Below the pieces are notes generated by a model. That model did not search any database and was not told the origin of the DNA. It saw nothing but the letters and a program-made list of their open reading frames with translations. 62,928 nt of DNA, taken from Bacteroidota bacterium (lineage in GTDB: Bacteria; Bacteroidota; Ignavibacteria; UBA10030; UBA8401). This document shows positions 1-62,928 of this stretch, piece by piece (positions within the stretch are counted from its first letter, which is position 1; each line of letters begins with the position of its first letter). The stretch lies in assembly GCA_008933835.1 (NCBI GenBank), contig WBUG01000002.1:1-62928 (forward strand), given 5' to 3'. A program made the translations under genes and the position numbers.

Positions 1-2
1 TT

Positions 3-1172
3 GCGGACCGTGACATCCTGTGGATCGAAGTCATCCTGTTGACAGCGATGGTCTTCGGCGCCGGTATCGCGTACTTCATCACCCGCTCGATCACGGTGCC
101 GGTCGCGGCCGTGGTGGCGAACATCCGGAACGCGGACCTGAACTCACGGTTCAATACGGAGCGCGAGGACGAGGTGGGACAGCTGCAGCGGGTGTTCGAC
201 GGGTTCGTGGACTCCATCAAGTCGACCCTGGTCCAGGTGTCGGAAGCGTCCGCCGCGGTGGCGAGCGCCAGTACGCAGATCTCCTCCTCGACCGAAGAGC
301 TGGCCGCCGGAGCGCAGGAGCAGAGCTCGCAGGCGACCGAGGTGGCGGGAGCGGTCGAGGAGATGACGAAGACCATCATGGAGAATTCGCGGAACGCGGG
401 AGACACCGCGGAGACCGCCAAACGCGCCAAGCAGACCGCCGAGACGGGCAGCGGCGTCGTCCGGCAGACGGTGGACGGCATGCGGAACATCGCGGCGGTG
501 GTGAACCGCTCCGCCGAAACGGTGAAGGCGCTCGGCCGGTCGAGCGACCAGATCGGCGAGATCATCTCCGTCATCGACGACATCGCGGACCAGACGAACC
601 TGCTGGCGCTCAATGCCGCCATCGAAGCGGCCCGCGCCGGAGAACAAGGACGCGGATTCGCCGTGGTGGCGGACGAAGTACGGAAACTCGCCGAACGGAC
701 CACGAAGGCGACCAAGGAGATCGCCGGGATGATCAAGCAGATCCAAGCCGACACCGGGACGGCGGTCGCATCGATGGACGAAGGGACGAAGAAGGTGGAA
801 GAAGGCATATCGCTGGCGGACCAGGCCGGTGCCTCTCTCGCGGAGATCGTCACCATCAGCCAGGAAGTGACCGACAAGGTGTCGCAGATCGCCGCGGCGA
901 GCGAACAGCAGTCGTCGGCCAGCGAACAGATCAGCAAGAACGTCGAGGGCATCAGCGCCGTGACGCAGCAGAGCGCTTCAGGCACGCAGCAGATCGCGCG
1001 AACGGCGGAGGACCTGAGCCGTCTGACGGAGAACCTGCAGTCCATCCTTGCGAAGTTCAATCTGGAGGGTTCGGGTTCTGAACACCGGCAGGGGACGACG
1101 GCGCGGCCGAAGCAGACGCTCTCGCGTTCCCGCAAGGCGGTCGCCCCCACCGGGCAGTTGGTGGAGCATTGA
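3..1172 (+). CDS. Methyl-accepting chemotaxis protein, 5' end cut by window edge
   Basis: The reading frame is open from the window edge, so the N-terminal sensor domain is missing. What remains is the end of a membrane segment (hydrophobic run at about 24-75 in the DNA), a HAMP linker and a full cytoplasmic signalling domain. The conserved hairpin tip [18 protein letters not shown] is near DNA 590-640 and would contact CheA/CheW. Paired Glu/Gln-rich helices flanking it carry the methylation sites used by CheR and CheB. The protein ends in GQLVEH, a variant of a tail shared by several receptors here. Its signalling domain is very close to that of the next gene, also at DNA level, which suggests a recent duplication or gene conversion. 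The ligand cannot be inferred. Confidence 0.95.
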
Positions 1173-1184
1173 CCTGATACAGAG

Positions 1185-1217
1185 TGCGGACCGGCGCCGT
1201 GCAGGCGCCGGTCCGCA
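1185..1217 (+). terminator. Perfect 14-bp hairpin between two receptor genes
   Basis: Stem 1185-1198 pairs perfectly with 1204-1217 around the 5-nt loop GTGCA, 12 bases after the first receptor's stop. Only a short T run (TGTTT) follows, so it may act as an intrinsic terminator of moderate strength or as an RNA-stabilising intercistronic stem. Confidence 0.6.
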
Positions 1218-1297
1218 TGTTTCGCATCCGAAATGTGCGGTTGATTGGCGGCCCCGAAGCAGAACGTCACGATCACATCATCCAATGGGGTTCCATC

Positions 1298-3025
1298 ATG
1301 AAATGGTTCATCGATCTCAGCATACGGACGAAGCTTCTTTCGTCGTTCTTCCTTGTCGCGCTCATCGCCGGTACCATCGGTTGGATAGGCTATAGTACCT
1401 CGGAGAGCATCATGGCGGCGCAGGATGAGCTGTACATGGACAGGTTGATTCCCATCCGCGACCTCGGATTCGCCAACGCCGAACTTCTGATCGCACGGGG
1501 CGACATGCGGAACGCGATGGCGGCGACCACGCCGGACGTCCGCAGATCGTACGTCGATAAAGTACTCAATAACTATCGGAAAGCAGAGGAATACCTCGCA
1601 GCATATGAAAAGACGTTCCTTGTCCAGGCGGAGAAGGACACGCTGGCGTTGTTCCGCCAGCATTGGAAGGAATATCGCCGTCATCTGGACGCCGTCCTTC
1701 CGCTGGCGCTCGCTATGAAGGATAAGGATGCGCTCGCCATTCTGGATGGCGATGCACGCAAAGAACTCGCGCTCGTCCGCCGGTATCTCGATGCCCTCAT
1801 CAAGATCAACTCCCGTATCGCAGCAGAATTAGACGATCGGTCGGACGCTTCCGCGGAGGCCGGTGCACAGCTCATCCTGACGGTCCTCATCTTCGGCATG
1901 ATGCTCGCCGTGGTGCTCGGCGTTGTGAACGCCCGTATCGTCGCCGTGCCGCTGAATCAGCTCATCGGGAACATCCGCAACGCGGACCTGAACTCGCGGT
2001 TCAATACGGACCGGAAGGACGAGGTCGGAAAACTGCAGGATGCGTTCGACGGGTTCGTGGATTCCATCAAATCGACATTGGTGCAGGTCTCCGAAGCCTC
2101 GGCGGCCGTCGCCAGTGCGAGCACGCAGATCTCTTCCTCGACGGAGGAGCTCGCCGCCGGCGCCCAGGAGCAGAGTTCACAGGCGACCGAAGTGGCGGGA
2201 GCGGTGGAAGAGATGACCAAGACCATCATGGAGAACTCGAGGAATGCGGGCGATGCGGCGGAGACGGCGAAACGCGCACGGGAGAACGCCGAGAACGGCA
2301 GTGAGGTCGTGCGGCGCACGGTGGAAGGGATGAAAGGGATCTCGGCCGTGGTGAACGCGTCGGCCGAAACGGTGAAAGCGCTCGGCCGTTCGAGCGACGA
2401 GATCGGCGAGATCATCTCCGTCATCGACGACATCGCGGACCAGACCAATCTGTTGGCGCTGAACGCCGCCATCGAAGCGGCCCGGGCCGGGGACCAGGGG
2501 CGCGGGTTCGCCGTCGTGGCGGACGAGGTCCGGAAACTGGCGGAACGGACATCCAAAGCGACCCGGGAGATCGGCGGAATGATCGGCCGTATCCAGTCCG
2601 ATACGAAACAGGCGGTGGAGGCGATGCACGAAGGGACCCGGAAGGTGCATGACGGCATCGAACAGGCCGACCGGGCCGGAGCGTCGCTGAAGAACATCGT
2701 GGCCGTGAGCCAGCGGGTGACCGACATGGTGTCGCAGATCGCCGAAGCCGACGAACGGCAGAGCGAAGTGTCCGGGCTGGTGACGAAGAACGTGGACGGC
2801 ATCAACGCGGTGTCGCACGAGAGCGCCAACAGCACGCAGCAGATCGCGAGAGCGACCGAGGACCTGAACCGGCTCACGGAGAACCTTCAGACGCTGCTCG
2901 CCGGATTTTCACTCGACGAATCCTCCGCGGACGGATCGGCGGTGAGGGAGGGACGGCCCAAAGCGCATGCCGTCCGTTCCCGCAAGGCCGTGTCGGAAGA
3001 GGGAGAGCTCGTCGACCATGCTTGA
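1298..3025 (+). CDS. Methyl-accepting chemotaxis protein with four-helix-bundle sensor
   Basis: The ATG at 1298 was chosen over the in-frame GTG at 1184. It opens a normal positively charged N-terminus followed by a membrane helix, whereas the GTG lies in the preceding hairpin. The 575-residue protein has TM1 at about 13-32, a periplasmic helical region at about 35-188 resembling the 4HB_MCP (Tar/Tsr-like) sensor, TM2 at about 190-210, then HAMP and the signalling domain with the canonical tip. The tail ends GELVDHA. Its hinge and HAMP region ([12 protein letters not shown]) is nearly identical to that of the upstream receptor. The ligand is unknown; 4HB sensors commonly bind amino acids or small organic acids. 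Confidence 0.95.
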
Positions 3026-3054
3026 ACCGGTTCGCAGCGGACGCTGCAGCGGTG

Positions 3055-3074
3055 CCGGCGGGGGGAGCCGCCGG
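3055..3074 (+). terminator. Short GC-rich hairpin after receptor gene
   Basis: CCGGCGG at 3055-3061 pairs with CCGCCGG at 3068-3074, between the receptor stop and the next start. There is no T tract. It may be a weak attenuator or a mRNA stability stem. Confidence 0.3.
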
Positions 3075-3127
3075 ACATCGACCGATGGGACCGGCCGGGA
3101 ATCACACACAACAACGAAGGGAAGACC

Positions 3128-3673
3128 ATGAAACGTACCACACACCGTGCGGCGCTGTCGGCGGTGCTCCTGGCGTGCGTGCTGCTTCCGCTGACGGGGC
3201 AGACCAGCGTCACGTTCGGGCAGCAGATCGCCCTCCTCAAGATGCTGAAGCCGGACCTGGAGTCCATCGGAGTCCTCTCCACATCGCTCAATGAGAAGGA
3301 TGTTCAGCAGTACACCCGAAGTTCGCTGCAGCAGGGGGTGAAACTGTACGTCGCCGAGCCGAAGGACGCCCGCGACATCCCCTCGCTCTACAAGAAACTG
3401 GTCGCGGAGAAGAAGGTCCAGCTCATCCTCATCCCGAGCGTGGAGGACCGCATCATGCTCGACGTCGGCTATGAGTTCCTGAAGGAGAACACGCTGCTGG
3501 ACCGGATCGGCGTCTGCGTGCCGGACGTTCGTTTCATCGCGAACGGGGCCTTCTTCTCGGTCGCGAAAGAGGAGGGGAAACTGGTCGTGACGGTGAACCA
3601 GCGCATCGCCGCCCTCGTCGGCGCCAGCATCCCGTCGCAGCCGAATCCGTCGATATCATTCGTCACACGTTGA
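3128..3673 (+). CDS. Small periplasmic binding-protein-like protein
   Basis: 181 residues with a clear signal peptide (about 1-25, hydrophobic core [11 protein letters not shown]). The mature part ([16 protein letters not shown] onward) resembles one lobe of the ABC_sub_bind (PF04392-type) substrate-binding family. At roughly half the usual length, a full two-lobed Venus-flytrap is unlikely. No permease or ATPase genes are adjacent. The next gene, 16 bp away, is a chemoreceptor, so this may present a ligand to that receptor rather than feed a transporter. A good Shine-Dalgarno (AAGGGAAG) precedes the ATG. The family call is moderate; the periplasmic location is well supported. Confidence 0.6.
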
Positions 3674-3689
3674 TCGGAAGGGAAAGATC

Positions 3690-5327
3690 ATGAAGATCCA
3701 AATGAAGGTGCTGTTGCCGGTCGCGGTGCTTTGTCTGATGCTGACGGCGTCCATCAGCATGCTGTTCATCTGGCGGTACGGAGCGGAGGTCGAACGGGAG
3801 TTCGACAATCACGGTTTTTCGCTCCTCTCCAATCTCTCGACCAACGGCCGCATCGGCCTGCTGATGGGGGATCCCGGACAGCTCTCCAAGACGCTCGAGA
3901 TGGTCGAGGCGCTTCCGCAGTTCCGGTACGCGTCGTTCCATGACGCCTCCGGGACGGTCCTGTTCGAGAAGGGGTCGCTGTCGGCCGAGGGAAAGGCCGC
4001 CGGAGCCTCGCGGAAGGTCAGGGATTCGTACGCCTCCGAGACTCCGGATGGAGAACCGTTGCAGGTGTACCGGCAGCCGGTCCATTCCCGCGGGACGGAA
4101 GGCGCTCCCATCGGCTACGTGTCCGTCGCGATGTCGAAGGCCGAAATGCTCTCCAATGCGCGGCAAAGCCTGCTCTGGTCCGGCGGTATCGCCGCCCTCT
4201 TCCTGGTCCTCGCGGTGCTCACCATGCGCTACATCATCGACCGCACCGTCATCGCCCCCATCACCACGGTGGTGACCGCCATCTCCAACGCGGACCTGAA
4301 CAGCCGGTTCGACGCCGCGGAGCGGGATGAAGTGGGGGACCTGCAGCGGGCGTTGGACCGGTTCATCGCCTCCATTCGGGAGACGTTGCTCGGTGTCGGC
4401 GAGGCGGCCGGGAAGGTCGTCACGGCGACGGCGGAGATCCGTTCGTCCACCGAACAGATGGCGGCGGGTTCGCAGGAGCAGAGCTCGCAGACCACCGAGA
4501 TCGCCGCCGCTGTGGAAGAGATGTCCCGTACGCTGGAGGACGGAAGCCGCAACATCGCCGACGCCGCGGAAACGGCCCAAAAAGCGGGCGTCGAAGCGCA
4601 ACGCGGCGGCACCGTCGTCACCGACACCATCGCCGGCATGCGGCGCATCGCCGACGTCGTGACGCAATCGGCCGAGCAGGTTCGCATCCTGGGGACGTCG
4701 AGCGACCGGATCGGCGAGATCATCTCCGTCATCGACGATATCGCGGACCAGACGAACCTGCTGGCGCTCAACGCCGCCATCGAAGCGGCGCGGGCCGGGG
4801 ACCAGGGCCGCGGGTTCGCCGTGGTGGCGGACGAGGTGCGCAAGCTCGCCGAACGGACGACGAAGGCGACCAAGGAGATCGCGGAGATGATCCGGAAGAT
4901 CCAGACCGATACGACCCAGGCCGTGGCCTCCATGCAGCGAGGGACGGAGGAGGTCGGCAGCGGCATCGCGCTCGCGGAACAGGCCGGTACGATGCTCTCC
5001 AACATCGTCGGCAACGCCGACGCCGTGTCGTCGATGATGCAGCAGATCGCCACGGCGAGCCGGGAACAGACCGTCACCGCGAACCAGGTGTCGAAGAACA
5101 TCGAATCCATCAGCGCCGTGACGCGGGAGAGCGTCACGGGCATCCATCAGATCGTGCGGACGGCGGAGGACCTCAACCAACTGACGGCCGGTCTCCAGCG
5201 GTTGCTGGAACGGTTCCGGCTCGGGAACGGAGCGACTGCGGCCGGACCGGCGCGGGAGTTCGTGAACGGACGGGGGGCGGAGGCCGCGTACAGAACGTCG
5301 TCGAACGGTCATCTCGTGGAAAGGTAG
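3690..5327 (+). CDS. Methyl-accepting chemotaxis protein, single-Cache-like sensor
   Basis: 545 residues: TM1 at about 8-28, a periplasmic domain at about 30-158 of the size and pattern of a single Cache/PAS-like fold ([18 protein letters not shown] near 78-95), TM2 at about 160-180, HAMP, then a full signalling domain with the conserved tip. The C-terminus SSNGHLVER matches the tail SSNGHLVHG of the receptor at 9447. It follows the small binding-protein-like gene closely and precedes a bacteriohemerythrin gene by 9 bp, so the three are probably co-transcribed. Confidence 0.95.
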
Positions 5328-5336
5328 GATCACGTC

Positions 5337-5744
5337 ATGGCGGTACTCCAGTGGTCTCAGGATCTCAGCGTCCGGGTGCCGTCGCTCGATGCGCAGCACC
5401 AGACGATGATCGCGCTCATCAACGAACTGCACGACGCCGTCACCGGCGGAAGGCCCAGGCTCTTCGTCGATGCGGCCATCGAGAAGGTCGTCGAGTACAC
5501 CAGGGAGCATTTTTCGTTCGAAGAGAACTGTCTCCTCAAAGCGTGTTATCAGCGCTTCGAGCACCATCAATGCGAGCACAGCGAGTTGGCCGCGAAGCTC
5601 GACCTGCTCCGCTGGAGGCATCGCAACGGGGACGATGCGGCCGGAACGGAACTCGTGGAGACGCTCACGACATGGGTCCACCGGCATATCCGCGGGTCCG
5701 ACCGGTCCTATGCGGGCCACCTCGTCCGGAGCGGCACCGAATGA
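5337..5744 (+). CDS. Bacteriohemerythrin (di-iron O2-binding protein)
   Basis: 135 residues, a normal length for a single-domain bacteriohemerythrin. All expected di-iron ligands are visible: H21, H58 and E62 (EHFSFEEN), H77 and H81 (HHQCEH), H117 and D122 (HIRGSD). The N-terminal W and the DAQHQ segment are also typical. It is cytoplasmic, with no signal peptide. Such proteins bind O2 reversibly and are used for O2 delivery, storage or sensing. Its position directly after a chemoreceptor suggests a link to oxygen-related taxis or protection; this is inferred from context. Confidence 0.93.
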   Translation: MAVLQWSQDLSVRVPSLDAQHQTMIALINELHDAVTGGRPRLFVDAAIEKVVEYTREHFSFEENCLLKACYQRFEHHQCEHSELAAKLDLLRWRHRNGDDAAGTELVETLTTWVHRHIRGSDRSYAGHLVRSGTE

Positions 5745-5788
5745 GCGCCGCCGGAAGGCAATGAACGAATACTAGAACGGGATTCGTC

Positions 5789-7486
5789 ATGAATCGACTC
5801 TATGCGTCGTTGAGCGTCCAGCAGAAACTCTTCATCGTTCCGGCGGTCATCGTCGCCGTCATCTTCACCGGCTGGGGATGGTACTCCGCGGCGGGACAGA
5901 ACACCGAACAGGAAGCGCATTTCAAACGGCAGATGCTGATGCTGGCGCATCACTCCGTCTCCATGGTGCATTCGGCCGCCGAAGCCAACGCCGGTGAAGA
6001 GGGGTGGACCTTCCACCGGGTCCTCGCCGGACAGGCGACCGAAGAGACAGACCTGGGTCGCATCGAACGTGAAGCGCTCGCCGCGTTCGACGCCGATCCG
6101 GCGCTGAAGATGGTGGAGCGGCGGATGACCACCGATACGGCGGAGGTGATCGCCGTGTTCGTTCCGGCGCGCATCACCTCCGATTGCGGCATGTGTCACA
6201 ATGAGTCCGGAATCGACATCTTTTCGGAGAACAAACAGGGGGACCTGGTCGCGTCGTTCGGTGTCTCCGGTTCGCTCCGCGGTCTGGAAGAGGCGAAGAT
6301 GCGCACGTCGCTGCTCTCCACGGCGGTGACCGTGTTCGGCATCATGCTCATCATCCTGTCGGTGGTCCTGACGTCGCGGACCGCGGTCGTTCTCCCCATC
6401 CGCCGGGTCGTCGCCATGTCGCAGCGCATTGCCAACGGCGACCTCCGGTCGGACGGCGCCGCGTGTCTCACCGGGACGGCCACGTCCAACGACGAGATCG
6501 AACAGCTCACCTGTGCCCAGAACCAGATGGCAGCGGCGCTGCGGACGATGATCCGTGAGGTCCAGGAGGCATCCCTCTCTGTCGCTTCCGCTTCGCAGCA
6601 GATCTCGGACAGCGCGTCGCAACTGGCCGCCGGCGCGCATCAACAGACGGCGCAGACGGAGGATGTGGCATCGGCGATGGAGGAAATGACCAGGACCATC
6701 GTCGGGAACTCGCAGGACGCCCGGCAGGCGTCCGAGACGGCGACGACTTCGACCACCGTCGCCCGCGATGGGGAACAGGCGGTCCGGCAGACCGTTGCCG
6801 GCATGAAACGCATCGCCGATGTGGTGCACCGCTCCGCCGAAACGGTCGGCGCGCTCGGCACCTCCAGCGAACAGATCGGCGAGATCATCGCCGTCATCGA
6901 CGAGATCGCGGACCAGACCAACCTGCTCGCCCTGAACGCCGCCATCGAAGCGGCCCGTGCCGGGGACCAGGGGAGAGGGTTCGCTGTGGTGGCGGACGAA
7001 GTGCGGAAACTGGCCGAGCGGACCACCAAGGCGACGAAAGAGATCGGAACGATGATCACCCGGATCCAGACCGACACGAAATCCGCCGTCCGCGCCATGA
7101 AGGACGGAACCGACGAGGTAAACAACGGCATCACGCTCGCTGAGAACGCCGGGACGGCGCTCAACGAGATCAAGTCGGTCTCCGAGAACGCCACGACGAT
7201 GATCGTCCGGATCGCCTCGATGAGCGAACAGCAGTCCTCCACCGCCGAGGAGATCACCCGGAACATCGAAGGCATCAGCACCGTCGCGCAGCAGAGCGCG
7301 TCCTCTTCGCAGCAGATATCGAACGCCGCGGGCGAACTCAACGCGCTCACCCGTTCGCTCCGGTCGATGGTGGAGCGGTTCACGCTCGACGATGAATCGC
7401 AACGTGGTCAGCAGCGAAACGATGATGTCCATCCGGGCGTCCGGCAGGTCATGAGCGGACGGCAGCATGAAATGGCCTTGTCATAA
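5789..7486 (+). CDS. Haem-binding methyl-accepting chemotaxis protein (CGMCH)
   Basis: 565 residues. TM1 at about 15-32, a periplasmic domain at about 35-170, TM2 at about 178-200, HAMP, then a signalling domain with the conserved tip. The periplasmic domain holds one c-type haem motif, C133-G-M-C136-H137, and resembles the Tll0287-like (DUF3365) haem-PAS sensor. Known receptors of this type occur in Geobacter and are thought to sense redox state or small ligands. Unlike its neighbours the protein ends RQHEMALS and lacks the GxLV tail. About 240 bp separate it from the next gene, where a new promoter lies. Confidence 0.92.
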
Positions 7487-7589
7487 CACACGCTGCCAAA
7501 GTGAATACGTATGATCTCGATAAGGCCGGGGAAATGGCATGCTCATCCATGGCAACGGCTGTCCGCTGACTGAGGTCACCACTATCATT

Positions 7590-7605
7590 TGGCCAATATT
7601 GTGCA
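7590..7605. promoter_or_regulatory. Palindromic operator A (candidate enhancer site)
   Basis: TGGCCAATATTGTGCA matches the palindrome found before four other operons here (consensus TGGC, a central ATATT, then GCCA); the last half-site is imperfect. It ends 49 bp before a sigma-54 type promoter, in the right place for an enhancer-binding protein. Confidence 0.6.
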
Positions 7606-7654
7606 GTAAATCAGAAAAATCTCATGAAATTGTCCAAAAATCGTTGATTTACCA

Positions 7655-7670
7655 TGGCACACCATTTGTA
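7655..7670 (+). promoter_or_regulatory. Sigma-54 promoter for porin/receptor operon
   Basis: TGGCAC-ACCAT-TTGTA. The GG of the -24 element is at 7656-7657 and the G of the -12 element at 7668, with the fixed spacing; -12 has GT in place of GC. The A/T-rich element AATCGTTGATTT (7639-7650) sits just upstream. The start would lie near 7681, about 48 bp before the porin ATG. Confidence 0.75.
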
Positions 7671-7728
7671 ATAGGCGAGGTGCGGTTCAAATTTAACCTT
7701 CTTACCAACCCCACAAGAGGAGTACGAT

Positions 7729-8988
7729 ATGGTGAATAGGGCAACAGCGACGGTGTTGATGGTCATTTCCCTTACAGGATGGGCTCCGGCTCAGTCCGAC
7801 GGATTGAGCATCTTCGGTTACTTCCAGTCTTCATTCCAGTCCCAGACGGACAACGATCGCGGCATCACGGCGAACTCATTCAACCTGAACCAATTGAACC
7901 TGTTCCTGCAGAACGATTTCAGCGGTTCGGTCACCGCGTTCGTGAACTTCGAAATGACCAACGGCTTCACGACGGACAAGAACATCGGCGATTTCCGGAT
8001 CGAAGAGGCATGGATCAAGTATACGTACGCCGATTGGCTCGCGGTGAAGGCCGGCGCGCTCATCCCGACATTCAACAACCTCAACGAGATCAAGAACCGT
8101 ACGCCGCTGCTGCCGTACGTCTTCCGGCCCATCGCCTATGAATCCACCATCGGCGACATCATTTCCCTTGAGGACTACGTGCCGCAGAAAGCCCTGGTGC
8201 AGGTCGAAGGCCGCTATCCGGCCGGTGACGTCACACTGGAGTACGCCGTGTTCGCCGGCAACAACGAATCGGCCTACCAGAAGCAGAACCGCGCCAGCAC
8301 CGGAGCGACGGAGTTCGTGACCGGGTCCGATACGGTGTCGTTCAAAATGATCGGCGGACGCGTCGGTGTCCGGTACGACGGCATCAAGGCCGGCGTGTCG
8401 GTCACGTCGGACAAGGACTTCCGGCACCGGAGCATCGTGCCGAAAGGCTTCTACAATGCGTTCGATACCACGCTGAACGCGCTCGGCGCGTTCCCGTCCA
8501 CCGACCTTGGCTCCCTCGGTGATGTCGACCGCGTGCGGCTCGGGGTGGACCTGTCGGTCTCCAAGTTCGGCTTCACCGTCGAAGGCGAGGTCATCATGGT
8601 CACACCGTCACTGACGGGTGCCCAGCAGGCAGAGCTCGACAAGGTCGGTTCCGCCATTCCGGTCGTCGTTCCCACGCCCGGCGGACCGATGACCGTTGCG
8701 ACCATTTCGCAGCCGTACAACAATGCAATGGACAAATTGTTTTACTATGGATACCTCGGATACGATGTCACGGACCAATGGACGGTCTATGGCGGCTACA
8801 GCTATCTGGAAGAGAAACTGGAGAAGTTCTTCGCGGACGGGATGTCGATGACCACAGGGGGAGTCGTCTATCGTCCGATGGATCGGGTGGTACTGAAGGG
8901 ACAGTACCAGACCTTTGCGCTCAACAACCGGACCTACCGGAAGGTGGACTATTCGAACTATCTGGTCGCCGTGAGCGTCTTCTTCTAA
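7729..8988 (+). CDS. Outer-membrane beta-barrel porin
   Basis: 419 residues with a signal peptide (about 1-22). The mature protein alternates polar and hydrophobic residues, has many aromatic girdle residues and ends in VAVSVFF, the terminal-Phe pattern used for outer-membrane insertion. Segments such as FRIEEAWIKYTYADWLAVKAG are typical of trimeric general or phosphate-selective porins; the substrate is not determinable. It is the first gene after the sigma-54 promoter at 7655 and probably shares a transcript with the binding-protein-like gene and receptor that follow. Confidence 0.85.
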   Translation: MVNRATATVLMVISLTGWAPAQSDGLSIFGYFQSSFQSQTDNDRGITANSFNLNQLNLFLQNDFSGSVTAFVNFEMTNGFTTDKNIGDFRIEEAWIKYTYADWLAVKAGALIPTFNNLNEIKNRTPLLPYVFRPIAYESTIGDIISLEDYVPQKALVQVEGRYPAGDVTLEYAVFAGNNESAYQKQNRASTGATEFVTGSDTVSFKMIGGRVGVRYDGIKAGVSVTSDKDFRHRSIVPKGFYNAFDTTLNALGAFPSTDLGSLGDVDRVRLGVDLSVSKFGFTVEGEVIMVTPSLTGAQQAELDKVGSAIPVVVPTPGGPMTVATISQPYNNAMDKLFYYGYLGYDVTDQWTVYGGYSYLEEKLEKFFADGMSMTTGGVVYRPMDRVVLKGQYQTFALNNRTYRKVDYSNYLVAVSVFF

Positions 8989-9022
8989 CCATTCACTTCA
9001 GACATCCAAACGAAGGGATCCT

Positions 9023-9436
9023 ATGAAATTCATGAAGAGCATGCTCCTCGCGGTCGCCATCGGTGCAGCCACGGCGGGAGCGCAGATATCGGTGATCGTC
9101 AACAAAGCGGTCGATACGCCGTCGCTGACGACGGCGAAAGTGGCATCCATCTATGCGATGGACATGCGGTCATGGCCGAACGGCGACCGCATTGTCGTGT
9201 TCGACTCGAAGAACGACGGCGTAAAACGCGAGTTCTTCGGCGCGCTGGGGAAATCGGAGGTGGAGTTCAAGAAGATCTGGATGCGGATGCAGCTGTCAGG
9301 GAACGGGAAAGCCCCGGAATCCCTCCCCTCGGACGCGGATGTGGTCGCCCGTGTGGCGGCGACACCGGGAGCGATCGGTTTCGTCTCTTCCGGCGCGGTC
9401 TCGGCAGCGGTGAAAACGGTGCTTGAGATCAAATAA
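9023..9436 (+). CDS. Small PstS-like periplasmic binding protein
   Basis: 137 residues with a signal peptide (about 1-20, cut after AGA). The remainder ([29 protein letters not shown] and the GAIGFVS segment near the C-terminus, quoted in part) matches the short single-lobe phosphate-ABC-transporter substrate-binding-like family often found alone beside porins. There are no transporter genes nearby. It lies between a porin and a chemoreceptor whose start is 11 bp downstream. A role in delivering a phosphate-like or other anion to the receptor is plausible but unproven. Confidence 0.75.
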
Positions 9437-9446
9437 GGGAGCGCGC

Positions 9447-11090
9447 ATGGGCAGACTGCAGCGGTACTATTCGGGCTCCATCAAGAACAAAGCGGTCCTG
9501 TCGTTCATGGGACCGCTCGTCATCATCGTCGTCTTCATCGCGGTGTTCTATCCGGCGCGTCAGCGGGAGCAGGGGCTGGAGGATGCAGAGCGGCTCGTGA
9601 CGACCCTCAGCGAGATGCTCGCGGTCTCGGTCGGCGCCGGATTACACGACAGCAATTTCGACCTCGTGCAGTCGGCGTTCGACTGGATCAAGAAGGATGA
9701 CAACATCCTCTACACGGCCATCATCGACGAGAGCGAGACGCCGGTCATCGAACACAATCCGTCGTCGATGAAAGTGGAGTACAAGTCCATTACCGGCTTC
9801 TCGTACGATGAGAGCGGAGAACGGTTCCTCGCGGGGTATCCGGTCGTCTACAAAGGACAGAACTTCGGCCGCATCGTGATGGTCTATTCGATGGCCGATG
9901 CCATGGCGCAGATCCGGACCGGCATGTACACCACCATCGCCGTGGGACTGGCGCTGCTGATCGTCGGACGCATCTTCATCACCACGGTGTTCAAGGGGAT
10001 CACCACCGGGATCATCCGGCTGCGGGACGCCGCGAAACTGGCGGCGACCGGGAACTTGAACGTTTCGGCGGACCATGCGTCGGAGGACGAGGTGGGCGAG
10101 CTCTCCGTCTCCTTCAATCAGATGATGGAGAACATCCGGGGTCTGATGACCGAGGTGCGGGAAGCCACATCCGCGGTCGCCAGTGCGAGCACCGAGATCA
10201 GCTCCTCCACGGAACAGATGGCGGCCGGCGCGCAGGAGCAGAGTTCGCAGACCTCGGAGGTCGCCGCGGCCATCGAGCAGATGACGAGGACCTTGGAGCA
10301 GGGGGCGGTCGGCATCCGTCAGGCGGCCGAGACCGCCGTCCAAGCCGGTTCGGACGCTCAAAAAGGGGGTACGGTCGTCGATGAGACCATCCGGGGAATG
10401 CAGCGCATCTCCGACGTGGTCAACTCATCGGCGCAGCAGGTGAAGGTGCTCGGGACGTCGAGCGACAAGATCGGAGAGATCATCGGCGTCATCGACGACA
10501 TCGCGGACCAGACCAATCTGCTGGCGCTCAACGCCGCCATCGAAGCGGCGCGGGCCGGCGAACAGGGGCGGGGTTTCGCCGTCGTGGCGGACGAGGTCCG
10601 GAAGCTCGCCGAGCGCACCACGAAGGCGACGAAGGAGATCGCATCGATGATCAAACAGATCCAGAGCGACACCGCACAGGCGGTCACGTCGATGCAGAAG
10701 GGGACGCAGGAGGTGAGCAGCGGCATCGTGAAGGCGGAGGAGGCCGGTGCGATGCTGAAGAGCATCGTCCATGGCGCGCAGGAGGTCGCAGCAATGATCC
10801 GGCAGATCTCGTCGGCCAGTCAGGAACAGACCGTGACCGCGAACCAGATATCCAAGAACATCGACGCCATCAGTTCGGTGACGCAGGAGAGCACCAGCGG
10901 CGTGCAGCAGATCGCCCGTACGGCGGAGGACCTCAACCGGTTGACGGAGAACCTGCAGCACCTCATCGACCGGTTCGACGTCGCGGACGGGGCGCATCAC
11001 ATGCGCTCCGGGAACCATCAACGGACTCCGAACGGGGGACGGAAGATTGGGACCGCCGTATCATCGAACGGACATCTCGTGCACGGATAG
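9447..11090 (+). CDS. Methyl-accepting chemotaxis protein, single-Cache-like sensor
   Basis: The ATG at 9447 (AAGGGAGCGCGC upstream) is preferred to the in-frame TTG at 9423, which overlaps the previous gene. 547 residues: TM1 at about 15-36, a periplasmic domain at about 40-158 with a Cache-like pattern ([17 protein letters not shown]), TM2 at about 160-182, HAMP, then the signalling domain with the conserved tip. It ends SSNGHLVHG. The architecture and tail are closest to the receptor at 3690, and it too follows a small periplasmic binding-protein-like gene, so the two gene pairs look like duplicates. Confidence 0.95.
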
Positions 11091-11160
11091 GTAGGCCCCG
11101 GGGGGGATGGACGCGCGGAGCGGTTCAGGCTTCTTCCCGCATCTGAGCCGGTACCCCAGA

Positions 11161-11184
11161 GGAGGTCCTTCCGCAGGGACCTCC
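11161..11184 (+). terminator. Hairpin before second haem receptor
   Basis: GGAGGTCC (11161-11168) pairs with GGACCTCC (11177-11184) across an 8-nt loop, in the 155-bp gap before the next receptor. There is no T tract. It may be an attenuator or mRNA stem; it also masks an anti-Shine-Dalgarno-like GGAGG. Confidence 0.4.
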
Positions 11185-11245
11185 CGCGGGTGCCGCAGAG
11201 TTTCCCATGTAACGACATCACATCAACAACCGCAGAGCGGACACT

Positions 11246-13081
11246 ATGAAACAGTTCATCTCCCGCATGAGTCTCCAGTCCAAGATACTGGTCCCCATCA
11301 TCCTCGTCTCGATGGTCGCGACGATCGCGCTCTATAACTACATCTATGCGACCATCTTCGACGCGAAGATCGAGGAACACGTCGCCGAGGCGCGTGCCCT
11401 CATCATCACCGCCGAATCCGCGCGGGAGTACGCTGCGGACCAGTACAATCTCGGCATCTTCAAGGAGGACCTGAAGACCAAAGAGCAGGTGCTCCATACG
11501 GTGCCGGTGCTCGCGGCGATGAAGGTCATCGCGAAGAAAGCGGATGAAATGGGTGTGAAGTTCAAGGTGCCGAAGTTCCAGCCCCGCAATCCCAAGAACG
11601 AGCCGGACACCTACGAGGCGGACGTGCTGCGGAAGCTCGAAGCGGGGAATGTTCCGGAGTTCTGGGAGTTCAGCGAGCAATCCAAAGAGATCCGGTACTT
11701 CCGTCCGGTGAAGCTCACCAGGGACTGTATGATGTGCCACGGCGACCCGGCGACCTCGAAGGAACTCTGGGGGAACAGCGACGGCAAAGACATCACCGGC
11801 GGATCGATGGAGAACTGGAAGGAAGGGGAGGTGCATGGAGCGTTCGAGATCCGCACGGACCTGACGCATGCGGTCTCCGAAGTGCAGACCGCCTCCATGT
11901 GGGCGGCGATGATCGTCTTTCTGGCCGGTCTGGCGGTGGTCGCCGTCGCCATCTTCATCGCGCGGTGGTTCACCGCTCCCATCAAAGAACTGGCGGCACA
12001 GTCCGAGAGCATCGCCCAGGGAGACCTGCGCTACGTCCACACCCCGGCGCTCGACCGGCGATCCGAGAACGGCGATGAGATGGGGCAGCTCGTCCGTTCC
12101 TATGGCGTGATGGTCAACTCGCTGCGCGACATCATCCGGAAGGTGGGCGAATCCAGCGGCGCCGTCGCCAGCGCCAGCACCGAGATCAGCGCGAGCACCG
12201 AACAGATGGCCGCGGGGGCGCACCAGCAGACCAGCCAGGCCAGCGAGGTCGCCAGCGCCGTCGAGGAGATGACCAAGACCATCGTCGAGAACTCGCAGAC
12301 GGCCAAGCACACCGCCGAGACCTCCAAGCAGGCGAAGATCGCCGCGGAGCAGGGGGGCAAGGTCGTGGAAGACACCGTGAACGGGATGAAGAAGATCGCG
12401 GATGTGGTCCGCTCCTCAGCGACCACCGTGCAGGCGCTCGGTCGCTCCAGCGACCAGATCGGCGAGATCATCAGCGTCATCGAAGAGATCGCGGACCAGA
12501 CGAACCTGCTGGCGCTCAACGCCGCCATCGAGGCGGCCCGTGCCGGGGAACAAGGACGCGGATTCGCGGTGGTGGCGGACGAAGTGCGGAAGCTCGCCGA
12601 ACGCACCACGAAGGCGACCAAGGAGATCGCGTCGATGATCAAACAGATCCAGACCGACACCAAGGGGGCCGTGACGGCGATGCAGGAGGGGACGAAGCAG
12701 GTGGACGCCGGCATCGCGCTGGCGGACCGCGCCGGAGTCTCGCTGCAGGAGATCGTCGCCATCAGTCAGAAGGTGACCGACATGATCTCGCAGATCGCGG
12801 GAGCGAGCGAAGAGCAGTCGAAGGCGAGCGAGCTCATCGCCAAGAACGTCGAAGGCATCAGCATCGTCACGCAGGAGACCGCCAACGGCGCGCAGCAGAT
12901 CGCGCACACCGCCGAAGACCTCAGCAAGCTCACCGAGCATCTGGAAGAGATCGTCGGCCGGTTCCAGCTCACCGATGAGGACGGGACGAAGAAAGAGCAT
13001 CACCACGTCCGGCGCGCCTCCGGTCCTGCCCGTTCGCAGACCGTCGTCACCGAAGACGGCCAGATGCTCGGCCGACGCTGA
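11246..13081 (+). CDS. Haem-binding methyl-accepting chemotaxis protein (CMMCH)
   Basis: 611 residues. TM1 at about 13-33, a periplasmic Tll0287-like (DUF3365) domain at about 40-210 containing the haem motif C161-M-M-C164-H165-G-D, TM2 at about 216-238, HAMP, then the signalling domain with the conserved tip. The CMMCHGDP context is typical of this haem-PAS family. The C-terminus is EDGQMLGRR, a divergent form of the shared GxLV tail. With the receptor at 5789 it gives the locus two periplasmic haem sensors, consistent with taxis driven by redox potential or an electron acceptor. Confidence 0.93.
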
Positions 13082-13096
13082 CCCACACACACATAC

Positions 13097-13122
13097 CGCC
13101 GACCGGCGCCCGCCGGTCGGCG
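13097..13122 (+). terminator. 11-bp perfect hairpin just before porin start
   Basis: CGCCGACCGGC (13097-13107) pairs with GCCGGTCGGCG (13112-13122) around a GCCC tetraloop. It lies immediately 5' of the Shine-Dalgarno AAAGGAG of the next gene, with no T run. More likely an intercistronic RNA stem or translational modulator than a full terminator. Confidence 0.45.
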
Positions 13123-13135
13123 AAAGGAGCGCACC

Positions 13136-14371
13136 ATGAGACGGATGCTCATTGCTGCTGCGGTGGCGCTGGTCACCGCCGTTTCCGCACAGGAACACTC
13201 CATCGCCGACAATCGCGGCGTCCCGGCGGACGGGACCTCCGAAGAACGGCCCTTCCCTGAACCGCGTACACCGTTCCTTCCGGCCGGAATGTCCTTCCGC
13301 GCCGCGGTGAAGAGCGACCTGCTGAGCGTCGCGAGCGGCGGGCTGCGCCGCGGTGCGCACTCCATCACGCAGGCGGACCTCATCACGGAATTGGACGGAC
13401 ACACGCTTGCGGGACTCTCCGGTGCCCGCCTGTTCGTGCAGTTCATGGCGAACAGCGGCGGAGGTCTGAACGCTTCTTCCGGCGAAATGCAGCTGGCGAG
13501 CAACATCGAGGCGTACCGGACGATGCGGCTCTACCAGTGCTGGCTGGAGCAGCAACTGCCGGACCTCGGACTCTCTCTCCTCGCCGGTCTCTTCGATCTC
13601 AACAGCGAATTCTACGTCACAGAGTCCTCCGGCCTCTTCCTCAACAGTTCCTTCGGTATCGGCGCCGATCTCGCCCAGACCGGCCGGAACGGTCCCTCCA
13701 TCTTTCCCAGCACGTCCCTCGCGTTCCGGGTCCGATATGACATGCCGGAGGTCGGTTCGCTCTCGGCGGCGCTCTTCGACGGCACCCCCGGAGCCTCTGA
13801 CGACGCCGAACGGTTCGGTATCGCTGTCGGCGGGAATGACGGATATCTTGCGGTCACCGAAGTCTCGTTCGCTGCCGGTGAGAGCGGCCGTATCGGCGGA
13901 GGATTCTGGCGGTACACCGCATCGTTCGATGACCTGTGCGCGGTCGACATCCCCGTCACGAGGCAGGACAATGACGGAGCATATATCCTCGCCGAACTCT
14001 CCCTCTCGCCGGGATGGACCGATGATGAAGCGTTGCATCTGTTCTTCCGGGGCGGGACCGCGAACGGGCATCTGAACGCCGTTCACCGGCACATCGGTAC
14101 CGGAGTCGTCTATGAACGCGGCGGAGGTGCCCTTGTCGCAGGATACGCCGTGGCGGTCGCCGAGATAGGTGATGATGTAGCGCTTCTGCAGATGCTGGAT
14201 GGTACCCCGTCCGCAGCGGCGGAATCGGTCCATGAACTCACCATCTCCCGCCGTTTCACCGATTGGCTGACGCTCCAGGGGGACCTCCAGTACATCATCC
14301 ACCCATCGGCACGCCGCGACATCGGCCATGCGCTCGTCGGAGGCGCCCGCATCATCATCGCAATGGAATAA
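13136..14371 (+). CDS. OprB-like carbohydrate-selective porin
   Basis: 411 residues with a signal peptide (about 1-19, cleaved near VSAQ). The mature sequence resembles OprB-family porins: a region on a 'GLSGARLFVQF...' strand followed by YQCWLEQQLPDLGLSLLAG and FDLNSEFYVTESSGLFLNSS, which is characteristic of that family. OprB-type porins admit sugars and other small solutes. It follows the haem receptor by 54 bp, separated by a strong hairpin, and is the last gene before the chemotaxis operon. It is probably the 3' gene of the sensory transcript. Confidence 0.8.
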   Translation: MRRMLIAAAVALVTAVSAQEHSIADNRGVPADGTSEERPFPEPRTPFLPAGMSFRAAVKSDLLSVASGGLRRGAHSITQADLITELDGHTLAGLSGARLFVQFMANSGGGLNASSGEMQLASNIEAYRTMRLYQCWLEQQLPDLGLSLLAGLFDLNSEFYVTESSGLFLNSSFGIGADLAQTGRNGPSIFPSTSLAFRVRYDMPEVGSLSAALFDGTPGASDDAERFGIAVGGNDGYLAVTEVSFAAGESGRIGGGFWRYTASFDDLCAVDIPVTRQDNDGAYILAELSLSPGWTDDEALHLFFRGGTANGHLNAVHRHIGTGVVYERGGGALVAGYAVAVAEIGDDVALLQMLDGTPSAAAESVHELTISRRFTDWLTLQGDLQYIIHPSARRDIGHALVGGARIIIAME

Positions 14372-14389
14372 TCGCGTCGTACCGGTCAG

Positions 14390-14407
14390 CTGGCGAATAT
14401 TCGCCAG
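14390..14407. promoter_or_regulatory. Palindromic operator B, perfect 18-bp palindrome
   Basis: CTGGCGAATATTCGCCAG reads identically on both strands. It is the best copy of the element that precedes the porin, flgB, fliL and possibly cytochrome operons. The 16-bp core (14391-14406) ends 80 bp before the -24 box at 14487. Confidence 0.7.
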
Positions 14408-14486
14408 ACCCGTCGCGCGAGGTCGGACCTTCGGCGGCGGATGTTCGATTTCACACCGATTTCAGAGGGTTTTTGTTACGGAAGAT

Positions 14487-14502
14487 TGGCACGCTATCTG
14501 AA
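14487..14502 (+). promoter_or_regulatory. Sigma-54-like promoter of chemotaxis operon, divergent -12
   Basis: TGGCAC-GCTAT-CTGAA. The -24 element is perfect, but the -12 element has GA where GC is expected. It lies correctly between operator B and the first chemotaxis gene (ATG 14544). It may be a weak promoter, or need a strong activator. Confidence 0.5.
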
Positions 14503-14543
14503 AGGGAAACGGGTGGATTCGTGAACCCATTTTCGGAGGGAGT

Positions 14544-14747
14544 ATGCGTCATGCAGCGCATCAACAACCGGCCGCGGCCTTGAAGCGTCAACGCAGAGAA
14601 GAACATTTGCGGCTCTTTGTCAACTCGTTCGCGTACCGCGGCGAACGGTGCGAGGAATGCGGACATCCCTGGACGGAGCGGGGGGAGCTGCATCATGTCC
14701 ATTGTTCGTCGTTCGTGAACCCCCACACCATCCATCGTCATTCGTAA
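14544..14747 (+). CDS. Small Cys/His-rich protein, possible zinc binder
   Basis: 67 residues, starting at an ATG with GGAGGG just upstream. The first half is basic and helical. The second half contains C-E-E-C-G-H and then LHHVHC, a spacing that could hold one zinc ion and recalls the core of HNH-type zinc ribbons, though the rest of a nuclease domain is absent. It is the first gene downstream of operator B and its promoter and ends 43 bp before the HEAT-repeat gene. Coding status rests on the ribosome site and position; function unknown. Confidence 0.5.
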   Translation: MRHAAHQQPAAALKRQRREEHLRLFVNSFAYRGERCEECGHPWTERGELHHVHCSSFVNPHTIHRHS

Positions 14748-14790
14748 CGCCGGTCGCGGCGTCATCAGCACCGAAACCATCAGGACTGCT

Positions 14791-16209
14791 ATGATCCATC
14801 GAGAAAGCAAGAACCTTCTCATCGACCTCTTCTCCCATCCGGACGCGTCGGTGCGCCGTCACAGCGCCGAGCGGCTTTCGGAGCTGAAGAGCGCCATCGT
14901 TTCGGCTTCGCTCGCCCTGGCGCTGCAGGACCAGGACAAGGGGGTGCGCGATGCGGCGGCGCGGGCGCTGCTCGGCATGAAGAGCAAGAGCGCAGCGTTC
15001 GCCATCGCGGAGTACCTCGTCGATTCGTCGTTCATCACGCGCAACCTCGCCTCGAACCTGCTGTACCAGTTCGGCGAGGTCTCGATCGAGCCGCTGCTCT
15101 TCTATGCGGTGTACGACAACCATGACGTGCGGAAGCTCGCCATCGACACGCTCGGTATGATCGGCCATCCGTCCGCGCTGCCGGTGCTGAGCACGCTCAT
15201 CCAGGACCCCGACGAGAACGTCATTCTGGCGGTCGTCGAAGCGTTCGGCAACATCAAGGACCCTTCCGTCATCCCGCATCTGGCGATGATCTACGCGACG
15301 AACGGTTACGCGCGTACCGTGGTCGCCGAAGCGATGGGGAAGATCGGCCATCCGTCGGCGGTGCCGTTCCTGCTCACCCGCCTGCTCGAACAGCCGCAGC
15401 CGGAGGGGGAGGAGCAGCTCGTCATCTTCGCGGTCATCGAAGCGCTGGCGGCGGCCGGTTCGCCCGACGCGGTACCGCACCTGACCCGGCTCGCCGGCTC
15501 CACCGCCGGCAAGATCCGCAACATCATCCTGTACGCGCTCGTCTGCATCGCGGAGCGCTATGAGACGCCGCTCAGTTCGTTCAGCGGACTGGCACCGCTC
15601 TTTACGGAAGCGCTGTCGGACGACGACACTCGTATCGTCATCACCGCGGTGAAGGCGCTGCAATCCATGCCCTCGGACGCATCGGAGAACGAGGTGCTCC
15701 GCCTTCTCGGACGGAACGCCGTGCTGGACCAGTACATCCTGACCAGTATCCGCGCCGGCAGCACGCTGTTCGCTGCCGTGGCGGAACGCTTCCGCATCCT
15801 GACGCCGGAGCAGCGGAAAGCCGCACTGGAGCACCTCATCCCGCAGATGGCGGAACTCGGGGTGTCCGGCGGTCCGGACATCGTCCGAAGCCGTGAACGG
15901 CTCTTCGAAGCGGTCGAGAAGGAATGGCTGGAAGCGGACGACGATGCGCGGATCGTCTTCTTCGACGCCCTCTTCCACCTCGACGAGCAGCGCGCAGTGA
16001 TGTACTTCCAGGAGCTCATCGCCGATCCGGAGTTCTGGATGCGTGCCCATGCGCTCGAACTGCTCGCACAGATCGGTCACTACCGCAGCGTGGACGTGCT
16101 CGCGCGATTCCTCGAAGATCCGGACGACGAGGTCCGCTCCTACGTACAGTATGTTCTGTCATCCCGCGGAGTCATCGCCGAAAGCGCGCAGGGAGAGGAC
16201 ACCCTATGA
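14791..16209 (+). CDS. HEAT-repeat protein of chemotaxis operon
   Basis: 472 residues made almost wholly of HEAT/PBS-lyase-type helical repeats of about 31-33 residues, for example near 20-50 (HPDASVRRHSAERLSELK), 50-80, 118-150 (GHPSALPVLSTLIQDPDENV), 150-180, 180-215 and 430-460. There is no signal peptide, membrane segment or enzyme motif. The stop overlaps the cheR start (ATGA), so the two are translationally coupled. HEAT proteins are scaffolds; here a role in assembling or localising the chemotaxis array is an inference from position only. Confidence 0.85.
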   Translation: MIHRESKNLLIDLFSHPDASVRRHSAERLSELKSAIVSASLALALQDQDKGVRDAAARALLGMKSKSAAFAIAEYLVDSSFITRNLASNLLYQFGEVSIEPLLFYAVYDNHDVRKLAIDTLGMIGHPSALPVLSTLIQDPDENVILAVVEAFGNIKDPSVIPHLAMIYATNGYARTVVAEAMGKIGHPSAVPFLLTRLLEQPQPEGEEQLVIFAVIEALAAAGSPDAVPHLTRLAGSTAGKIRNIILYALVCIAERYETPLSSFSGLAPLFTEALSDDDTRIVITAVKALQSMPSDASENEVLRLLGRNAVLDQYILTSIRAGSTLFAAVAERFRILTPEQRKAALEHLIPQMAELGVSGGPDIVRSRERLFEAVEKEWLEADDDARIVFFDALFHLDEQRAVMYFQELIADPEFWMRAHALELLAQIGHYRSVDVLARFLEDPDDEVRSYVQYVLSSRGVIAESAQGEDTL

Positions 16210-17081
16210 ACGCCCAACCGGTCATCGTTTCTTCGCTGTTGAACCGACCGCAGACCATGAGCGATGCCACGTTCCGGGAGATGCGGGAGTTCATCTACCA
16301 GAAGACGGGCATCTACTACCAGGACAACAAGAAGTACCTTCTGGAGAGCCGCATCTCCAAACGTCTGCAGACGCTCCGGATGGACCGCTTCGAGGAATAT
16401 CTCGACCTCATCAAGTTCGGTGCGGGGCGCGAAGAGGAGAAGAAACACCTCTTCGACGCCATCACCATCAACGAGACGTACTTCTTCCGGAACGAACCGC
16501 AGTTCGACATCATGGAGAAGACCCTCATCCCCGAGATCCTCAAGGCGAAGGCCGCCGGCCGTTCCAAACTGCGCGTCTGGAGCGCCGCCAGTTCGTCGGG
16601 AGAGGAGGCGCACACCATCGCGATGATCTTCCTCGAGAAGATCAAGCCGAAGTACCCCGGCGTCGAGCTGGAGGTGGTCGGAACGGACATCAGTCCGTCG
16701 GTCATCGAGACGGCCCGTAAAGGGGTCTACCGCGAATATTCGGTGCGCAACATGCCGAAGAACTACCTGGAGAAGTACTTCACGGCGGCGGACGGCCGCT
16801 ACACCGTCGTGGAGCCGGTCCGCAAGCTCGTCCGTTTCGAGCACCTCAATCTGTACGACCAGCCGCGGATGCGGATGATGAGCAGCTTCGACGTCGTCTT
16901 CTGCTGCAACGTGCTCATCTACTTCGACGCGAAGTCGAAGATCCAGGTGGTGTCGAACCTGTACGACAGCCTGAACCGTGGCGGGTATCTCTTCATCGGG
17001 TACGCCGAGTCGCTGCACGGCATCTCGTCCGCGTTCAAAGTCATCAATTTCCCGAAAGCGATCACGTACAAGAAGGAGTGA
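16206..17081 (+). CDS. cheR: Chemotaxis protein methyltransferase CheR
   Basis: 291 residues. The ATG at 16206 overlaps the preceding stop. CheR uses S-adenosylmethionine to methylate glutamates on chemoreceptors and so sets adaptation. An N-terminal helical CheR_N region (about 15-75) is followed by the methyltransferase domain with the SAM-binding segment RVWSAASSSGEEAHTIAM, an acidic strand end (GTDIS) and the NVLIYFD motif. There is no C-terminal TPR extension. It is followed at 3 bp by a CheY gene. Confidence 0.96.
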   Translation: MNAQPVIVSSLLNRPQTMSDATFREMREFIYQKTGIYYQDNKKYLLESRISKRLQTLRMDRFEEYLDLIKFGAGREEEKKHLFDAITINETYFFRNEPQFDIMEKTLIPEILKAKAAGRSKLRVWSAASSSGEEAHTIAMIFLEKIKPKYPGVELEVVGTDISPSVIETARKGVYREYSVRNMPKNYLEKYFTAADGRYTVVEPVRKLVRFEHLNLYDQPRMRMMSSFDVVFCCNVLIYFDAKSKIQVVSNLYDSLNRGGYLFIGYAESLHGISSAFKVINFPKAITYKKE

Positions 17082-17084
17082 CCT

Positions 17085-17459
17085 GTGAACCAAACCATCC
17101 TGGTCGTCGATGATTCGTCGACCGTCCGCAAGTTCGTCTCGGTCTCGCTCTCCATGCAGGGTTTCCGTGTGGTCACGGCCGAAGACGGCATGGATGCCCT
17201 CGAGAAACTGCCGAAGGAACCGATCGACCTCATCATCACGGACCTGAACATGCCGAACATGGACGGGATGGAGCTGATCAGGACCCTCCGGTCGAACAGC
17301 ACGTACCACGAGCTGCCCATCATCATCCTCACCTCCCTCAAGGAGGGGAGCCTCCGCGACGAAAGTCAGGCGCTCGGCATCCATTCATATCTGAACAAAC
17401 CGTTCAGTCTCGAAAAGGTCCAGTACGAGGTCTCGAAGTACCTCGCCTGGTCGGAATGA
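17085..17459 (+). CDS. cheY: CheY-type single-domain response regulator
   Basis: 124 residues, a receiver domain only. It has acidic pocket D9-D10, phospho-acceptor D53 (ITDLNMPNMDG), T83 and K105 (LNKPF). GTG start with AAGGAG 8 bp upstream. It should accept phosphate from CheA and act on the flagellar switch or serve as a phosphate sink. A second CheY gene follows 24 bp downstream, and the sequence does not show which one binds FliM. Confidence 0.93.
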   Translation: MNQTILVVDDSSTVRKFVSVSLSMQGFRVVTAEDGMDALEKLPKEPIDLIITDLNMPNMDGMELIRTLRSNSTYHELPIIILTSLKEGSLRDESQALGIHSYLNKPFSLEKVQYEVSKYLAWSE

Positions 17460-17483
17460 CGGACGAACGAGGAGCACACACGT

Positions 17484-17867
17484 ATGGCGATCAAATTCCT
17501 GGTGGTGGACGATTCGCTGACGATGCGGCGCATCGTCATCAATGCACTGAAATCCATCGGTTATGACACGGTCATCGAGGCCGGCGACGGCAAAGAGGCG
17601 TTCGGAAAACTGGAGTCGGAGGGGGCGGACTTCCTCATCTCGGACTGGAACATGCCCGAGATGAACGGACTGGAGCTCGTGAAGATGGTGCGTTCCGCCG
17701 GCTCCAAGTCCGACATCCCCATCCTGATGGTCACCACGCGCGGCAACAAGACCGACGTCCTCGAGGCGATGCAGGCGCGCGTGAACAACTACATCATCAA
17801 ACCGTTCACACCGCAGGCGCTCAAAGAGAAGATCGACCAGATCCTCAAGACCGCCCCGGTGGGCTGA
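17484..17867 (+). CDS. cheY: Chemotaxis response regulator CheY
   Basis: 127 residues, a receiver domain only: D9-D10, phospho-acceptor D54 (ISDWNMPEMNG), Thr at 84-85, K106 (IIKPF). The SDWNMP segment is the one typical of motor-binding CheY in bacteria that use CheZ, and a CheZ-like gene follows 30 bp downstream. This copy is therefore the better candidate for the FliM-binding CheY. Confidence 0.95.
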   Translation: MAIKFLVVDDSLTMRRIVINALKSIGYDTVIEAGDGKEAFGKLESEGADFLISDWNMPEMNGLELVKMVRSAGSKSDIPILMVTTRGNKTDVLEAMQARVNNYIIKPFTPQALKEKIDQILKTAPVG

Positions 17868-17897
17868 CGGCGCGTCTCACCAGAACGCAGGAACAAC

Positions 17898-18623
17898 ATG
17901 ACCCCGACCATTGAGATACCGGCGGCCGTACTGAACGGCGAAACCAGCAAGACCGGCATGCGCCAGCTGTTGACGATGCTCCGCTCCCTCATGCCGGTGC
18001 TCGACAACATCAAGACCACGGTCGAGAACTCCTCCGCCCGCATTCCCAAAGCGACGGAGCAGCTCTCGACGGTGACGCAGGCGACCGAGAACGCCACGAT
18101 GGAGATCCTGAACCTGGTGGACGACATCGGCCGGCGCATCGGCGGGACGGAGGAACGTCTCCGGTCCATCGAAGAGGACCTCGAGAAGAAACAGCGCAGC
18201 ATCATGGCGCTGATGCGCCTCGTCGGCACGCTGCCCGCGGAGGCGCGGAACCTCCTCCAGCAGGGGGAGCAGGACTGGAAGACCCTGTCCGACCTCACCG
18301 TGCCCATCGCGCTGCTGGCGGACGTCCGCTCCAATCTCACCAGCATGCACTCCATCACGATGGACATCGCGATGGCGCTGCAGGTGCAGGACATCACCTC
18401 GCAGCAGATCGAGAGCGTCCGCCACCAGATCGAATCCATCCGCACGCAGCTCGCGTTCGTCGTCGGCCAGTACGAGGGACGGGACGATGAGGCGCCGGAG
18501 GCGGTACCGGTGACGAAGGCGTTCGACGCCGAAGCGGAGTACAGCAGGGACGGTTCGCGTCAGGCCGAGGCCGACGACATCATCGCCCAGTTCACCCGGA
18601 ACGCCTCCGTCGCGGGCCGGTAA
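17898..18623 (+). CDS. cheZ: CheZ-like CheY-P phosphatase
   Basis: 241 residues, mainly long helices. Three CheZ hallmarks are visible. The helical motif SARIPKATEQLSTVTQATE (about 46-64) resembles the conserved 'IP.A...L..V...TE' segment. The catalytic loop LQVQDITSQQIE (161-172) keeps D165 and Q169, equivalent to the D and Q of QDLTGQ. A C-terminal acidic/hydrophobic peptide, ADDIIAQF, resembles the CheY-tethering tail. The enzyme would speed CheY-P dephosphorylation. CheZ is best known from proteobacteria, so its presence is a lineage clue. Confidence 0.82.
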   Translation: MTPTIEIPAAVLNGETSKTGMRQLLTMLRSLMPVLDNIKTTVENSSARIPKATEQLSTVTQATENATMEILNLVDDIGRRIGGTEERLRSIEEDLEKKQRSIMALMRLVGTLPAEARNLLQQGEQDWKTLSDLTVPIALLADVRSNLTSMHSITMDIAMALQVQDITSQQIESVRHQIESIRTQLAFVVGQYEGRDDEAPEAVPVTKAFDAEAEYSRDGSRQAEADDIIAQFTRNASVAGR

Positions 18624-18640
18624 CGGATCCAGGGACCACT

Positions 18641-20482
18641 ATGACCGCGCACGCATTCACCCAGTTCGACGGCGAGATGGCCGAACTTCTCGAGAGCTTC
18701 ATCGTCGAGACCAACGAGATCTTCGAGAAGCTCGGTCCGGACCTGCTGGAGCTGGAGAAGAACCCGGCCGAGAAGGAGCTGCATAACCGCATCTTCCGCG
18801 CCGTCCACACCATCAAGGGGACCTCAGGATTCCTGGGACTGGACACGCTCACCGAGCTCGCCCACGTCTTCGAGGACGTCCTCAACAAGATCCGGAAAGG
18901 GGAGCTCGCCGTCACGCGTCAACGCATGGACGTGATGTTCGAGGCGTTCGACGTGCTGAAGGAACTGCTCGCCCGGGTCGAGACCCGCAATGCCGAACCG
19001 TTCGACATCGAACCGATGTCCGCCCGGCTCACCGCCATCGCCACCGAGCAGTCGGTCCCCGCCGACCGTCCGCCCGCGCCCGCGCCGGCCTCCGCCGGCG
19101 ATGCTCCCCCCGTCCTGCACGATGAGGAGGCCGACATCCCCGGGAACGCCGAACCGGTGAAGGAACCCGAGGCCGCGGAGCCGAAGGCGAAGCATCCGGA
19201 CGGTCCCGCTCCCGTGCAGACGCCGACGAAGGTCAGCGAATCGACCATCCGCGTCGACGTGCAGCGTCTGGACGAACTGATGAACCTCGTCGGCGAACTC
19301 GTGCTCGGCCGCAACCGTCTCTCCCAGATCAACTACAAGATGAACGAGACGCTGGAGGGGAACCCGGTCGTGCGCGACCTGGCGGACACCAGTTCGCAGA
19401 TCGACCTCATCACCACCGAACTGCAGATGGCGGTGATGAAGACCCGCATGGTGCAGATCGGCAAGGTGTTCAATAAGCTCCCCCGGCTCGTCCGCGACCT
19501 CTCCCGCGAACTCGGCAAGACCATCGAACTCGAGATGCACGGCGAAGAGACCGAACTGGACAAGACCATCATCGAAGAGATCAACGACCCGCTCGTCCAC
19601 ATCCTCCGGAACGCCGCCGACCACGGCGTGGAGACACCCGACGAACGGGTGAAGCGCGGGAAGGACCCGAAGGGGCGCATCACCGTTTCGGCCACGCACG
19701 AGGGGAACCACATCGTCATCGCCATCGCGGACGACGGCAAGGGGATCGACCCGGCGAAGATCACCGCCAAGGCGGTCGAGAAGGGTCTCATCACGTCCGC
19801 GCAGGCCGAGGAGATGAGCCGGCGCGAAGTGCTCAATCTGCTCTTCGCACCCGGTTTCAGCACCGCCGAAAAGGTCTCCGCCGTCTCGGGCCGCGGCGTC
19901 GGTATGGACGTGGTGAAGACCAACATCACCAAGCTCAAGGGGATCGTCGACATCGAGTCCGAGACCGGCCAGGGAACGACAATCGTCGTTAAGCTCCCGC
20001 TCACGCTCGCCATCATTCAGGGGCTCCTGGTGCAGTCGCACGGCGAGACGTACGCCGTGCCGCTGGCGTCAGTGCTGGAAGTGGTGCGGGTCCGGGTCAA
20101 GGACATCAGCACCGTCAACGGATACGAGGTCATCAACCTGCGCAATGCGGTGCTGCCGCTGGCCCGGCTGGGACAGATCTTTTCCGTGGACTACCGTCCC
20201 GACCAGGCCGAATGGCAGTACATCGTCGTGATCGGCCTGGCGGAGGAGCGGCTCGGCATCATCGTCGATTCGCTCGTCGGCCAGCGTGAAGTGGTCATCA
20301 AATCGCTCGGCGACTACCTCGGCACCATCGACGGCGTCGCCGGTTCCACCATCCTCGGCGACGGACGGGTCATCATGATCCTCGATGTGGGACAGTTCAT
20401 GGACATGGCCAAACGCAGGGTGCAGACCCGTACCGAGAACGCCGTCATCGCGAGGGACTACAGTGCTCAACCGGCAAATTAA
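18641..20482 (+). CDS. cheA: Chemotaxis histidine kinase CheA
   Basis: 613 residues in standard order: an Hpt domain with phospho-His H56 (AVHTIKGTSGFLG), a Pro/Ala-rich linker (about 135-200) with no recognisable P2 CheY-binding domain, the dimerisation domain, the ATPase domain with N box (ILRNAADHGVE), G1 (ADDGKGID) and G2 (GRGVGMDVVKTN), and a C-terminal CheW-like P5 domain (about 470-595). It transfers phosphate to CheY and CheB. No separate cheW is in the window, so the receptor coupling protein must be encoded elsewhere. The 3' end overlaps cheB by 20 bp. Confidence 0.97.
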   Translation: MTAHAFTQFDGEMAELLESFIVETNEIFEKLGPDLLELEKNPAEKELHNRIFRAVHTIKGTSGFLGLDTLTELAHVFEDVLNKIRKGELAVTRQRMDVMFEAFDVLKELLARVETRNAEPFDIEPMSARLTAIATEQSVPADRPPAPAPASAGDAPPVLHDEEADIPGNAEPVKEPEAAEPKAKHPDGPAPVQTPTKVSESTIRVDVQRLDELMNLVGELVLGRNRLSQINYKMNETLEGNPVVRDLADTSSQIDLITTELQMAVMKTRMVQIGKVFNKLPRLVRDLSRELGKTIELEMHGEETELDKTIIEEINDPLVHILRNAADHGVETPDERVKRGKDPKGRITVSATHEGNHIVIAIADDGKGIDPAKITAKAVEKGLITSAQAEEMSRREVLNLLFAPGFSTAEKVSAVSGRGVGMDVVKTNITKLKGIVDIESETGQGTTIVVKLPLTLAIIQGLLVQSHGETYAVPLASVLEVVRVRVKDISTVNGYEVINLRNAVLPLARLGQIFSVDYRPDQAEWQYIVVIGLAEERLGIIVDSLVGQREVVIKSLGDYLGTIDGVAGSTILGDGRVIMILDVGQFMDMAKRRVQTRTENAVIARDYSAQPAN

Positions 20483-21581
20483 GGTCGTCATCGTGGACGA
20501 TTCCGCCTTCATGCGGAAGTCCATCACCCTGATGCTCGAATCCGACCCCGACATCAAGGTGGTGGGGGCCGCCCGGGACGGACGCGAAGGCATCGAGCTC
20601 ATCCGCAAGCACCGGCCGCAGGTCGTCACGATGGACATCGAGATGCCCGGCATGGACGGACTCTCCGCGCTGAAGATCATCATGAAGGAGATGCCGCTGC
20701 CGGTGCTGATGTTCAGTTCCCTCACCACCGAAGGGGCCGATGCGACCCTCGAGGCGCTCCACCTCGGCGCGGTCGATTTCATCCCGAAGGACATGTCCTA
20801 CGTGAACGTGAACATCACGGGGAAGCGGGACGAACTCATCGAGAAGGTGAAGCACGTCGCCAACAGCGCGGCGCTGCGTCTTCGCTTCTCCCGGATGAAC
20901 CGTCCGGTGCCGGCGGTGAAGCCGGCCGCGCCGTCCTCGCACGTCCACCGTTCCGTCGCCGTGCCGTCGCGCCGCGATTTCAAAGCGATGGTGCTCGGCA
21001 TCTCCACCGGCGGTCCGTTCGCGCTCCTGAACATGCTCCCGAAACTGCCGGAGGATTTCCCGCTCGGCATCGCCGTCGTGCAGCACATGCCGCCGCGTTT
21101 CACGCATTCGCTCGCCGAACGGATCAACTCCATGGCCGCACTCACCGTGAAGGAGGCGGAGGAGGGGGACATCCTCGAACCCGGTATCGTCCTCATCGCC
21201 CCCGGGGGGAAGCATCTCAATTTCCGCCGCGCCGGGAGCGACGTCGCCGCACGGATCACCGATCTGCCGTCGGACACCCTGTACCGTCCGAGCGCCGATG
21301 TGATGATGGGCTCGGCGCTGGAGGTCTTCAACGGTCCCCTGCTCGGCGTCATCATGACCGGCATGGGGAAGGACGGGCTCGAAGCGCTGCGGCGGGTGAA
21401 GAGCAAAGGGGGCTACGTCGTGGCCCAGAACGAAGAATCGTGCGTCGTCTACGGCATGCCGAAAGCGGTGGTGGACGACGGAATCGCCGACGCGGTGGTC
21501 TCGCTGGACGAGATCGCGTCGGTACTCTACCAGGTCTCTACAGGACGGTCCTATGAATCAGCCAGAGCAGTTCTCCAGTGA
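20463..21581 (+). CDS. cheB: Chemoreceptor methylesterase/deamidase CheB
   Basis: 372 residues from the GTG at 20463, which lies inside the 3' end of cheA. An N-terminal receiver with phospho-acceptor D58 (TMDIEMPGMDG) is joined by a Pro/Ala linker (about 145-170) to the esterase domain. The catalytic triad S181 (GISTGGP), H208 (VVQHMPP) and D304 (TGMGKDG) is intact. CheB removes methyl groups added by CheR. With CheR and CheA encoded in the same operon, the adaptation system is complete apart from CheD. Confidence 0.97.
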   Translation: MLNRQIKVVIVDDSAFMRKSITLMLESDPDIKVVGAARDGREGIELIRKHRPQVVTMDIEMPGMDGLSALKIIMKEMPLPVLMFSSLTTEGADATLEALHLGAVDFIPKDMSYVNVNITGKRDELIEKVKHVANSAALRLRFSRMNRPVPAVKPAAPSSHVHRSVAVPSRRDFKAMVLGISTGGPFALLNMLPKLPEDFPLGIAVVQHMPPRFTHSLAERINSMAALTVKEAEEGDILEPGIVLIAPGGKHLNFRRAGSDVAARITDLPSDTLYRPSADVMMGSALEVFNGPLLGVIMTGMGKDGLEALRRVKSKGGYVVAQNEESCVVYGMPKAVVDDGIADAVVSLDEIASVLYQVSTGRSYESARAVLQ

Positions 21582-21822
21582 TCGTTTCGTCGCCGTTGCG
21601 CAGGGGAAGGAGCGGAACGGCTCCGCCCCGCGTCTGTCGGGCAACGTGATGAAGGACGGTCCGTTCGAAAAGGCCTCCTTCCGCGCCATCGTGCGCGATT
21701 CGGCCTGCACGGAAGAGCCCGCCGTCAGCATCCAGCGGAGCGGCGATATCGTCACCGGTATCGAATTCCGCTGCTCCTGCGGCCGTTCGAAGATCGTTTC
21801 GTTCGAGTATGAGGATGAATAA
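21553..21822 (+). CDS. Small CxC-motif protein, last gene of chemotaxis operon
   Basis: 89 residues; the start overlaps the end of cheB by 29 bp, which argues for coupled translation. The N-terminal half is polar. The C-terminal part (GIEFRCSCGRSKIVSFEYED) has a C-x-C-G motif and an acidic tail and looks like a small beta domain. It is not recognisable as a named chemotaxis protein and is too short for CheD or CheW. Two cysteines close together could bind a metal or be redox-active. Function unknown. Confidence 0.7.
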   Translation: MNQPEQFSSDRFVAVAQGKERNGSAPRLSGNVMKDGPFEKASFRAIVRDSACTEEPAVSIQRSGDIVTGIEFRCSCGRSKIVSFEYEDE

Positions 21823-21830
21823 CTGACACC

Positions 21831-21846
21831 TGGCGAATATTCACCA
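21831..21846. promoter_or_regulatory. Palindromic operator C upstream of flgB operon
   Basis: TGGCGAATATTCACCA differs by one base from a perfect palindrome and from operator B. It ends 63 bp before the sigma-54 promoter at 21910. Confidence 0.7.
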
Positions 21847-21909
21847 CCCTCGCTTCCCGTCACACTCCCTCCATTCATTTTTCTCCGTAAAATCAACCTT
21901 TTTTGCTCT

Positions 21910-21925
21910 TGGCATTCCGCTTGCA
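21910..21925 (+). promoter_or_regulatory. Sigma-54 promoter of basal-body/hook operon
   Basis: TGGCAT-TCCGC-TTGCA has GG (21911-21912) and GC (21923-21924) at canonical spacing. The upstream AATCAACCTTTTTT (21891-21904) resembles an IHF site. Transcription would start near 21936, ahead of the ATG at 21957. Confidence 0.85.
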
Positions 21926-21956
21926 TGGTATTGGGAAAAAACCAGTGAGGAACGGA

Positions 21957-22106
21957 ATGAGCAAGCAGACAATGTTCGGAACCATCGCGGTCGGTGCGGT
22001 CATCGCCGCGGGCCTGGTGGGCCTTTTCGCATATCTCCGGAATCATGCCGGCGACGGCCGATTCCTGGAGTTCGATCTCATCAACGACGACCCCATCGGT
22101 ATCTGA
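21957..22106 (+). CDS. Small single-pass membrane protein ahead of flgB
   Basis: 49 residues starting at the ATG at 21957, with GAGG 7-10 bp upstream. One membrane helix (about 7-26, FGTIAVGAVIAAGLVGLFAYL) is followed by a basic then acidic tail. It is the first gene after the sigma-54 promoter and ends 13 bp before flgB. No family is recognised. A longer frame opening upstream would start within the promoter itself and is rejected. Confidence 0.6.
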   Translation: MSKQTMFGTIAVGAVIAAGLVGLFAYLRNHAGDGRFLEFDLINDDPIGI

Positions 22107-22119
22107 CCGTGAGGCGGCC

Positions 22120-22548
22120 ATGAAACTGTTCGAAAAGACGAATATCCCTTTGATGTCCGACGCGCTCAACGCATATGCGGTGCGGCACAAGGTCATCGCC
22201 TCCAACGTCGCCAACATCGGCACGCCGGGGTACCGCGCGAAGGCGGTCGAGTTCGAAGGTGTGCTCGCCGATGCGATGGGGACGTCGGCATCGGCAGCGC
22301 CGCCGGTGAAGACCGACGCGCGTCATCTCTCGCTCAACGGCGGTCCGGACGGATCCGCCGGTCCTCGCATCGTCGATGCGTCGGACGACCGGTTCAGCGC
22401 TGAGGACAACAAGAGCGGCATCAACGACGTGGACATCGACGTGGAGATGGCCGAGATGGCGAAGAACCAGATCCGGTTCAAGTACGTCTCGCGTCTCATC
22501 GGGGAATCGTTCCGCGGCATCCAGAAGAGCATCCGGGGGCAGGCATGA
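22120..22548 (+). CDS. flgB: Flagellar proximal rod protein FlgB
   Basis: 142 residues from the ATG at 22120, preceded by GAGG. It has the N-terminal rod/hook motif VIASNVANIGTPGYRA (typically ANxxANxxTPGY) and the FlgB C-terminal helix MAKNQIRFKYVSRLI. FlgB forms the proximal rod with FlgC, FlgF and FliE and is exported by the flagellar type III apparatus. It overlaps flgC by 4 bp (ATGA). Confidence 0.95.
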   Translation: MKLFEKTNIPLMSDALNAYAVRHKVIASNVANIGTPGYRAKAVEFEGVLADAMGTSASAAPPVKTDARHLSLNGGPDGSAGPRIVDASDDRFSAEDNKSGINDVDIDVEMAEMAKNQIRFKYVSRLIGESFRGIQKSIRGQA

Positions 22549-23045
22549 ACATCGACCAGTTCTTCAAGGGGTTCAACATCAGCGCGCACGGCATGAGCGC
22601 GCAGCGGAAGCGCATGAACGCCATCGCCTCGAACATCGCCAACGCCGAGACCACCCGCACCGAAGAGGGAGGACCGTATTCGCGCAAGGTGGTGCTCATG
22701 CAGGAGAAGCCCGAAGCGGGATTCTCCGGCATTCTCCGCACCGAATCGTACCAGCTCAGCACCACGGACCGCGGACACATCGGCATGAATGCGGTCGGCG
22801 TCACGGGCGCCGAAGGGGGCTCCGCCACCGGCGTCTCCGCCGAGGAGAGCGTCGACACCACGCCGTTCAAGATGGTGTACGACCCGGGGCATCCGGACGC
22901 GGACGAGAACGGGTACGTGAAGATGCCGAACGTGAACGTCGTGAACGAGATGGTGGACATGATCTCGGCCACGCGGTCCTATGAAGCGAACGTCACGGCG
23001 ATCAACGCCGCGAAGAACATGGCCAAAGACAGTCTGGAGATCTGA
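22545..23045 (+). CDS. flgC: Flagellar proximal rod protein FlgC
   Basis: 166 residues. N-terminal motif AIASNIANAETTRTEEGGPY and C-terminal MPNVNVVNEMVDMISATRSY, both standard for FlgC. It is somewhat longer than the roughly 135-residue enterobacterial form because of a glycine/serine-rich mid-region (about 75-105). It is translationally coupled to flgB. Confidence 0.95.
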   Translation: MNIDQFFKGFNISAHGMSAQRKRMNAIASNIANAETTRTEEGGPYSRKVVLMQEKPEAGFSGILRTESYQLSTTDRGHIGMNAVGVTGAEGGSATGVSAEESVDTTPFKMVYDPGHPDADENGYVKMPNVNVVNEMVDMISATRSYEANVTAINAAKNMAKDSLEI

Positions 23046-23046
23046 T

Positions 23047-23310
23047 ATGTCACTATCCGTCACTTCCGCCCCCGTTGCCGCGCCGGACCCGCGCCATTCT
23101 GCGGTCATCAAACGCTCCGCCGCTCCGGCCTCCGCGGAACCGGCCTCCGCTGCGGCCGCCCGTCCCGACGTGGTGACGTCCGAAGAGAAGCAGTACTTCG
23201 CGGCGCTCTTCCCGAAGGACGCGGACGCCATCCGCTCCTACGCCGGATACTCCCCGGCCGGCATGAAGCAGGCGGTGCGTCTCGGCACCATCATCGACAT
23301 GAAAGGCTAG
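23047..23310 (+). CDS. Small conserved-position protein between flgC and fliE
   Basis: 87 residues from the ATG one base after the flgC stop, ending 2 bp before fliE. The first 45 residues are Ala/Pro/Ser-rich and probably disordered. The C-terminal part (SEEKQYFAALFPKDADAIRS, then GTIIDMKG) looks folded and helical. No cysteine, signal peptide or membrane segment. It is too short for a rod protein. A disordered N-terminus in this place could be a type III export signal, making it a possible secreted or rod-associated factor; function unknown. Confidence 0.65.
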   Translation: MSLSVTSAPVAAPDPRHSAVIKRSAAPASAEPASAAAARPDVVTSEEKQYFAALFPKDADAIRSYAGYSPAGMKQAVRLGTIIDMKG

Positions 23311-23312
23311 CC

Positions 23313-23621
23313 ATGAAGATCAGTCAGGCGTTGACGCTGCTGCCGAACGCGGAGACCGCGGCCACCACGAAGGCGGTGGACAAGGCGCTGCAGCAGTCCA
23401 ACGAATCGTTCGGCGCCATGCTCAACAAGGCCATCGGCGACGTCAACTCCCTGCAGGCCGAAGCGGGGAAGGCGGTGCAGAAGCTCGTCACCGGCGAAGC
23501 GCAGGACCTCCACGACGTCATGATCGCCGTCGAGAAGGCGCGCACCAGTTTCGACCTGCTCATGGAGATCCGGAACAAGACGGTCGACATGTACCGCGAG
23601 ATCATGAGGACACAGGTGTGA
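23313..23621 (+). CDS. fliE: Flagellar MS-ring/rod junction protein FliE
   Basis: 102 residues. The pattern FGAMLNKAIGDVNSLQAEAG and the C-terminal VEKARTSFDLLMEIRNKTVD match FliE, which joins the MS ring (FliF) to the proximal rod. It lies in the expected place between flgC and fliF. Confidence 0.95.
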   Translation: MKISQALTLLPNAETAATTKAVDKALQQSNESFGAMLNKAIGDVNSLQAEAGKAVQKLVTGEAQDLHDVMIAVEKARTSFDLLMEIRNKTVDMYREIMRTQV

Positions 23622-23640
23622 ACCGTACCGTGAAGGGATT

Positions 23641-25176
23641 ATGAACCAGTTCTCCGCTTTCCTCCGCCGCCTCTCTCCCGTCCAGAAGACGGTCATCGGC
23701 GCCGTCACCATCGCCGTGTTCGTCGGCATCATGGTGCTGGTCAACGCGGTCAGCACCCCGTCGTACGGGGTCCTCTTCTCCAACCTCAACGAACAGGACG
23801 CCTCCAAGATCGTGCAGGTGCTGAAGGAGAAGACGGTCCCCTTCACGCTCGACGACAACGGCAAGAGCATCCTCGTTCCGAAGGACCGGCTGTACGAACT
23901 GCGGCTCGACATGGCCTCCGCCGGCCTGCCGAACTCGAGCATCATCGGCTACGAGATCTTCGACCGGACCAACCTCGGCATCTCGGACTTCGTGCAGAAG
24001 GTGAACTACCGCCGTGCCCTGGAGGGGGAACTCGCCCGCACCATCCTCAATCTGCAGGAGGTCGAAGGCGTGCGCGTCCATATCGTGACGCCGGAACGGG
24101 CGCTGTTCAGGGAGGACGAGAAACCGACCACCGCCTCCGTGGTGCTGAAGCTCCGCACCGGCAAACCGCTGAAGCGCGACGCCGCCCAGGGCATCGCCCA
24201 CCTGGTGGCCAGCTCCGTGGAAGGGCTCGACGCGTCGAACGTGACCATCCTCGACACCCGCGGCAACGTCCTCACCGAGACCGGCAAAGGGAACTCCCTC
24301 GCCGCCATGACCTCCACCCAGTACGAACTGCAGCAGAAGGTGGAGAACTACCTCGCCCACAAGGCGCAGACGATGATGGACGGCGCCCTCGGCATGGGCA
24401 ATGCCATCATCCAGGTGAACGCCGAGCTCGACTTCCGCCGGGTGGAGAAGAACCTCGAGCAGTACGACCCCGAGAACACCGCCATCCGCAGCGAACAGAC
24501 CAGCGAAGAGAAGAGCGTCTACCGCGATTCGCTCCCGCCCTCCACCCGCTCCAGCGCCGTCACCAACTATGAGGTCAACAAGACCATCGAGCACATCATC
24601 GAGAACGTCGGCAACATCAAGAGGCTCTCGGTGGCCGCCATGGTGAACCATCGCGCGGTCCCGAAAGGGACGCCGGAGGCGCCCGCCGTGGAGTACGTTC
24701 CGCGTTCCGCGGAGGAGATGGACCGGCTGACCGAGATCCTGAAGAGCTCGGTCGGCTTCGACCAGGAACGCAGCGACGACATCTCGGTGGTGAACATGCC
24801 GTTCGACACGATGAACGAACAGACCCTGCTCACGGACGGTCAGACGCCGCAGGAGTTCGACGACATCGCGGTGAAAGTGGTCCTCATCGTCTCGATGATC
24901 ATCGGCATCGTCATCATCCGCTCGCTCCTCAACCGCCTGCGCTTCCGCATGGAACCGGACGGGCCCGGCGACGTCATCTGGAACGACAAGGTGGCCGGCG
25001 CCCTGGCCGCCGCCGGACCGGACGGCCGCCGTGTCCATCTCCCGCCGGTGGAGGAGGACGTGCCGGTGGAGGTCGCCCTCAAGACGGAGCGGCGGAACCT
25101 CATCCAGGACTATGTGAAGAAACAGCCCGAGGAAGCCTCGCGCCTCATCAAGGTGTGGCTCTCGGAGGACGTATAA
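23641..25176 (+). CDS. fliF: Flagellar MS-ring protein FliF
   Basis: 511 residues, inner-membrane ring. TM1 at about 20-38, YscJ-like ring-building domain at about 45-215 (FSNLNEQDASKIVQVLKEKT and VHIVTPERALF), a further ring/collar domain, TM2 at about 415-435 (VVLIVSMIIGIVIIRSLL) and a cytoplasmic C-terminal tail ending EEASRLIKVWLSEDV, which binds FliG. Export of all axial proteins passes through this ring. Confidence 0.97.
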   Translation: MNQFSAFLRRLSPVQKTVIGAVTIAVFVGIMVLVNAVSTPSYGVLFSNLNEQDASKIVQVLKEKTVPFTLDDNGKSILVPKDRLYELRLDMASAGLPNSSIIGYEIFDRTNLGISDFVQKVNYRRALEGELARTILNLQEVEGVRVHIVTPERALFREDEKPTTASVVLKLRTGKPLKRDAAQGIAHLVASSVEGLDASNVTILDTRGNVLTETGKGNSLAAMTSTQYELQQKVENYLAHKAQTMMDGALGMGNAIIQVNAELDFRRVEKNLEQYDPENTAIRSEQTSEEKSVYRDSLPPSTRSSAVTNYEVNKTIEHIIENVGNIKRLSVAAMVNHRAVPKGTPEAPAVEYVPRSAEEMDRLTEILKSSVGFDQERSDDISVVNMPFDTMNEQTLLTDGQTPQEFDDIAVKVVLIVSMIIGIVIIRSLLNRLRFRMEPDGPGDVIWNDKVAGALAAAGPDGRRVHLPPVEEDVPVEVALKTERRNLIQDYVKKQPEEASRLIKVWLSEDV

Positions 25177-25189
25177 AGGGAACGAACGA

Positions 25190-26212
25190 GTGAAGAGCAA
25201 CGGTACACAGCACCGCGCATTGACCAACCGGCAGAAGGCCGCCATCCTCATGATGTCGCTCGACGTCGAGACCGCCACCAAGATGATGCGCGGTCTGACG
25301 CAGGAGGAGATCGAGGCCCTCACCATCGAGATCACGAACATGCGCGGCGCGCACTCCAACCAGCTGGACGAGGTGAACGAGGAGTTCCACAACCTCATCA
25401 AGGCCCAGGAGTACATGATCCAGGGGGGCATCGAACAGGCGCGGAAGCTCCTCGAGAGCTCCCTCGGACCGCAGAAGGCGAAGGACGTCATGGAGAAGGT
25501 GAAGTCCATGACCAACATCACCGGATTCGGGATGCTCAAGAAGGCCGACCCGCAGCAGCTGGCCGGTTTCCTCCATAAGGAGCATCCGCAGACCATCGCC
25601 CTCGTCCTCTCCAACCTCACGATGGAGCAGACCGCCAAGGTGCTCAACGAACTGACCGACGAACTGCGCAACGAGGTGGTCGTCCGCATGGCGACGCTCG
25701 GCAAGGTGTCGCCCGCCCTGGTGAGCGAGATCGAAGAGGTGCTCACGAACGTGGCCGAGGCGGAGATCAGCCAGAACATGAGCACGCTCGGCGGTACGAA
25801 GTCCGTCGCCAACGTCCTCAACAAGATCAACTCCGTCACTGCCAAGTCCATCCTCGAGTACGTGGAGCATAAGGACGGCGCGCTCGCGATGGAGATCAAG
25901 CGTCTCATGTTCCTCTTCGAGGACCTGCTCTACGTGGACGACCGGAGCATCCAGCGCATCCTTCGCGAGGTGGACAAGAAGGACCTGGCGATGTCGCTCA
26001 AGGTGGCGGACGACGCGCTGAAGGAGAAGATCCTGAAGAACATGTCCGAACGAGCCCAGGAGATGCTCCGCGAGGAACTGCAGTTCATGGGTCCGGTGCG
26101 CCTGAAGGAGGTCGAAGCCGCCCAGACGCGCATCGTCCTCATCGTGAAGCAGCTCGAAGAGAGCAACGAGATCATCGTCGCCGGACGGGGGGTGGAAGAT
26201 GTCGTCGTGTGA
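25190..26212 (+). CDS. fliG: Flagellar motor switch protein FliG
   Basis: 340 residues from a GTG start. The N-terminal FliF-binding region, the middle domain with EHPQTIALVLSNL and the C-terminal torque domain with charged helices (REVDKKDLAMSLKVADDALK, KILKNMSERAQEMLREEL) are all present. FliG forms the upper C-ring and contacts the stators. It overlaps fliH by 14 bp. Confidence 0.97.
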   Translation: MKSNGTQHRALTNRQKAAILMMSLDVETATKMMRGLTQEEIEALTIEITNMRGAHSNQLDEVNEEFHNLIKAQEYMIQGGIEQARKLLESSLGPQKAKDVMEKVKSMTNITGFGMLKKADPQQLAGFLHKEHPQTIALVLSNLTMEQTAKVLNELTDELRNEVVVRMATLGKVSPALVSEIEEVLTNVAEAEISQNMSTLGGTKSVANVLNKINSVTAKSILEYVEHKDGALAMEIKRLMFLFEDLLYVDDRSIQRILREVDKKDLAMSLKVADDALKEKILKNMSERAQEMLREELQFMGPVRLKEVEAAQTRIVLIVKQLEESNEIIVAGRGVEDVVV

Positions 26213-26843
26213 GATCGTCCGCATGCCGCGCGCACAGCGTCAGGTGCGCATCCTCGCCGAGGGGGAGATGGCGCCGTTCCGCGCACACCGCGAAACGGCG
26301 CCCGAGACCATGGTGTCGTTCGCGGCCGCCAGTGAAGAGGCGATCCGGAAGGCGTTCGAACAGGGTCTGGAGGAGGGGCAGCGCCGCACATCGGAACTGC
26401 TCGGGGCGCAGTACACGGAACGGGTGGAGGAACAATGCCGCCGCATCGACGCGCTCTTCGCTTCGGTGCAGGAGGCGCTCACCGCGCAGTCCGCCGAGAC
26501 CGAACGGGCGCTCACCGCGTTCGCCGTCGGCGTGGCGGAGCAGATCGTCCGGCGTGAAGTGGCGCTGGACCGCGACATCGTGCTGAACATCATGAAGGAG
26601 GGGATCCGGAAGATCGTGGGGGTCGAGAAGCTCACGGTCCGGGTCCATCCGGACGACCTGACGTACGTCCAGGAACAGCGCCGCACCGTGCAGGCGGTCT
26701 CCGATTCGCTCCGCGAGATCGTCTTCGAAGGCGATCCGGGGGTGGAGCAGGGTGGCTGCTCCATCGAGAGCGACATCGGGAACGTCGACGCGCGCATCGC
26801 GACGCAGCTGGACCAGGTCCGCAGCTTCATCGAAACGCACTGA
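26199..26843 (+). CDS. fliH: Flagellar export ATPase regulator FliH
   Basis: 214 residues. The N-terminal half is polar with a helical stretch containing GxxxG-like repeats (AFEQGLEEGQRR). The C-terminal domain (VAEQIVRREVALDRDIVLN onward, RVHPDD) matches FliH/HrpE and the V/F-ATPase stator family. FliH dimers hold the FliI ATPase at the export gate. Its position between fliG and fliI agrees, though a small unknown gene intervenes before fliI. Confidence 0.9.
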   Translation: MSSCEIVRMPRAQRQVRILAEGEMAPFRAHRETAPETMVSFAAASEEAIRKAFEQGLEEGQRRTSELLGAQYTERVEEQCRRIDALFASVQEALTAQSAETERALTAFAVGVAEQIVRREVALDRDIVLNIMKEGIRKIVGVEKLTVRVHPDDLTYVQEQRRTVQAVSDSLREIVFEGDPGVEQGGCSIESDIGNVDARIATQLDQVRSFIETH

Positions 26844-26866
26844 CCATCATCAAGGGAGGAACGGCC

Positions 26867-27202
26867 ATGGAGACCGGAAAACGCATCGAGCTCGACCGGG
26901 AGTGCACCGAGAAGGGGCGCATGTGGAACGACTATCTCATCCATCTCACGAACGCCCTGCATGTGAGCCGCATCCCGCTGTCGAACCTCCTCATCTCGTT
27001 CGACGTCCTCATCGCGCTCATCCACTACGCGTCCGAGCGGGTGGACCACAACGAGTACTGCCGCTTCCGCCTCGCGTCGGGAGACCCGGCGGACATCGAA
27101 TCCATCCCCTACACCGACAAGTACGTCTTCTACTCGTCGCATGACCGCGTGGAGGTCGTCGTCGACATGTTCGCGCATCCGGAGACCGTGGAGTTCGCGT
27201 GA
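26867..27202 (+). CDS. Unknown protein inserted between fliH and fliI
   Basis: 111 residues with good ribosome site GGAGG. There is no signal peptide or strong membrane helix; a moderately hydrophobic stretch (about 36-58, SRIPLSNLLISFDVLIALIH) could be an amphipathic core. Two cysteines (C13, C65) are not in a motif. The stop overlaps the fliI start by 4 bp, so expression is coupled to the export ATPase. It matches no export component known to me. A chaperone or ATPase-associated role is possible from position but not shown. Confidence 0.75.
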   Translation: METGKRIELDRECTEKGRMWNDYLIHLTNALHVSRIPLSNLLISFDVLIALIHYASERVDHNEYCRFRLASGDPADIESIPYTDKYVFYSSHDRVEVVVDMFAHPETVEFA

Positions 27203-28584
27203 CCGGTACGGTCCCATATGAACCGGTCCGCACCGTTCCGCGGTTCGCGCAGCGGATGGAGCACCGGCTGCAGACGGTCCGGCGGAAGGACCTGATGAAG
27301 ATGAACGGCCGCGTGACGAAGGTCATCGGTCTCGTCATCGAATCCAACGGGCCCCACGCCTCCATCGGCGAGGTCTGTCTGGTGAAATCGAAGGAAGGGG
27401 TCGACCTGTCGCTCTGCGAGGTGGTCGGTTTCCGCGACAACAAGGTGCTCTCGATGGTGCTCGGCGAGGCGTCGAGCATCAGCCCCGGCTGCGAGATCGT
27501 CTCCACCGGCCGCCCCCTCTCCGCGCGGGTCGGCCATGCGCTGCTCGGCCGCATCATCGACGGGCTCGGCGTTCCCATCGACGGCAAGGGTCCCCTCATC
27601 GGGACGGAGGAACGCTCCATCTATAACGCGCCCCCCAATCCGCTCGAGCGGACGCGCATCAGCAAACCCATCGCCACCGGCATCCGCTCCATCGACGCGC
27701 TCCGCACGATGGGGACCGGACAGCGTGTCGGTATCTTCGCCGGCAGCGGCGTGGGCAAGAGCGTCACCATGGGGATGATCGCGCGGAACACGAGCGCGGA
27801 CGTCAACGTCATCTGTCTCGTCGGCGAACGCGGACGCGAAGTGGGGGAGTTCATCGAGCGCGAGCTCGGTCCGGAGGGACTGAAACGCTCCGTCGTCGTC
27901 GTGGCGACGAGCGACAAATCGGCCCTCATCCGCATCAAGTCGGTCTTCATCGCGACCACCATCGCCGAATACTTCCGGGACCAGGGAGCGGACGTGATGC
28001 TGATGATGGACTCCATCACGCGCCTCGCCATGTCGCAGCGCGAAGTGGGGCTCGCCATCGGCGAACCGCCGACCACCAAGGGGTACACGCCGTCGGTCTT
28101 CGCGATGTTGCCGAAGGTGCTCGAACGCGCCGGCACCGCGCGGCGGGGGAGCATCACCGGCCTCTACACCGTGCTGGTGGAGGGGGACGACATGAACGAT
28201 CCCGTGGCCGATACGGTCCGCTCCATTCTGGACGGTCATATCGTCCTTTCGCGGCGCCTCGCCGCCGCCGGACACTATCCGGCGGTGGACGTGCTGTCGA
28301 GCGTCAGCCGCGTCATGACCGCGGTGACCACCGAGGAGCACCGTGCGTCGGTGCAGCGCTTCCTCGACACCCTTGCGACGTACGCCGAAGCCGAAGACCT
28401 CATCAACATCGGCGCGTACGCGAAGGGGAGCAATCCGAAGATCGATGAATCCATCCGGAGGATCGAATCGTACCGACGGTTCCTCCGGCAGCGCGAGAAC
28501 GAACACAGTCCATTCACCGAGAGCGTCGCCCGCCTGACGGCGGTGGTCGCCGCTCCTCCCGAGGAGATGCATGACGTCCGGTAA
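27199..28584 (+). CDS. fliI: Flagellum-specific export ATPase FliI
   Basis: 461 residues. The Walker A loop AGSGVGKSVT (181-190) and the Walker B region DVMLMMDSITRLAM are clear, as are the family signatures GERGREVGEFIE and PTTKGYTPSVFAMLP. A beta-barrel N-terminal domain precedes the catalytic core. FliI, with FliH and FliJ, energises unfolding and delivery of export substrates. fliJ overlaps its 3' end by 14 bp. Confidence 0.97.
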   Translation: MTGTVPYEPVRTVPRFAQRMEHRLQTVRRKDLMKMNGRVTKVIGLVIESNGPHASIGEVCLVKSKEGVDLSLCEVVGFRDNKVLSMVLGEASSISPGCEIVSTGRPLSARVGHALLGRIIDGLGVPIDGKGPLIGTEERSIYNAPPNPLERTRISKPIATGIRSIDALRTMGTGQRVGIFAGSGVGKSVTMGMIARNTSADVNVICLVGERGREVGEFIERELGPEGLKRSVVVVATSDKSALIRIKSVFIATTIAEYFRDQGADVMLMMDSITRLAMSQREVGLAIGEPPTTKGYTPSVFAMLPKVLERAGTARRGSITGLYTVLVEGDDMNDPVADTVRSILDGHIVLSRRLAAAGHYPAVDVLSSVSRVMTAVTTEEHRASVQRFLDTLATYAEAEDLINIGAYAKGSNPKIDESIRRIESYRRFLRQRENEHSPFTESVARLTAVVAAPPEEMHDVR

Positions 28585-29011
28585 GGCGGAACGGTTCGAC
28601 ACCATCGTCACCGTCCGGGAACATCAGAAACGCCAGACCACGCGCGAACTCTCGCAGATCGTGCGTCAGAAGCAGGCCGAGACCGAACGGCTCACGGACC
28701 TGCATGTGGAGCATCAGGAGGCGGTGGCATCGTCCTACACGGGGCCGCGCTACCGCGCCTCGGCCGTCCAGGCACAGCACGCGTTCATCAAGCGGCTCGC
28801 GTCGGACATCCGACAGCAGACTACGAAGGTGGAGGACATCGAAGGGAAGGAGCAGGACAAACGGGGTGAACTCATCGAACGGGTGAAGGCCAAGAACGTG
28901 GTCGAAACGCTGCGCGACCGGGCGAAGGCCGAAGTGCGCGCCGAACAGGACAAGAAAGAGCAGCAGCTGCTCGACACGCTCGGACAGCGGACGACGGAGG
29001 GCCTGGAATGA
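28571..29011 (+). CDS. fliJ: Flagellar export protein FliJ
   Basis: 146 residues, almost entirely a charged coiled coil (KAERFDTIVTVREHQKRQTT to the C-terminal DKKEQQLLDTLGQR), as expected for the FliJ stalk that links FliI to FlhA. Sequence identity in the family is low; the assignment rests on coiled-coil character, length and position after fliI. It overlaps the next gene by 4 bp. Confidence 0.85.
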   Translation: MTSGKAERFDTIVTVREHQKRQTTRELSQIVRQKQAETERLTDLHVEHQEAVASSYTGPRYRASAVQAQHAFIKRLASDIRQQTTKVEDIEGKEQDKRGELIERVKAKNVVETLRDRAKAEVRAEQDKKEQQLLDTLGQRTTEGLE

Positions 29012-29457
29012 AGACCGCCATCGTTCTCGGTATCGGCTCCTTCATGTCGCTGCTGTTCATCGTCGGACTCTTCTTCGCCCTGATGTCGAGCGACCCGGCG
29101 ATGTTCGGCGCTCCGCCGGAGAACACGGCGGCGGCGGACACTCTTACCGCCGACTCGACCGGTCATGCCGATCAACCCGTCGCGGAAGCCGCGCACGACA
29201 CCACACCGCCGGCGGTGAAGCCGGCTCCCGTTCCCGATAAAGTTGAGCCGAAACCGGTGGTCGTGCAGCGCGATACGACGGACTGGAAGTCCAAAGCGAA
29301 ACTGTTCGAAGCGATGGATGTCACGACCGCCTCCAACATTCTGCAGACCATGAACGATGCGGAGGTCCGGCAGATCATTCCGCACATCAAGAAACGAAAT
29401 GCGGCGAAGATCCTGGCGTCGTTCGACCCGGGCCGCGCGGCGCGTATCATCCGATAG
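29008..29457 (+). CDS. MotE-like membrane protein
   Basis: 149 residues: one N-terminal membrane helix (about 4-25), a Pro/Ala-rich periplasmic linker (about 30-90) and a C-terminal MgtE_N-like helical domain (LFEAMDVTTASNILQTMNDA, ILASFDPGRAARIIR). This arrangement matches MotE, the chaperone for the motor protein MotC in rhizobia, and related 'flagellar protein' entries found after fliJ in many phyla. Here it sits between fliJ and fliK; a role in stator or export-gate stability is inferred. Confidence 0.75.
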   Translation: MKTAIVLGIGSFMSLLFIVGLFFALMSSDPAMFGAPPENTAAADTLTADSTGHADQPVAEAAHDTTPPAVKPAPVPDKVEPKPVVVQRDTTDWKSKAKLFEAMDVTTASNILQTMNDAEVRQIIPHIKKRNAAKILASFDPGRAARIIR

Positions 29458-29463
29458 GACACT

Positions 29464-31296
29464 ATGAAGACCTCAATGTTCACCGGCGGTTTCCTTGCGT
29501 TCCTCGGACGTGTTCCCTCCGCCGGCGGCGATGGTACGGCCGCGGAGACCGCCCCCACCGCCGATGTCTCCGGTTCTGTCCCGTTCCTGCCGATGCTCCT
29601 GCAGATGCTGCAGCCGGCTCCGCAACGATCGTCCGCCGAGGTCACGAACGGCGGTGCCGGAGCGGAAGGGGAGGAAGCCTCTTCCGACGCGGCAGCGGGG
29701 AACGACACCGCTCCGTCATCCGAGACGAAGGAGGCCGAAGTGTCGCTCCTTCGTCTCGCCCTTTCCCGTCCCCGTGTGAGAACGGAACGCGGAATCGATG
29801 AACAGCCGCCGGAAACCGGCCATGAACCGGAGAGCGTCCCGGCGGAGGCGGAAGCGCAGCTCCATGAAAATGCCGGAGCCACCGGAACCGTGCCGGCCGT
29901 GCGGATGGCTGTACCGGTGGCGGCGGAGATCGTCACGAACGAGCCTCCCTCCTCGCTGCCTGTTGCATACGCTCCGGCGGTCGGAGTGATGGTGTCCGGG
30001 CCGAGGGAGACGAACATCGACGCCGGTTCGCCGGTGAAGAAGCCGGTGCAGCCGGCGGCAGTGAAACAGATGGTGAATTCCATGTCCGTTGCCGCTGAAC
30101 ACCGTCAAGCATCACACACGGCAGCTCCGGTGCCGGTGAACCATGCGGATGATGCGCCGCTTCGTGAAGCGGCGAACGAGAACGTCCGTCACTCCGGTTC
30201 AGGACCGCGTTCCGCAACGCCGGAACCCCGGCCGTTGAGCGGTACGGTGAAGGTGGAGCCCACCACCGTTCCGCCGGCGCAGGATCATGCCATCGCTGTT
30301 GAGCGGTCGGAAGCCGCTCCCCGTCATCAGACGATCGAAACGGTTCCGCCGTTGAAGGACGTCATGTCCTTCACATCCGCCCCGCCGGTCGCGGATGTTC
30401 CGCAGACGGTGAAGAGCGACGCGGAGCCGACTCGTGAATCCGGCATGCGTTCTTCCGGTCCGACCCTTCGCGGCGCCGGAACGAAGAACGGAGCACACGA
30501 CGCCGCGGAAGAGATCCCTGCCCAGAGCGTCAAGGAGGGCGATGCCCCTGTTGCAGAACGGACGACATCGGAGAACGGACAACGCCGGACGGTGAACGAA
30601 GCGGAAGCCGGGATCCGGACGCTCACGGCGCCGCCACCCGAACCATCCGTTCCGGAACGCCCCGAAGAGCACACAGGGAAGATGAAAGAACCGGTCTCCT
30701 CGGCGCCGAACGCCGAGAAGCCGGCCGACGAACGCTCCTTCAGCGGAGAGCAGGAACGGCCGGCGCACCGGGAGAGAACGATCGACCGGACCGTCGCACC
30801 CGCATCGAACGATGACCGGTCGCCGCTCGCACCGGCCGGACTGAAAGAGACCGCGCGCGTCGCCGCACCGGCGGCACGGTGGGAGCCCGAGACGGTCCGT
30901 TCCGTGATGCACCAGCTCGCCCGCGGCGTCGTTTCCGCGGTGGACACGGAGCACAGCACCATGAAAGTGGTGCTGCATCCCGAATCGCTCGGCGAAGTGA
31001 CCGTGAAGGTGCTGGTGGACGACGGCAAGGTCTCCGCCACGATGGACGTGCAGCAGTCGCAGGTGAAGAGCCTCATCGAAGCGAACATGCCTCAGCTCCG
31101 CGACGCCCTGCAGCAGAAGGGGCTGACGGTGGAACGCATCGAGATCCTCGCCGCCGAGAAGGGGACGGCGGACGAAGCGGGCCGCCGGCAGCAGGAACGC
31201 GGTCAGCGGCGCAGCCGGCGTGAGGACGACGACGCTCCGGCCGATGCCGCGGCGGCGAAGCGCTTCGGATACAATACCGTTGAATACACCATGTAG
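29464..31296 (+). CDS. fliK: Flagellar hook-length control protein FliK
   Basis: 610 residues. A long low-complexity Ala/Pro/Glu-rich N-terminal and central region (about 1-460) serves as the molecular ruler and export signal. The C-terminal Flg_hook domain (STMKVVLHPESLGEVTVKVL, then LRDALQQKGLTVERIEIL) interacts with FlhB to switch export specificity. It is longer than the roughly 400-residue Salmonella protein, which would predict a longer hook if the ruler model holds. Confidence 0.92.
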   Translation: MKTSMFTGGFLAFLGRVPSAGGDGTAAETAPTADVSGSVPFLPMLLQMLQPAPQRSSAEVTNGGAGAEGEEASSDAAAGNDTAPSSETKEAEVSLLRLALSRPRVRTERGIDEQPPETGHEPESVPAEAEAQLHENAGATGTVPAVRMAVPVAAEIVTNEPPSSLPVAYAPAVGVMVSGPRETNIDAGSPVKKPVQPAAVKQMVNSMSVAAEHRQASHTAAPVPVNHADDAPLREAANENVRHSGSGPRSATPEPRPLSGTVKVEPTTVPPAQDHAIAVERSEAAPRHQTIETVPPLKDVMSFTSAPPVADVPQTVKSDAEPTRESGMRSSGPTLRGAGTKNGAHDAAEEIPAQSVKEGDAPVAERTTSENGQRRTVNEAEAGIRTLTAPPPEPSVPERPEEHTGKMKEPVSSAPNAEKPADERSFSGEQERPAHRERTIDRTVAPASNDDRSPLAPAGLKETARVAAPAARWEPETVRSVMHQLARGVVSAVDTEHSTMKVVLHPESLGEVTVKVLVDDGKVSATMDVQQSQVKSLIEANMPQLRDALQQKGLTVERIEILAAEKGTADEAGRRQQERGQRRSRREDDDAPADAAAAKRFGYNTVEYTM

Positions 31297-31299
31297 GGG

Positions 31300-31971
31300 A
31301 TGACGATGACCACCAGTGATGTCATATCGGCCGTCAACACGAACGCGAGGACGCCGAAGAACACGCTCGGCAAACAGGACTTCCTGAACCTGCTCGTCAG
31401 CCAGATGCGGAATCAGGACCCCCTCGATCCCATGAAGGGGACCGAATTCGCGGCGCAGCTGGCGCAGTTCAGTTCGCTCGAACAGCTGACGAACCTGAAC
31501 GAATCGATGACGGCGAGCCTTGATGCCAACGCCATCCTGGCGCAGTCCATCAACAACGGACTCTCGGCCACCTTCATCGGCAAGGAGGTCCGCGCCAACA
31601 CCGTCACGTTCCGATACACCGGTTCGGGCGACGTGAAACTCGGGTATGAACTGCCGATGGACGCCGGTTCGGTCAAGGTCCGTATCTATGACGCGAACGG
31701 CAAGCTTGTGAAGACCATCGACGGTGACACCGAGAAGGGGATCAACACCCTGACCTGGGACGGCGGACTGGTGAAGGACGAAATGGCGCCGGCCGGAACG
31801 TACACCTTCTCGGTGGAAGCGAAGGATACGGCGGGGAACGTCCTCACCGCACCGCAGTACGTCTTCGGCACCGTCTCCGGGGTCCGCTTCAAGTCCGACG
31901 GGACGGTCTTCGTCGTGGACGGGATGGAGATCTCTCTCGGCGATATCCTCGAGATCATGGGAGGAGGTTGA
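31300..31971 (+). CDS. flgD: Hook scaffolding/capping protein FlgD
   Basis: 223 residues. The N-terminal FlgD motif LGKQDFLNLLVSQMRNQDPL and EFAAQLAQFSSLEQLTNLNE are diagnostic. The C-terminal half has the Tudor/FlgD-Ig-like fold (VRIYDANGKLVKTIDGDTEK, NTLTWDG). FlgD caps the growing hook and is lost afterwards. It lies in the usual fliK-flgD-flgE order. Confidence 0.96.
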   Translation: MTMTTSDVISAVNTNARTPKNTLGKQDFLNLLVSQMRNQDPLDPMKGTEFAAQLAQFSSLEQLTNLNESMTASLDANAILAQSINNGLSATFIGKEVRANTVTFRYTGSGDVKLGYELPMDAGSVKVRIYDANGKLVKTIDGDTEKGINTLTWDGGLVKDEMAPAGTYTFSVEAKDTAGNVLTAPQYVFGTVSGVRFKSDGTVFVVDGMEISLGDILEIMGGG

Positions 31972-31974
31972 GCC

Positions 31975-32364
31975 ATGTCTGACACCATCATCAACGGCGT
32001 ACGGGTCCCGTTCGTCCCGGTCGGGGGCGTCGCCAACGACCGGAGCACGGCACCGTCGCTCCTCGATCCGGAGCGCTCCTTCGGCGCTGTACTGGAAAAG
32101 GAACTCCGGTCGCTTAAATATTCGAAACACGCCCAGCAGCGTCTCGAGTCGCGCAACATCGAACTGAACGACGCGGACAAGACCCGGCTGGAGAACGCGG
32201 TGACCCGCGCCGAGCAGAAGGGGGCGAACGATTCGCTCGTCTTTCTGCGCGACATGGCGTTCATCGTCAACGTGAAGAACCGGACCGTCGTCACGGCCAT
32301 CGACCGCGACCGTCTGCAGGAGAACGTCTTCACGAACATCGATTCCGCCGTCGTGGCGGGGTAA
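31975..32364 (+). CDS. Conserved flagellar operon protein (TIGR02530 type)
   Basis: 129 residues. The core LKYSKHAQQRLESRNIELND and IVNVKNRTVVTAIDRD match the family known as 'flagellar operon protein', almost always found between flgD and flgE. Its exact role is not established; the family resembles no enzyme. It follows flgD by 3 bp and is followed by a 154-bp gap before flgE that contains a small hairpin (CGCCTG/CAGGCG near 32437-32453). Confidence 0.85.
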   Translation: MSDTIINGVRVPFVPVGGVANDRSTAPSLLDPERSFGAVLEKELRSLKYSKHAQQRLESRNIELNDADKTRLENAVTRAEQKGANDSLVFLRDMAFIVNVKNRTVVTAIDRDRLQENVFTNIDSAVVAG

Positions 32365-32518
32365 GGATCTCGTTTCACATACAATCACCAGGGCTGGCCC
32401 GGCGTGCCGTTTCGGCGGCGCACGGAAGCCCCTCCTCGCCTGAATCCAGGCGGGCGCCGCCTCGACCGACAGAGAGGCGCGCCGTTCATCACATACCACC
32501 TCAAGGGAGGGTACCTCT

Positions 32519-33778
32519 ATGGCATTTCTCAGATCACTGTCCGCAGGCGTTTCCGGTCTCCGTAATCACACGTTGATGATGGACGTCATCGGAAACAACG
32601 TCGCCAACATCAACACCATCGGCTTCAAGGGGAGCCGCGTCACGTTCGGAGAGATGTTCTCGCAGACGCTGCGCGGCGCTTCCAGCGGTTCGGCGCTCGC
32701 CGGCGGCACCAATCCGATGCAGATCGGTCTCGGTGCGTCCGTCCTCTCCGTCGACACGCTCTTCCGTCAGGGCGGCATCGAACTGACCGGCAAGGAGAGC
32801 GACCTCGCCATTTCCGGCAACGGTTTCTTCGTCGTCAACAAGGGGGGGAAACCGTTCTACACCCGCATCGGCGCGTTCGATGTCGATGCGCTCGGACGGC
32901 TCGTGCAGAACGGCGCCATTCTGCAGGGGAAGATGGCGGACCAGACCGGCGTGATCCCGAGCGGAACGAAGCTGGAGGACCTGAAGATCGACCTCGACCT
33001 CAAATCGCCCGCCAAGGCGACCGAGAAAGCGGTCTTCTCCGGCAATCTCAACTCGAACGCCGCGGTCGGCGACAGCGTCGAAGGGACCACCACCATCTAC
33101 GATTCGCAGGGCAACGCGCTCTCCCTGGAACTGACCTACACGAAGACCGCCGCGAACCAGTGGGATTGGTCCGCGGCCGTGACCTCGCCCGCCGGCGTCA
33201 CCATCTCCGGCGGCGGCAGCGGCACGCTCACCTTCAACCCGGACGGTTCGTTCGGTGCGATGACGTACGCCAGCGGTTCCGCCCTCACCATCGCCACCGG
33301 TCTCGGAACGTCGGACCTCAACATCGACCTGACCTTCGGTCCCGTGGACGGGAAAGGGGGCATCTCGCAGAACAAAGGGACCAGCGCCGTGCTGGTGCGG
33401 AACCCCGACGGTTATGCCGCGGGCGAGATGAAGGAATGGAACATCGACACCAACGGCTTCATCAATGCTTCGTTCTCGAACGGTCAGAACATCCGTCTCG
33501 GACAGGTGATGCTCGCCGAGTTCAACAATCCCGCCGGTCTCTCCCGCACCGGTGACGGCCTGTTCGATGTCACCTCCAACTCCGGAGGCCCGGTCGTCGT
33601 CTCTTCGGGCGGCACCTCGCGTTCGGCGATCGCGTCCGGTTCGCTGGAACAGTCCAACGTCGACCTCCCGGAGGAGTTCACGAAGATGATCGTCGCGCAG
33701 CGCGGATTCCAGTCCAACGCCCGCGTCATCACCACCAGTGACGAGATCCTCAACGAAGTCGTCAATCTGAAGCGGTAA
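32519..33778 (+). CDS. flgE: Flagellar hook protein FlgE
   Basis: 419 residues. N-terminal motif DVIGNNVANINTIGFKGSRV and C-terminal EEFTKMIVAQRGFQSNARVI are standard for the hook subunit. An extended purine-rich ribosome site (AAGGGAGGG) about 7 bp upstream suggests strong translation, as befits a protein needed in many copies. It is the last gene of the operon started at 21910 and is followed directly by a strong terminator. Confidence 0.97.
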   Translation: MAFLRSLSAGVSGLRNHTLMMDVIGNNVANINTIGFKGSRVTFGEMFSQTLRGASSGSALAGGTNPMQIGLGASVLSVDTLFRQGGIELTGKESDLAISGNGFFVVNKGGKPFYTRIGAFDVDALGRLVQNGAILQGKMADQTGVIPSGTKLEDLKIDLDLKSPAKATEKAVFSGNLNSNAAVGDSVEGTTTIYDSQGNALSLELTYTKTAANQWDWSAAVTSPAGVTISGGGSGTLTFNPDGSFGAMTYASGSALTIATGLGTSDLNIDLTFGPVDGKGGISQNKGTSAVLVRNPDGYAAGEMKEWNIDTNGFINASFSNGQNIRLGQVMLAEFNNPAGLSRTGDGLFDVTSNSGGPVVVSSGGTSRSAIASGSLEQSNVDLPEEFTKMIVAQRGFQSNARVITTSDEILNEVVNLKR

Positions 33779-33790
33779 TTCCGGTGAAAA

Positions 33791-33822
33791 CAGGGCGGTC
33801 GTAACGACCGCCCTGTTTTTTT
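33791..33822 (+). terminator. Rho-independent terminator after flgE
   Basis: CAGGGCGGTC (33791-33800) pairs with GACCGCCCTG (33806-33815), followed by a run of seven T. It is a textbook intrinsic terminator and closes the basal-body/hook operon just before operator D. Confidence 0.93.
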
Positions 33823-33829
33823 CCTCACG

Positions 33830-33845
33830 TGGCGGATATTGGCCA
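33830..33845. promoter_or_regulatory. Palindromic operator D upstream of fliL operon
   Basis: TGGCGGATATTGGCCA belongs to the same TGGC-N8-GCCA-type set as operators A-C. It lies 7 bp after the T tract of the flgE terminator and ends 81 bp before the promoter at 33927. Confidence 0.68.
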
Positions 33846-33926
33846 TTGTGGGGCTGTGGCGTTTCACCCCCTCCGTTTTCCATCTCGAAAAACAGCAAAA
33901 AATCCCCGAAAATCGCTTTTTCTCCG

Positions 33927-33942
33927 TGGCATACCCTTTGCA
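33927..33942 (+). promoter_or_regulatory. Sigma-54 promoter of fliL operon
   Basis: TGGCAT-ACCCT-TTGCA is a full match to the -24/-12 consensus with GG at 33928-33929 and GC at 33940-33941. AATCGCTTTTT (33911-33921) just upstream recalls the A/T-rich element seen at the other promoters. The start would be near 33953, 18 bp before the fliL ATG. Confidence 0.87.
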
Positions 33943-33970
33943 GAATGCGGTGTGACAAGGAGAACTACGT

Positions 33971-34504
33971 ATGGCGAAAGAAGCGAATCCAGCCGCGCCC
34001 GCGGCTCCCCCGGCAGCCCCGGAAACCAAAGGGAGTTCATTGGACATTAAAAAGATCCTCATGATCGGGGTGCCGATCATCCTCATTCAGACCGCGCTCG
34101 TGTACTTCGTGTTCGTCAAGTTCGTCGCGCCGGGAGCCGGCAACTCGGCCCCCGCGGAACAGCATGCGGCAGAAGAAGAGGGCTCCGCGGCGAAGGACGA
34201 GCCGACGCAGGTGCTGGTCATCAAGGACCTCATCATCAATCCCGCCGGCACCAACGGCACGCGCTTTCTGCTCACGACGGTCGGGTTCGAAGTGCCGACC
34301 GCCGAGATCAAGGCGGAGCTCGAGCAGAAGGAGGTGCAGGTGCGCGACATCCTGAACACCATCCTGGCGAGCAAGGGGCTGGACGAACTGACCGTTCCCC
34401 AGTTCAAGGAGGCGCTCCGTAAGGAGATCACGGACCGGGTGAACGGCACGCTCCGTTCCGGCAAGGTCCGCAACGTGTACTTCAGCAAGTTCATCATCCA
34501 GTAG
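33971..34504 (+). CDS. fliL: Flagellar stator-associated protein FliL
   Basis: 177 residues: a short Ala/Pro-rich cytoplasmic end, one membrane helix (about 29-50, ILMIGVPIILIQTALVYFVF) and a periplasmic FliL domain (about 75-177; VLVIKDLIINPAGTNGTRFL and the C-terminal VYFSKFIIQ). FliL rings surround stators and help activate them. It is the first gene of the long operon starting at the promoter at 33927. Confidence 0.93.
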   Translation: MAKEANPAAPAAPPAAPETKGSSLDIKKILMIGVPIILIQTALVYFVFVKFVAPGAGNSAPAEQHAAEEEGSAAKDEPTQVLVIKDLIINPAGTNGTRFLLTTVGFEVPTAEIKAELEQKEVQVRDILNTILASKGLDELTVPQFKEALRKEITDRVNGTLRSGKVRNVYFSKFIIQ

Positions 34505-34506
34505 CC

Positions 34507-35502
34507 ATGGCCGAGATCCTTTCCCAGCAGGAGATCGACAGTCTTCTGGCGGACATCAGCAGCGGTTCGCTGCCGGCGGCCGTTCCGGAGTCCTCGTCGT
34601 TCTCGCCGCGGCCGGACAAGGACGTGCTCACGTTCGATTTCCGCCTGCCGCACCGTCTGTCGAAGAACCAGCTCCGGACGCTCCAGACCATCCACGAGAC
34701 GTTCGCCGAGACGCTGAGCTCGTACCTCATCTCGCGTCTGCAGACGACCGTGAGCATCTCGCTCGCCTCCATCGACCAGCTCTTCTACTCGGAGTTCGTC
34801 CTCTCCATCGGCAGCCCGAGCAGTCTCTACATCTTCCGCATCGTCGAGTCCGATGCGCTGGGGGTGCTCGAACTGAACCCGCAGCTCGTCCTCTCCATCG
34901 TCTCGCGGATGCTCGGCGGACCGGTGGGGGAAGAGAAGAGCGCGCGGCTGCTCACGCAGATCGAACAGACCATCATCAAGGGGATCACGCAGCGCGCGCT
35001 GACCGACCTGCAGAAGGCCTGGAAGTCCGTCGGCGCGTTCACGTTCCAGATGGAGCGGTACGAGACCGAAGGGGAGTTCGTCCAGGTCGCCCCCTCCAGC
35101 GAGATCATCCTGCTCGTGTCGTTCGAGGTCTCCATCGGTGACCAAAAGTTCATGATGAACATCTGCTTCCCCACCTTCGCGCTCGAGGACGAACTGGCGA
35201 AGCTCAACACGCAGTCGGTGAACGCCATCTCGCTGACGCAGGCGCGCCGAGGGTGGAGCGATACGATGGCGAAGAAGATCGCGCAGACGGAGCTCACCGT
35301 CACCGCGCTGCTCGGCACCGCCAACCTCACGGTGAAGGAGCTCGCCTCCCTCGAGGTGGGAGACATCCTCCGCACCGGCATTCCGGTGGACGGCTCCGCC
35401 GGCGTCGACATCGGCGGCTCCACGCGCTTCTACGGAACGCCGGGCATCTCCAACGGCAAGGTCGCGGTCAAGATCGACCGGACGAACCACAACCTACACT
35501 GA
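34507..35502 (+). CDS. fliM: Flagellar motor switch protein FliM
   Basis: 331 residues. The N-terminal CheY-P-binding segment EILSQQEIDSLLADISSG is intact. The middle CheC-like domain (about 45-230) and the C-terminal SpoA domain (about 250-325, GTANLTVKELASLEVGDIL) follow. FliM sets rotation direction in the C-ring. It begins 2 bp after fliL. Confidence 0.97.
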   Translation: MAEILSQQEIDSLLADISSGSLPAAVPESSSFSPRPDKDVLTFDFRLPHRLSKNQLRTLQTIHETFAETLSSYLISRLQTTVSISLASIDQLFYSEFVLSIGSPSSLYIFRIVESDALGVLELNPQLVLSIVSRMLGGPVGEEKSARLLTQIEQTIIKGITQRALTDLQKAWKSVGAFTFQMERYETEGEFVQVAPSSEIILLVSFEVSIGDQKFMMNICFPTFALEDELAKLNTQSVNAISLTQARRGWSDTMAKKIAQTELTVTALLGTANLTVKELASLEVGDILRTGIPVDGSAGVDIGGSTRFYGTPGISNGKVAVKIDRTNHNLH

Positions 35503-35515
35503 AGGAAGAACGGGT

Positions 35516-35839
35516 ATGGACGCACAACAGACCATGGACCAGCGGACCGACGCGGCGGGGGAGAACGCCGGACGGGAGATGAAGATCGACCTGCTGTACG
35601 ACCTTTCGCTCCAGGTCTCCATCGAACTCGGCCGCACGAAGATGCTCATCAAGGACATCCTCGAACTGCAGCGCGGTTCCGTCATCGAGCTCGAGAAGCT
35701 CGCCAGCGAACCGGTGGACATCATCGTGAACGGCAAGAAGGTGGCCGAAGGGGAGGTGGTGGTGATCGAAAAGCACTTCGGCATCCGCATCACCTCGCTC
35801 ATCGAGTCGTCCGAACGCCTCAAAGGGATCGGAGGCTGA
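35516..35839 (+). CDS. fliN: Flagellar motor switch protein FliN
   Basis: 107 residues: a short polar N-terminus and one SpoA domain (LYDLSLQVSIELGRTKMLIK, LASEPVDIIVNGKKVAEGEV). It forms the base of the C-ring with FliM. No extra CheC/FliY phosphatase domain is present, in line with the separate CheZ-like gene. Confidence 0.96.
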   Translation: MDAQQTMDQRTDAAGENAGREMKIDLLYDLSLQVSIELGRTKMLIKDILELQRGSVIELEKLASEPVDIIVNGKKVAEGEVVVIEKHFGIRITSLIESSERLKGIGG

Positions 35840-35840
35840 C

Positions 35841-36233
35841 GTGGCGTCGCTCATCGGACAGATGCTCCTCTCTCTGACGGCCGTGCTGGCGGTGATGGCC
35901 CTCATCACCTACGCGGTGCGGCGCTCCATCGGCATCCCCTCCACGGGCCGTCATCCGGCGGTCCCCGTGGACGTGCTCGGCCAGCGCGCGCTCCATCCGA
36001 AACGGAGCGTGTACGTGCTCCGCGTCGGCGGCGCCGTCCTGGTCGTCGGGTCGAGCGAGAACGGCCTGCAGATGCTGACGGAGCTGAAGGACCCGGAGCT
36101 GCTCCGCGATCTGGAGATGCAGAAGGCCTCGGCGGACGAGCCGGACCGCATCGTACTCAACGCACGGTCCCTCATCGCCCGGCTCACCGGGAACGGGAAC
36201 CGGCAGCCGGTCGACGGCACCCGCGCGCGGTAG
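35841..36233 (+). CDS. fliO: Flagellar export component FliO
   Basis: 130 residues from a GTG start. One N-terminal membrane helix (about 7-27) is followed by a small soluble domain (LGQRALHPKRSVYVLRVGGA, then VVGSS) matching FliO, which helps assemble the FliP pore. Sequence is poorly conserved in the family, but position between fliN and fliP supports it. Confidence 0.85.
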   Translation: MASLIGQMLLSLTAVLAVMALITYAVRRSIGIPSTGRHPAVPVDVLGQRALHPKRSVYVLRVGGAVLVVGSSENGLQMLTELKDPELLRDLEMQKASADEPDRIVLNARSLIARLTGNGNRQPVDGTRAR

Positions 36234-36315
36234 GAGACCGCGCCGGACCGGAACACCCTCGCACCATCAATCCACACTCATCATCAACGCACGGACGCGG
36301 AATCGACATGACGGA

Positions 36316-37062
36316 ATGGCCAAGAAGATATTCATCGTCCTGCTCCTGCTCGCCGTAGGCTCGGAACTGCTCCCGGCACAGCCTCTGCCGGTGCCCAAGC
36401 TCAGCATCGAGGTCGGCAAGGCGACCAACCCGGACGACCTTTCGGTGACGCTGCAGATCCTCCTGCTGATGACGGTGCTGTCGCTCGCGCCGGCCATCCT
36501 CATCCTCACCACCGCCTTCACCCGCATCATCGTCGTGCTCCATTTCCTGAAACAGGCGATGGGAACGCCGCAGATGCCGCCGCCGCAGGTGCTCGTCGGC
36601 CTGGCGATGTTCCTCACCTTCTTCGTCATGGCGCCGGTGTGGGACCGGGTCAACGCGGACGCCCTGCAGCCGTACATGAACAACCGCCTCTCCGCCTCCG
36701 CCGCGTACGAGAAGGCTGCGGTGCCGCTCCGCGAGTTCATGTACAAACAGACGCGAGAAGAGGACCTCGCCCTTTTCATCCGCCTGAGCCGGATGGCCAA
36801 GCCGGAGAACCGCAACGATGTGCCGCTGCACGTCCTCATCCCCGCGTTCGCCATCAGCGAACTGCGCACCGGGTTCCAGATCGGGTTCGTCCTCTTCGTC
36901 CCGTTCCTTATCATCGACATGGTCGTGGCGAGCGTGCTCATGTCCATGGGGATGATGATGCTGCCGCCGAGCATGGTCTCGCTGCCGTTCAAGATCCTGC
37001 TCTTCATTCTCGTCGACGGATGGAACCTCGTCATCGCGTCGCTCATCGCCAGTTTCCATTGA
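36316..37062 (+). CDS. fliP: Flagellar export gate protein FliP
   Basis: 248 residues: a cleavable signal peptide (about 1-21) and several membrane helices, with the signatures SLAPAILILTTAFTRIIVVL and FRT-type ALRTGFQIGF-like segment ELRTGFQIGFVLFVPFLIID. FliP forms the core of the FliPQR export pore. An 82-bp gap, with no clear promoter or hairpin, separates it from fliO. Confidence 0.96.
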   Translation: MAKKIFIVLLLLAVGSELLPAQPLPVPKLSIEVGKATNPDDLSVTLQILLLMTVLSLAPAILILTTAFTRIIVVLHFLKQAMGTPQMPPPQVLVGLAMFLTFFVMAPVWDRVNADALQPYMNNRLSASAAYEKAAVPLREFMYKQTREEDLALFIRLSRMAKPENRNDVPLHVLIPAFAISELRTGFQIGFVLFVPFLIIDMVVASVLMSMGMMMLPPSMVSLPFKILLFILVDGWNLVIASLIASFH

Positions 37063-37069
37063 GGGGGTC

Positions 37070-37339
37070 ATGACCGAAGAGTTCGTCGTCCATCTCATCC
37101 GCGAAGCGTTCATCACCACTCTGCTGGTGGCCGCGCCGGTGCTGCTCCTGTCGCTCATCGTCGGGCTCATCATCTCCATCATCCAGGCCGCCACCTCCAT
37201 CCAGGAGGTGACCCTCACGTTCGTGCCGAAGCTCGTCATCATCGGCGTCGTCCTCGTCATCACCCTGCCGTGGATGATCGACGTGATGACGTCGTTCACG
37301 ACCGACCTCTTCGGCCAGATACCGAACCTCACGAAGTGA
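37070..37339 (+). CDS. fliQ: Flagellar export gate protein FliQ
   Basis: 89 residues, two membrane helices (about 15-38 and 52-75) around the conserved SIIQAATSIQEVTLTFVPKL. A standard FliQ export-gate subunit. Confidence 0.96.
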   Translation: MTEEFVVHLIREAFITTLLVAAPVLLLSLIVGLIISIIQAATSIQEVTLTFVPKLVIIGVVLVITLPWMIDVMTSFTTDLFGQIPNLTK

Positions 37340-37341
37340 CC

Positions 37342-38112
37342 ATGAGCGTCCCGGTCGACACCTTCGCTCTCTTCCTGCTGGTGCTGCTCCGGACCGGCGG
37401 CCTGTTCGTCTCGGCCCCGTTCTTCAGCAGCGCCGCCTTCCCGTGGCAGGGGAAGATGGGCATGGCGCTCTTCCTGTCGTTCATCCTGCTGCCGGGGACC
37501 TCGGGCCAGGTCCCGCCGGTCTCGGCGCTCTCGCTCCCCGAACTCGCGGTGCTGGCGGTGCAGGAGCTGATGACGGGGCTCACCATCGGCCTGGCCATGC
37601 AGGTCCTCTTCTCCGCGGTCCGGTTCGCGGGGGAGCTCATCAGTGTCGACATGGGCTTCTCGATGGCCACCATCTTCGATCCGGAGAACGGCACGCCGTT
37701 CCCCGTGCTGAGCGAACTGCTCTACCTCTTCACGCTCATGCTGTTCCTGACGGTCAACGGCCATCATTTCATGGTGGAGGCGGTCGCGATGAGCTACGGA
37801 GCGGTCCCCGCCGGATCGTGGCGCGTGGACGCCGCGGCGGCCTCGTCCGTGGCGGCGCTCACCGGCAAGGTGTTCGCCATCGCTGTGAAGATCGCGGCGC
37901 CCCTGCTGGTCTCGCTCTTCCTGGCGAACATCACGCTCGGCATCCTCAATAAGGTGATGCCGCAGATGAACATCTTCAGCGTGCTCTTTCCGCTGAAGAT
38001 CGGCATCGGTCTCATCGTGCTCGCGGCCACCGTTCCGGTGGTCGCCTTCGTGTTCAAAAAGGTCCTCTCATCGTTCGAGGGGTCCGTGGTCGATCTCCTG
38101 AGGACGTTCTGA
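37342..38112 (+). CDS. fliR: Flagellar export gate protein FliR
   Basis: 256 residues from the ATG at 37342, 2 bp after fliQ. It has multiple membrane helices and FliR signatures (RTGGLFVSAPFFSS, QELMTGLTIGLAMQVLFSAV, NGHHFMVEA). It shares one base with the flhB start. It completes the FliPQR channel. Confidence 0.96.
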   Translation: MSVPVDTFALFLLVLLRTGGLFVSAPFFSSAAFPWQGKMGMALFLSFILLPGTSGQVPPVSALSLPELAVLAVQELMTGLTIGLAMQVLFSAVRFAGELISVDMGFSMATIFDPENGTPFPVLSELLYLFTLMLFLTVNGHHFMVEAVAMSYGAVPAGSWRVDAAAASSVAALTGKVFAIAVKIAAPLLVSLFLANITLGILNKVMPQMNIFSVLFPLKIGIGLIVLAATVPVVAFVFKKVLSSFEGSVVDLLRTF

Positions 38113-39206
38113 TGGCCGACGAACAGCCCGATAAAGAGGAACGCAGCGAACCCGCGAGTCAGCGGAAGCTGGATGAGGCGCGGAAGAAGGGCTCCGTGGC
38201 GAAGAGCCACGACCTCAACTCCGCGGCGGTGTTGCTGCTGGGCTTCGGCGTGCTCACCGTGGCGGGAGGCATGATCGCCGAACGGCTCGGTGACGCCGTG
38301 CGGTACGTCTGCGTGAACGCGGCGACGGTGACGGTGGACCGCGGCTCCATCGGCGGACTGGCCGGCCGGGCCATGCTCTTCCTCGGTCTCACCCTCGGTC
38401 CCGTGCTCGCGGCCTTCATGGTCATCGGCTTCACCGCGAACGTCGCGCAGGTCGGGCTCAAGTTCTCCCCCGAAGCGCTGGCGCCGAAATGGGGGAGGCT
38501 CAACCCGTTCACCGGCATCAAGAAGGTGCTCATCTCCGCCCATTCGGCGGTCGAGCTCATCAAGGGATTGGTGAAGACCATCATCGTCGGGCTGGTCGCC
38601 TGGTCCGTGGTGGACGACCTCATCGGCGAGGCGGTGATGCTGGCGGACTCCGACGTACGCGACATCGCGCGGTTCCTCATCTCCGCCACCTCCGAAGTGG
38701 TGTTCAAGACCGGGCTCGCCTTCGCCGTCATCGCCGCGGCGGACTACGGCTACCAGAAGTACGAGTTCCTCCGGAACATGCGCATGACCAAGCAGGAAGT
38801 GAAGGACGAGTTCAAGAGCACGGAAGGGGACCCGCAGATCAAAGGGCGCGTCCGGACCATCCAGCGGCAGATCGCCTACAAGCGGATGATGACCGACGTG
38901 CCGAAGGCGAGCGTGGTGGTGACCAACCCCACCCACTTCGCCGTCGCGCTGCGCTACGAACCCGGTACGATGTCCGCGCCGAAGGTGGTCGCGAAGGGGG
39001 CGGACCTCATCGCGCTCCGCATCCGGGAGGTCGCCAGGCAGCACAACGTTCCCATCGTCGAAGACAAACCCCTCGCCCGCGCGCTCTACAAGGCGGCGGA
39101 CGTGGGGGACGACATCCCTGAGAAACTGTTCCAGGCGGTCGCCCAGATCCTGGCGTACATCTACCGCCTGCGGACGAAGAACAAACCGTATCGGGCATCG
39201 GCATGA
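38112..39206 (+). CDS. flhB: Flagellar export switch protein FlhB
   Basis: 364 residues. Four membrane helices in the N-terminal part (about 35-215) and a cytoplasmic domain with the self-cleavage site N272-P273-T274-H275, where autocleavage switches export from hook to filament substrates with FliK. The N-terminal PASQRKLDEARKKGSVAKS is typical. Confidence 0.97.
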   Translation: MADEQPDKEERSEPASQRKLDEARKKGSVAKSHDLNSAAVLLLGFGVLTVAGGMIAERLGDAVRYVCVNAATVTVDRGSIGGLAGRAMLFLGLTLGPVLAAFMVIGFTANVAQVGLKFSPEALAPKWGRLNPFTGIKKVLISAHSAVELIKGLVKTIIVGLVAWSVVDDLIGEAVMLADSDVRDIARFLISATSEVVFKTGLAFAVIAAADYGYQKYEFLRNMRMTKQEVKDEFKSTEGDPQIKGRVRTIQRQIAYKRMMTDVPKASVVVTNPTHFAVALRYEPGTMSAPKVVAKGADLIALRIREVARQHNVPIVEDKPLARALYKAADVGDDIPEKLFQAVAQILAYIYRLRTKNKPYRASA

Positions 39207-41305
39207 GCGCAGCACAACCGACGTTGGTCGGACAGATCTCCAACAACAGCGTCCTCCGCGCCCTCGGCCGGAACAGCGACGTCATCCTCGCCGCCTCGGT
39301 GCTGATGATCCTCGCCCTGATGATCATCCCGCTGCCGCCGGTGCTGCTGGACGTCTTCCTCGCCGCCAACATCGCCATCGCCATCCTCATCCTGATGGTG
39401 TCGATGTACATCACCCATCCGCTCGAGATATCGGTCTTCCCGGCGCTCCTGCTCGTGCTCACCATCTTCCGGCTGTCGCTCAACGTCGCCACCACACGGC
39501 TCATCCTGGGCGAGGGGTACGCCGGCGAGGTCATCGAGGCGTTCGGATCGTTCGTGGTGGAGGGGAACTACGTCGTCGGATTCATCATCTTCATCATCCT
39601 CGTCCTCATCCAGTTCATCGTCATCGTGAAGGGGGCCGGCCGCATCTCCGAAGTGGCCGCCCGGTTCACGCTGGACGCCCTGCCAGGCAAGCAGATGGCC
39701 ATCGACGCGGACATGAACGCGGGGCTCATCACCGAGACCGAAGCGCGCAACCGCCGGCTCCAGATCTCGCGCGAAGCGGAGTTCTACGGCGCCATGGACG
39801 GCGCCAGCAAGTTCGTCCGCGGCGACGCCATGGCCGGGCTCATCATCAACATCGTCAACATCATCGGCGGCTTCATCATCGGCATGGCGCAGCGCGATAT
39901 GTCGTTCTCCGACGCGCTCAAGAACTACACCATGCTCACCGTCGGCGACGGTCTGGTGACGCAGATCCCGGCCCTCATCATCGCCACCGCCGCGGGCATG
40001 GTCGTCACCCGCAGCGCGTCGGGCAACCAGCTGGACCAGGAGGTGCGCGGGCAGCTCTTCGGCAAACCGAAGGCCATCCTCATCGCCTCGGCCACCCTCG
40101 CCATCTTCGCCGTCGTCCCCGGTCTGCCCACCGTTCCGTTCCTCGTGCTCGCCCTCGCCGCCGGCGCCGTCGGCTACGTGTCGCTCCAGACCGAGAAGAA
40201 GGCCGCCGTCCGTCCCGCCGACGACAAGCCGAAGGAGACGAAGAAGGCCGAGGAGAACATCGAAGACTACCTGCAGGTGGACAATCTCGAGCTCGAGATC
40301 GGCTACGGGCTCATCTCGCTGGTCGACGAAGCGCAGGGGGGGGACCTGTTCGGGCGCATCACCAACCTCCGCAAGCAGCTCGCCATCGAGCTCGGCATCA
40401 TCATCCCCCCCATCCGCGTGCGCGACAACCTTCAGCTCGAACCGAACCAGTACGTCTTCAAGATCCGCGGCAACATCGTGGCGGGGAACTGGCTTATGGT
40501 GGACCGGTACCTGGCCATGAGTCCCAGCACGGTGGAGAAGGACATCGAAGGGACGAAGGTGAAGGAGCCCGCCTTCGGCATGCCGGCGGTCTGGATCAGC
40601 GAACAGCACCGCGTGGAGGCCGAGATGTACGGCTACACGGTGGTGGAGCCCGCGTCGGTACTCTCCACGCACCTGCAGGAGGTGCTGCGCGCCAACGCGG
40701 ACAAGATTCTCTCACGGCAGGACACGAAGAAGCTCGTGGAGAACCTCAAGAAGGAGTATCCGGCGGTCGTGGACGACATGAATCCGGAGCACCTGCCGAT
40801 GGGGACCATCCAGAAGGTGCTGCAGAACCTCCTCAAGGAAGGGATCCCCATCCGCGACCTCGTCACCATCCTCGAGGCGCTCATCGACTACGCGAAGGTG
40901 ACGAAGAACGTCGACGTGCTCACCGAGTACGTCCGCCATTCCCTCTCCGAGACCATCGCGCGCCTGTACGCCGACAACCGCGGCGTGGTGCACGCCATCG
41001 CGATGGACCCGATGCTCGAACAGACCATCACCGCGGCGCTGCAGGGGAACCGCGAGACGAGCGCGAGCCTCGGCCTGTCGCCGGAGGCCATCAACGGCAT
41101 CCACCGTTCGCTGCAGTCGTGCATCGAGGCGGCGGTGTCGGCGGGACGTCATCCCGCGGTACTGTGCGCCGCCACGGTGCGGCCGTACTTCTACCGCCTC
41201 ATCCATACCTCGTTCCCGACCGTCTCGGTCCTGTCGTTCACCGAACTGCCGCCGGAAACGGACATCGAATTCATCGCCAAACTGGAGGTCGACCATGAGA
41301 ATTAA
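39203..41305 (+). CDS. flhA: Flagellar export gate protein FlhA
   Basis: 700 residues. Eight predicted membrane helices in the first half, the FHIPEP-type loop (VVKGAGRISEVAARFTLDAL and PGKQMAIDADMNAGLI), then a soluble cytoplasmic domain (about 350-700) that docks chaperone-substrate complexes and forms the nonameric ring. It overlaps flhB by 4 bp and flhF by 11 bp. Confidence 0.97.
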   Translation: MSAAQPTLVGQISNNSVLRALGRNSDVILAASVLMILALMIIPLPPVLLDVFLAANIAIAILILMVSMYITHPLEISVFPALLLVLTIFRLSLNVATTRLILGEGYAGEVIEAFGSFVVEGNYVVGFIIFIILVLIQFIVIVKGAGRISEVAARFTLDALPGKQMAIDADMNAGLITETEARNRRLQISREAEFYGAMDGASKFVRGDAMAGLIINIVNIIGGFIIGMAQRDMSFSDALKNYTMLTVGDGLVTQIPALIIATAAGMVVTRSASGNQLDQEVRGQLFGKPKAILIASATLAIFAVVPGLPTVPFLVLALAAGAVGYVSLQTEKKAAVRPADDKPKETKKAEENIEDYLQVDNLELEIGYGLISLVDEAQGGDLFGRITNLRKQLAIELGIIIPPIRVRDNLQLEPNQYVFKIRGNIVAGNWLMVDRYLAMSPSTVEKDIEGTKVKEPAFGMPAVWISEQHRVEAEMYGYTVVEPASVLSTHLQEVLRANADKILSRQDTKKLVENLKKEYPAVVDDMNPEHLPMGTIQKVLQNLLKEGIPIRDLVTILEALIDYAKVTKNVDVLTEYVRHSLSETIARLYADNRGVVHAIAMDPMLEQTITAALQGNRETSASLGLSPEAINGIHRSLQSCIEAAVSAGRHPAVLCAATVRPYFYRLIHTSFPTVSVLSFTELPPETDIEFIAKLEVDHEN

Positions 41306-42536
41306 GAAGTTCACCGCGGGTTCCGTCAAGGAAGCCACCGAGCAGATGAAACAGGAGCTCGGACCGGAGGCCATCGTCCTCCACTCCCGGCGCCTCACGG
41401 GCGCGGCCGTGCTGAAATCGTTCGGACGCGACCAGTTCGAGATCACCGGTGCGGTGGACGACGTGACCGAACCTGCTCCCGTCTCCACATACTCGCGCCG
41501 CGACGTGCGCCGCACGTTCGAGGCGGCGATGACCGCGGCCGCACCCCCGATGCCGGCCCTGCCGGCCGCCGAACTGCCCGAACCGGAACAAGAAGCCGCG
41601 CCGGCCCCCCCGCGCCGCCGCGCATCGTCATCGCTCGCCGAAGTGTCGGACATGGTGCAGCTGAAGGCGGACATGGAGGAGATGAAGCAGACGATGCAAC
41701 AGCTCACGCATCAGCTCCGTCACAAGCACTTCGGCGACCTTCCCGAAGCCCTGAAGGAGGTCTACCTCGCGCTCCTGCAGCAGGACATCGAGGAGAAGTA
41801 CGCCGTCTCCATCACGAACACCGTCATGAAGAAGCTCCCGCCCCAGCAGCAGCGCAGCCGCACGGCGGTGGAGCAGCTCGTCGTGCAGACCATCGCCGGC
41901 GGCGTCACCATGGGCGCCGCTCCCGCGGCGAACCGGAAGCGGAAGGTGGTCGTGCTCGTCGGTCCCACCGGCGTCGGCAAGACCACCACCATCGCGAAGC
42001 TCGCCGCCGTCGAGAAGCTCGCCAACGGCCGGAGCGTGGGGCTCATCTCGTGCGACACGTACCGCATCGGCGCCATCGAACAGCTGAAGACCTTCGCGGT
42101 CATCGCCGACATCCCCATGCAGGTGGTCTACCGTGCGGCGGACATTCCCGGCGCCCTCAAGAAGTTCCAGAAGCACGACATCGTCTTCATCGACACCGTC
42201 GGCCGCGGCCAGAAGGCGAAGAAGGAGCTGCAGGAGCTCCGCAAGATGGTCGATGCGGCGAAAGCGGACGAGGTCCATCTCGTCCTGAGCGCCCAGACCA
42301 ATATGGCGACCCTCTCCGCCATCACGGATTCCTTCTCCATCATGTCCCCGACGCATCTCATCTTCTCGAAAATGGACGAGGCGGCTATATTTGGGCCGTT
42401 GTACAATATTGCACAGAAGACCCGGATTCCGGTCTCTTTCTTCACGACGGGACAGGCCGTTCCGGATGATATCAGCGTTTCCGATGGTATGACATTTGCT
42501 AGGATGGTATATCAAGGTACGTATGCCCATGCATGA
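41295..42536 (+). CDS. flhF: Flagellar placement GTPase FlhF
   Basis: 413 residues of the SRP-type GTPase family. A basic N-terminal domain (about 1-60), a Pro/Ala-rich linker (about 80-110), an N-type helical bundle, then the G domain with P-loop GPTGVGKT (223-230), SCDTYRIGAIEQLKTFA and DTVGRG. The DTAGR of the family is DTVGR here. FlhF directs flagellum position, usually polar, together with FlhG. Confidence 0.95.
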   Translation: MRIKKFTAGSVKEATEQMKQELGPEAIVLHSRRLTGAAVLKSFGRDQFEITGAVDDVTEPAPVSTYSRRDVRRTFEAAMTAAAPPMPALPAAELPEPEQEAAPAPPRRRASSSLAEVSDMVQLKADMEEMKQTMQQLTHQLRHKHFGDLPEALKEVYLALLQQDIEEKYAVSITNTVMKKLPPQQQRSRTAVEQLVVQTIAGGVTMGAAPAANRKRKVVVLVGPTGVGKTTTIAKLAAVEKLANGRSVGLISCDTYRIGAIEQLKTFAVIADIPMQVVYRAADIPGALKKFQKHDIVFIDTVGRGQKAKKELQELRKMVDAAKADEVHLVLSAQTNMATLSAITDSFSIMSPTHLIFSKMDEAAIFGPLYNIAQKTRIPVSFFTTGQAVPDDISVSDGMTFARMVYQGTYAHA

Positions 42537-43386
42537 ATGGCGACATAGTGAGGATCAGGCGGCGCGGCTGCGGGAGCGGGCGATGGCGCACAGCACCCCG
42601 TCGAGGGTCGCGCTGCCCCGCATCTGGGCGGTGACGAGCGGAAAGGGAGGGGCGGGAAAGAGCGTGGTGGCCCTGAACTTCGCCCTCACCCTCTGCGAGA
42701 TGGGGCGTACGGTGCTGCTGGTGGACGCCGATGAGAACCTGGGGAAACTGGACGTGATGGTGGGACAGTCGCCTGCGGTCCGCATTCCCGACGTGCTCAG
42801 CGGTTCCGCCGACCTCGACGCCGCGTACATCCGTCCCTTCACCGGTCTCGCCATCCTGGCGGGGAGTTCCGGTTCCCTGAACTATCCCGAGATCACGGAC
42901 ATGGAGCGTCTCCGCTTCATCGACCGCATCGCCTCGTCCGCGTCCGGATTCACCGACGTGGTGTACGACACCGGCGCCGGCATCGGCAGCAAGGTGGTCA
43001 TCTATGCGGCGGCGGCGGACGAGACCATCGTGGTCGTCAATCCGGAGCCGGTCTCGGTGCTCGACGCGTACGCGGTCATCAAGCTCATCTCGGCGAAGAA
43101 CACCGGCGTCGCGCTCAACATCGTGATGAACCGTTCCCTCGCGCCCGCCGAAAGCGACGACACGGCGGCGAAGCTCCAGAAGGCGGTGCGGCACTTCCTG
43201 TCGTCCGACGTCCGCTACCTGGGCCTCGTGCCGTACGACGAGAACGTCGGCCGCTCCGTCGTGCGTCAGTCGCCCCTCGTCCGCGCGTATCCGTCGTCGC
43301 CGGCGGCCGTCGCCATCCGCACCATCGCCCAGAAAGGTCTCCGCTCCTCCGTGAACTATCATCAACAGGAACTGGCCATCGTATGA
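42523..43386 (+). CDS. flhG: Flagellar number regulator FlhG (MinD-like ATPase)
   Basis: 287 residues from the ATG at 42523, with CAAGG 5-6 bp upstream, overlapping flhF by 14 bp; an ATG at 42529 is the alternative. The deviant Walker A SGKGGAGKS (39-47) is intact, as are LLVDADENLGKLDVM and VVNPEPVSVLDAYAVIKL. A short N-terminal DQAARLRE helix resembles the FlhF-activating motif. The C-terminal amphipathic tail seen in MinD is not obvious. FlhG limits flagellar number. Confidence 0.93.
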   Translation: MPMHEWRHSEDQAARLRERAMAHSTPSRVALPRIWAVTSGKGGAGKSVVALNFALTLCEMGRTVLLVDADENLGKLDVMVGQSPAVRIPDVLSGSADLDAAYIRPFTGLAILAGSSGSLNYPEITDMERLRFIDRIASSASGFTDVVYDTGAGIGSKVVIYAAAADETIVVVNPEPVSVLDAYAVIKLISAKNTGVALNIVMNRSLAPAESDDTAAKLQKAVRHFLSSDVRYLGLVPYDENVGRSVVRQSPLVRAYPSSPAAVAIRTIAQKGLRSSVNYHQQELAIV

Positions 43387-43595
43387 ACAAGATCATCTTC
43401 CAGATCGGCATCCTCGCCTTCTGCGTCGCGGCGGTCGCGTACGCTTCGCTCGGCTACGACGCCGTCGACATCGTCGCCCGCTCCTTCATCGTGTTCATCG
43501 CCGCCATCGTGGTGGTGGTCGCGGTCATCGTCGGCACGTCGCTGCTGACCACGAAACAGAAGCACGGGACCGAAGGGTCCGGAGAGACCGCGTAA
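43383..43595 (+). CDS. Small two-helix membrane protein between flhG and fliA
   Basis: 70 residues, start overlapping the flhG stop by 4 bp. Two membrane helices (about 4-24 and 33-55) with a short loop and a polar C-terminus. No family recognised. Its coupled position between flhG and fliA suggests a role in flagellar regulation or assembly, for example anchoring, but nothing in the sequence shows it. Confidence 0.7.
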   Translation: MNKIIFQIGILAFCVAAVAYASLGYDAVDIVARSFIVFIAAIVVVVAVIVGTSLLTTKQKHGTEGSGETA

Positions 43596-43614
43596 GGACT
43601 GAGGGAAGGACGCC

Positions 43615-44346
43615 ATGAACGCAGCGTATGCCCATATCCCCGCGACGCCGAAACTGTCGCCCCAGGCCCTGAAGGACCTCGTGCAGTCGTACTACGGCCT
43701 GGTGCGGGTCATCGCCAACGCCATCATCGCGCGGAACACGCACCGCTCCGCGCTCACGCCGGACGACATCGTGCAGTTCGGCGTGCTCGGTCTGCTCGAC
43801 GCGGTCGAGCGGTTCGACGCCCGCAAGGGAGTGAAGTTCGAGACCTTCGCCGGATACCGCATCAAGGGGGCCATTCTGGACGGACTGCGCTCCGCGGACA
43901 TGATGCCGCGCTCGTACCGCCGGAAGGAACGCGAAGAGGCCGCGAAGCCGTACGACCCGGACATGACGAACCCGGTCCGCATCACCAGTCAGCGCTTGAA
44001 GATGTCCGTGCAGGACTACCATCAGTTCTTCCATGACGTGGGGGAGACCGCCATGACACATGCCGTCTATTCCGAACTCTCCGAAGGGGTCCTCGAAGCC
44101 CTGCCGGACGACGAGGCCAACAATCCGTTCGAGGTCGTGAGCACGCAGCAGATGAAGGAGCTCCTGGTCGAGGCGATCCAGCGTCTGCCCGAACGCGAAC
44201 GGCTGGTCATCCTGCTCTACTACTACGAAGGGCTCACCTTCCGCGAGATCGGCAAGGTGCTTCACATCAGCGAATCGCGGGCGTTCCAGATCCACGCCTC
44301 GGCGATCTCGGTGCTGCAGACGGCCATGGTGGAAACCGCGGAGTGA
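43615..44346 (+). CDS. fliA: Flagellar sigma factor sigma-28 (FliA)
   Basis: 243 residues. Region 2 (DDIVQFGVLGLLDAVERFDA, ETFAGYRIKGAILDGLRSAD), region 3 and region 4 (LPERERLVILLYYYEGLTF, IGKVLHISESRAFQIH) are all present; no region 1.1. It would transcribe late genes such as flagellin, which lie outside this window. Its gene is inside the sigma-54-driven operon, giving a two-step hierarchy. The anti-sigma FlgM is not found here. Confidence 0.96.
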   Translation: MNAAYAHIPATPKLSPQALKDLVQSYYGLVRVIANAIIARNTHRSALTPDDIVQFGVLGLLDAVERFDARKGVKFETFAGYRIKGAILDGLRSADMMPRSYRRKEREEAAKPYDPDMTNPVRITSQRLKMSVQDYHQFFHDVGETAMTHAVYSELSEGVLEALPDDEANNPFEVVSTQQMKELLVEAIQRLPERERLVILLYYYEGLTFREIGKVLHISESRAFQIHASAISVLQTAMVETAE

Positions 44347-44356
44347 CGCGAACGCG

Positions 44357-45232
44357 ATGATGACCCCGGACCAGATACAGGAGAAGGTGAAGACGATCAT
44401 CCAGCTGCCGGCGCTGCCGTCGCTGGCGTTCGAGGTGGCGGAGCTCGTCGACAATCCGAAGACGAGCGCGCAGCAGCTCGGCCGGCTCATCTCGGCGGAC
44501 CAGGCCCTCACCGGCAAGGTCCTCAAGATCGCCAATTCCCCCTTCTACGGATTCCCGAAGAAGATCTCCACCATCGACTTCGCCATCATCGTCCTCGGGT
44601 TCGACGCCCTGAAGGAGATCGTCATCAGCATCGCGCTGGTCAGTTCGCTGCAGAAGAAGGCGGACAACTACTTCAACACGAAGGTCTTCTGGGACCATTC
44701 CATCGCCACCGGCGTCATCGCCCGCCGGCTGGCCCGCGACATCGGCTACCGCGTCACCGGCGAGGTGTTCGTGGGGGGCCTGCTGCACGACATGGGCATC
44801 TCGGTGCTCAACAAGTACTTCAATCCCGAGTTCCGCCGCATCGTGGACATCACGCGCGAAATGGGGCTCTCGTTCCTCGAGGCCGAAGAGAGCGTGCTCG
44901 GTGTGACCCATGCGGAGATCGGCGGCTGGCTCGGAGAACGGTGGAACCTGCCGGACCAGCTCGTCGAGACCATCCGCTGCCACCACGATCCGGAGAAGGC
45001 CGAGAAGAACCGGAAGCTCGTCTCCATCGTGCACTGCGCGGACGTCTTCGCCAAGCGCCTCTCCGAGGAGCGCATCGAGTACGACGGCGAGACCGACTTC
45101 AACGAACTGGCGCTGGACGAACTGCAGCTCAACGACGAACACCTGCTCAACCAGTACCTGGAGCAGTACTCCGAGACCGTGAAAAGCGAAATGAAGGACA
45201 GTTTCGTGGTGTCCAATCTGATGGGATTCTAA
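44357..45232 (+). CDS. HDOD-domain signalling protein
   Basis: 291 residues. An HDOD domain spans about 15-210 (LPALPSLAFEVAELVDNP, LIRADQ-type LISADQALTGKVLKIANSPF) with an HD-like core GGLLHDMGISVL. HDOD proteins are HD-superfamily regulators that often lack phosphohydrolase activity; one controls flagellar genes in Campylobacter, for example. Translation is linked to the histidine kinase gene (1 bp gap), suggesting a shared regulatory role. Confidence 0.88.
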   Translation: MMTPDQIQEKVKTIIQLPALPSLAFEVAELVDNPKTSAQQLGRLISADQALTGKVLKIANSPFYGFPKKISTIDFAIIVLGFDALKEIVISIALVSSLQKKADNYFNTKVFWDHSIATGVIARRLARDIGYRVTGEVFVGGLLHDMGISVLNKYFNPEFRRIVDITREMGLSFLEAEESVLGVTHAEIGGWLGERWNLPDQLVETIRCHHDPEKAEKNRKLVSIVHCADVFAKRLSEERIEYDGETDFNELALDELQLNDEHLLNQYLEQYSETVKSEMKDSFVVSNLMGF

Positions 45233-45233
45233 G

Positions 45234-46601
45234 ATGGCCGAACGCCGCCATACCGCACCGGACGAGCCGTCGCGCCGCGACCTGCTGAACGAGGTCGCAC
45301 CGCAGTTCGAACGATTCATCGAGACGCGCGAGAACTACATCCGCGTGCTCGAGCAGACGCTCCGCAACGTGCTCGTGAAGCCGGCGGCGGAGACCGACGC
45401 CTCGTCGTCCGTGGACGAACTGGTCGCCATGCAGCAGCTCTCCAACAGCATCGGCACCGCCGTCGAACCGAACGCCATCGTCTCCACGCTCGTGGACCTC
45501 ACCCGCCAGGTCATCCCGGTGGACGAGGCCGGCATCTTCCTGCTCGACGCCGGCGCCCGCCGCCTGATGCCCCTCACCGCGCACGGCTCCGAACGCCTCG
45601 TGCAGGAGGCCCAGCAGCAGCTCGAATCGGGCATCGTGGACTGGCTCTTCGCCGAGAAGAAGACCGTCGTCATTCCGGACCTGTCGCGCCTGCTCGATGC
45701 GGGCTCGTCGCGCAACTTCGTGCTCGTCCCCCTCATCCTCCGCCGTCAGGGCATCGGCATCTACATCATCCAGACCGAGAAACGGCAGGACCAGTTCAGC
45801 CATCAGGACATCCAGCTCCTTTCCGTGCTCGCCAATCAGGCCGCCATCGGCATCGAGAACTGGCGCGAACACGCCCAGCTCGTCCGCCAGGGGAACGAAC
45901 TGAAGATGTTCCAGGCGCAGATGCTCCAGGCCGCCAAGCTCGCCGCCGTCGGCGAACTCGCCGCGAGCATCGTGCACGAGATCAAGAACCCCGTGCAGAT
46001 CCTCGTGATGCAGATGGATATCGTCATGTCCGGCCGCGCCCAGGGGAACTGGAAGGAGATCCTCGACGCGCAGATCAAGCGCCTCTCCGGCATCACGAAA
46101 CGCCTCATGAACTTCTCCCGCGCCGTCGGCGAGGAGTACGCATGCGAACCGGTCGACCTGAACAAGGAACTGCGGTTCATCGCCGAGATCATCGCGCACG
46201 ACTACCGGGTGAACAACATCGACGTGGTGTTCCAGCTCGCCGAGAACCTTCCGACCGTCCCCGGAAGCATCAACCACCTCCAGCAGGTCTTTTTGAACAT
46301 GCTCATCAACGCCCGCGACGCGATGCCCAAAGGGGGCACGATGACCATCGCCACGGAGGCGAACGGCTTCAACGCCGTCATCCGGTTCTCCGACACCGGC
46401 ACCGGCATCAGCCGCGAGAACATGGACCGTCTGTTCTCCCCCTTCTTCACGACGAAGGAGGCGGGGAAGGGGACCGGCCTCGGCCTGTCCATCTGCCAGA
46501 AGATCGTTTCCAATCACAAAGGGGAGATCAAGGTGGAGAGCGAAGAGGGGCGGGGAACCACCTTCATCGTCTCCCTCCCCATCAGAAGGGAGTTGCAGTG
46601 A
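45234..46601 (+). CDS. GAF-domain sensor histidine kinase
   Basis: 455 residues, cytoplasmic. An N-terminal coiled region (about 15-50), a GAF domain (about 75-210; VIPVDEAGIFLLDAGARRLM), a dimerisation domain with phospho-acceptor H248 (SIVHEIKNP), and an ATPase domain with N box (FLNMLINARDAMPKGG), DTGTGI and GTGLGLSICQKI. No adjacent response regulator with a DNA-binding domain exists. In other phyla kinases in this position (FleS/FlrB/FlgS) activate sigma-54 enhancer-binding proteins, which makes it a candidate partner for the unseen activator of the operators here. Confidence 0.9.
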   Translation: MAERRHTAPDEPSRRDLLNEVAPQFERFIETRENYIRVLEQTLRNVLVKPAAETDASSSVDELVAMQQLSNSIGTAVEPNAIVSTLVDLTRQVIPVDEAGIFLLDAGARRLMPLTAHGSERLVQEAQQQLESGIVDWLFAEKKTVVIPDLSRLLDAGSSRNFVLVPLILRRQGIGIYIIQTEKRQDQFSHQDIQLLSVLANQAAIGIENWREHAQLVRQGNELKMFQAQMLQAAKLAAVGELAASIVHEIKNPVQILVMQMDIVMSGRAQGNWKEILDAQIKRLSGITKRLMNFSRAVGEEYACEPVDLNKELRFIAEIIAHDYRVNNIDVVFQLAENLPTVPGSINHLQQVFLNMLINARDAMPKGGTMTIATEANGFNAVIRFSDTGTGISRENMDRLFSPFFTTKEAGKGTGLGLSICQKIVSNHKGEIKVESEEGRGTTFIVSLPIRRELQ

Positions 46602-46602
46602 C

Positions 46603-47577
46603 ATGCGACGGATGATGTTCGCGCTCGGTCTCATGGCGGTCTCGGCGGCGTTCGCCGGTTCCAAGCCCATCGACTACGTCGTCAACACACGCTCGAGCGT
46701 GATGACCATCGCGATGCGCGACGACGTGCAGTGGACGCACGAACAGGACGGCCCCTCGGTGCGCATCACCATCGCCGGCCGGGCCTCCGACTTCGTCGTG
46801 AAGCGGATGGCGTACACGTTCAAGGACGGAATGGTGAAGACCTTCTCCATGGCTCCGGTCCACCCGGACACCGAACAGGTCCACATCACCTTGCGGCGCG
46901 ACCAGACCGTGACGGTCCGGCAGCATCCCGAAACGAAACGGCTCATCATCGAATGCCTCAATGCCGGCGCCGCTTCCGTTTCCGCCCCTGCGGCCCGCGC
47001 TCCGAAGAAGTCCGCTCCGGCCGTGGTCCCGCCGGTCCAGATCGCCGCCATCGCGCGCGAGGGATCGCCGGCGGTGAGCGCTCCCGTGCCTTCGGCGCCG
47101 GTGACGGCCCGTACGGCCGATTCCATGAACGTCTCCGCCATGCTGCTGCTCTTCGTGTCGGTCGTCATCACCGCCGTCGGCGGAGGGGCCGTGGCGTACA
47201 TCCTCCTCCGCCGCCGTCCGCTGCTCCGTCGTACCGAACGGCCCGCTCCGGCCCCGGACGCGGTTCCCGCGCCGCCCGCCGCACCGAAGTCGCTCCAGCG
47301 TTCGCCGCTGCCCGATGAGGACGCGCCGGCGTTCGAGAAGGCGGTGGAGTACGCCGAGCAGTATCTCCGAACGCAGGGGGAGTACGAACTGCAGCAGCGG
47401 CTGGAACAGCTCAACCGTTCCTCCTACAACCGGAAGCTCGAACACACGGTCAGCGCCGCGCCGAAACGCGGCAATTCCGCCGCCGCGGCCGAGAAGCTCG
47501 GCATCAGCGTCGGCGAAGTGGAACTCGCCGCACGCCTGCATCGGCTGCAGCGGGACCATGTCACGGAGAACGTATGA
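46603..47577 (+). CDS. Membrane-anchored protein with periplasmic beta domain
   Basis: 324 residues. A signal peptide (about 1-19) precedes a periplasmic beta-rich domain (about 20-120) with the strand pattern of AMIN-like domains (SSVMTIAMRDDVQWTHEQDG and RIIIEC-like end). A Pro/Ala linker, one membrane helix (about 178-202), basic residues and a cytoplasmic helical tail follow. The tail EKLGISVGEVELAARL resembles the LGIS-GEVEL motif of DUF2802/DUF6115-type flagellar-cluster proteins. Its stop overlaps flgF (ATGA). It may link the cell wall to motor or regulatory proteins; function unproven. Confidence 0.65.
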   Translation: MRRMMFALGLMAVSAAFAGSKPIDYVVNTRSSVMTIAMRDDVQWTHEQDGPSVRITIAGRASDFVVKRMAYTFKDGMVKTFSMAPVHPDTEQVHITLRRDQTVTVRQHPETKRLIIECLNAGAASVSAPAARAPKKSAPAVVPPVQIAAIAREGSPAVSAPVPSAPVTARTADSMNVSAMLLLFVSVVITAVGGGAVAYILLRRRPLLRRTERPAPAPDAVPAPPAAPKSLQRSPLPDEDAPAFEKAVEYAEQYLRTQGEYELQQRLEQLNRSSYNRKLEHTVSAAPKRGNSAAAAEKLGISVGEVELAARLHRLQRDHVTENV

Positions 47578-48317
47578 TCAAGGGAATCTTCGCCTCGGGA
47601 TCCGGCATGCAGCCGCGTCTGATGCGGCTCGACGTCATCGCCAACAACATCGCCAACGCGGACACCACGGGGTATAAGAAGGACAGCATCTTCGTCCAGA
47701 TCCTGAAGAACGCCGGCATCGCGCAATCCACCGGACAGGGCGAACTCGCCGGTCTGGACGTGAAAGAGTTCACCGATTTCACCGAAGGCTCGATGCGTCC
47801 CACCGGCAACGCGTTCGACCTGGCGGTGCAGGGCGAAGGCTTCTTCGTCGTCGACACTCCCGAAGGGGTGCGGTACACGCGCAACGGCAACTTCCGCATC
47901 GCCGAAACGGGCGAGCTCGTCAACGCCGGCGGGAACACCGTGCTCGGCTCCGGCGGTCCCATCATCATCCCCAACGCGGAGAAGCTGCAGACGGGCGATC
48001 TCACCATCACCAAGGGGGGCGAGATCTTCCTCGGACCGACCCAGCTGGGAAAGATCCGCCTCGTCACGTTCCGCGACACGCAGTCCCTGCTCAAGGTCGA
48101 AGGGACGCTCTTTACGTCGGAACAGACGCCGGTCGAGATCGGCGCATCGGACGAGAAGACCACCATCCGCCAGGGGTATCTCGAGGAATCGAACGTCGAA
48201 GCGCTGCAGGAGATGGTGCAGCTGGTGGAACTGACGCGCGGATTCGAAACGGACCAGCGCACCATGCGCTATCAGGACTCCACGCTGGAAAAGGCGATGG
48301 ACGTCGGACGAGTGTAA
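47574..48317 (+). CDS. flgF: Flagellar proximal rod protein FlgF
   Basis: 247 residues. N-terminal LDVIANNIANADTTGYKKDS, flagellar basal-body core domain (FDLAVQGEGFFVVDTPEGVR) and C-terminal YLEESNVEALQEMVQLVELT match rod/hook family proteins. Shorter than and preceding FlgG, so FlgF by order and length. Confidence 0.93.
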   Translation: MIKGIFASGSGMQPRLMRLDVIANNIANADTTGYKKDSIFVQILKNAGIAQSTGQGELAGLDVKEFTDFTEGSMRPTGNAFDLAVQGEGFFVVDTPEGVRYTRNGNFRIAETGELVNAGGNTVLGSGGPIIIPNAEKLQTGDLTITKGGEIFLGPTQLGKIRLVTFRDTQSLLKVEGTLFTSEQTPVEIGASDEKTTIRQGYLEESNVEALQEMVQLVELTRGFETDQRTMRYQDSTLEKAMDVGRV

Positions 48318-48336
48318 CGATCAACACGAGGGAACC

Positions 48337-49128
48337 ATGAACAGAGCATTACGAACGGCCGCCACGGGAATGTTCGCACAGCAGGTGAACATCGACCTCA
48401 TTTCGAACAACCTGGCGAACGTCAACACGACCGGATTCAAGAAGAGCCGGCCGGAGTTCCAGGACCTGATGTACCAGACCATCAAGACGAACGGCCTGGC
48501 CGACGACGGGAAGACGACCGAGGTCGCCGAGATCCAGATCGGTAACGGCACCGTTCCCATCGCCACGGCGAAGAACTTCCGGCAGGGCGACACCCAGCCG
48601 ACGGGCAATCAGCTCGACATCGCCGTGCAGGGGGACGGTTTCCTGCAGGTGCGCCGGATGGACGGCACCACCGCTTACACCCGTGACGGCGCGCTGAAGA
48701 TCTCGGCCGAAGGTCAGCTCGTCACCGCCCAGGGGTACGTCATCGAACCGGGCATCACCTTCTCGTCATCCACCGCGGACATCTCCGTCTCGCGCGACGG
48801 TACCATCGAGGCGACCGAAGCGGGTCAGTCCGGCTCCGTCAAGATCGGACAGCTCGAACTGGCAAAGTTCATCAATCCGGCCGGTCTGCACGCCATCGGC
48901 AACAATCTGTACCTCGAGACCGGCGCCTCCGGACAGCCTATCGTCGGCGCTCCGGCCAGCGAAGGGTTCGGCGAAGTGGTGCAGGGAGCGCTCGAATCGT
49001 CGAACGTCGACGTGGTGGAGGAGATGATCAGTATGATCGTCGCCCAGCGAGCCTATGAGATCAATTCCAAGACCATCAAGACCGTCGAAGAGATGCTGAC
49101 GATGGCCAACAACCTGAAACAGGGCTGA
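48337..49128 (+). CDS. flgG: Flagellar distal rod protein FlgG
   Basis: 263 residues. N-terminal IDLISNNLANVNTTGFKKSR, the FlgG-specific PTGNQLDIAVQGDGFLQV and the C-terminal MISMIVAQRAYEINSKTIKT are classic. It forms the distal rod that passes through the P and L rings. Confidence 0.97.
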   Translation: MNRALRTAATGMFAQQVNIDLISNNLANVNTTGFKKSRPEFQDLMYQTIKTNGLADDGKTTEVAEIQIGNGTVPIATAKNFRQGDTQPTGNQLDIAVQGDGFLQVRRMDGTTAYTRDGALKISAEGQLVTAQGYVIEPGITFSSSTADISVSRDGTIEATEAGQSGSVKIGQLELAKFINPAGLHAIGNNLYLETGASGQPIVGAPASEGFGEVVQGALESSNVDVVEEMISMIVAQRAYEINSKTIKTVEEMLTMANNLKQG

Positions 49129-49132
49129 TGCC

Positions 49133-49816
49133 GTGTTCCGCACCCTCCTGATACTGATGCTGCAGACCGCGCCTCCGGCGCACGTCACGGCGGACGACTT
49201 CGCGTCGGTCCTCGGACCGTACGTGCGCGAAACGGCCGGCAGCGGAGGAGTGCATGCTGAATGGTCCTTCCGCACCGTCCCGTCCGGCGTCACCGCGCCG
49301 TCGGGCCGCTACTCGCTGCGGGTGGCGGGCACCGCTCCGGTCTCCCCCAAAGGGCATGTCGGCGTTCCGGTGGAGGTGGTCAGCGGCGGCAAGGCGGTCC
49401 GCACGGTCGTCTGCTCTATATATATACGCACGTTCGAGGATGTCTACGTCGCCGTCCGCCCGCTCCGGAAACACGAAGAACTTTCGGCGGACGTGCTGGC
49501 GGTGCGGCGCATCGAGACCACGACGGTGGCCGATCCGTATCCGGTGCTCGCGCCGGTGACCGGGTACCGGACCCGGCGGATGGTCTCGCCCAACAGCGTC
49601 ATCCGGACGTCGCTCATCGAGGAACTGCCGGCGGTGCGGCGCGACGAACGGGTGAGCCTGCTCGTCCGCTCCTCCAACCTCACCATCGGCGCCTCCGGCG
49701 TGGCGAAGGACGACGGCCGCATCGGCGAGGTCATCCCGGTGCAGCGGGCGGGGACGAAGGAACTGGTCCGGGCGAAGGTCGTCGGCCAGCAGATCGTGGA
49801 AGTCGAGAATCACTGA
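49133..49816 (+). CDS. flgA: P-ring assembly chaperone FlgA
   Basis: 227 residues from a GTG start, with a short N-terminal hydrophobic export signal. The SAF domain (about 100-160; VAVRPLRKHEELSADVLAVR, MVSPNSVIR) and a C-terminal beta region (LLVRSSNLTIGASGVAKDDG) are characteristic. FlgA helps FlgI build the P ring. A short A/T run (TATATATATA near 49417-49427) inside the gene is unlike its GC-rich surroundings but keeps the frame. Confidence 0.92.
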   Translation: MFRTLLILMLQTAPPAHVTADDFASVLGPYVRETAGSGGVHAEWSFRTVPSGVTAPSGRYSLRVAGTAPVSPKGHVGVPVEVVSGGKAVRTVVCSIYIRTFEDVYVAVRPLRKHEELSADVLAVRRIETTTVADPYPVLAPVTGYRTRRMVSPNSVIRTSLIEELPAVRRDERVSLLVRSSNLTIGASGVAKDDGRIGEVIPVQRAGTKELVRAKVVGQQIVEVENH

Positions 49817-49823
49817 GGCGGAC

Positions 49824-50393
49824 ATGAAACGAACACTCGTGCACTTCATCATCATGACGGCGCTGCTCGGCGCGCAGGACCTCCGCGAGAACGCCGGACG
49901 GTCGCTCTTCGCGGACCAGAAGGCGGGCCGCATCGGAGACGGCGTCACCATCCTCGTGGTGGAATCCTCCTCCGCGTCGAACGGCTCGCGCACCTCCACG
50001 GCGCGCTCCAGCGACCTCTCCCTCGCGTCCGCCGCCAAGAACGGAAGCTCCTCGCTCATCGACGTCGGTGCGTCGTTCGGCACCGGCAACGCCTTCAAGG
50101 GGGAGGGTGCCACCGAATCGAGCGGCTCGGTCCGCGCCAAGATCTCCGCCCGGGTCGATTCCATCTCCGGGAACGGCAGCCTGTGGATCAGCGGCAGCCG
50201 CACCATCAGCATCAACGGCGAGGAGCAGGTCATCCGGATCTCCGGCCTCGTCCGTCCGTCGGACATCATGACGGACAACAGCGTCCTGTCGTACAACATC
50301 TCGGATGCGGTCATCGTCTTCAACGGAAAAGGGATGACGGCGGACCAGCAGGAGCCGGGATGGCTCACTCGATTCCTCCATTGGGTGTTTTAA
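49824..50393 (+). CDS. flgH: Flagellar L-ring protein FlgH, apparently not a lipoprotein
   Basis: 189 residues. The FlgH core is clear (SLFADQKAGRIGDGVTILVV, then SGLVRPSDIMTDNSVLSYNI), including the C-terminal part of the L-ring domain. FlgH is normally a lipoprotein, but this sequence contains no cysteine; the short signal sequence (about 1-17, ALLGAQ) ends in a signal-peptidase-I type site. Either the ring anchors without a lipid or the mature start differs. It sits between flgA and flgI as expected. Confidence 0.92.
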   Translation: MKRTLVHFIIMTALLGAQDLRENAGRSLFADQKAGRIGDGVTILVVESSSASNGSRTSTARSSDLSLASAAKNGSSSLIDVGASFGTGNAFKGEGATESSGSVRAKISARVDSISGNGSLWISGSRTISINGEEQVIRISGLVRPSDIMTDNSVLSYNISDAVIVFNGKGMTADQQEPGWLTRFLHWVF

Positions 50394-50395
50394 CC

Positions 50396-51484
50396 ATGAG
50401 AACCATCGTCCTTCTGTTCCTCATCGCAGCGGCGGCCTTTCCGGCCTCCCGCATCAAGGACCTGGCGTACGTGCAGGGGATGCGCGGCGAACAGGTGATC
50501 GGGTACGGACTGGTCGTGGGCCTGAACGGCACGGGCGACAGTCAGCGCTCCACCTTCACCGTCCAGTCGGTCTCCAGCATGCTCAAGCGCTTCGGCATCA
50601 CCGTGCCGCAGAACGACCTCCGGCTCCGCAACGCGGCCGCCGTCATGGTCACCGCCACCATCCCTCCGTTCAGCAAGGAGGGTGGCATGGTCGACGTCAC
50701 CGTGTCGTCGCTGGGCGACGCCACCGGTCTGCAGGGCGGAACGCTGCTCGTCACGCCGCTCTCCGGCATGAACGGAACGGTGTACGCCAGCGCGCAGGGC
50801 CCCCTCTCCGTCGGCGGTATGAACGTCCGCTCCAACGGCAGCGAAGTACGCCGCAATCACACCGCCGCCGGCCGCGTGCCGGGGGGCGCCGTCATCGAAC
50901 GGCCCGTCGAGGCGGTCATCGCACGTGACTGGAGGGTCTCGGTCGTGCTCTGGCAGCCGGACTTCACCACCGCCATGCGCATCGCTTCCGCCGTGAACGC
51001 GAAGCACGGCGCCTCCGTCGCCACCGCGATGGACGCCTCCACCATCGCGCTGGAGGTCCCGGCGGCGTTCCGCGACAACGCCCGCATCATCGACTTCATC
51101 TCGCAGGTGGAGGTGCTCGAGATCGTTCCGGACGTCGCCGCGCGCGTCGTCATCAACGAGAAGACCGGCACCGTGGTGGTCGGCGGCAACGTCGCCATCC
51201 TTCCGGTCGCCGTCACGCACGCCGGGCTCAACATCGAGATCCAGCAGACGCCCGTCATCTCGCAGCCGCCGGCCCTCTCCCGCGGCACCACGGTGCAGAC
51301 GCAGATGTCCACCATCTCCGCCAGCAGCGACAGCAGCGCGGTCATCGCCATCAACGGCGCCGCCACCGTGCAGGAGATCGCCCGTGCGCTCAACGCGCTC
51401 CGCGTCTCTCCGCGCGACGTCATCGCCATCTTCCAGGCGCTGAAAGAGGCCGGCGCCCTCAAAGCGGAGCTCGTCATCCTGTGA
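50396..51484 (+). CDS. flgI: Flagellar P-ring protein FlgI
   Basis: 362 residues from the ATG at 50396, 2 bp after flgH. A signal peptide (about 1-17) is followed by the signature RIKDLAYVQGMRGEQVIGYG and TGTVVVGGNVAILPVAVTHA. FlgI forms the peptidoglycan-level bushing of the rod. It overlaps flgJ by 4 bp. Confidence 0.97.
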   Translation: MRTIVLLFLIAAAAFPASRIKDLAYVQGMRGEQVIGYGLVVGLNGTGDSQRSTFTVQSVSSMLKRFGITVPQNDLRLRNAAAVMVTATIPPFSKEGGMVDVTVSSLGDATGLQGGTLLVTPLSGMNGTVYASAQGPLSVGGMNVRSNGSEVRRNHTAAGRVPGGAVIERPVEAVIARDWRVSVVLWQPDFTTAMRIASAVNAKHGASVATAMDASTIALEVPAAFRDNARIIDFISQVEVLEIVPDVAARVVINEKTGTVVVGGNVAILPVAVTHAGLNIEIQQTPVISQPPALSRGTTVQTQMSTISASSDSSAVIAINGAATVQEIARALNALRVSPRDVIAIFQALKEAGALKAELVIL

Positions 51485-52296
51485 CCGCCGAGAACGGCAT
51501 ATCGGCTTCGTCGGCCCAGAGCGCTCCGAAGAGCGCCAAGGTGACGGACGACCGCCAGAAGCAGCGGCTGCAGAAGGCCGTGCAGGACTTCGAGGCGATG
51601 TTCGTGAACTATCTGCTCACCACCATGCGCCGCACGGTGAAGGACGAAGAGCAGGATGACGGCGGCTTCGGCGGGGGCATGATGCAGGAGATGTTCGATG
51701 TCGAGATCGCCAAACAGGTCTCCCGGAAGTCCAATCTGGGCATCGGCGAGATGCTCTACCGGAAGATGACCGGCGAACCGCTGCCGAAACAAGCGGTCTC
51801 CGAAGAGACCCTCCGCGCCATCGGCATCGCGCCGCACCTTCCCTCCGCGGCGCTGCGGATGCAGCGCCCGGCCGGACCGCCGTCGCGGAACGTCACCGAA
51901 GCGGTGGGGAAGTACGAGAAGATCATCGCGGACGCGGCGGAGCGGCACGGAGTGGACTCCTCGCTCATCAAGGCGGTCATCGCCACCGAATCGGCCGGCA
52001 ACCCGCGCGCGGTGTCGAGCGCGAACGCGAAAGGGCTCATGCAGCTCATCGATTCCACCGCCACCATGGTCGGGGTCCGCAACTCGTTCGATCCCGCGCA
52101 GAACATCGACGGAGGAACGCGCTACCTGAAGCAGCTGCTGGACCGGTTCGACGGCGACGTGAAACTCGCCCTCGCGTCGTACAACGCCGGACCGGCGCGC
52201 GTGGAACGGCATAAAGGGGTCCCGCCCATCCCGGAGACCCAGCAGTACGTGAAGAAAGTGATGGGATACATCGACCATTTCAGCGGTGACAAATGA
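51481..52296 (+). CDS. flgJ: FlgJ: rod-binding domain fused to lytic transglycosylase
   Basis: 271 residues from a GTG start. The N-terminal rod-capping domain (about 28-95; QDFEAMFVNYLLTTMRR) is joined to a C-terminal SLT lytic transglycosylase domain (about 145-265) with catalytic E170 (VIATESAGNPRA), GLMQLI and the ALASYNAGP motif. Enterobacterial FlgJ uses a glucosaminidase domain instead; the SLT version is found in other phyla. It opens the cell wall for the rod. Confidence 0.95.
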   Translation: MTAENGISASSAQSAPKSAKVTDDRQKQRLQKAVQDFEAMFVNYLLTTMRRTVKDEEQDDGGFGGGMMQEMFDVEIAKQVSRKSNLGIGEMLYRKMTGEPLPKQAVSEETLRAIGIAPHLPSAALRMQRPAGPPSRNVTEAVGKYEKIIADAAERHGVDSSLIKAVIATESAGNPRAVSSANAKGLMQLIDSTATMVGVRNSFDPAQNIDGGTRYLKQLLDRFDGDVKLALASYNAGPARVERHKGVPPIPETQQYVKKVMGYIDHFSGDK

Positions 52297-52736
52297 TGAA
52301 GACCATGAACGATTACCGTGACGCGCTGGTGCGGGTGCTCCGGCGCGAATGTGAGACCGCCGAACGCATCGACGAGGCGATGAAAGGGAAGCAGCAGGCG
52401 TTCATCCGCTGGCACACGGCCGACCTCCAGGCCATGCTCGAAGAGGAACGGACGCTGCTGGAGGCGATGGCGCTGCTGGAAAAGGAACGGACCGCTCTCG
52501 TCCGGACGATGTCCGCCGGCAGGGGACGGCTCCTCTCGATGTCCGAGATCGTCGCATTGGAACCGTCGCCGGAGCTCGAAGCGGTGTACCGTGACCTCCG
52601 CGCGGTCTCGGCCCGCATCATCCGCCGGAACAACCAGAACCGCGATCTGCTCCAGAGTTCGATGTCGTTCGTCCGCCGCACGCTGTCGTTCATCACCGGC
52701 AACTTCCGGTACAAACTGTTGGACCAGAAAGTCTAG
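52293..52736 (+). CDS. flgN: Hook-filament junction chaperone FlgN
   Basis: 147 residues, all-helical and charged. Its length, helical content and position directly before flgK and flgL fit FlgN, the export chaperone for FlgK and FlgL. The central LEEERTLLEAMALLEKERT and RLLSMSEI segments agree with the family pattern. It overlaps flgJ by 4 bp. Confidence 0.82.
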   Translation: MMKTMNDYRDALVRVLRRECETAERIDEAMKGKQQAFIRWHTADLQAMLEEERTLLEAMALLEKERTALVRTMSAGRGRLLSMSEIVALEPSPELEAVYRDLRAVSARIIRRNNQNRDLLQSSMSFVRRTLSFITGNFRYKLLDQKV

Positions 52737-52745
52737 AGGCGCACC

Positions 52746-54110
52746 GTGGCAGGCTTGAACAGCATCCTGGAAATGGGCAAACGGTCGTTGAGCGCGAACC
52801 AGTTCGGCATCAACGTCACGAGCCATAACATCACCAACGCCGCCTCCCCGGGCTACTCCCGGCAGCGGCTCATGGTGGTCCCCTCCGCGCCCGAGAAACT
52901 GACGTTCGGGTACGTCGGCACCGGGGTCACCATCCAGTCCGTCCAGCGGATGCGCGAGAACTATATCGGCCAGCAGACGTACGCCGTCAACCAGAACAAC
53001 GGCCGCGCCATGCAGCGGCAGAGCGTCCTCAGCCTGGCGGAATCGTACCTGCAGGAACCGTCGGACACCGGACTGAGCGCGATGATGCAGGAGTTCTTCG
53101 CCTCCTTCCAGAGCCTCTCGCTGCATCCGGAGGAGAGCGCCAACCGGAACGCGGTCGTGCAGCGCGCCCAGCTCATGACCGGTGCCTTCCACCGCATCGC
53201 CGAAAGCTTCGATTCGCTGCGGAACGACATGGTCAACCAGGCCGAAACGATGACCGGGAAGATCAACATGCTCGTTTCCAGTATCGCCGGGCTTGACCGG
53301 ACCATCGTCGCGTCGTCCGCCTCGGGAACCCCGCCGAACGACCTGCTCGACCGGCGCGACGAATCGCTCAACGAGCTCTCCAAGCTGGTGGACATCAACG
53401 TCTCGTACAACACGAACGGTTCCGTGTCGGTGGCGGTCGGCGGAAGCATGCTGGTCACCGGCGGTACCGCCACCGAGATCGACACGAGCTATGCCGGCGG
53501 CGTGCTGCAGATGGTGATGAAGGGGACCGGCAACACCATCAAGGTCTCGGGCGGTACGCTCGGCGCGGTCATCAGCCAGCAGAACGTCACGCTGACGTCC
53601 TACGCCGCGAAGTTCGACCAGCTCGCCGCCGCGCTCATCGACAGCGTCAACACGGCCCACGCGGCCGGCTACGGACTCGGGACCCCGCCGGCGACCGGAA
53701 CGCCGTTCTTCACCGGCTCCGACGCCTCGACCATCGACGTGGCGCCGGCGGTCGTCGCCACGCCGAGCCTCGTCGCCGCGTCCGGCACCGGCGCGCCGGG
53801 CGACAACAGCGTCGCCCTCGCCATCGCCAACCTCCAGAGCGCGAACCTGCTCAACGGCGGAACGGTCACCGCAGCGCAGTTCTACGCCGGCGTCGTCAGC
53901 ACCCTCGGCAGCGAGATCGAGGCGGCCGTCACGGAGGCGGACGCCACCGCGCTCGTCGCCGAACAGCTCACCACCCAGCAGAACGCCGTCTCCGGCGTCT
54001 CGCTGGACGAGGAGATGACGAACCTCATCAAGTATCAGCACGGATTCGACGCCGCGGCCAGGGTGGTCACGGCGGTGAACGAGATGTTCCAGACCATCCT
54101 ATCGATGTGA
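52746..54110 (+). CDS. flgK: Hook-filament junction protein FlgK (HAP1)
   Basis: 454 residues from a GTG start. N-terminal VTSHNITNAASPGYSRQRL, the PNDLLDRRDESLNELSKLV segment and C-terminal EEMTNLIKYQHGFDAAARVV are diagnostic. It is the first junction protein between hook and filament. Confidence 0.96.
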   Translation: MAGLNSILEMGKRSLSANQFGINVTSHNITNAASPGYSRQRLMVVPSAPEKLTFGYVGTGVTIQSVQRMRENYIGQQTYAVNQNNGRAMQRQSVLSLAESYLQEPSDTGLSAMMQEFFASFQSLSLHPEESANRNAVVQRAQLMTGAFHRIAESFDSLRNDMVNQAETMTGKINMLVSSIAGLDRTIVASSASGTPPNDLLDRRDESLNELSKLVDINVSYNTNGSVSVAVGGSMLVTGGTATEIDTSYAGGVLQMVMKGTGNTIKVSGGTLGAVISQQNVTLTSYAAKFDQLAAALIDSVNTAHAAGYGLGTPPATGTPFFTGSDASTIDVAPAVVATPSLVAASGTGAPGDNSVALAIANLQSANLLNGGTVTAAQFYAGVVSTLGSEIEAAVTEADATALVAEQLTTQQNAVSGVSLDEEMTNLIKYQHGFDAAARVVTAVNEMFQTILSM

Positions 54111-54114
54111 CGTC

Positions 54115-55002
54115 ATGAGGATCACCGAAGGCACCATCGCCTCCAACTACCTGTTCAACGTCGGCAAGACGCGCGACCGCATCGTGCAGCTCCAGTCGCA
54201 GCTCGCCAGCACCAAGCGGGTGCTCCGGGCGTCGGACGACCCCCAGGCCGCGGACACCATCCTGCGTCTCACCGAGTCGCTGCGGAAGCAGGAACAGTAC
54301 GCCGCCAACGCCGCCGAAGGGCTCGGCATGGCGGACACCACCGCCGTCACCCTCGGCCAGTTCGCCGACGTGCTCGTGTCGCTGAAGGAGCTCGCCGTCA
54401 ACGCCGAGAACTCGCGCTACGACACGGACCGCACCACCTTCGCCGAACGGGCGGACCAGCTCCTCTCCGAGCTCTTCGACATCGGGAACACGCGCTTCAA
54501 CGGCAAGTTCATCTTCGGCGGCACGCAGACCACCGTTCCTCCGTACACGATGGCGGCGGACCGGAGCGCCGTCACCGCCAATCCGGCCGGACTCGACGGC
54601 ATCGTCCGGGTGCAGCTTGGCGACGGCATCGCGCACCCGTCCAACGTGAACGGCGAGGACGGACTGCAGGGGACCGCCATCTACGACCTCGTGGTCGAAC
54701 TGCGCGACGCCTTCGCCGGCGGCACGTTCACCGGGGCCGCCTTCGGTGACCGCATCGATGCGGCGCTGGACCACGTGCTCAACCAGGCGAGCTATGCCGC
54801 ATCGCTGTCGGAGCATTTCCAGGCGGTGACGGACAATCTGGACGAACAGCAGCTCCAGCTTCAGCAGTACCTCTCGCTCGTGCAGGACACCGACATCGCC
54901 GAAGCGACGATGAAGCTGAAACATGAAGAGATCATGCTCGATGCGGCCCTCAACACCGGCGGCCGCATCATCCCGAAATCGCTCCTGGATTTTTTACGCT
55001 GA
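54115..55002 (+). CDS. flgL: Hook-filament junction protein FlgL (HAP3)
   Basis: 295 residues of the flagellin superfamily. N-terminal QSQLASTKRVLRASDDPQAA and the NTRFNGKFIFGGTQT core are typical, and the C-terminal helix (DTDIAEATMKLKHEEIMLDA) matches FlgL/flagellin. Its length is in the FlgL range. Flagellin itself (fliC) is not in the window. Confidence 0.95.
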   Translation: MRITEGTIASNYLFNVGKTRDRIVQLQSQLASTKRVLRASDDPQAADTILRLTESLRKQEQYAANAAEGLGMADTTAVTLGQFADVLVSLKELAVNAENSRYDTDRTTFAERADQLLSELFDIGNTRFNGKFIFGGTQTTVPPYTMAADRSAVTANPAGLDGIVRVQLGDGIAHPSNVNGEDGLQGTAIYDLVVELRDAFAGGTFTGAAFGDRIDAALDHVLNQASYAASLSEHFQAVTDNLDEQQLQLQQYLSLVQDTDIAEATMKLKHEEIMLDAALNTGGRIIPKSLLDFLR

Positions 55003-55003
55003 C

Positions 55004-55783
55004 ATGAAACGCACGCTCGACATCGGCACGTTCTCGGGACTCCTCCTCGGAGTGGCCGCCATCTTCGGTTCCTTCCTCCTCGAGGGGGGGCAGATCGGCG
55101 CGCTGCTGCTCATCCCCGCCATGGTCATCGTCTTCGGCGGCACCTTCGCCACCGCGATGATCGGAACGCCGATGGAGGTCCTGAAACGGTTCCCCCGCAC
55201 GCTGCGGCTCGCGTTCGTGGCCCCGCTCTTCGATTACCGCACCGCCATCGATTCGGTCGTGCGCTTCTCCATGATCGCGCGGAAGGAGGGACTGCTCGTC
55301 CTCGAACGGCATCTGGACGGCGTGGAGGAACCGTACCTGAAGCGGATGGTCCGCTACATGGTCGACGGGGTCGAGATCAGCGTGCTGCGCTCCATCGCGG
55401 AGACGGAGTCGCAGTACGTCAGCGACCGGCACCACCGGCACATCGCGCTCTACCAGCGGATGGGGGGCTATTCCCCCACCATGGGCATCATCGGTACGGT
55501 GATGGGGCTCATCGCCACACTGGCCAACGCCGGACAGGACCCGACGCTGCTCATCCAGCACATCGCGAGCGCCTTCATCGCCACGCTGTGGGGCGTTTTC
55601 ATGGCCAACATCGTCTGGCTCCCCATCGCCGACAAACTGCGCAGTCTGGACGACGAGGAACAGGTGTACATGTCGCTGGTGACCGCCGGCGTCATCTCCA
55701 TCCAGGAAGGGGAGATCCCCTCCGTCATCCGCAGCAAACTGAACAGCATGCTCCCGAAGGAACGGCAGGTGGAAGAGACGTGA
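55004..55783 (+). CDS. motA: Flagellar stator subunit MotA, first set
   Basis: 259 residues from the ATG one base after flgL. Four membrane helices: about 10-28, 30-50, 150-175 and 185-205. The cytoplasmic loop carries charged residues for FliG contact (RMVRYMVDG region). Signature GGYSPTMGIIGTVMGLIATL. With the overlapping motB (4 bp) it makes an ion-driven stator. It differs clearly from the second MotA at 57200; the coupling ion cannot be read from the sequence. Confidence 0.95.
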   Translation: MKRTLDIGTFSGLLLGVAAIFGSFLLEGGQIGALLLIPAMVIVFGGTFATAMIGTPMEVLKRFPRTLRLAFVAPLFDYRTAIDSVVRFSMIARKEGLLVLERHLDGVEEPYLKRMVRYMVDGVEISVLRSIAETESQYVSDRHHRHIALYQRMGGYSPTMGIIGTVMGLIATLANAGQDPTLLIQHIASAFIATLWGVFMANIVWLPIADKLRSLDDEEQVYMSLVTAGVISIQEGEIPSVIRSKLNSMLPKERQVEET

Positions 55784-56505
55784 GGAAACGCCGCCGTCAC
55801 GAACCCGAAGGACAGGACCGCTGGCTCCTCACGTACGCGGACCTCATCACGCTGCTGCTGGGGCTCTTCGTCATCCTCTACGCCATGTCCAACATCGACA
55901 CGAAGAAGTACGGCCAGTGGATCGCGGCGTTCGGCGGCATCTTCGGCTCCGGCCAGACGGACCTTCCGCGGGGCATCGGCCAGAGCGGATTGGCGGGCGA
56001 CCTGGAGGAACAGTTCAAGGTGCGCGAGCAGCTGAAGAACGCGCTCGGCACCGACGACCGTGCGGGGGCGTTCAGCATCGAGATGGACGACCGGGGGGTC
56101 ACGGTACATCTGCAGGAGGAACTGCTCTTCCCGTCCGGCAGCGCTGAACTGAAACCGGGTTCGCTGGTCACGCTCGATTCGCTGGCGCAGGTCCTGAGCC
56201 GGCTCCCGAACGACGTACGGGTGGAGGGGCATTCGGACGACCGGCCCATCCGCTCCGAGCGCTACCCCACCAACTGGCATCTGTCGGTGGGACGGGCCAC
56301 GGCCGCCGCCTTCACCATGATCGACCGCCGCGGCATCCTCCCGGAACGGGTGGCCGTGGTCGGATACGGAGACCGCCGGCCCCTGGCCGGCAACGACACG
56401 GAGCGGGGACGGGCCCTCAACCGCCGGGTGGACATCGTCATCCTGATGTCCGCCGTGACACGGAAACTGAACGAACAACGACAACAAGCGATACAAGGAG
56501 GCTGA
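55780..56505 (+). CDS. motB: Flagellar stator subunit MotB, first set
   Basis: 241 residues from the GTG overlapping motA. One membrane helix with the ion-carrying D21 (WLLTYADLITLLLGLFVILY), a plug/linker region and a C-terminal OmpA-like peptidoglycan-binding domain (about 120-235; VEGHSDDRPI, NRRVDIVI). The DLITLLL form differs from the second MotB. Confidence 0.95.
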   Translation: MRKRRRHEPEGQDRWLLTYADLITLLLGLFVILYAMSNIDTKKYGQWIAAFGGIFGSGQTDLPRGIGQSGLAGDLEEQFKVREQLKNALGTDDRAGAFSIEMDDRGVTVHLQEELLFPSGSAELKPGSLVTLDSLAQVLSRLPNDVRVEGHSDDRPIRSERYPTNWHLSVGRATAAAFTMIDRRGILPERVAVVGYGDRRPLAGNDTERGRALNRRVDIVILMSAVTRKLNEQRQQAIQGG

Positions 56506-56507
56506 CC

Positions 56508-56921
56508 ATGAAGTGGAACAACGTGCAGTTCGGTGAGATGGACTTTGAGGAAAAACATGTCGTATATTTCCCCGACGGCATCATCGGTTTCGAGGACCAC
56601 CGCAAGTTCCTCGTCGTGAACGACGAAAGCAGCGAGCCCTTCCGCTGGCTCGTGTCGCTCGAGGACGGAGAGCTCAGCTTTCCCGTCATCGATCCCGCGC
56701 TCGTCCGCAACGGGTACACCCGTCAGTACCTCGCGATGGACGACGTGACGGTCTTCTCCATCGTGGCCATCCGCAACGATGCCGTGCAGACCACCGTCAA
56801 TCTCAAGAGTCCCATCGTGATCAACAACCGTGATCGCACCGGACGGCAGATCGTGTTGGATTCCGACGCCCTGAACGTCCGCGAACCGCTCACGCGGCTC
56901 GCCGCACCGGTGCTGGAGTGA
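56508..56921 (+). CDS. fliW: Flagellar assembly factor FliW
   Basis: 137 residues. Signature [20 protein letters not shown] and ASL-type [16 protein letters not shown]. FliW binds flagellin and antagonises CsrA; it is directly followed by csrA (4 bp gap), the classical partner-switch arrangement controlling flagellin translation. Confidence 0.96.
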
Positions 56922-56925
56922 CCCT

Positions 56926-57168
56926 ATGCTCATCCTCACCCGAAAACTCGAAGAGTCCATCCGCATCGGGGACACCATCACCATCAAGGTGCTGGCCGTG
57001 TCGGACGGCCAGGTCAAGCTCGGCATCGACGCGCCGAAGGACCTGAAGGTGCACCGCTCCGAGGTGTACGAAGAGATCCAGCGCCTGAACCGGGAGGCCG
57101 CCAAGACCTCCAAGACGGACGTGTCGTCCGCCGCCGCGGCGCTGAAGCAGCGCCCGCCGGGCGCGTAG
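56926..57168 (+). CDS. csrA: Carbon storage/flagellin translation regulator CsrA
   Basis: 80 residues: [20 protein letters not shown] and [17 protein letters not shown] are the standard CsrA sequence with the RNA-binding edge strand and VHR motif. A C-terminal extension of about 20 polar residues ([12 protein letters not shown]) exceeds enteric CsrA. Partner of FliW in controlling mRNA translation. Confidence 0.97.
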
Positions 57169-57199
57169 CAGTCCCATTCTTATTCTGACGGGGGAATCA

Positions 57200-58066
57200 A
57201 TGTTTGTCATCATAGGCATCGTCGTCGTGATCGGAAGCGTGCTGGGCGGGTTCGTCATGCACCACGGTCAGCTCGAGGTGCTGGTCCAGGTCAACGAGTT
57301 CATCATCATCGGCGGTGCGGCCATCGGCTCCATGCTGGTCTCGGCCCCGATGCGCATCATCAAGCACCTGGTCTCCAATATCGGCACGCTCTTCAAAGGC
57401 GATCCGTACACGAAGGAGCAGTACCTCAACCTGCTGCGGACCATGTTCCAGCTCTTCCACATCGCTACCAAGGACGGGCTGATGAACATCGAGCAGCATA
57501 TCGAGAAGCCCGAGTCGAGCGCCATCTTCACGAAGAACGCGTTCCTGCTCCACCATCATCATGCGCTGCCGTACCTCACCGATACGCTCAAGCTCCTGCT
57601 GAGCGGCGGCGTTCCCGCGCACGACCTGGAAGCGCTGCTCGATGCGGACATGGAGACGCTCCACGCCGAAAGCTCCCAGGCGCCGGGACTCCTCTCCAAG
57701 GTGAGCGATTCGCTCCCCGGACTCGGCATCGTGGCGGCGGTGCTCGGCATCATCATCACCATGCAGGCCATCAACGGTCCGCCGGAGGAGATCGGCATGA
57801 AGGTCGCCGCCGCGCTCGTCGGCACCTTCCTCGGCATCCTCCTGTGCTACGGCTTCCTCGGTCCCATGGCCGCCCATATCGAGACCATCCATCAGTCCGA
57901 AGCGCGGTACATGGAGTGCATCAAGGTCGGCGTCATCTCCTACGCGAAGGGGAATGCGCCCGCCATGGTGGTCGAGTTCTCGCGGCGGGTCATCTTCTCC
58001 GATTTCCGGCCCACCTTCGCCGAGCTCGAAGCGGTCATCAAAGAGGCCAAATCGGCGGGAGCCTGA
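57200..58066 (+). CDS. motA: Flagellar stator subunit MotA, second set
   Basis: 288 residues, resembling the proteobacterial (E. coli-type) MotA: N-terminal IIGIVVVIGSVLGGFVMHHG, PLGIVA-type segment GLGIVAAVLGIIITMQAI and LLCYGFLGPMAAHIE. Paired with motB at 58070. It differs from the first set in length and in both ends, so the organism has two separately derived stators on one transcript. Confidence 0.95.
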   Translation: MFVIIGIVVVIGSVLGGFVMHHGQLEVLVQVNEFIIIGGAAIGSMLVSAPMRIIKHLVSNIGTLFKGDPYTKEQYLNLLRTMFQLFHIATKDGLMNIEQHIEKPESSAIFTKNAFLLHHHHALPYLTDTLKLLLSGGVPAHDLEALLDADMETLHAESSQAPGLLSKVSDSLPGLGIVAAVLGIIITMQAINGPPEEIGMKVAAALVGTFLGILLCYGFLGPMAAHIETIHQSEARYMECIKVGVISYAKGNAPAMVVEFSRRVIFSDFRPTFAELEAVIKEAKSAGA

Positions 58067-58069
58067 CGC

Positions 58070-58834
58070 ATGAAACAGCTGCCGAAAGAGACCCCCATCC
58101 GCATCGTCAAAAAGAAGGTGCACGGCCACGGGCACCATGGCGGCGCATGGAAGGTCGCCTATGCCGACTTCGTCACCGCCATGATGGCCCTGTTCATCGT
58201 GCTGTGGATCGTCGGACAGAGCAAGCAGGTGAAGGAGTACATCGCGAACTACTTCAAGGACCCCGGAGCGTTCTTCGAGAACACGAAGGGGGGCGGCGCG
58301 TTCGAGAAGCAGGAGATGAAGGTGGGCGAACGCGTCACCGAGGAGTTCCTGAAACGGCAGGAACAGCAGATGAAGGAGATGGCCGAGAACATCATGAAGG
58401 AGATCGCCAAATCCCCGTCGCTGGCCCTGCTCTCCAAGCAGATCAAGATCGAGCTGGTGAAGGAGGGGCTCCGCATCGAACTCGTGGAGGAATCGCAGTC
58501 GTTCTTCTTCGACGTCGGCACGGCGAACCTCAAGCCGGAGGCCACCGAGATGGTCTCCGTCATCGCCCGGGAACTGTCGACGCGGCCGAACCGCCTCGTC
58601 GTCGAAGGACACACCGATTCGCGGCCGTACGCGCGGAAGGACGGGTACACCAATTTCGAGCTCAGTGCGGACCGCGCCAACAGCGCGCGCCGAGTCATGA
58701 TGCGGAACGGCCTGAACGACGGTCAGGTGGTCGAGGTGCGGGGCTACGCGGACAGCAAGCTCCGGAACACGGCGGACCCGTACGACGTCACCAACCGCCG
58801 CATCAGCATCCTGGTGAAATATGAAGAACAGTAA
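58070..58834 (+). CDS. motB: Flagellar stator subunit MotB, second set
   Basis: 254 residues. His-rich N-terminus (KKVHGHGHHGGAWKVAYAD), membrane helix with D33 (YADFVTAMMALFIVLWIVG), a plug/coil (about 80-140) and an OmpA domain (about 150-250; VEGHTDSRPY, NRRISILV). The E. coli-like membrane motif contrasts with the first MotB. It ends 14 bp inside the next gene. Confidence 0.95.
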   Translation: MKQLPKETPIRIVKKKVHGHGHHGGAWKVAYADFVTAMMALFIVLWIVGQSKQVKEYIANYFKDPGAFFENTKGGGAFEKQEMKVGERVTEEFLKRQEQQMKEMAENIMKEIAKSPSLALLSKQIKIELVKEGLRIELVEESQSFFFDVGTANLKPEATEMVSVIARELSTRPNRLVVEGHTDSRPYARKDGYTNFELSADRANSARRVMMRNGLNDGQVVEVRGYADSKLRNTADPYDVTNRRISILVKYEEQ

Positions 58835-60014
58835 CGCTCCGAGACCCCGCACCATCCTCATCGTCGACGACGATCCGACGCAGGTGCTGCTCGTGTCGCA
58901 GGTCCTCGCGGAGGACCCGTCGTTCCACATCGTCACCGCCACGGACAGCCACGACGCGCTCGACAAGGCCTCCCTCTATGAGCCGGAGGTCATCATCTCC
59001 GACTACTACATGCCGAGAATGGACGGCGCCGAGTTCTGCCGCCGCATCAAGCAGCATCCCATCCTCCGCGAGCGCATGTTCATCATGCTCACCTCCGCCT
59101 CCGAAGTGCCGGAGAAGGTGAAGGTGCTCGAGAGCGGCGCGGACGAGCTCCTGAACAAGCCCATCCATCCGGACGAGCTCGTCTCCCGCGTCAAGGCGTG
59201 CTTCCGCATCATGGCCCTGCAGGACGAACTGCGCGCTGAGAAGCAGAAGCTCGTCGAGGCCAACCGCAGTCTCACCGAGAGCAACCGCGGCATGCTGGAC
59301 CTCCTCACCACGCTGGTGGGGGTCCACATCCCGAACGCCGCTCGCCGCGCCGAAGAGGGACGCAACATCGTCGCCTGGTTCGCCGAAAAGCTCTCGATGT
59401 CCGAGGAGGAGTCCGAACCGGTCTACCACGCCGTGATGCTCCACGAGATCGGCAAGATCAACATCCCCGGCGAACTCGCCGCCGGCCGTCCCGCCTCCGG
59501 TCCCGAACAGCACCCGGCCCATTTCCCCATGGCGGGCTACCGGATGCTATCGCGCATCCCGGAACTGGGTGACGTGGCGGAGCTCATCAAGCATCAGCTG
59601 GAGAACTACGACGGTTCGGGGTTCCCGGACCGTCTCGTCCAGGCGAACATCCCCATCGGCGCCCGCATCCTCCGGGGCATCAATCTCATCGAACAGACCG
59701 ACCGGGAGAAAGTGGGACAGAAGGGGCTCATCGAATCGCTGCGGAAAGCGCAGGGGACCTGCCTCGATCCCATGGTCGCGCAGCTGCTCGAAGAGTACTA
59801 CGTCATCCACGGCGACACACTGTGGATGGACGGCAAACGGACCGTCTCGGTGCTGGAACTCGCTCCGGGGATGAAACTGGCCGCGGACATCAACACCGGT
59901 TCCGGTACGAAACTGCTCCCCAAGGAGACCGTCATGTCGGCCAACATGGTCGACCGCATCATGGCGCACCATCAGATCGATCCCATCATCGGGAGCATCT
60001 TCGTCTTTAAATAG
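58821..60014 (+). CDS. Response regulator with degenerate HD-GYP-like domain
   Basis: 397 residues. A receiver domain (1-125) with phospho-acceptor D61 (IISDYYMPRMDG) and K113 is followed by a coiled linker (about 130-160) and an HD-GYP-like region (about 160-350). The expected metal-ligand HD is H208-E209 (LHEIGKINIP), the HHE-DGSGYP motif reads KHQLENYDGSGFP (about 257-269), and the HP-H segment (231-234) is retained. Cyclic di-GMP hydrolysis may therefore be weak or absent. The C-terminal segment (MKLAADINTGSGTKLLPKET) matches the tail of HD-GYP regulators. Last gene of the operon. Confidence 0.8.
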   Translation: MKNSNAPRPRTILIVDDDPTQVLLVSQVLAEDPSFHIVTATDSHDALDKASLYEPEVIISDYYMPRMDGAEFCRRIKQHPILRERMFIMLTSASEVPEKVKVLESGADELLNKPIHPDELVSRVKACFRIMALQDELRAEKQKLVEANRSLTESNRGMLDLLTTLVGVHIPNAARRAEEGRNIVAWFAEKLSMSEEESEPVYHAVMLHEIGKINIPGELAAGRPASGPEQHPAHFPMAGYRMLSRIPELGDVAELIKHQLENYDGSGFPDRLVQANIPIGARILRGINLIEQTDREKVGQKGLIESLRKAQGTCLDPMVAQLLEEYYVIHGDTLWMDGKRTVSVLELAPGMKLAADINTGSGTKLLPKETVMSANMVDRIMAHHQIDPIIGSIFVFK

Positions 60015-60040
60015 CCGGACCGAATACCGAATGCCGTGAA

Positions 60041-60076
60041 ATGACACGCCCCCGTCCGAGGACGGGGGCGTGTCAT
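60041..60076 (+). terminator. 16-bp perfect hairpin ending the fliL operon
   Basis: Stem 60041-60056 pairs perfectly with 60061-60076 around loop CGAG. The downstream side is not T-rich, but the stability and place, 27 bp after the last stop, support termination. Confidence 0.8.
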
Positions 60077-60193
60077 TAGTTGAAGTGCGAACCAATGGAC
60101 GGGGGCGAAGTTCGCCTCCTCCCGCGTTTCCTCGGTCAGACATCCCTGAGATTCTCCTTTCTTTGCTAACGAAGATGTCGTATTTTCTTATGT

Positions 60194-60763
60194 TGCGTCC
60201 GTAATCCCACAACGGCCTGAGAATGTTCTTCATGAGCAGCTGCCGTTGTGCGGATCCCGAAGTTCTTCATCGGAACTCAATTGGTAATTGCGTCCGTAGT
60301 CCCACAACGGCCTGCGAATGTTGTTCATGAGCAGTTGCCGTTGTGAGGATCCCGATGTTGTTCATCGGGACTCAATCGGTAAATGCGTACGTAGTCCCAC
60401 AACGGCCTGCGAATGTTGTTCATGAGCAGTTGCCGTTGTGAGGATTCCGATGTTGTTCATCGGGACTCAATCGGTAAATGCGTCCGTAGTCCCACAACGG
60501 CCTGCGAATGTTGTTCATGAGCAGTTGCCGTTTTGAGGATCCCGATGTTGTTCATCGGGACTCAATCGGTAAATGCGTCCGTAGTCCCACAACGGCCTGC
60601 GAATGTTGTTCATGAGCAGTTGCCGTTGTGAGGATCCCGATGTTGTCCATCGGGACTCAATCGGTAAATGCGTCCGTAGTCCCACAACGGCCTGCGAATG
60701 TTGTTCATGAGCAGCTGCCGTTGTGAGGATCCCGATGTTGTTCATCGGGACTCAATCGGTAAA
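60194..60763. repeat. Six tandem 95-bp repeats, each starting with the 5' end of a tRNA-Arg
   Basis: Units start at 60194, 60289, 60384, 60479, 60574 and 60669; the exact 95-bp period runs straight into the tRNA gene at 60764. Each unit opens with TGCGTCCGTAG (T plus the first 10 tRNA bases; one base off in unit 3 and in unit 1). Each also has two inverted repeats: CACAACGGC with GCCGTTGTG (for example 60398-60406 and 60432-60440), and TCCCGATG with CATCGGGA. Unit 1 is the most diverged and the rest are nearly identical, implying recent amplification. No protein-coding gene lies in 60015-60764. The stretch 60077-60193 shows nothing recognisable. Confidence 0.93.
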
Positions 60764-60764
60764 T

Positions 60765-60838
60765 GCGTCCGTAGCTCAATCGGATAGAGCATCAGACTTC
60801 GACTCTGAGGGTTGGGGGTTCGAGTCCCTCCGGGCGTA
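60765..60838 (+). tRNA. tRNA-Arg (anticodon TCG)
   Basis: 74 nt. Acceptor GCGTCCG pairs with CGGGCGT (G1-U72 and U4-G69 wobbles), D stem GCTC/GAGC, anticodon stem TCAGA/TCTGA with loop CTTCGAC (anticodon TCG, reading CGA), T arm GGGGG-TTCGAGT-CCCTC, discriminator A. CCA is not encoded (next bases CAA). The gene is flanked on both sides by tandem arrays that share its own ends. Confidence 0.9.
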
Positions 60839-61180
60839 CAAATTCAACAGACCGATGGGTTCCCTGTCCGCCGAAGTCCCGCGGAGTGTGCGGGACGCAG
60901 GCGGAGAGTCCCTCCGGGCGTACAAATTCAACAGACCGATGGGTTCCCTGTCCGCCGAAGTCCCGCGGAGTGTGCGGGACGCAGGCGGAGAGTCCCTCCG
61001 GGCGTACAAATTCAACAGACCGATGGTTTCCCTGTCCGCCGAAGTCCCGCGGAGTGTGCGGGACGCAGGCGGGGAGTCCCTCCGGGCGTACAAATTCAAC
61101 AGACCGATGGGTTCCCCGTCCGCCGAAGTCCCGCGGAGTGTGCGGGACGCAGGTGGAGCGTCCCTCCTGGTGTAAATATT
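60822..61180. repeat. Four tandem 84-bp repeats carrying the 3' end of the tRNA-Arg
   Basis: Units start at 60822 (inside the tRNA), 60906, 60990 and 61074, with a decayed fifth start at about 61158. Each begins with the last 17 nt of the tRNA (GAGTCCCTCCGGGCGTA), then CAAATTC. Each also contains a 7-bp hairpin GTCCCGC/GCGGGAC (60876-60896 in unit 1). The organisation recalls the rtT repeats after E. coli tyrT. 84 is a multiple of three, so all frames stay open, but the unit lacks start signals and is not judged coding. No gene is seen between 60839 and 61256. Confidence 0.92.
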
Positions 61181-61256
61181 CATTCATCGAGCCTGTCGGC
61201 GATTCTTACCATTCACCATTCTCATCTCCCTTCTTCGGGCCTTGGACGGAGTCGCC

Positions 61257-61934
61257 ATGTCCCTCAGGATCAAATTCTTCCTCTCTGCATTCCTGCTCTG
61301 GTCTCTCTACATCGCGGTGCTCTTTTTCTCCGCAGGCACATTGTACTACCCCTCCGGCTGGCTGTATGCTGCGACGACCTTTTTCACGACGGTCGCGACC
61401 ATCGTGTCGGTCCGCGGCGATGACGGACTGATGGAAGAGCGGTCCAAACCGGGCCCCGGCATGAAGAGTTGGGACAAGAAGGTGCTCGGACTTTCGTTCT
61501 TCGCTTACCTCGCTGTTCTCGCGACGGCGGGGTCGGACATCGATGCTGGCGCACCGCAGTCAGCGGAAGGATGGGGAGCGAAAGGGATCGGCGCGCTGAT
61601 GATGATGGGGGGACAATGGCTCTTCATCCGTGCGCGGAACGAGAACCGGTTCTTCTCCTCGGTCGTCCGGATTCAAGCGGAACGCGGACACACCGTGTGC
61701 GATACCGGACCGTATTCGTTCGTCCGTCACCCCGGATATCTCGGCATGGTCATCTCCACCGCCGGAGTACCATTGCTCCTCGGTTCCTGGTGGAGCGTTC
61801 TGCCGACGCTGCTGTCGGTCGGACTGCTTCTCATCCGGACAACGCTGGAGGATGGGACGTTGCGGAAGGAACTCGATGGTTACGAAGCGTTCACGGAACG
61901 CACCCGCTGGAGGTTGGTCCCTCACGTGTGGTGA
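61257..61934 (+). CDS. Isoprenylcysteine carboxyl methyltransferase-like membrane protein
   Basis: 225 residues from the ATG at 61257, with GGACGGAG 5 bp upstream; the in-frame TTG at 61242 is less likely. Several membrane helices (about 8-28, 35-55, 80-100, 115-135, 175-200) and the family motif GPYSFVRHPGYLGMV near 155-170 with a later EDGTLRKELDGYEAF segment. Bacterial members of this ICMT/PEMT family are integral-membrane methyltransferases of mostly unknown substrate. It is isolated between two tRNA genes. Confidence 0.85.
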   Translation: MSLRIKFFLSAFLLWSLYIAVLFFSAGTLYYPSGWLYAATTFFTTVATIVSVRGDDGLMEERSKPGPGMKSWDKKVLGLSFFAYLAVLATAGSDIDAGAPQSAEGWGAKGIGALMMMGGQWLFIRARNENRFFSSVVRIQAERGHTVCDTGPYSFVRHPGYLGMVISTAGVPLLLGSWWSVLPTLLSVGLLLIRTTLEDGTLRKELDGYEAFTERTRWRLVPHVW

Positions 61935-61952
61935 GGAACGCTCACTTTCCGT

Positions 61953-61981
61953 TTGGATGGGAATCAATCTGGTCGTATATT
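61953..61981 (+). promoter_or_regulatory. Possible vegetative promoter for tRNA-Arg(CCG)
   Basis: TTGGAT (61953-61958), 17 bp spacer, TATATT (61976-61981), about 28 bp before the tRNA. It fits a -35/-10 layout but the -35 is imperfect. Confidence 0.45.
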
Positions 61982-62009
61982 ACTGCCGAACGACATGTTC
62001 ATGAGAACC

Positions 62010-62083
62010 GCACTCGTAGCTCAATTGGATAGAGCGTTGGCCTCCGAAGCCAAAGGTTTCGGGTTCAAGTCCCGACGAGTGTA
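62010..62083 (+). tRNA. tRNA-Arg (anticodon CCG)
   Basis: 74 nt. Acceptor GCACTCG/CGAGTGT (G1-U72 wobble, as in the TCG tRNA), D stem GCTC/GAGC, anticodon stem TTGGC/GCCAA with loop CTCCGAA (anticodon CCG, reading CGG), T arm TCGGG-TTCAAGT-CCCGA, discriminator A. CCA not encoded. Unlike the first tRNA-Arg it has no flanking repeats. Confidence 0.92.
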
Positions 62084-62090
62084 CTTCACG

Positions 62091-62125
62091 GAAGGTCCTG
62101 CCTATGGCGGGACCTTCGTGTTTTT
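62091..62125 (+). terminator. Rho-independent terminator after tRNA-Arg(CCG)
   Basis: GAAGGTCCTGCC (62091-62102) pairs with GGCGGGACCTTC (62106-62117; one T-G wobble) and is followed by GTGTTTTT. Confidence 0.9.
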
Positions 62126-62158
62126 AAATGGAGCCGATAACTCGCAATATTGATAAGT

Positions 62159-62175
62159 TGGCCTATTCTTCGCCA
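62159..62175. promoter_or_regulatory. Imperfect palindromic operator E upstream of cytochrome
   Basis: TGGCCTATTCTTCGCCA keeps TGGC and GCCA but with a 9-bp centre, not 8, and no exact ATATT core. An AATATT at 62146-62151 is an alternative centre. It lies 50 bp before the -24 box at 62226, matching operator A's spacing. Confidence 0.4.
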
Positions 62176-62225
62176 AAGTTGAAAAAATAAACAGAGAAAA
62201 ACGATGAAATATTGAACATTTCTCC

Positions 62226-62241
62226 CGGTACGCTCTTTGCA
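62226..62241 (+). promoter_or_regulatory. Sigma-54-like promoter of cytochrome gene
   Basis: CGGTAC-GCTCT-TTGCA has GG (62227-62228) and GC (62239-62240) at proper spacing; the -24 box is less exact than in the flagellar promoters. The leader to the ATG at 62330 would be about 78 nt. Confidence 0.6.
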
Positions 62242-62329
62242 ATGAAATTGGCGGTATTGGAGGGAAGAGGAGCATCCATTCCCGCCCGTTTGCAGAAATC
62301 CCATAACGACACCAAAAGAGTAATCGTAC

Positions 62330-62928
62330 ATGAAACTGCGCTCGACACTGCTCGCTGTCGCCCTGCTCGCCGGTCTCCTCTCGGCGCAGACGAAGGAAGA
62401 ATGCCTCGCCTGCCATTCGGACAATTCGCTGACAATGGAGAAGAAGGGGAAGACCGTCTCCCTCTTCACGGACGAGAAGCACCTCAACGCATCGCCGCAT
62501 AAGAAGCTCTCCTGCACCGCCTGCCACACCAATTTCGATCCGAACAACCTGCCGCACAAGGAGAACATCGCTCCCGTCCAGTGCGCCACGTGCCACGCCA
62601 AGGACCTGCCGAAGCATACGTTCCACAAGACGGTGCTCGACGACGGGAAGGACAAGAGCGCGATGTGCAAGGACTGCCACGGCTCGCACGATGTGGTCTC
62701 TCCGAAGGTCGCCGGAGCGAAGTTCAATAAGGCTACGATCGTCGAGGATTGCGGTCAATGTCATAGCGACGAGAAGGACCACTTCCTCGCGTCGGCGCAC
62801 GGCTTGGCCTTCTCATCGAAGGTCCCGAACGCCCCGTCATGCCTCGACTGTCACTCCCGCCTCCTGCCGTCGTCCGTCAAGTCGGACGATGCCGCGCAGC
62901 TCAAACTGCAGCAGGAGAAGATGTGCAT
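62330..62928 (+). CDS. Periplasmic multihaem cytochrome c, 3' end cut by window edge
   Basis: 199 residues visible, frame open to the window end. Signal peptide about 1-20. Six CxxCH haem sites: C25-C28-H29, C62-C65-H66, C85-C88-H89, C113-C116-H117, C141-C144-H145 and C171-C174-H175; a further cysteine (C199) at the edge may begin a seventh. Many extra His can ligate haem. This pattern belongs to cytochrome c3/doubled-CxxCH proteins used in periplasmic electron transfer. The specific partner or reductase cannot be named. The sigma-54-like promoter and operator E place it with the motility genes. Confidence 0.9.
   Translation, partial: MKLRSTLLAVALLAGLLSAQTKEECLACHSDNSLTMEKKGKTVSLFTDEKHLNASPHKKLSCTACHTNFDPNNLPHKENIAPVQCATCHAKDLPKHTFHKTVLDDGKDKSAMCKDCHGSHDVVSPKVAGAKFNKATIVEDCGQCHSDEKDHFLASAHGLAFSSKVPNAPSCLDCHSRLLPSSVKSDDAAQLKLQQEKMC

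Follow-up and report, generated by a model that had tools for sequence, protein, structure and literature searches.

Several described systems place short repeats or mobile sequences in or beside genes. In the rtT repeats that follow Escherichia coli tyrT, units that open with a copy of the tRNA 3′ end stand in tandem behind the gene. Integrative elements that enter tRNA 3′ ends restore the interrupted gene through a copied gene end, and the palindromic elements of Rickettsia are palindromes read in frame inside coding sequence. To our knowledge, the known members of the IS200/IS605 family have not been described as leaving a restored copy of the gene that they interrupt. These elements insert 3′ of a short motif and leave the target site unduplicated, and their hairpins have unpaired bases (PMC6006769). 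The REP sequences of REP/RAYT (TnpA_REP) systems are short, imperfect, dispersed DNA hairpins for which mobilization by Y1-HUH enzymes is suspected (PMC3733652, PMC3116915, PMC8266576); the Rickettsia palindromic elements are mentioned in one of these papers (PMC3733652). A search of the open-access literature returned work on REP sequences, RAYT enzymes, and Rickettsia palindromic elements but no earlier description of the layout reported here, in which a gene end, a hairpin, and the intact gene follow one another.

In the window (the whole 62,928-nucleotide stretch of DNA that was analyzed), an intact tRNAArg(TCG) gene at 60765..60839 (+ strand; ARAGORN and Rfam RF00005) lies between two tandem arrays that each copy one end of the tRNA. 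This arrangement had been described in a first-pass annotation, and TRF and the sequence agree on it. The upstream array (60194..60774, + strand) has a period of 95, 6.1 copies, and 96% matches (TRF, 60194-60774). Its six 95-bp units start at 60195, 60290, 60385, 60480, 60575, and 60670 and, as first described, run in continuous register into tRNAArg(TCG). Each unit consists of tRNA nucleotides 1-10, a 71-nt insert (element E), a copy of tRNA nucleotides 11-19, and TAAAT or a similar sequence. In the innermost unit, the copy of nucleotides 1-10 (GCGTCCGTAG) occupies 60670..60679 (+ strand), E occupies 60680..60750 (+ strand; identified by its fold and by a match to covariance model R1 at 60676-60752, 99.6 bits), and the copy of nucleotides 11-19 (CTCAATCGG), with the 5-nt spacer TAAAT, fills 60751..60764 (+ strand) before the intact tRNA. 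The other upstream copies of E, each 71 nt, start at 60205, 60300, 60395, 60490, and 60585. GCGTCCGTAG is exact or carries one mismatch in five units, while the outermost unit has GCGTCCGTAA. Since CTCAATCGG, an exact 9-nt match to the tRNA sequence past the insertion point, directly follows the innermost hairpin, the hairpin is an exact insertion between nucleotides 10 and 11 of a tRNA copy.

The downstream array (60822..61182, + strand) has a period of 84, 4.3 copies, and 96% matches (TRF, 60822-61182), with units made up of the last 18 nt of the tRNA, 14 nt of trailer, GATGGGTTC, and a 43-nt hairpin. That these units begin with the tRNA 3′ end held up: the last 18 nt, at 60822-60839 in the gene itself, recur exactly at 60906 (60906..60923, + strand), 60990, and 61074, with a degenerate copy at about 61158. 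The hairpin (CCTG-TCCGCC..GGCGGA; first copy at 60863..60905, - strand; further copies at 60947-60989, 61031-61073, and 61115-61157) differs from E and interrupts the copied tRNA 3′ end within the T-loop, between GGGTTC and GAGTCCC; each unit reads GGGTTC, the 43-nt hairpin, and then GAGTCCCTCCGGGCGTAC. The placement of this hairpin within a T-loop copy, like the copy of nucleotides 11-19 after the upstream hairpin, had been overlooked. Related hairpins are also dispersed elsewhere in the window's genome and in genome G037. The strong hairpins that had been noted in both units were evident when they were folded as single-stranded DNA, with z values of -6.3 for the 95-nt upstream unit, whose 71-nt insert folds into two hairpins, and -2.6 for the downstream unit. 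The long ORFs on both strands at 60723-61183 are mechanical: 84 is divisible by three, which keeps every open frame open from one unit of the 84-bp array to the next.

The proposal that the arrays grew by amplification of their units also stands, with variation among relatives: at orthologous tRNAArg(TCG) loci, some carry the 5′ copy, some the 3′ copy, and many neither. The assembly is fragmented (163 contigs), and the copy numbers taken from it may be off. This fragmentation, and a tRNAGlu array that breaks at a contig end, are what could be said for the arrays being assembly artefacts of a metagenome bin. However, the units carry their own substitutions, the flanks are unique, and the single-unit form recurs in independent assemblies. 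We consider an artefact hardly credible.

We determined how widely E is distributed by searching 391 genomes of the class with R1, scoring up to 12 candidates per genome. E is present in at least 67 of the 391 genomes, and the named matches are Ignavibacteria/Bacteroidota MAGs. After 60 further stretches were retrieved, 130 distinct copies of E had been located in all. DNA searches revealed the same insert before other tRNAArg genes, and in every case the 10 nt that begin the tRNA in question are copied ahead of the insert: before tRNAArg(ACG) in the window's genome (G000, C61), before tRNAArg(TCT) and tRNAArg(ACG) in G018 (C213), and before tRNAArg(TCG) in G019 (C162). Sequences resembling integron attC sites also occur near tRNAArg(TCG) in G019 (L002, 780-960). 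Sixty-two of the 130 copies lie in tRNA fragments, where the sites are nucleotide 10 (20 copies), the anticodon loop, and the T-loop, and 50 lie at the starts of Ser/Thr-kinase genes, at MIGQ.., ..EKLGE/, and ..VVYK/ (the slash marks the junction). The first-pass annotation had treated the arrays as a peculiarity of one tRNA and had named a dispersed repeat family as the finding that would speak against this. As the upstream hairpin belongs to a family dispersed over many tRNA and kinase genes, the tRNA-specific reading is given up.

The layout is constant across these loci. The gene end up to a position p is followed by E, a few nucleotides from after p, a short spacer, and the intact gene, which almost always lies beside E. 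For 73 of the 113 copies that could be tested, the bases immediately preceding E are found again no more than 300 nt beyond its 3′ side, in a repeat whose end mostly coincides exactly with the border of E; the control rate between unrelated loci was about 15% and is itself raised by shared targets. Past E, the target continues for 0-22 nt (usually 0-15) before the spacer and the intact gene. The target runs exactly across E in many loci, revealing precise insertion without target-site duplication at the borders, with seamless junctions in tRNAGly (CAGCTTC/E/CCAAGCT), tRNAVal (CCTTG/E/TAAGGGCGGCGCTC), and tRNAHis (CCTC/E/CAGGGCCACAACCTG). E starts with TYC, ends with GGGA, and follows a W-A-G-like site at positions -3..-1, while the base at -4 is G in 25 copies, C in 18, A in 9, and T in 5. 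The element also has a polarity: it is sense upstream of tRNAs and antisense downstream, with 46 of the 57 copies that have a tRNA in the locus pointing toward the intact tRNA, 8 pointing against it, and 3 overlapping a tRNA. Stacked independent insertions at one gene occur in L126, L118, and L151, where the shorter prefix is outermost and the longer one adjoins the intact gene.

A model that we consider probable is that E is a DNA hairpin that moves, that its insertion goes together with a short tandem duplication by which the gene is spared, and that the arrays in the window are later amplifications. On this model, a tRNA gene present in a single copy was entered by mobile DNA hairpins, and both arrays are the scars. 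E would insert precisely just 3′ of a W-A-G-like site, with no target duplication at its own borders; in tRNAs this would be at nucleotide 10 or in the anticodon or T loop, and in Ser/Thr-kinase genes at fixed sites close to the start. A short tandem duplication would accompany the insertion or rescue the gene soon after, leaving one copy intact and another that E interrupts and that breaks off 0-22 nt beyond the element. Template switching at the stalled hairpin is one conceivable source of this duplication; another is a moving unit that brings the gene end along. Arrays such as the 95-bp and 84-bp ones could have grown later, as duplicated units exchanged unequally or slipped.

The order of events could also be reversed, with ordinary slippage producing tandem duplications of gene ends whose spare copy, as neutral ground, then gathers dispersed REP-like hairpins. 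Any tandem duplication with one end inside a gene yields one intact and one truncated copy, and several unrelated hairpins do occur in such copies. However, 0-22 nt separate the hairpin from the point where the duplication breaks off, which in the case of E is nearly always 3′ of it, and insertion positions recur, as with the 20 copies at tRNA nucleotide 10. The orientation of E correlates with the side of the gene on which it lies, and the same layout is found at kinase genes, a multigene family that should need no rescue. Prior slippage is a distinctly unlikely explanation.

Other sequences also occupy these positions. In the window's genome, self-copies of tRNAMet, tRNAGly(GCC), tRNAPro(GGG), tRNAThr(CGT), tRNAGlu(TTC), and tRNAAla(CGC) are split by hairpins other than E, which also speaks for the mobile-hairpin model; a rank test of the flanks of its 44 tRNAs gave 7 that matched their own tRNA best, compared to about 1.2 by permutation, a weak but positive result. 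In L076, where tRNAHis and tRNAGlu(TTC) both have split self-copies, an ORF for a 23S rRNA intervening-sequence protein (PF05635; 1766-2149) lies between the two tRNAs, and in L082 an ORF for a GIY-YIG nuclease (PF01541; 1269-1523) lies between a split tRNAArg(TCT) copy and the intact gene. Upstream of tRNAPhe(GAA) in L067 is a 96-bp tandem repeat with the hairpin ATCCCGATGAACATCATCGGGAT and no clear tRNA copy. The tRNAArg leaders in L006, L009, L010, L017, and L022 contain a different palindrome, GTAGCTCAATCCC..GGGATTTCGCTAC, which is built from the tRNA 5′ end itself.

We compared the pairing of E with that of a structured RNA. Across 128 distinct sequences, in an alignment that was fitted to the structure and is thus biased toward pairing, 95.8% of stem positions form standard pairs. 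Sliding the pairing lowers this to 30-43%. Of the 20 pairs, 18 show changes on both sides. Excluding two poorly paired helix-end columns (alignment columns 4/103 and 28/77), the stems contain 19 G-T and 12 A-C combinations, while the acceptor stems of 107 tRNAs from the retrieved loci contain 50 G-U and no A-C (Fisher p = 2e-6). This DNA-type covariation speaks for E being maintained as a DNA hairpin and not as RNA, as does the combination of strand-blind pairing with antisense copies downstream of tRNAs. We rejected a structured RNA family, since Rfam matched nothing here except the tRNA itself, the stems of E do not show the G-U tolerance seen in tRNA, and its use is not strand-specific. Insertion at the RNA level followed by retrotransposition, an idea that came from fragments starting at mature tRNA ends, was also rejected, since E occurs antisense and leader sequence beyond the gene end is repeated too, at four loci (L022, L126, L128, and L169); these leader repeats favor tandem duplication of DNA over an RNA-derived copy. 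Given the TRF arrays, the excess of flank recurrence over its control, and the excess of stem pairing over slid pairing, we rejected a chance origin. The suggestion that RNA processing is the point of the arrays is not supported either, as the pairing of E is conserved as DNA in either orientation relative to transcription.

A regulatory role has evidence on both sides. The split copies could be conserved leaders or trailers in which the extra tRNA end and hairpin compete with the real acceptor strand in the precursor, tuning maturation; at kinase genes, a translated upstream ORF would be coupled to the kinase. The split copy at tRNAArg(ACG) is common to G000 and G018, which belong to different genera, and is identical at 80 of 89 positions (90%), while the neighboring upstream ORF is identical at 213 of 357 (60%) and the leader at 47 of 137 (34%). 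Of the stem changes, the two that leave pairing in place are compensatory. The identity of the split copies, together with these changes, also speaks for the mobile-hairpin model. From sequence comparison, this copy may be old and constrained, or the same site may have been hit more than once. Retention of a tRNA fragment while its leader diverges hints at function or at repeated fresh insertion, which simple scars would not have foreseen. At kinase genes, no stop interrupts the truncated ORF within E, and in 32 of 40 cases, not all of them independent, the ORF ends on a TGA that shares bases with the ATG of the intact kinase. The open frame and the overlapping TGA point to selection for continued translation through E. 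In-frame readthrough to an ATGA overlap is seen in L151 (375-1139), L177, L152, and other kinase loci. Despite this, E changes from sense to antisense between the two sides of tRNAs, its stems avoid G-U and exchange bases in strict Watson-Crick fashion, it is absent at the same tRNA in most relatives, and Rfam recognizes only the tRNA. We regard regulation as the main alternative, though an unlikely basis for the split copies, and favor insertion of a mobile DNA hairpin.

In G317, tnpA-bearing IS200-like elements (Pfam Y1_Tnp) lie next to copies of E, with a kinase prefix on one side and the start of the next intact kinase on the other. A related case occurs in G328, and two more kinase-linked cases were found among the 30 Y1 loci scanned. 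IS200-like tnpA genes between truncated and intact Ser/Thr-kinase starts were seen in L235 (600-2330, - strand), L243 (1000-2400, - strand), and L228 (1100-2520); the element in L235 is followed, in the same arrangement, by another copy of itself that carries a deletion. By eye, the elements in L235 and L243 bear other hairpins at their ends, and R1 detected only separate copies of E near three tnpA genes. Y1_Tnp is found in 51 of 55 E-positive and 23 of 39 E-negative genomes of the order (p = 2e-4, kinship ignored), and the capped counts of Y1_Tnp and E have a rank correlation of 0.55, again ignoring kinship. Since Y1 genes are common throughout the class (298 of 391 genomes), this association may be phylogenetic. 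Co-occurrence with Y1 and the layout shared with tnpA elements were the only ties between E and a transposase; no direct tie was found. The single Y1/RAYT-type gene of the window's genome (L094, G000 C82) is flanked by REP-like repeats, GTAGGCCGGGACT..AGTCCCGGC, and by no copies of E; as its repeats differ from E, we rejected the host RAYT as the mobilizer. Identity with integron attC sites was also rejected, as IntI exceeded the cut-off in 7 of 30 E-positive and 10 of 30 E-negative genomes, and G000 had none. The layout, its recurrence and polarity, the exact junctions, and the DNA-type covariation are observations; the mobility of E, its transport by an IS200/IS605-type (Y1, HUH) transposase, and the coupling of the duplication to the insertion are what we infer.

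It is possible, though we put this forward tentatively, that E represents a new class of non-autonomous structured DNA, probably moved by Y1-HUH enzymes and directed at tRNA and kinase genes. Insertion itself would restore the broken gene, through duplication of the gene end 3′ of the element, and would thereby open essential single-copy genes to colonization. If so, a mobile element of less than 100 bp would invade such genes without harm, by a route distinct from the self-splicing of IStrons and from integrases that restore tRNA ends, and odd tandem arrays around tRNA genes would be accounted for. The kinase cases, in which truncated N-termini are read through E into the next start codon, raise the question of translational coupling. 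The succession of gene end, hairpin, and intact gene is a searchable pattern for further cases.

Compared with known systems, E resembles REP sequences in being an imperfect, dispersed DNA hairpin whose Watson-Crick stems are kept by compensatory change. However, E has no conserved GTAG/GGAG or CGTC tag at its foot (the GTAG here is the tRNA's own), is 71 nt long with two hairpins, and lies within duplicated gene ends, and the host RAYT has a different REP. Like IS200/IS605 elements, E lacks a target-site duplication and lies 3′ of a short motif, and tnpA elements share its layout at kinase genes; unlike them, E carries no tnpA, and its mobilizer is a matter of inference. The Rickettsia palindromic elements differ in that the carrier ORF here is a truncated duplicate before an intact gene. 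Integrative elements differ in that here there is no integrase or cargo, the unit is shorter than 100 bp, and 5′ ends and protein genes are also involved. The rtT repeats share with the downstream array the tandem units that begin with the tRNA 3′ end, a trait that the first-pass annotation had rightly recognized, whereas here a hairpin is inserted in the T-loop copy, arrays also lie upstream, and the arrangement recurs at many genes.
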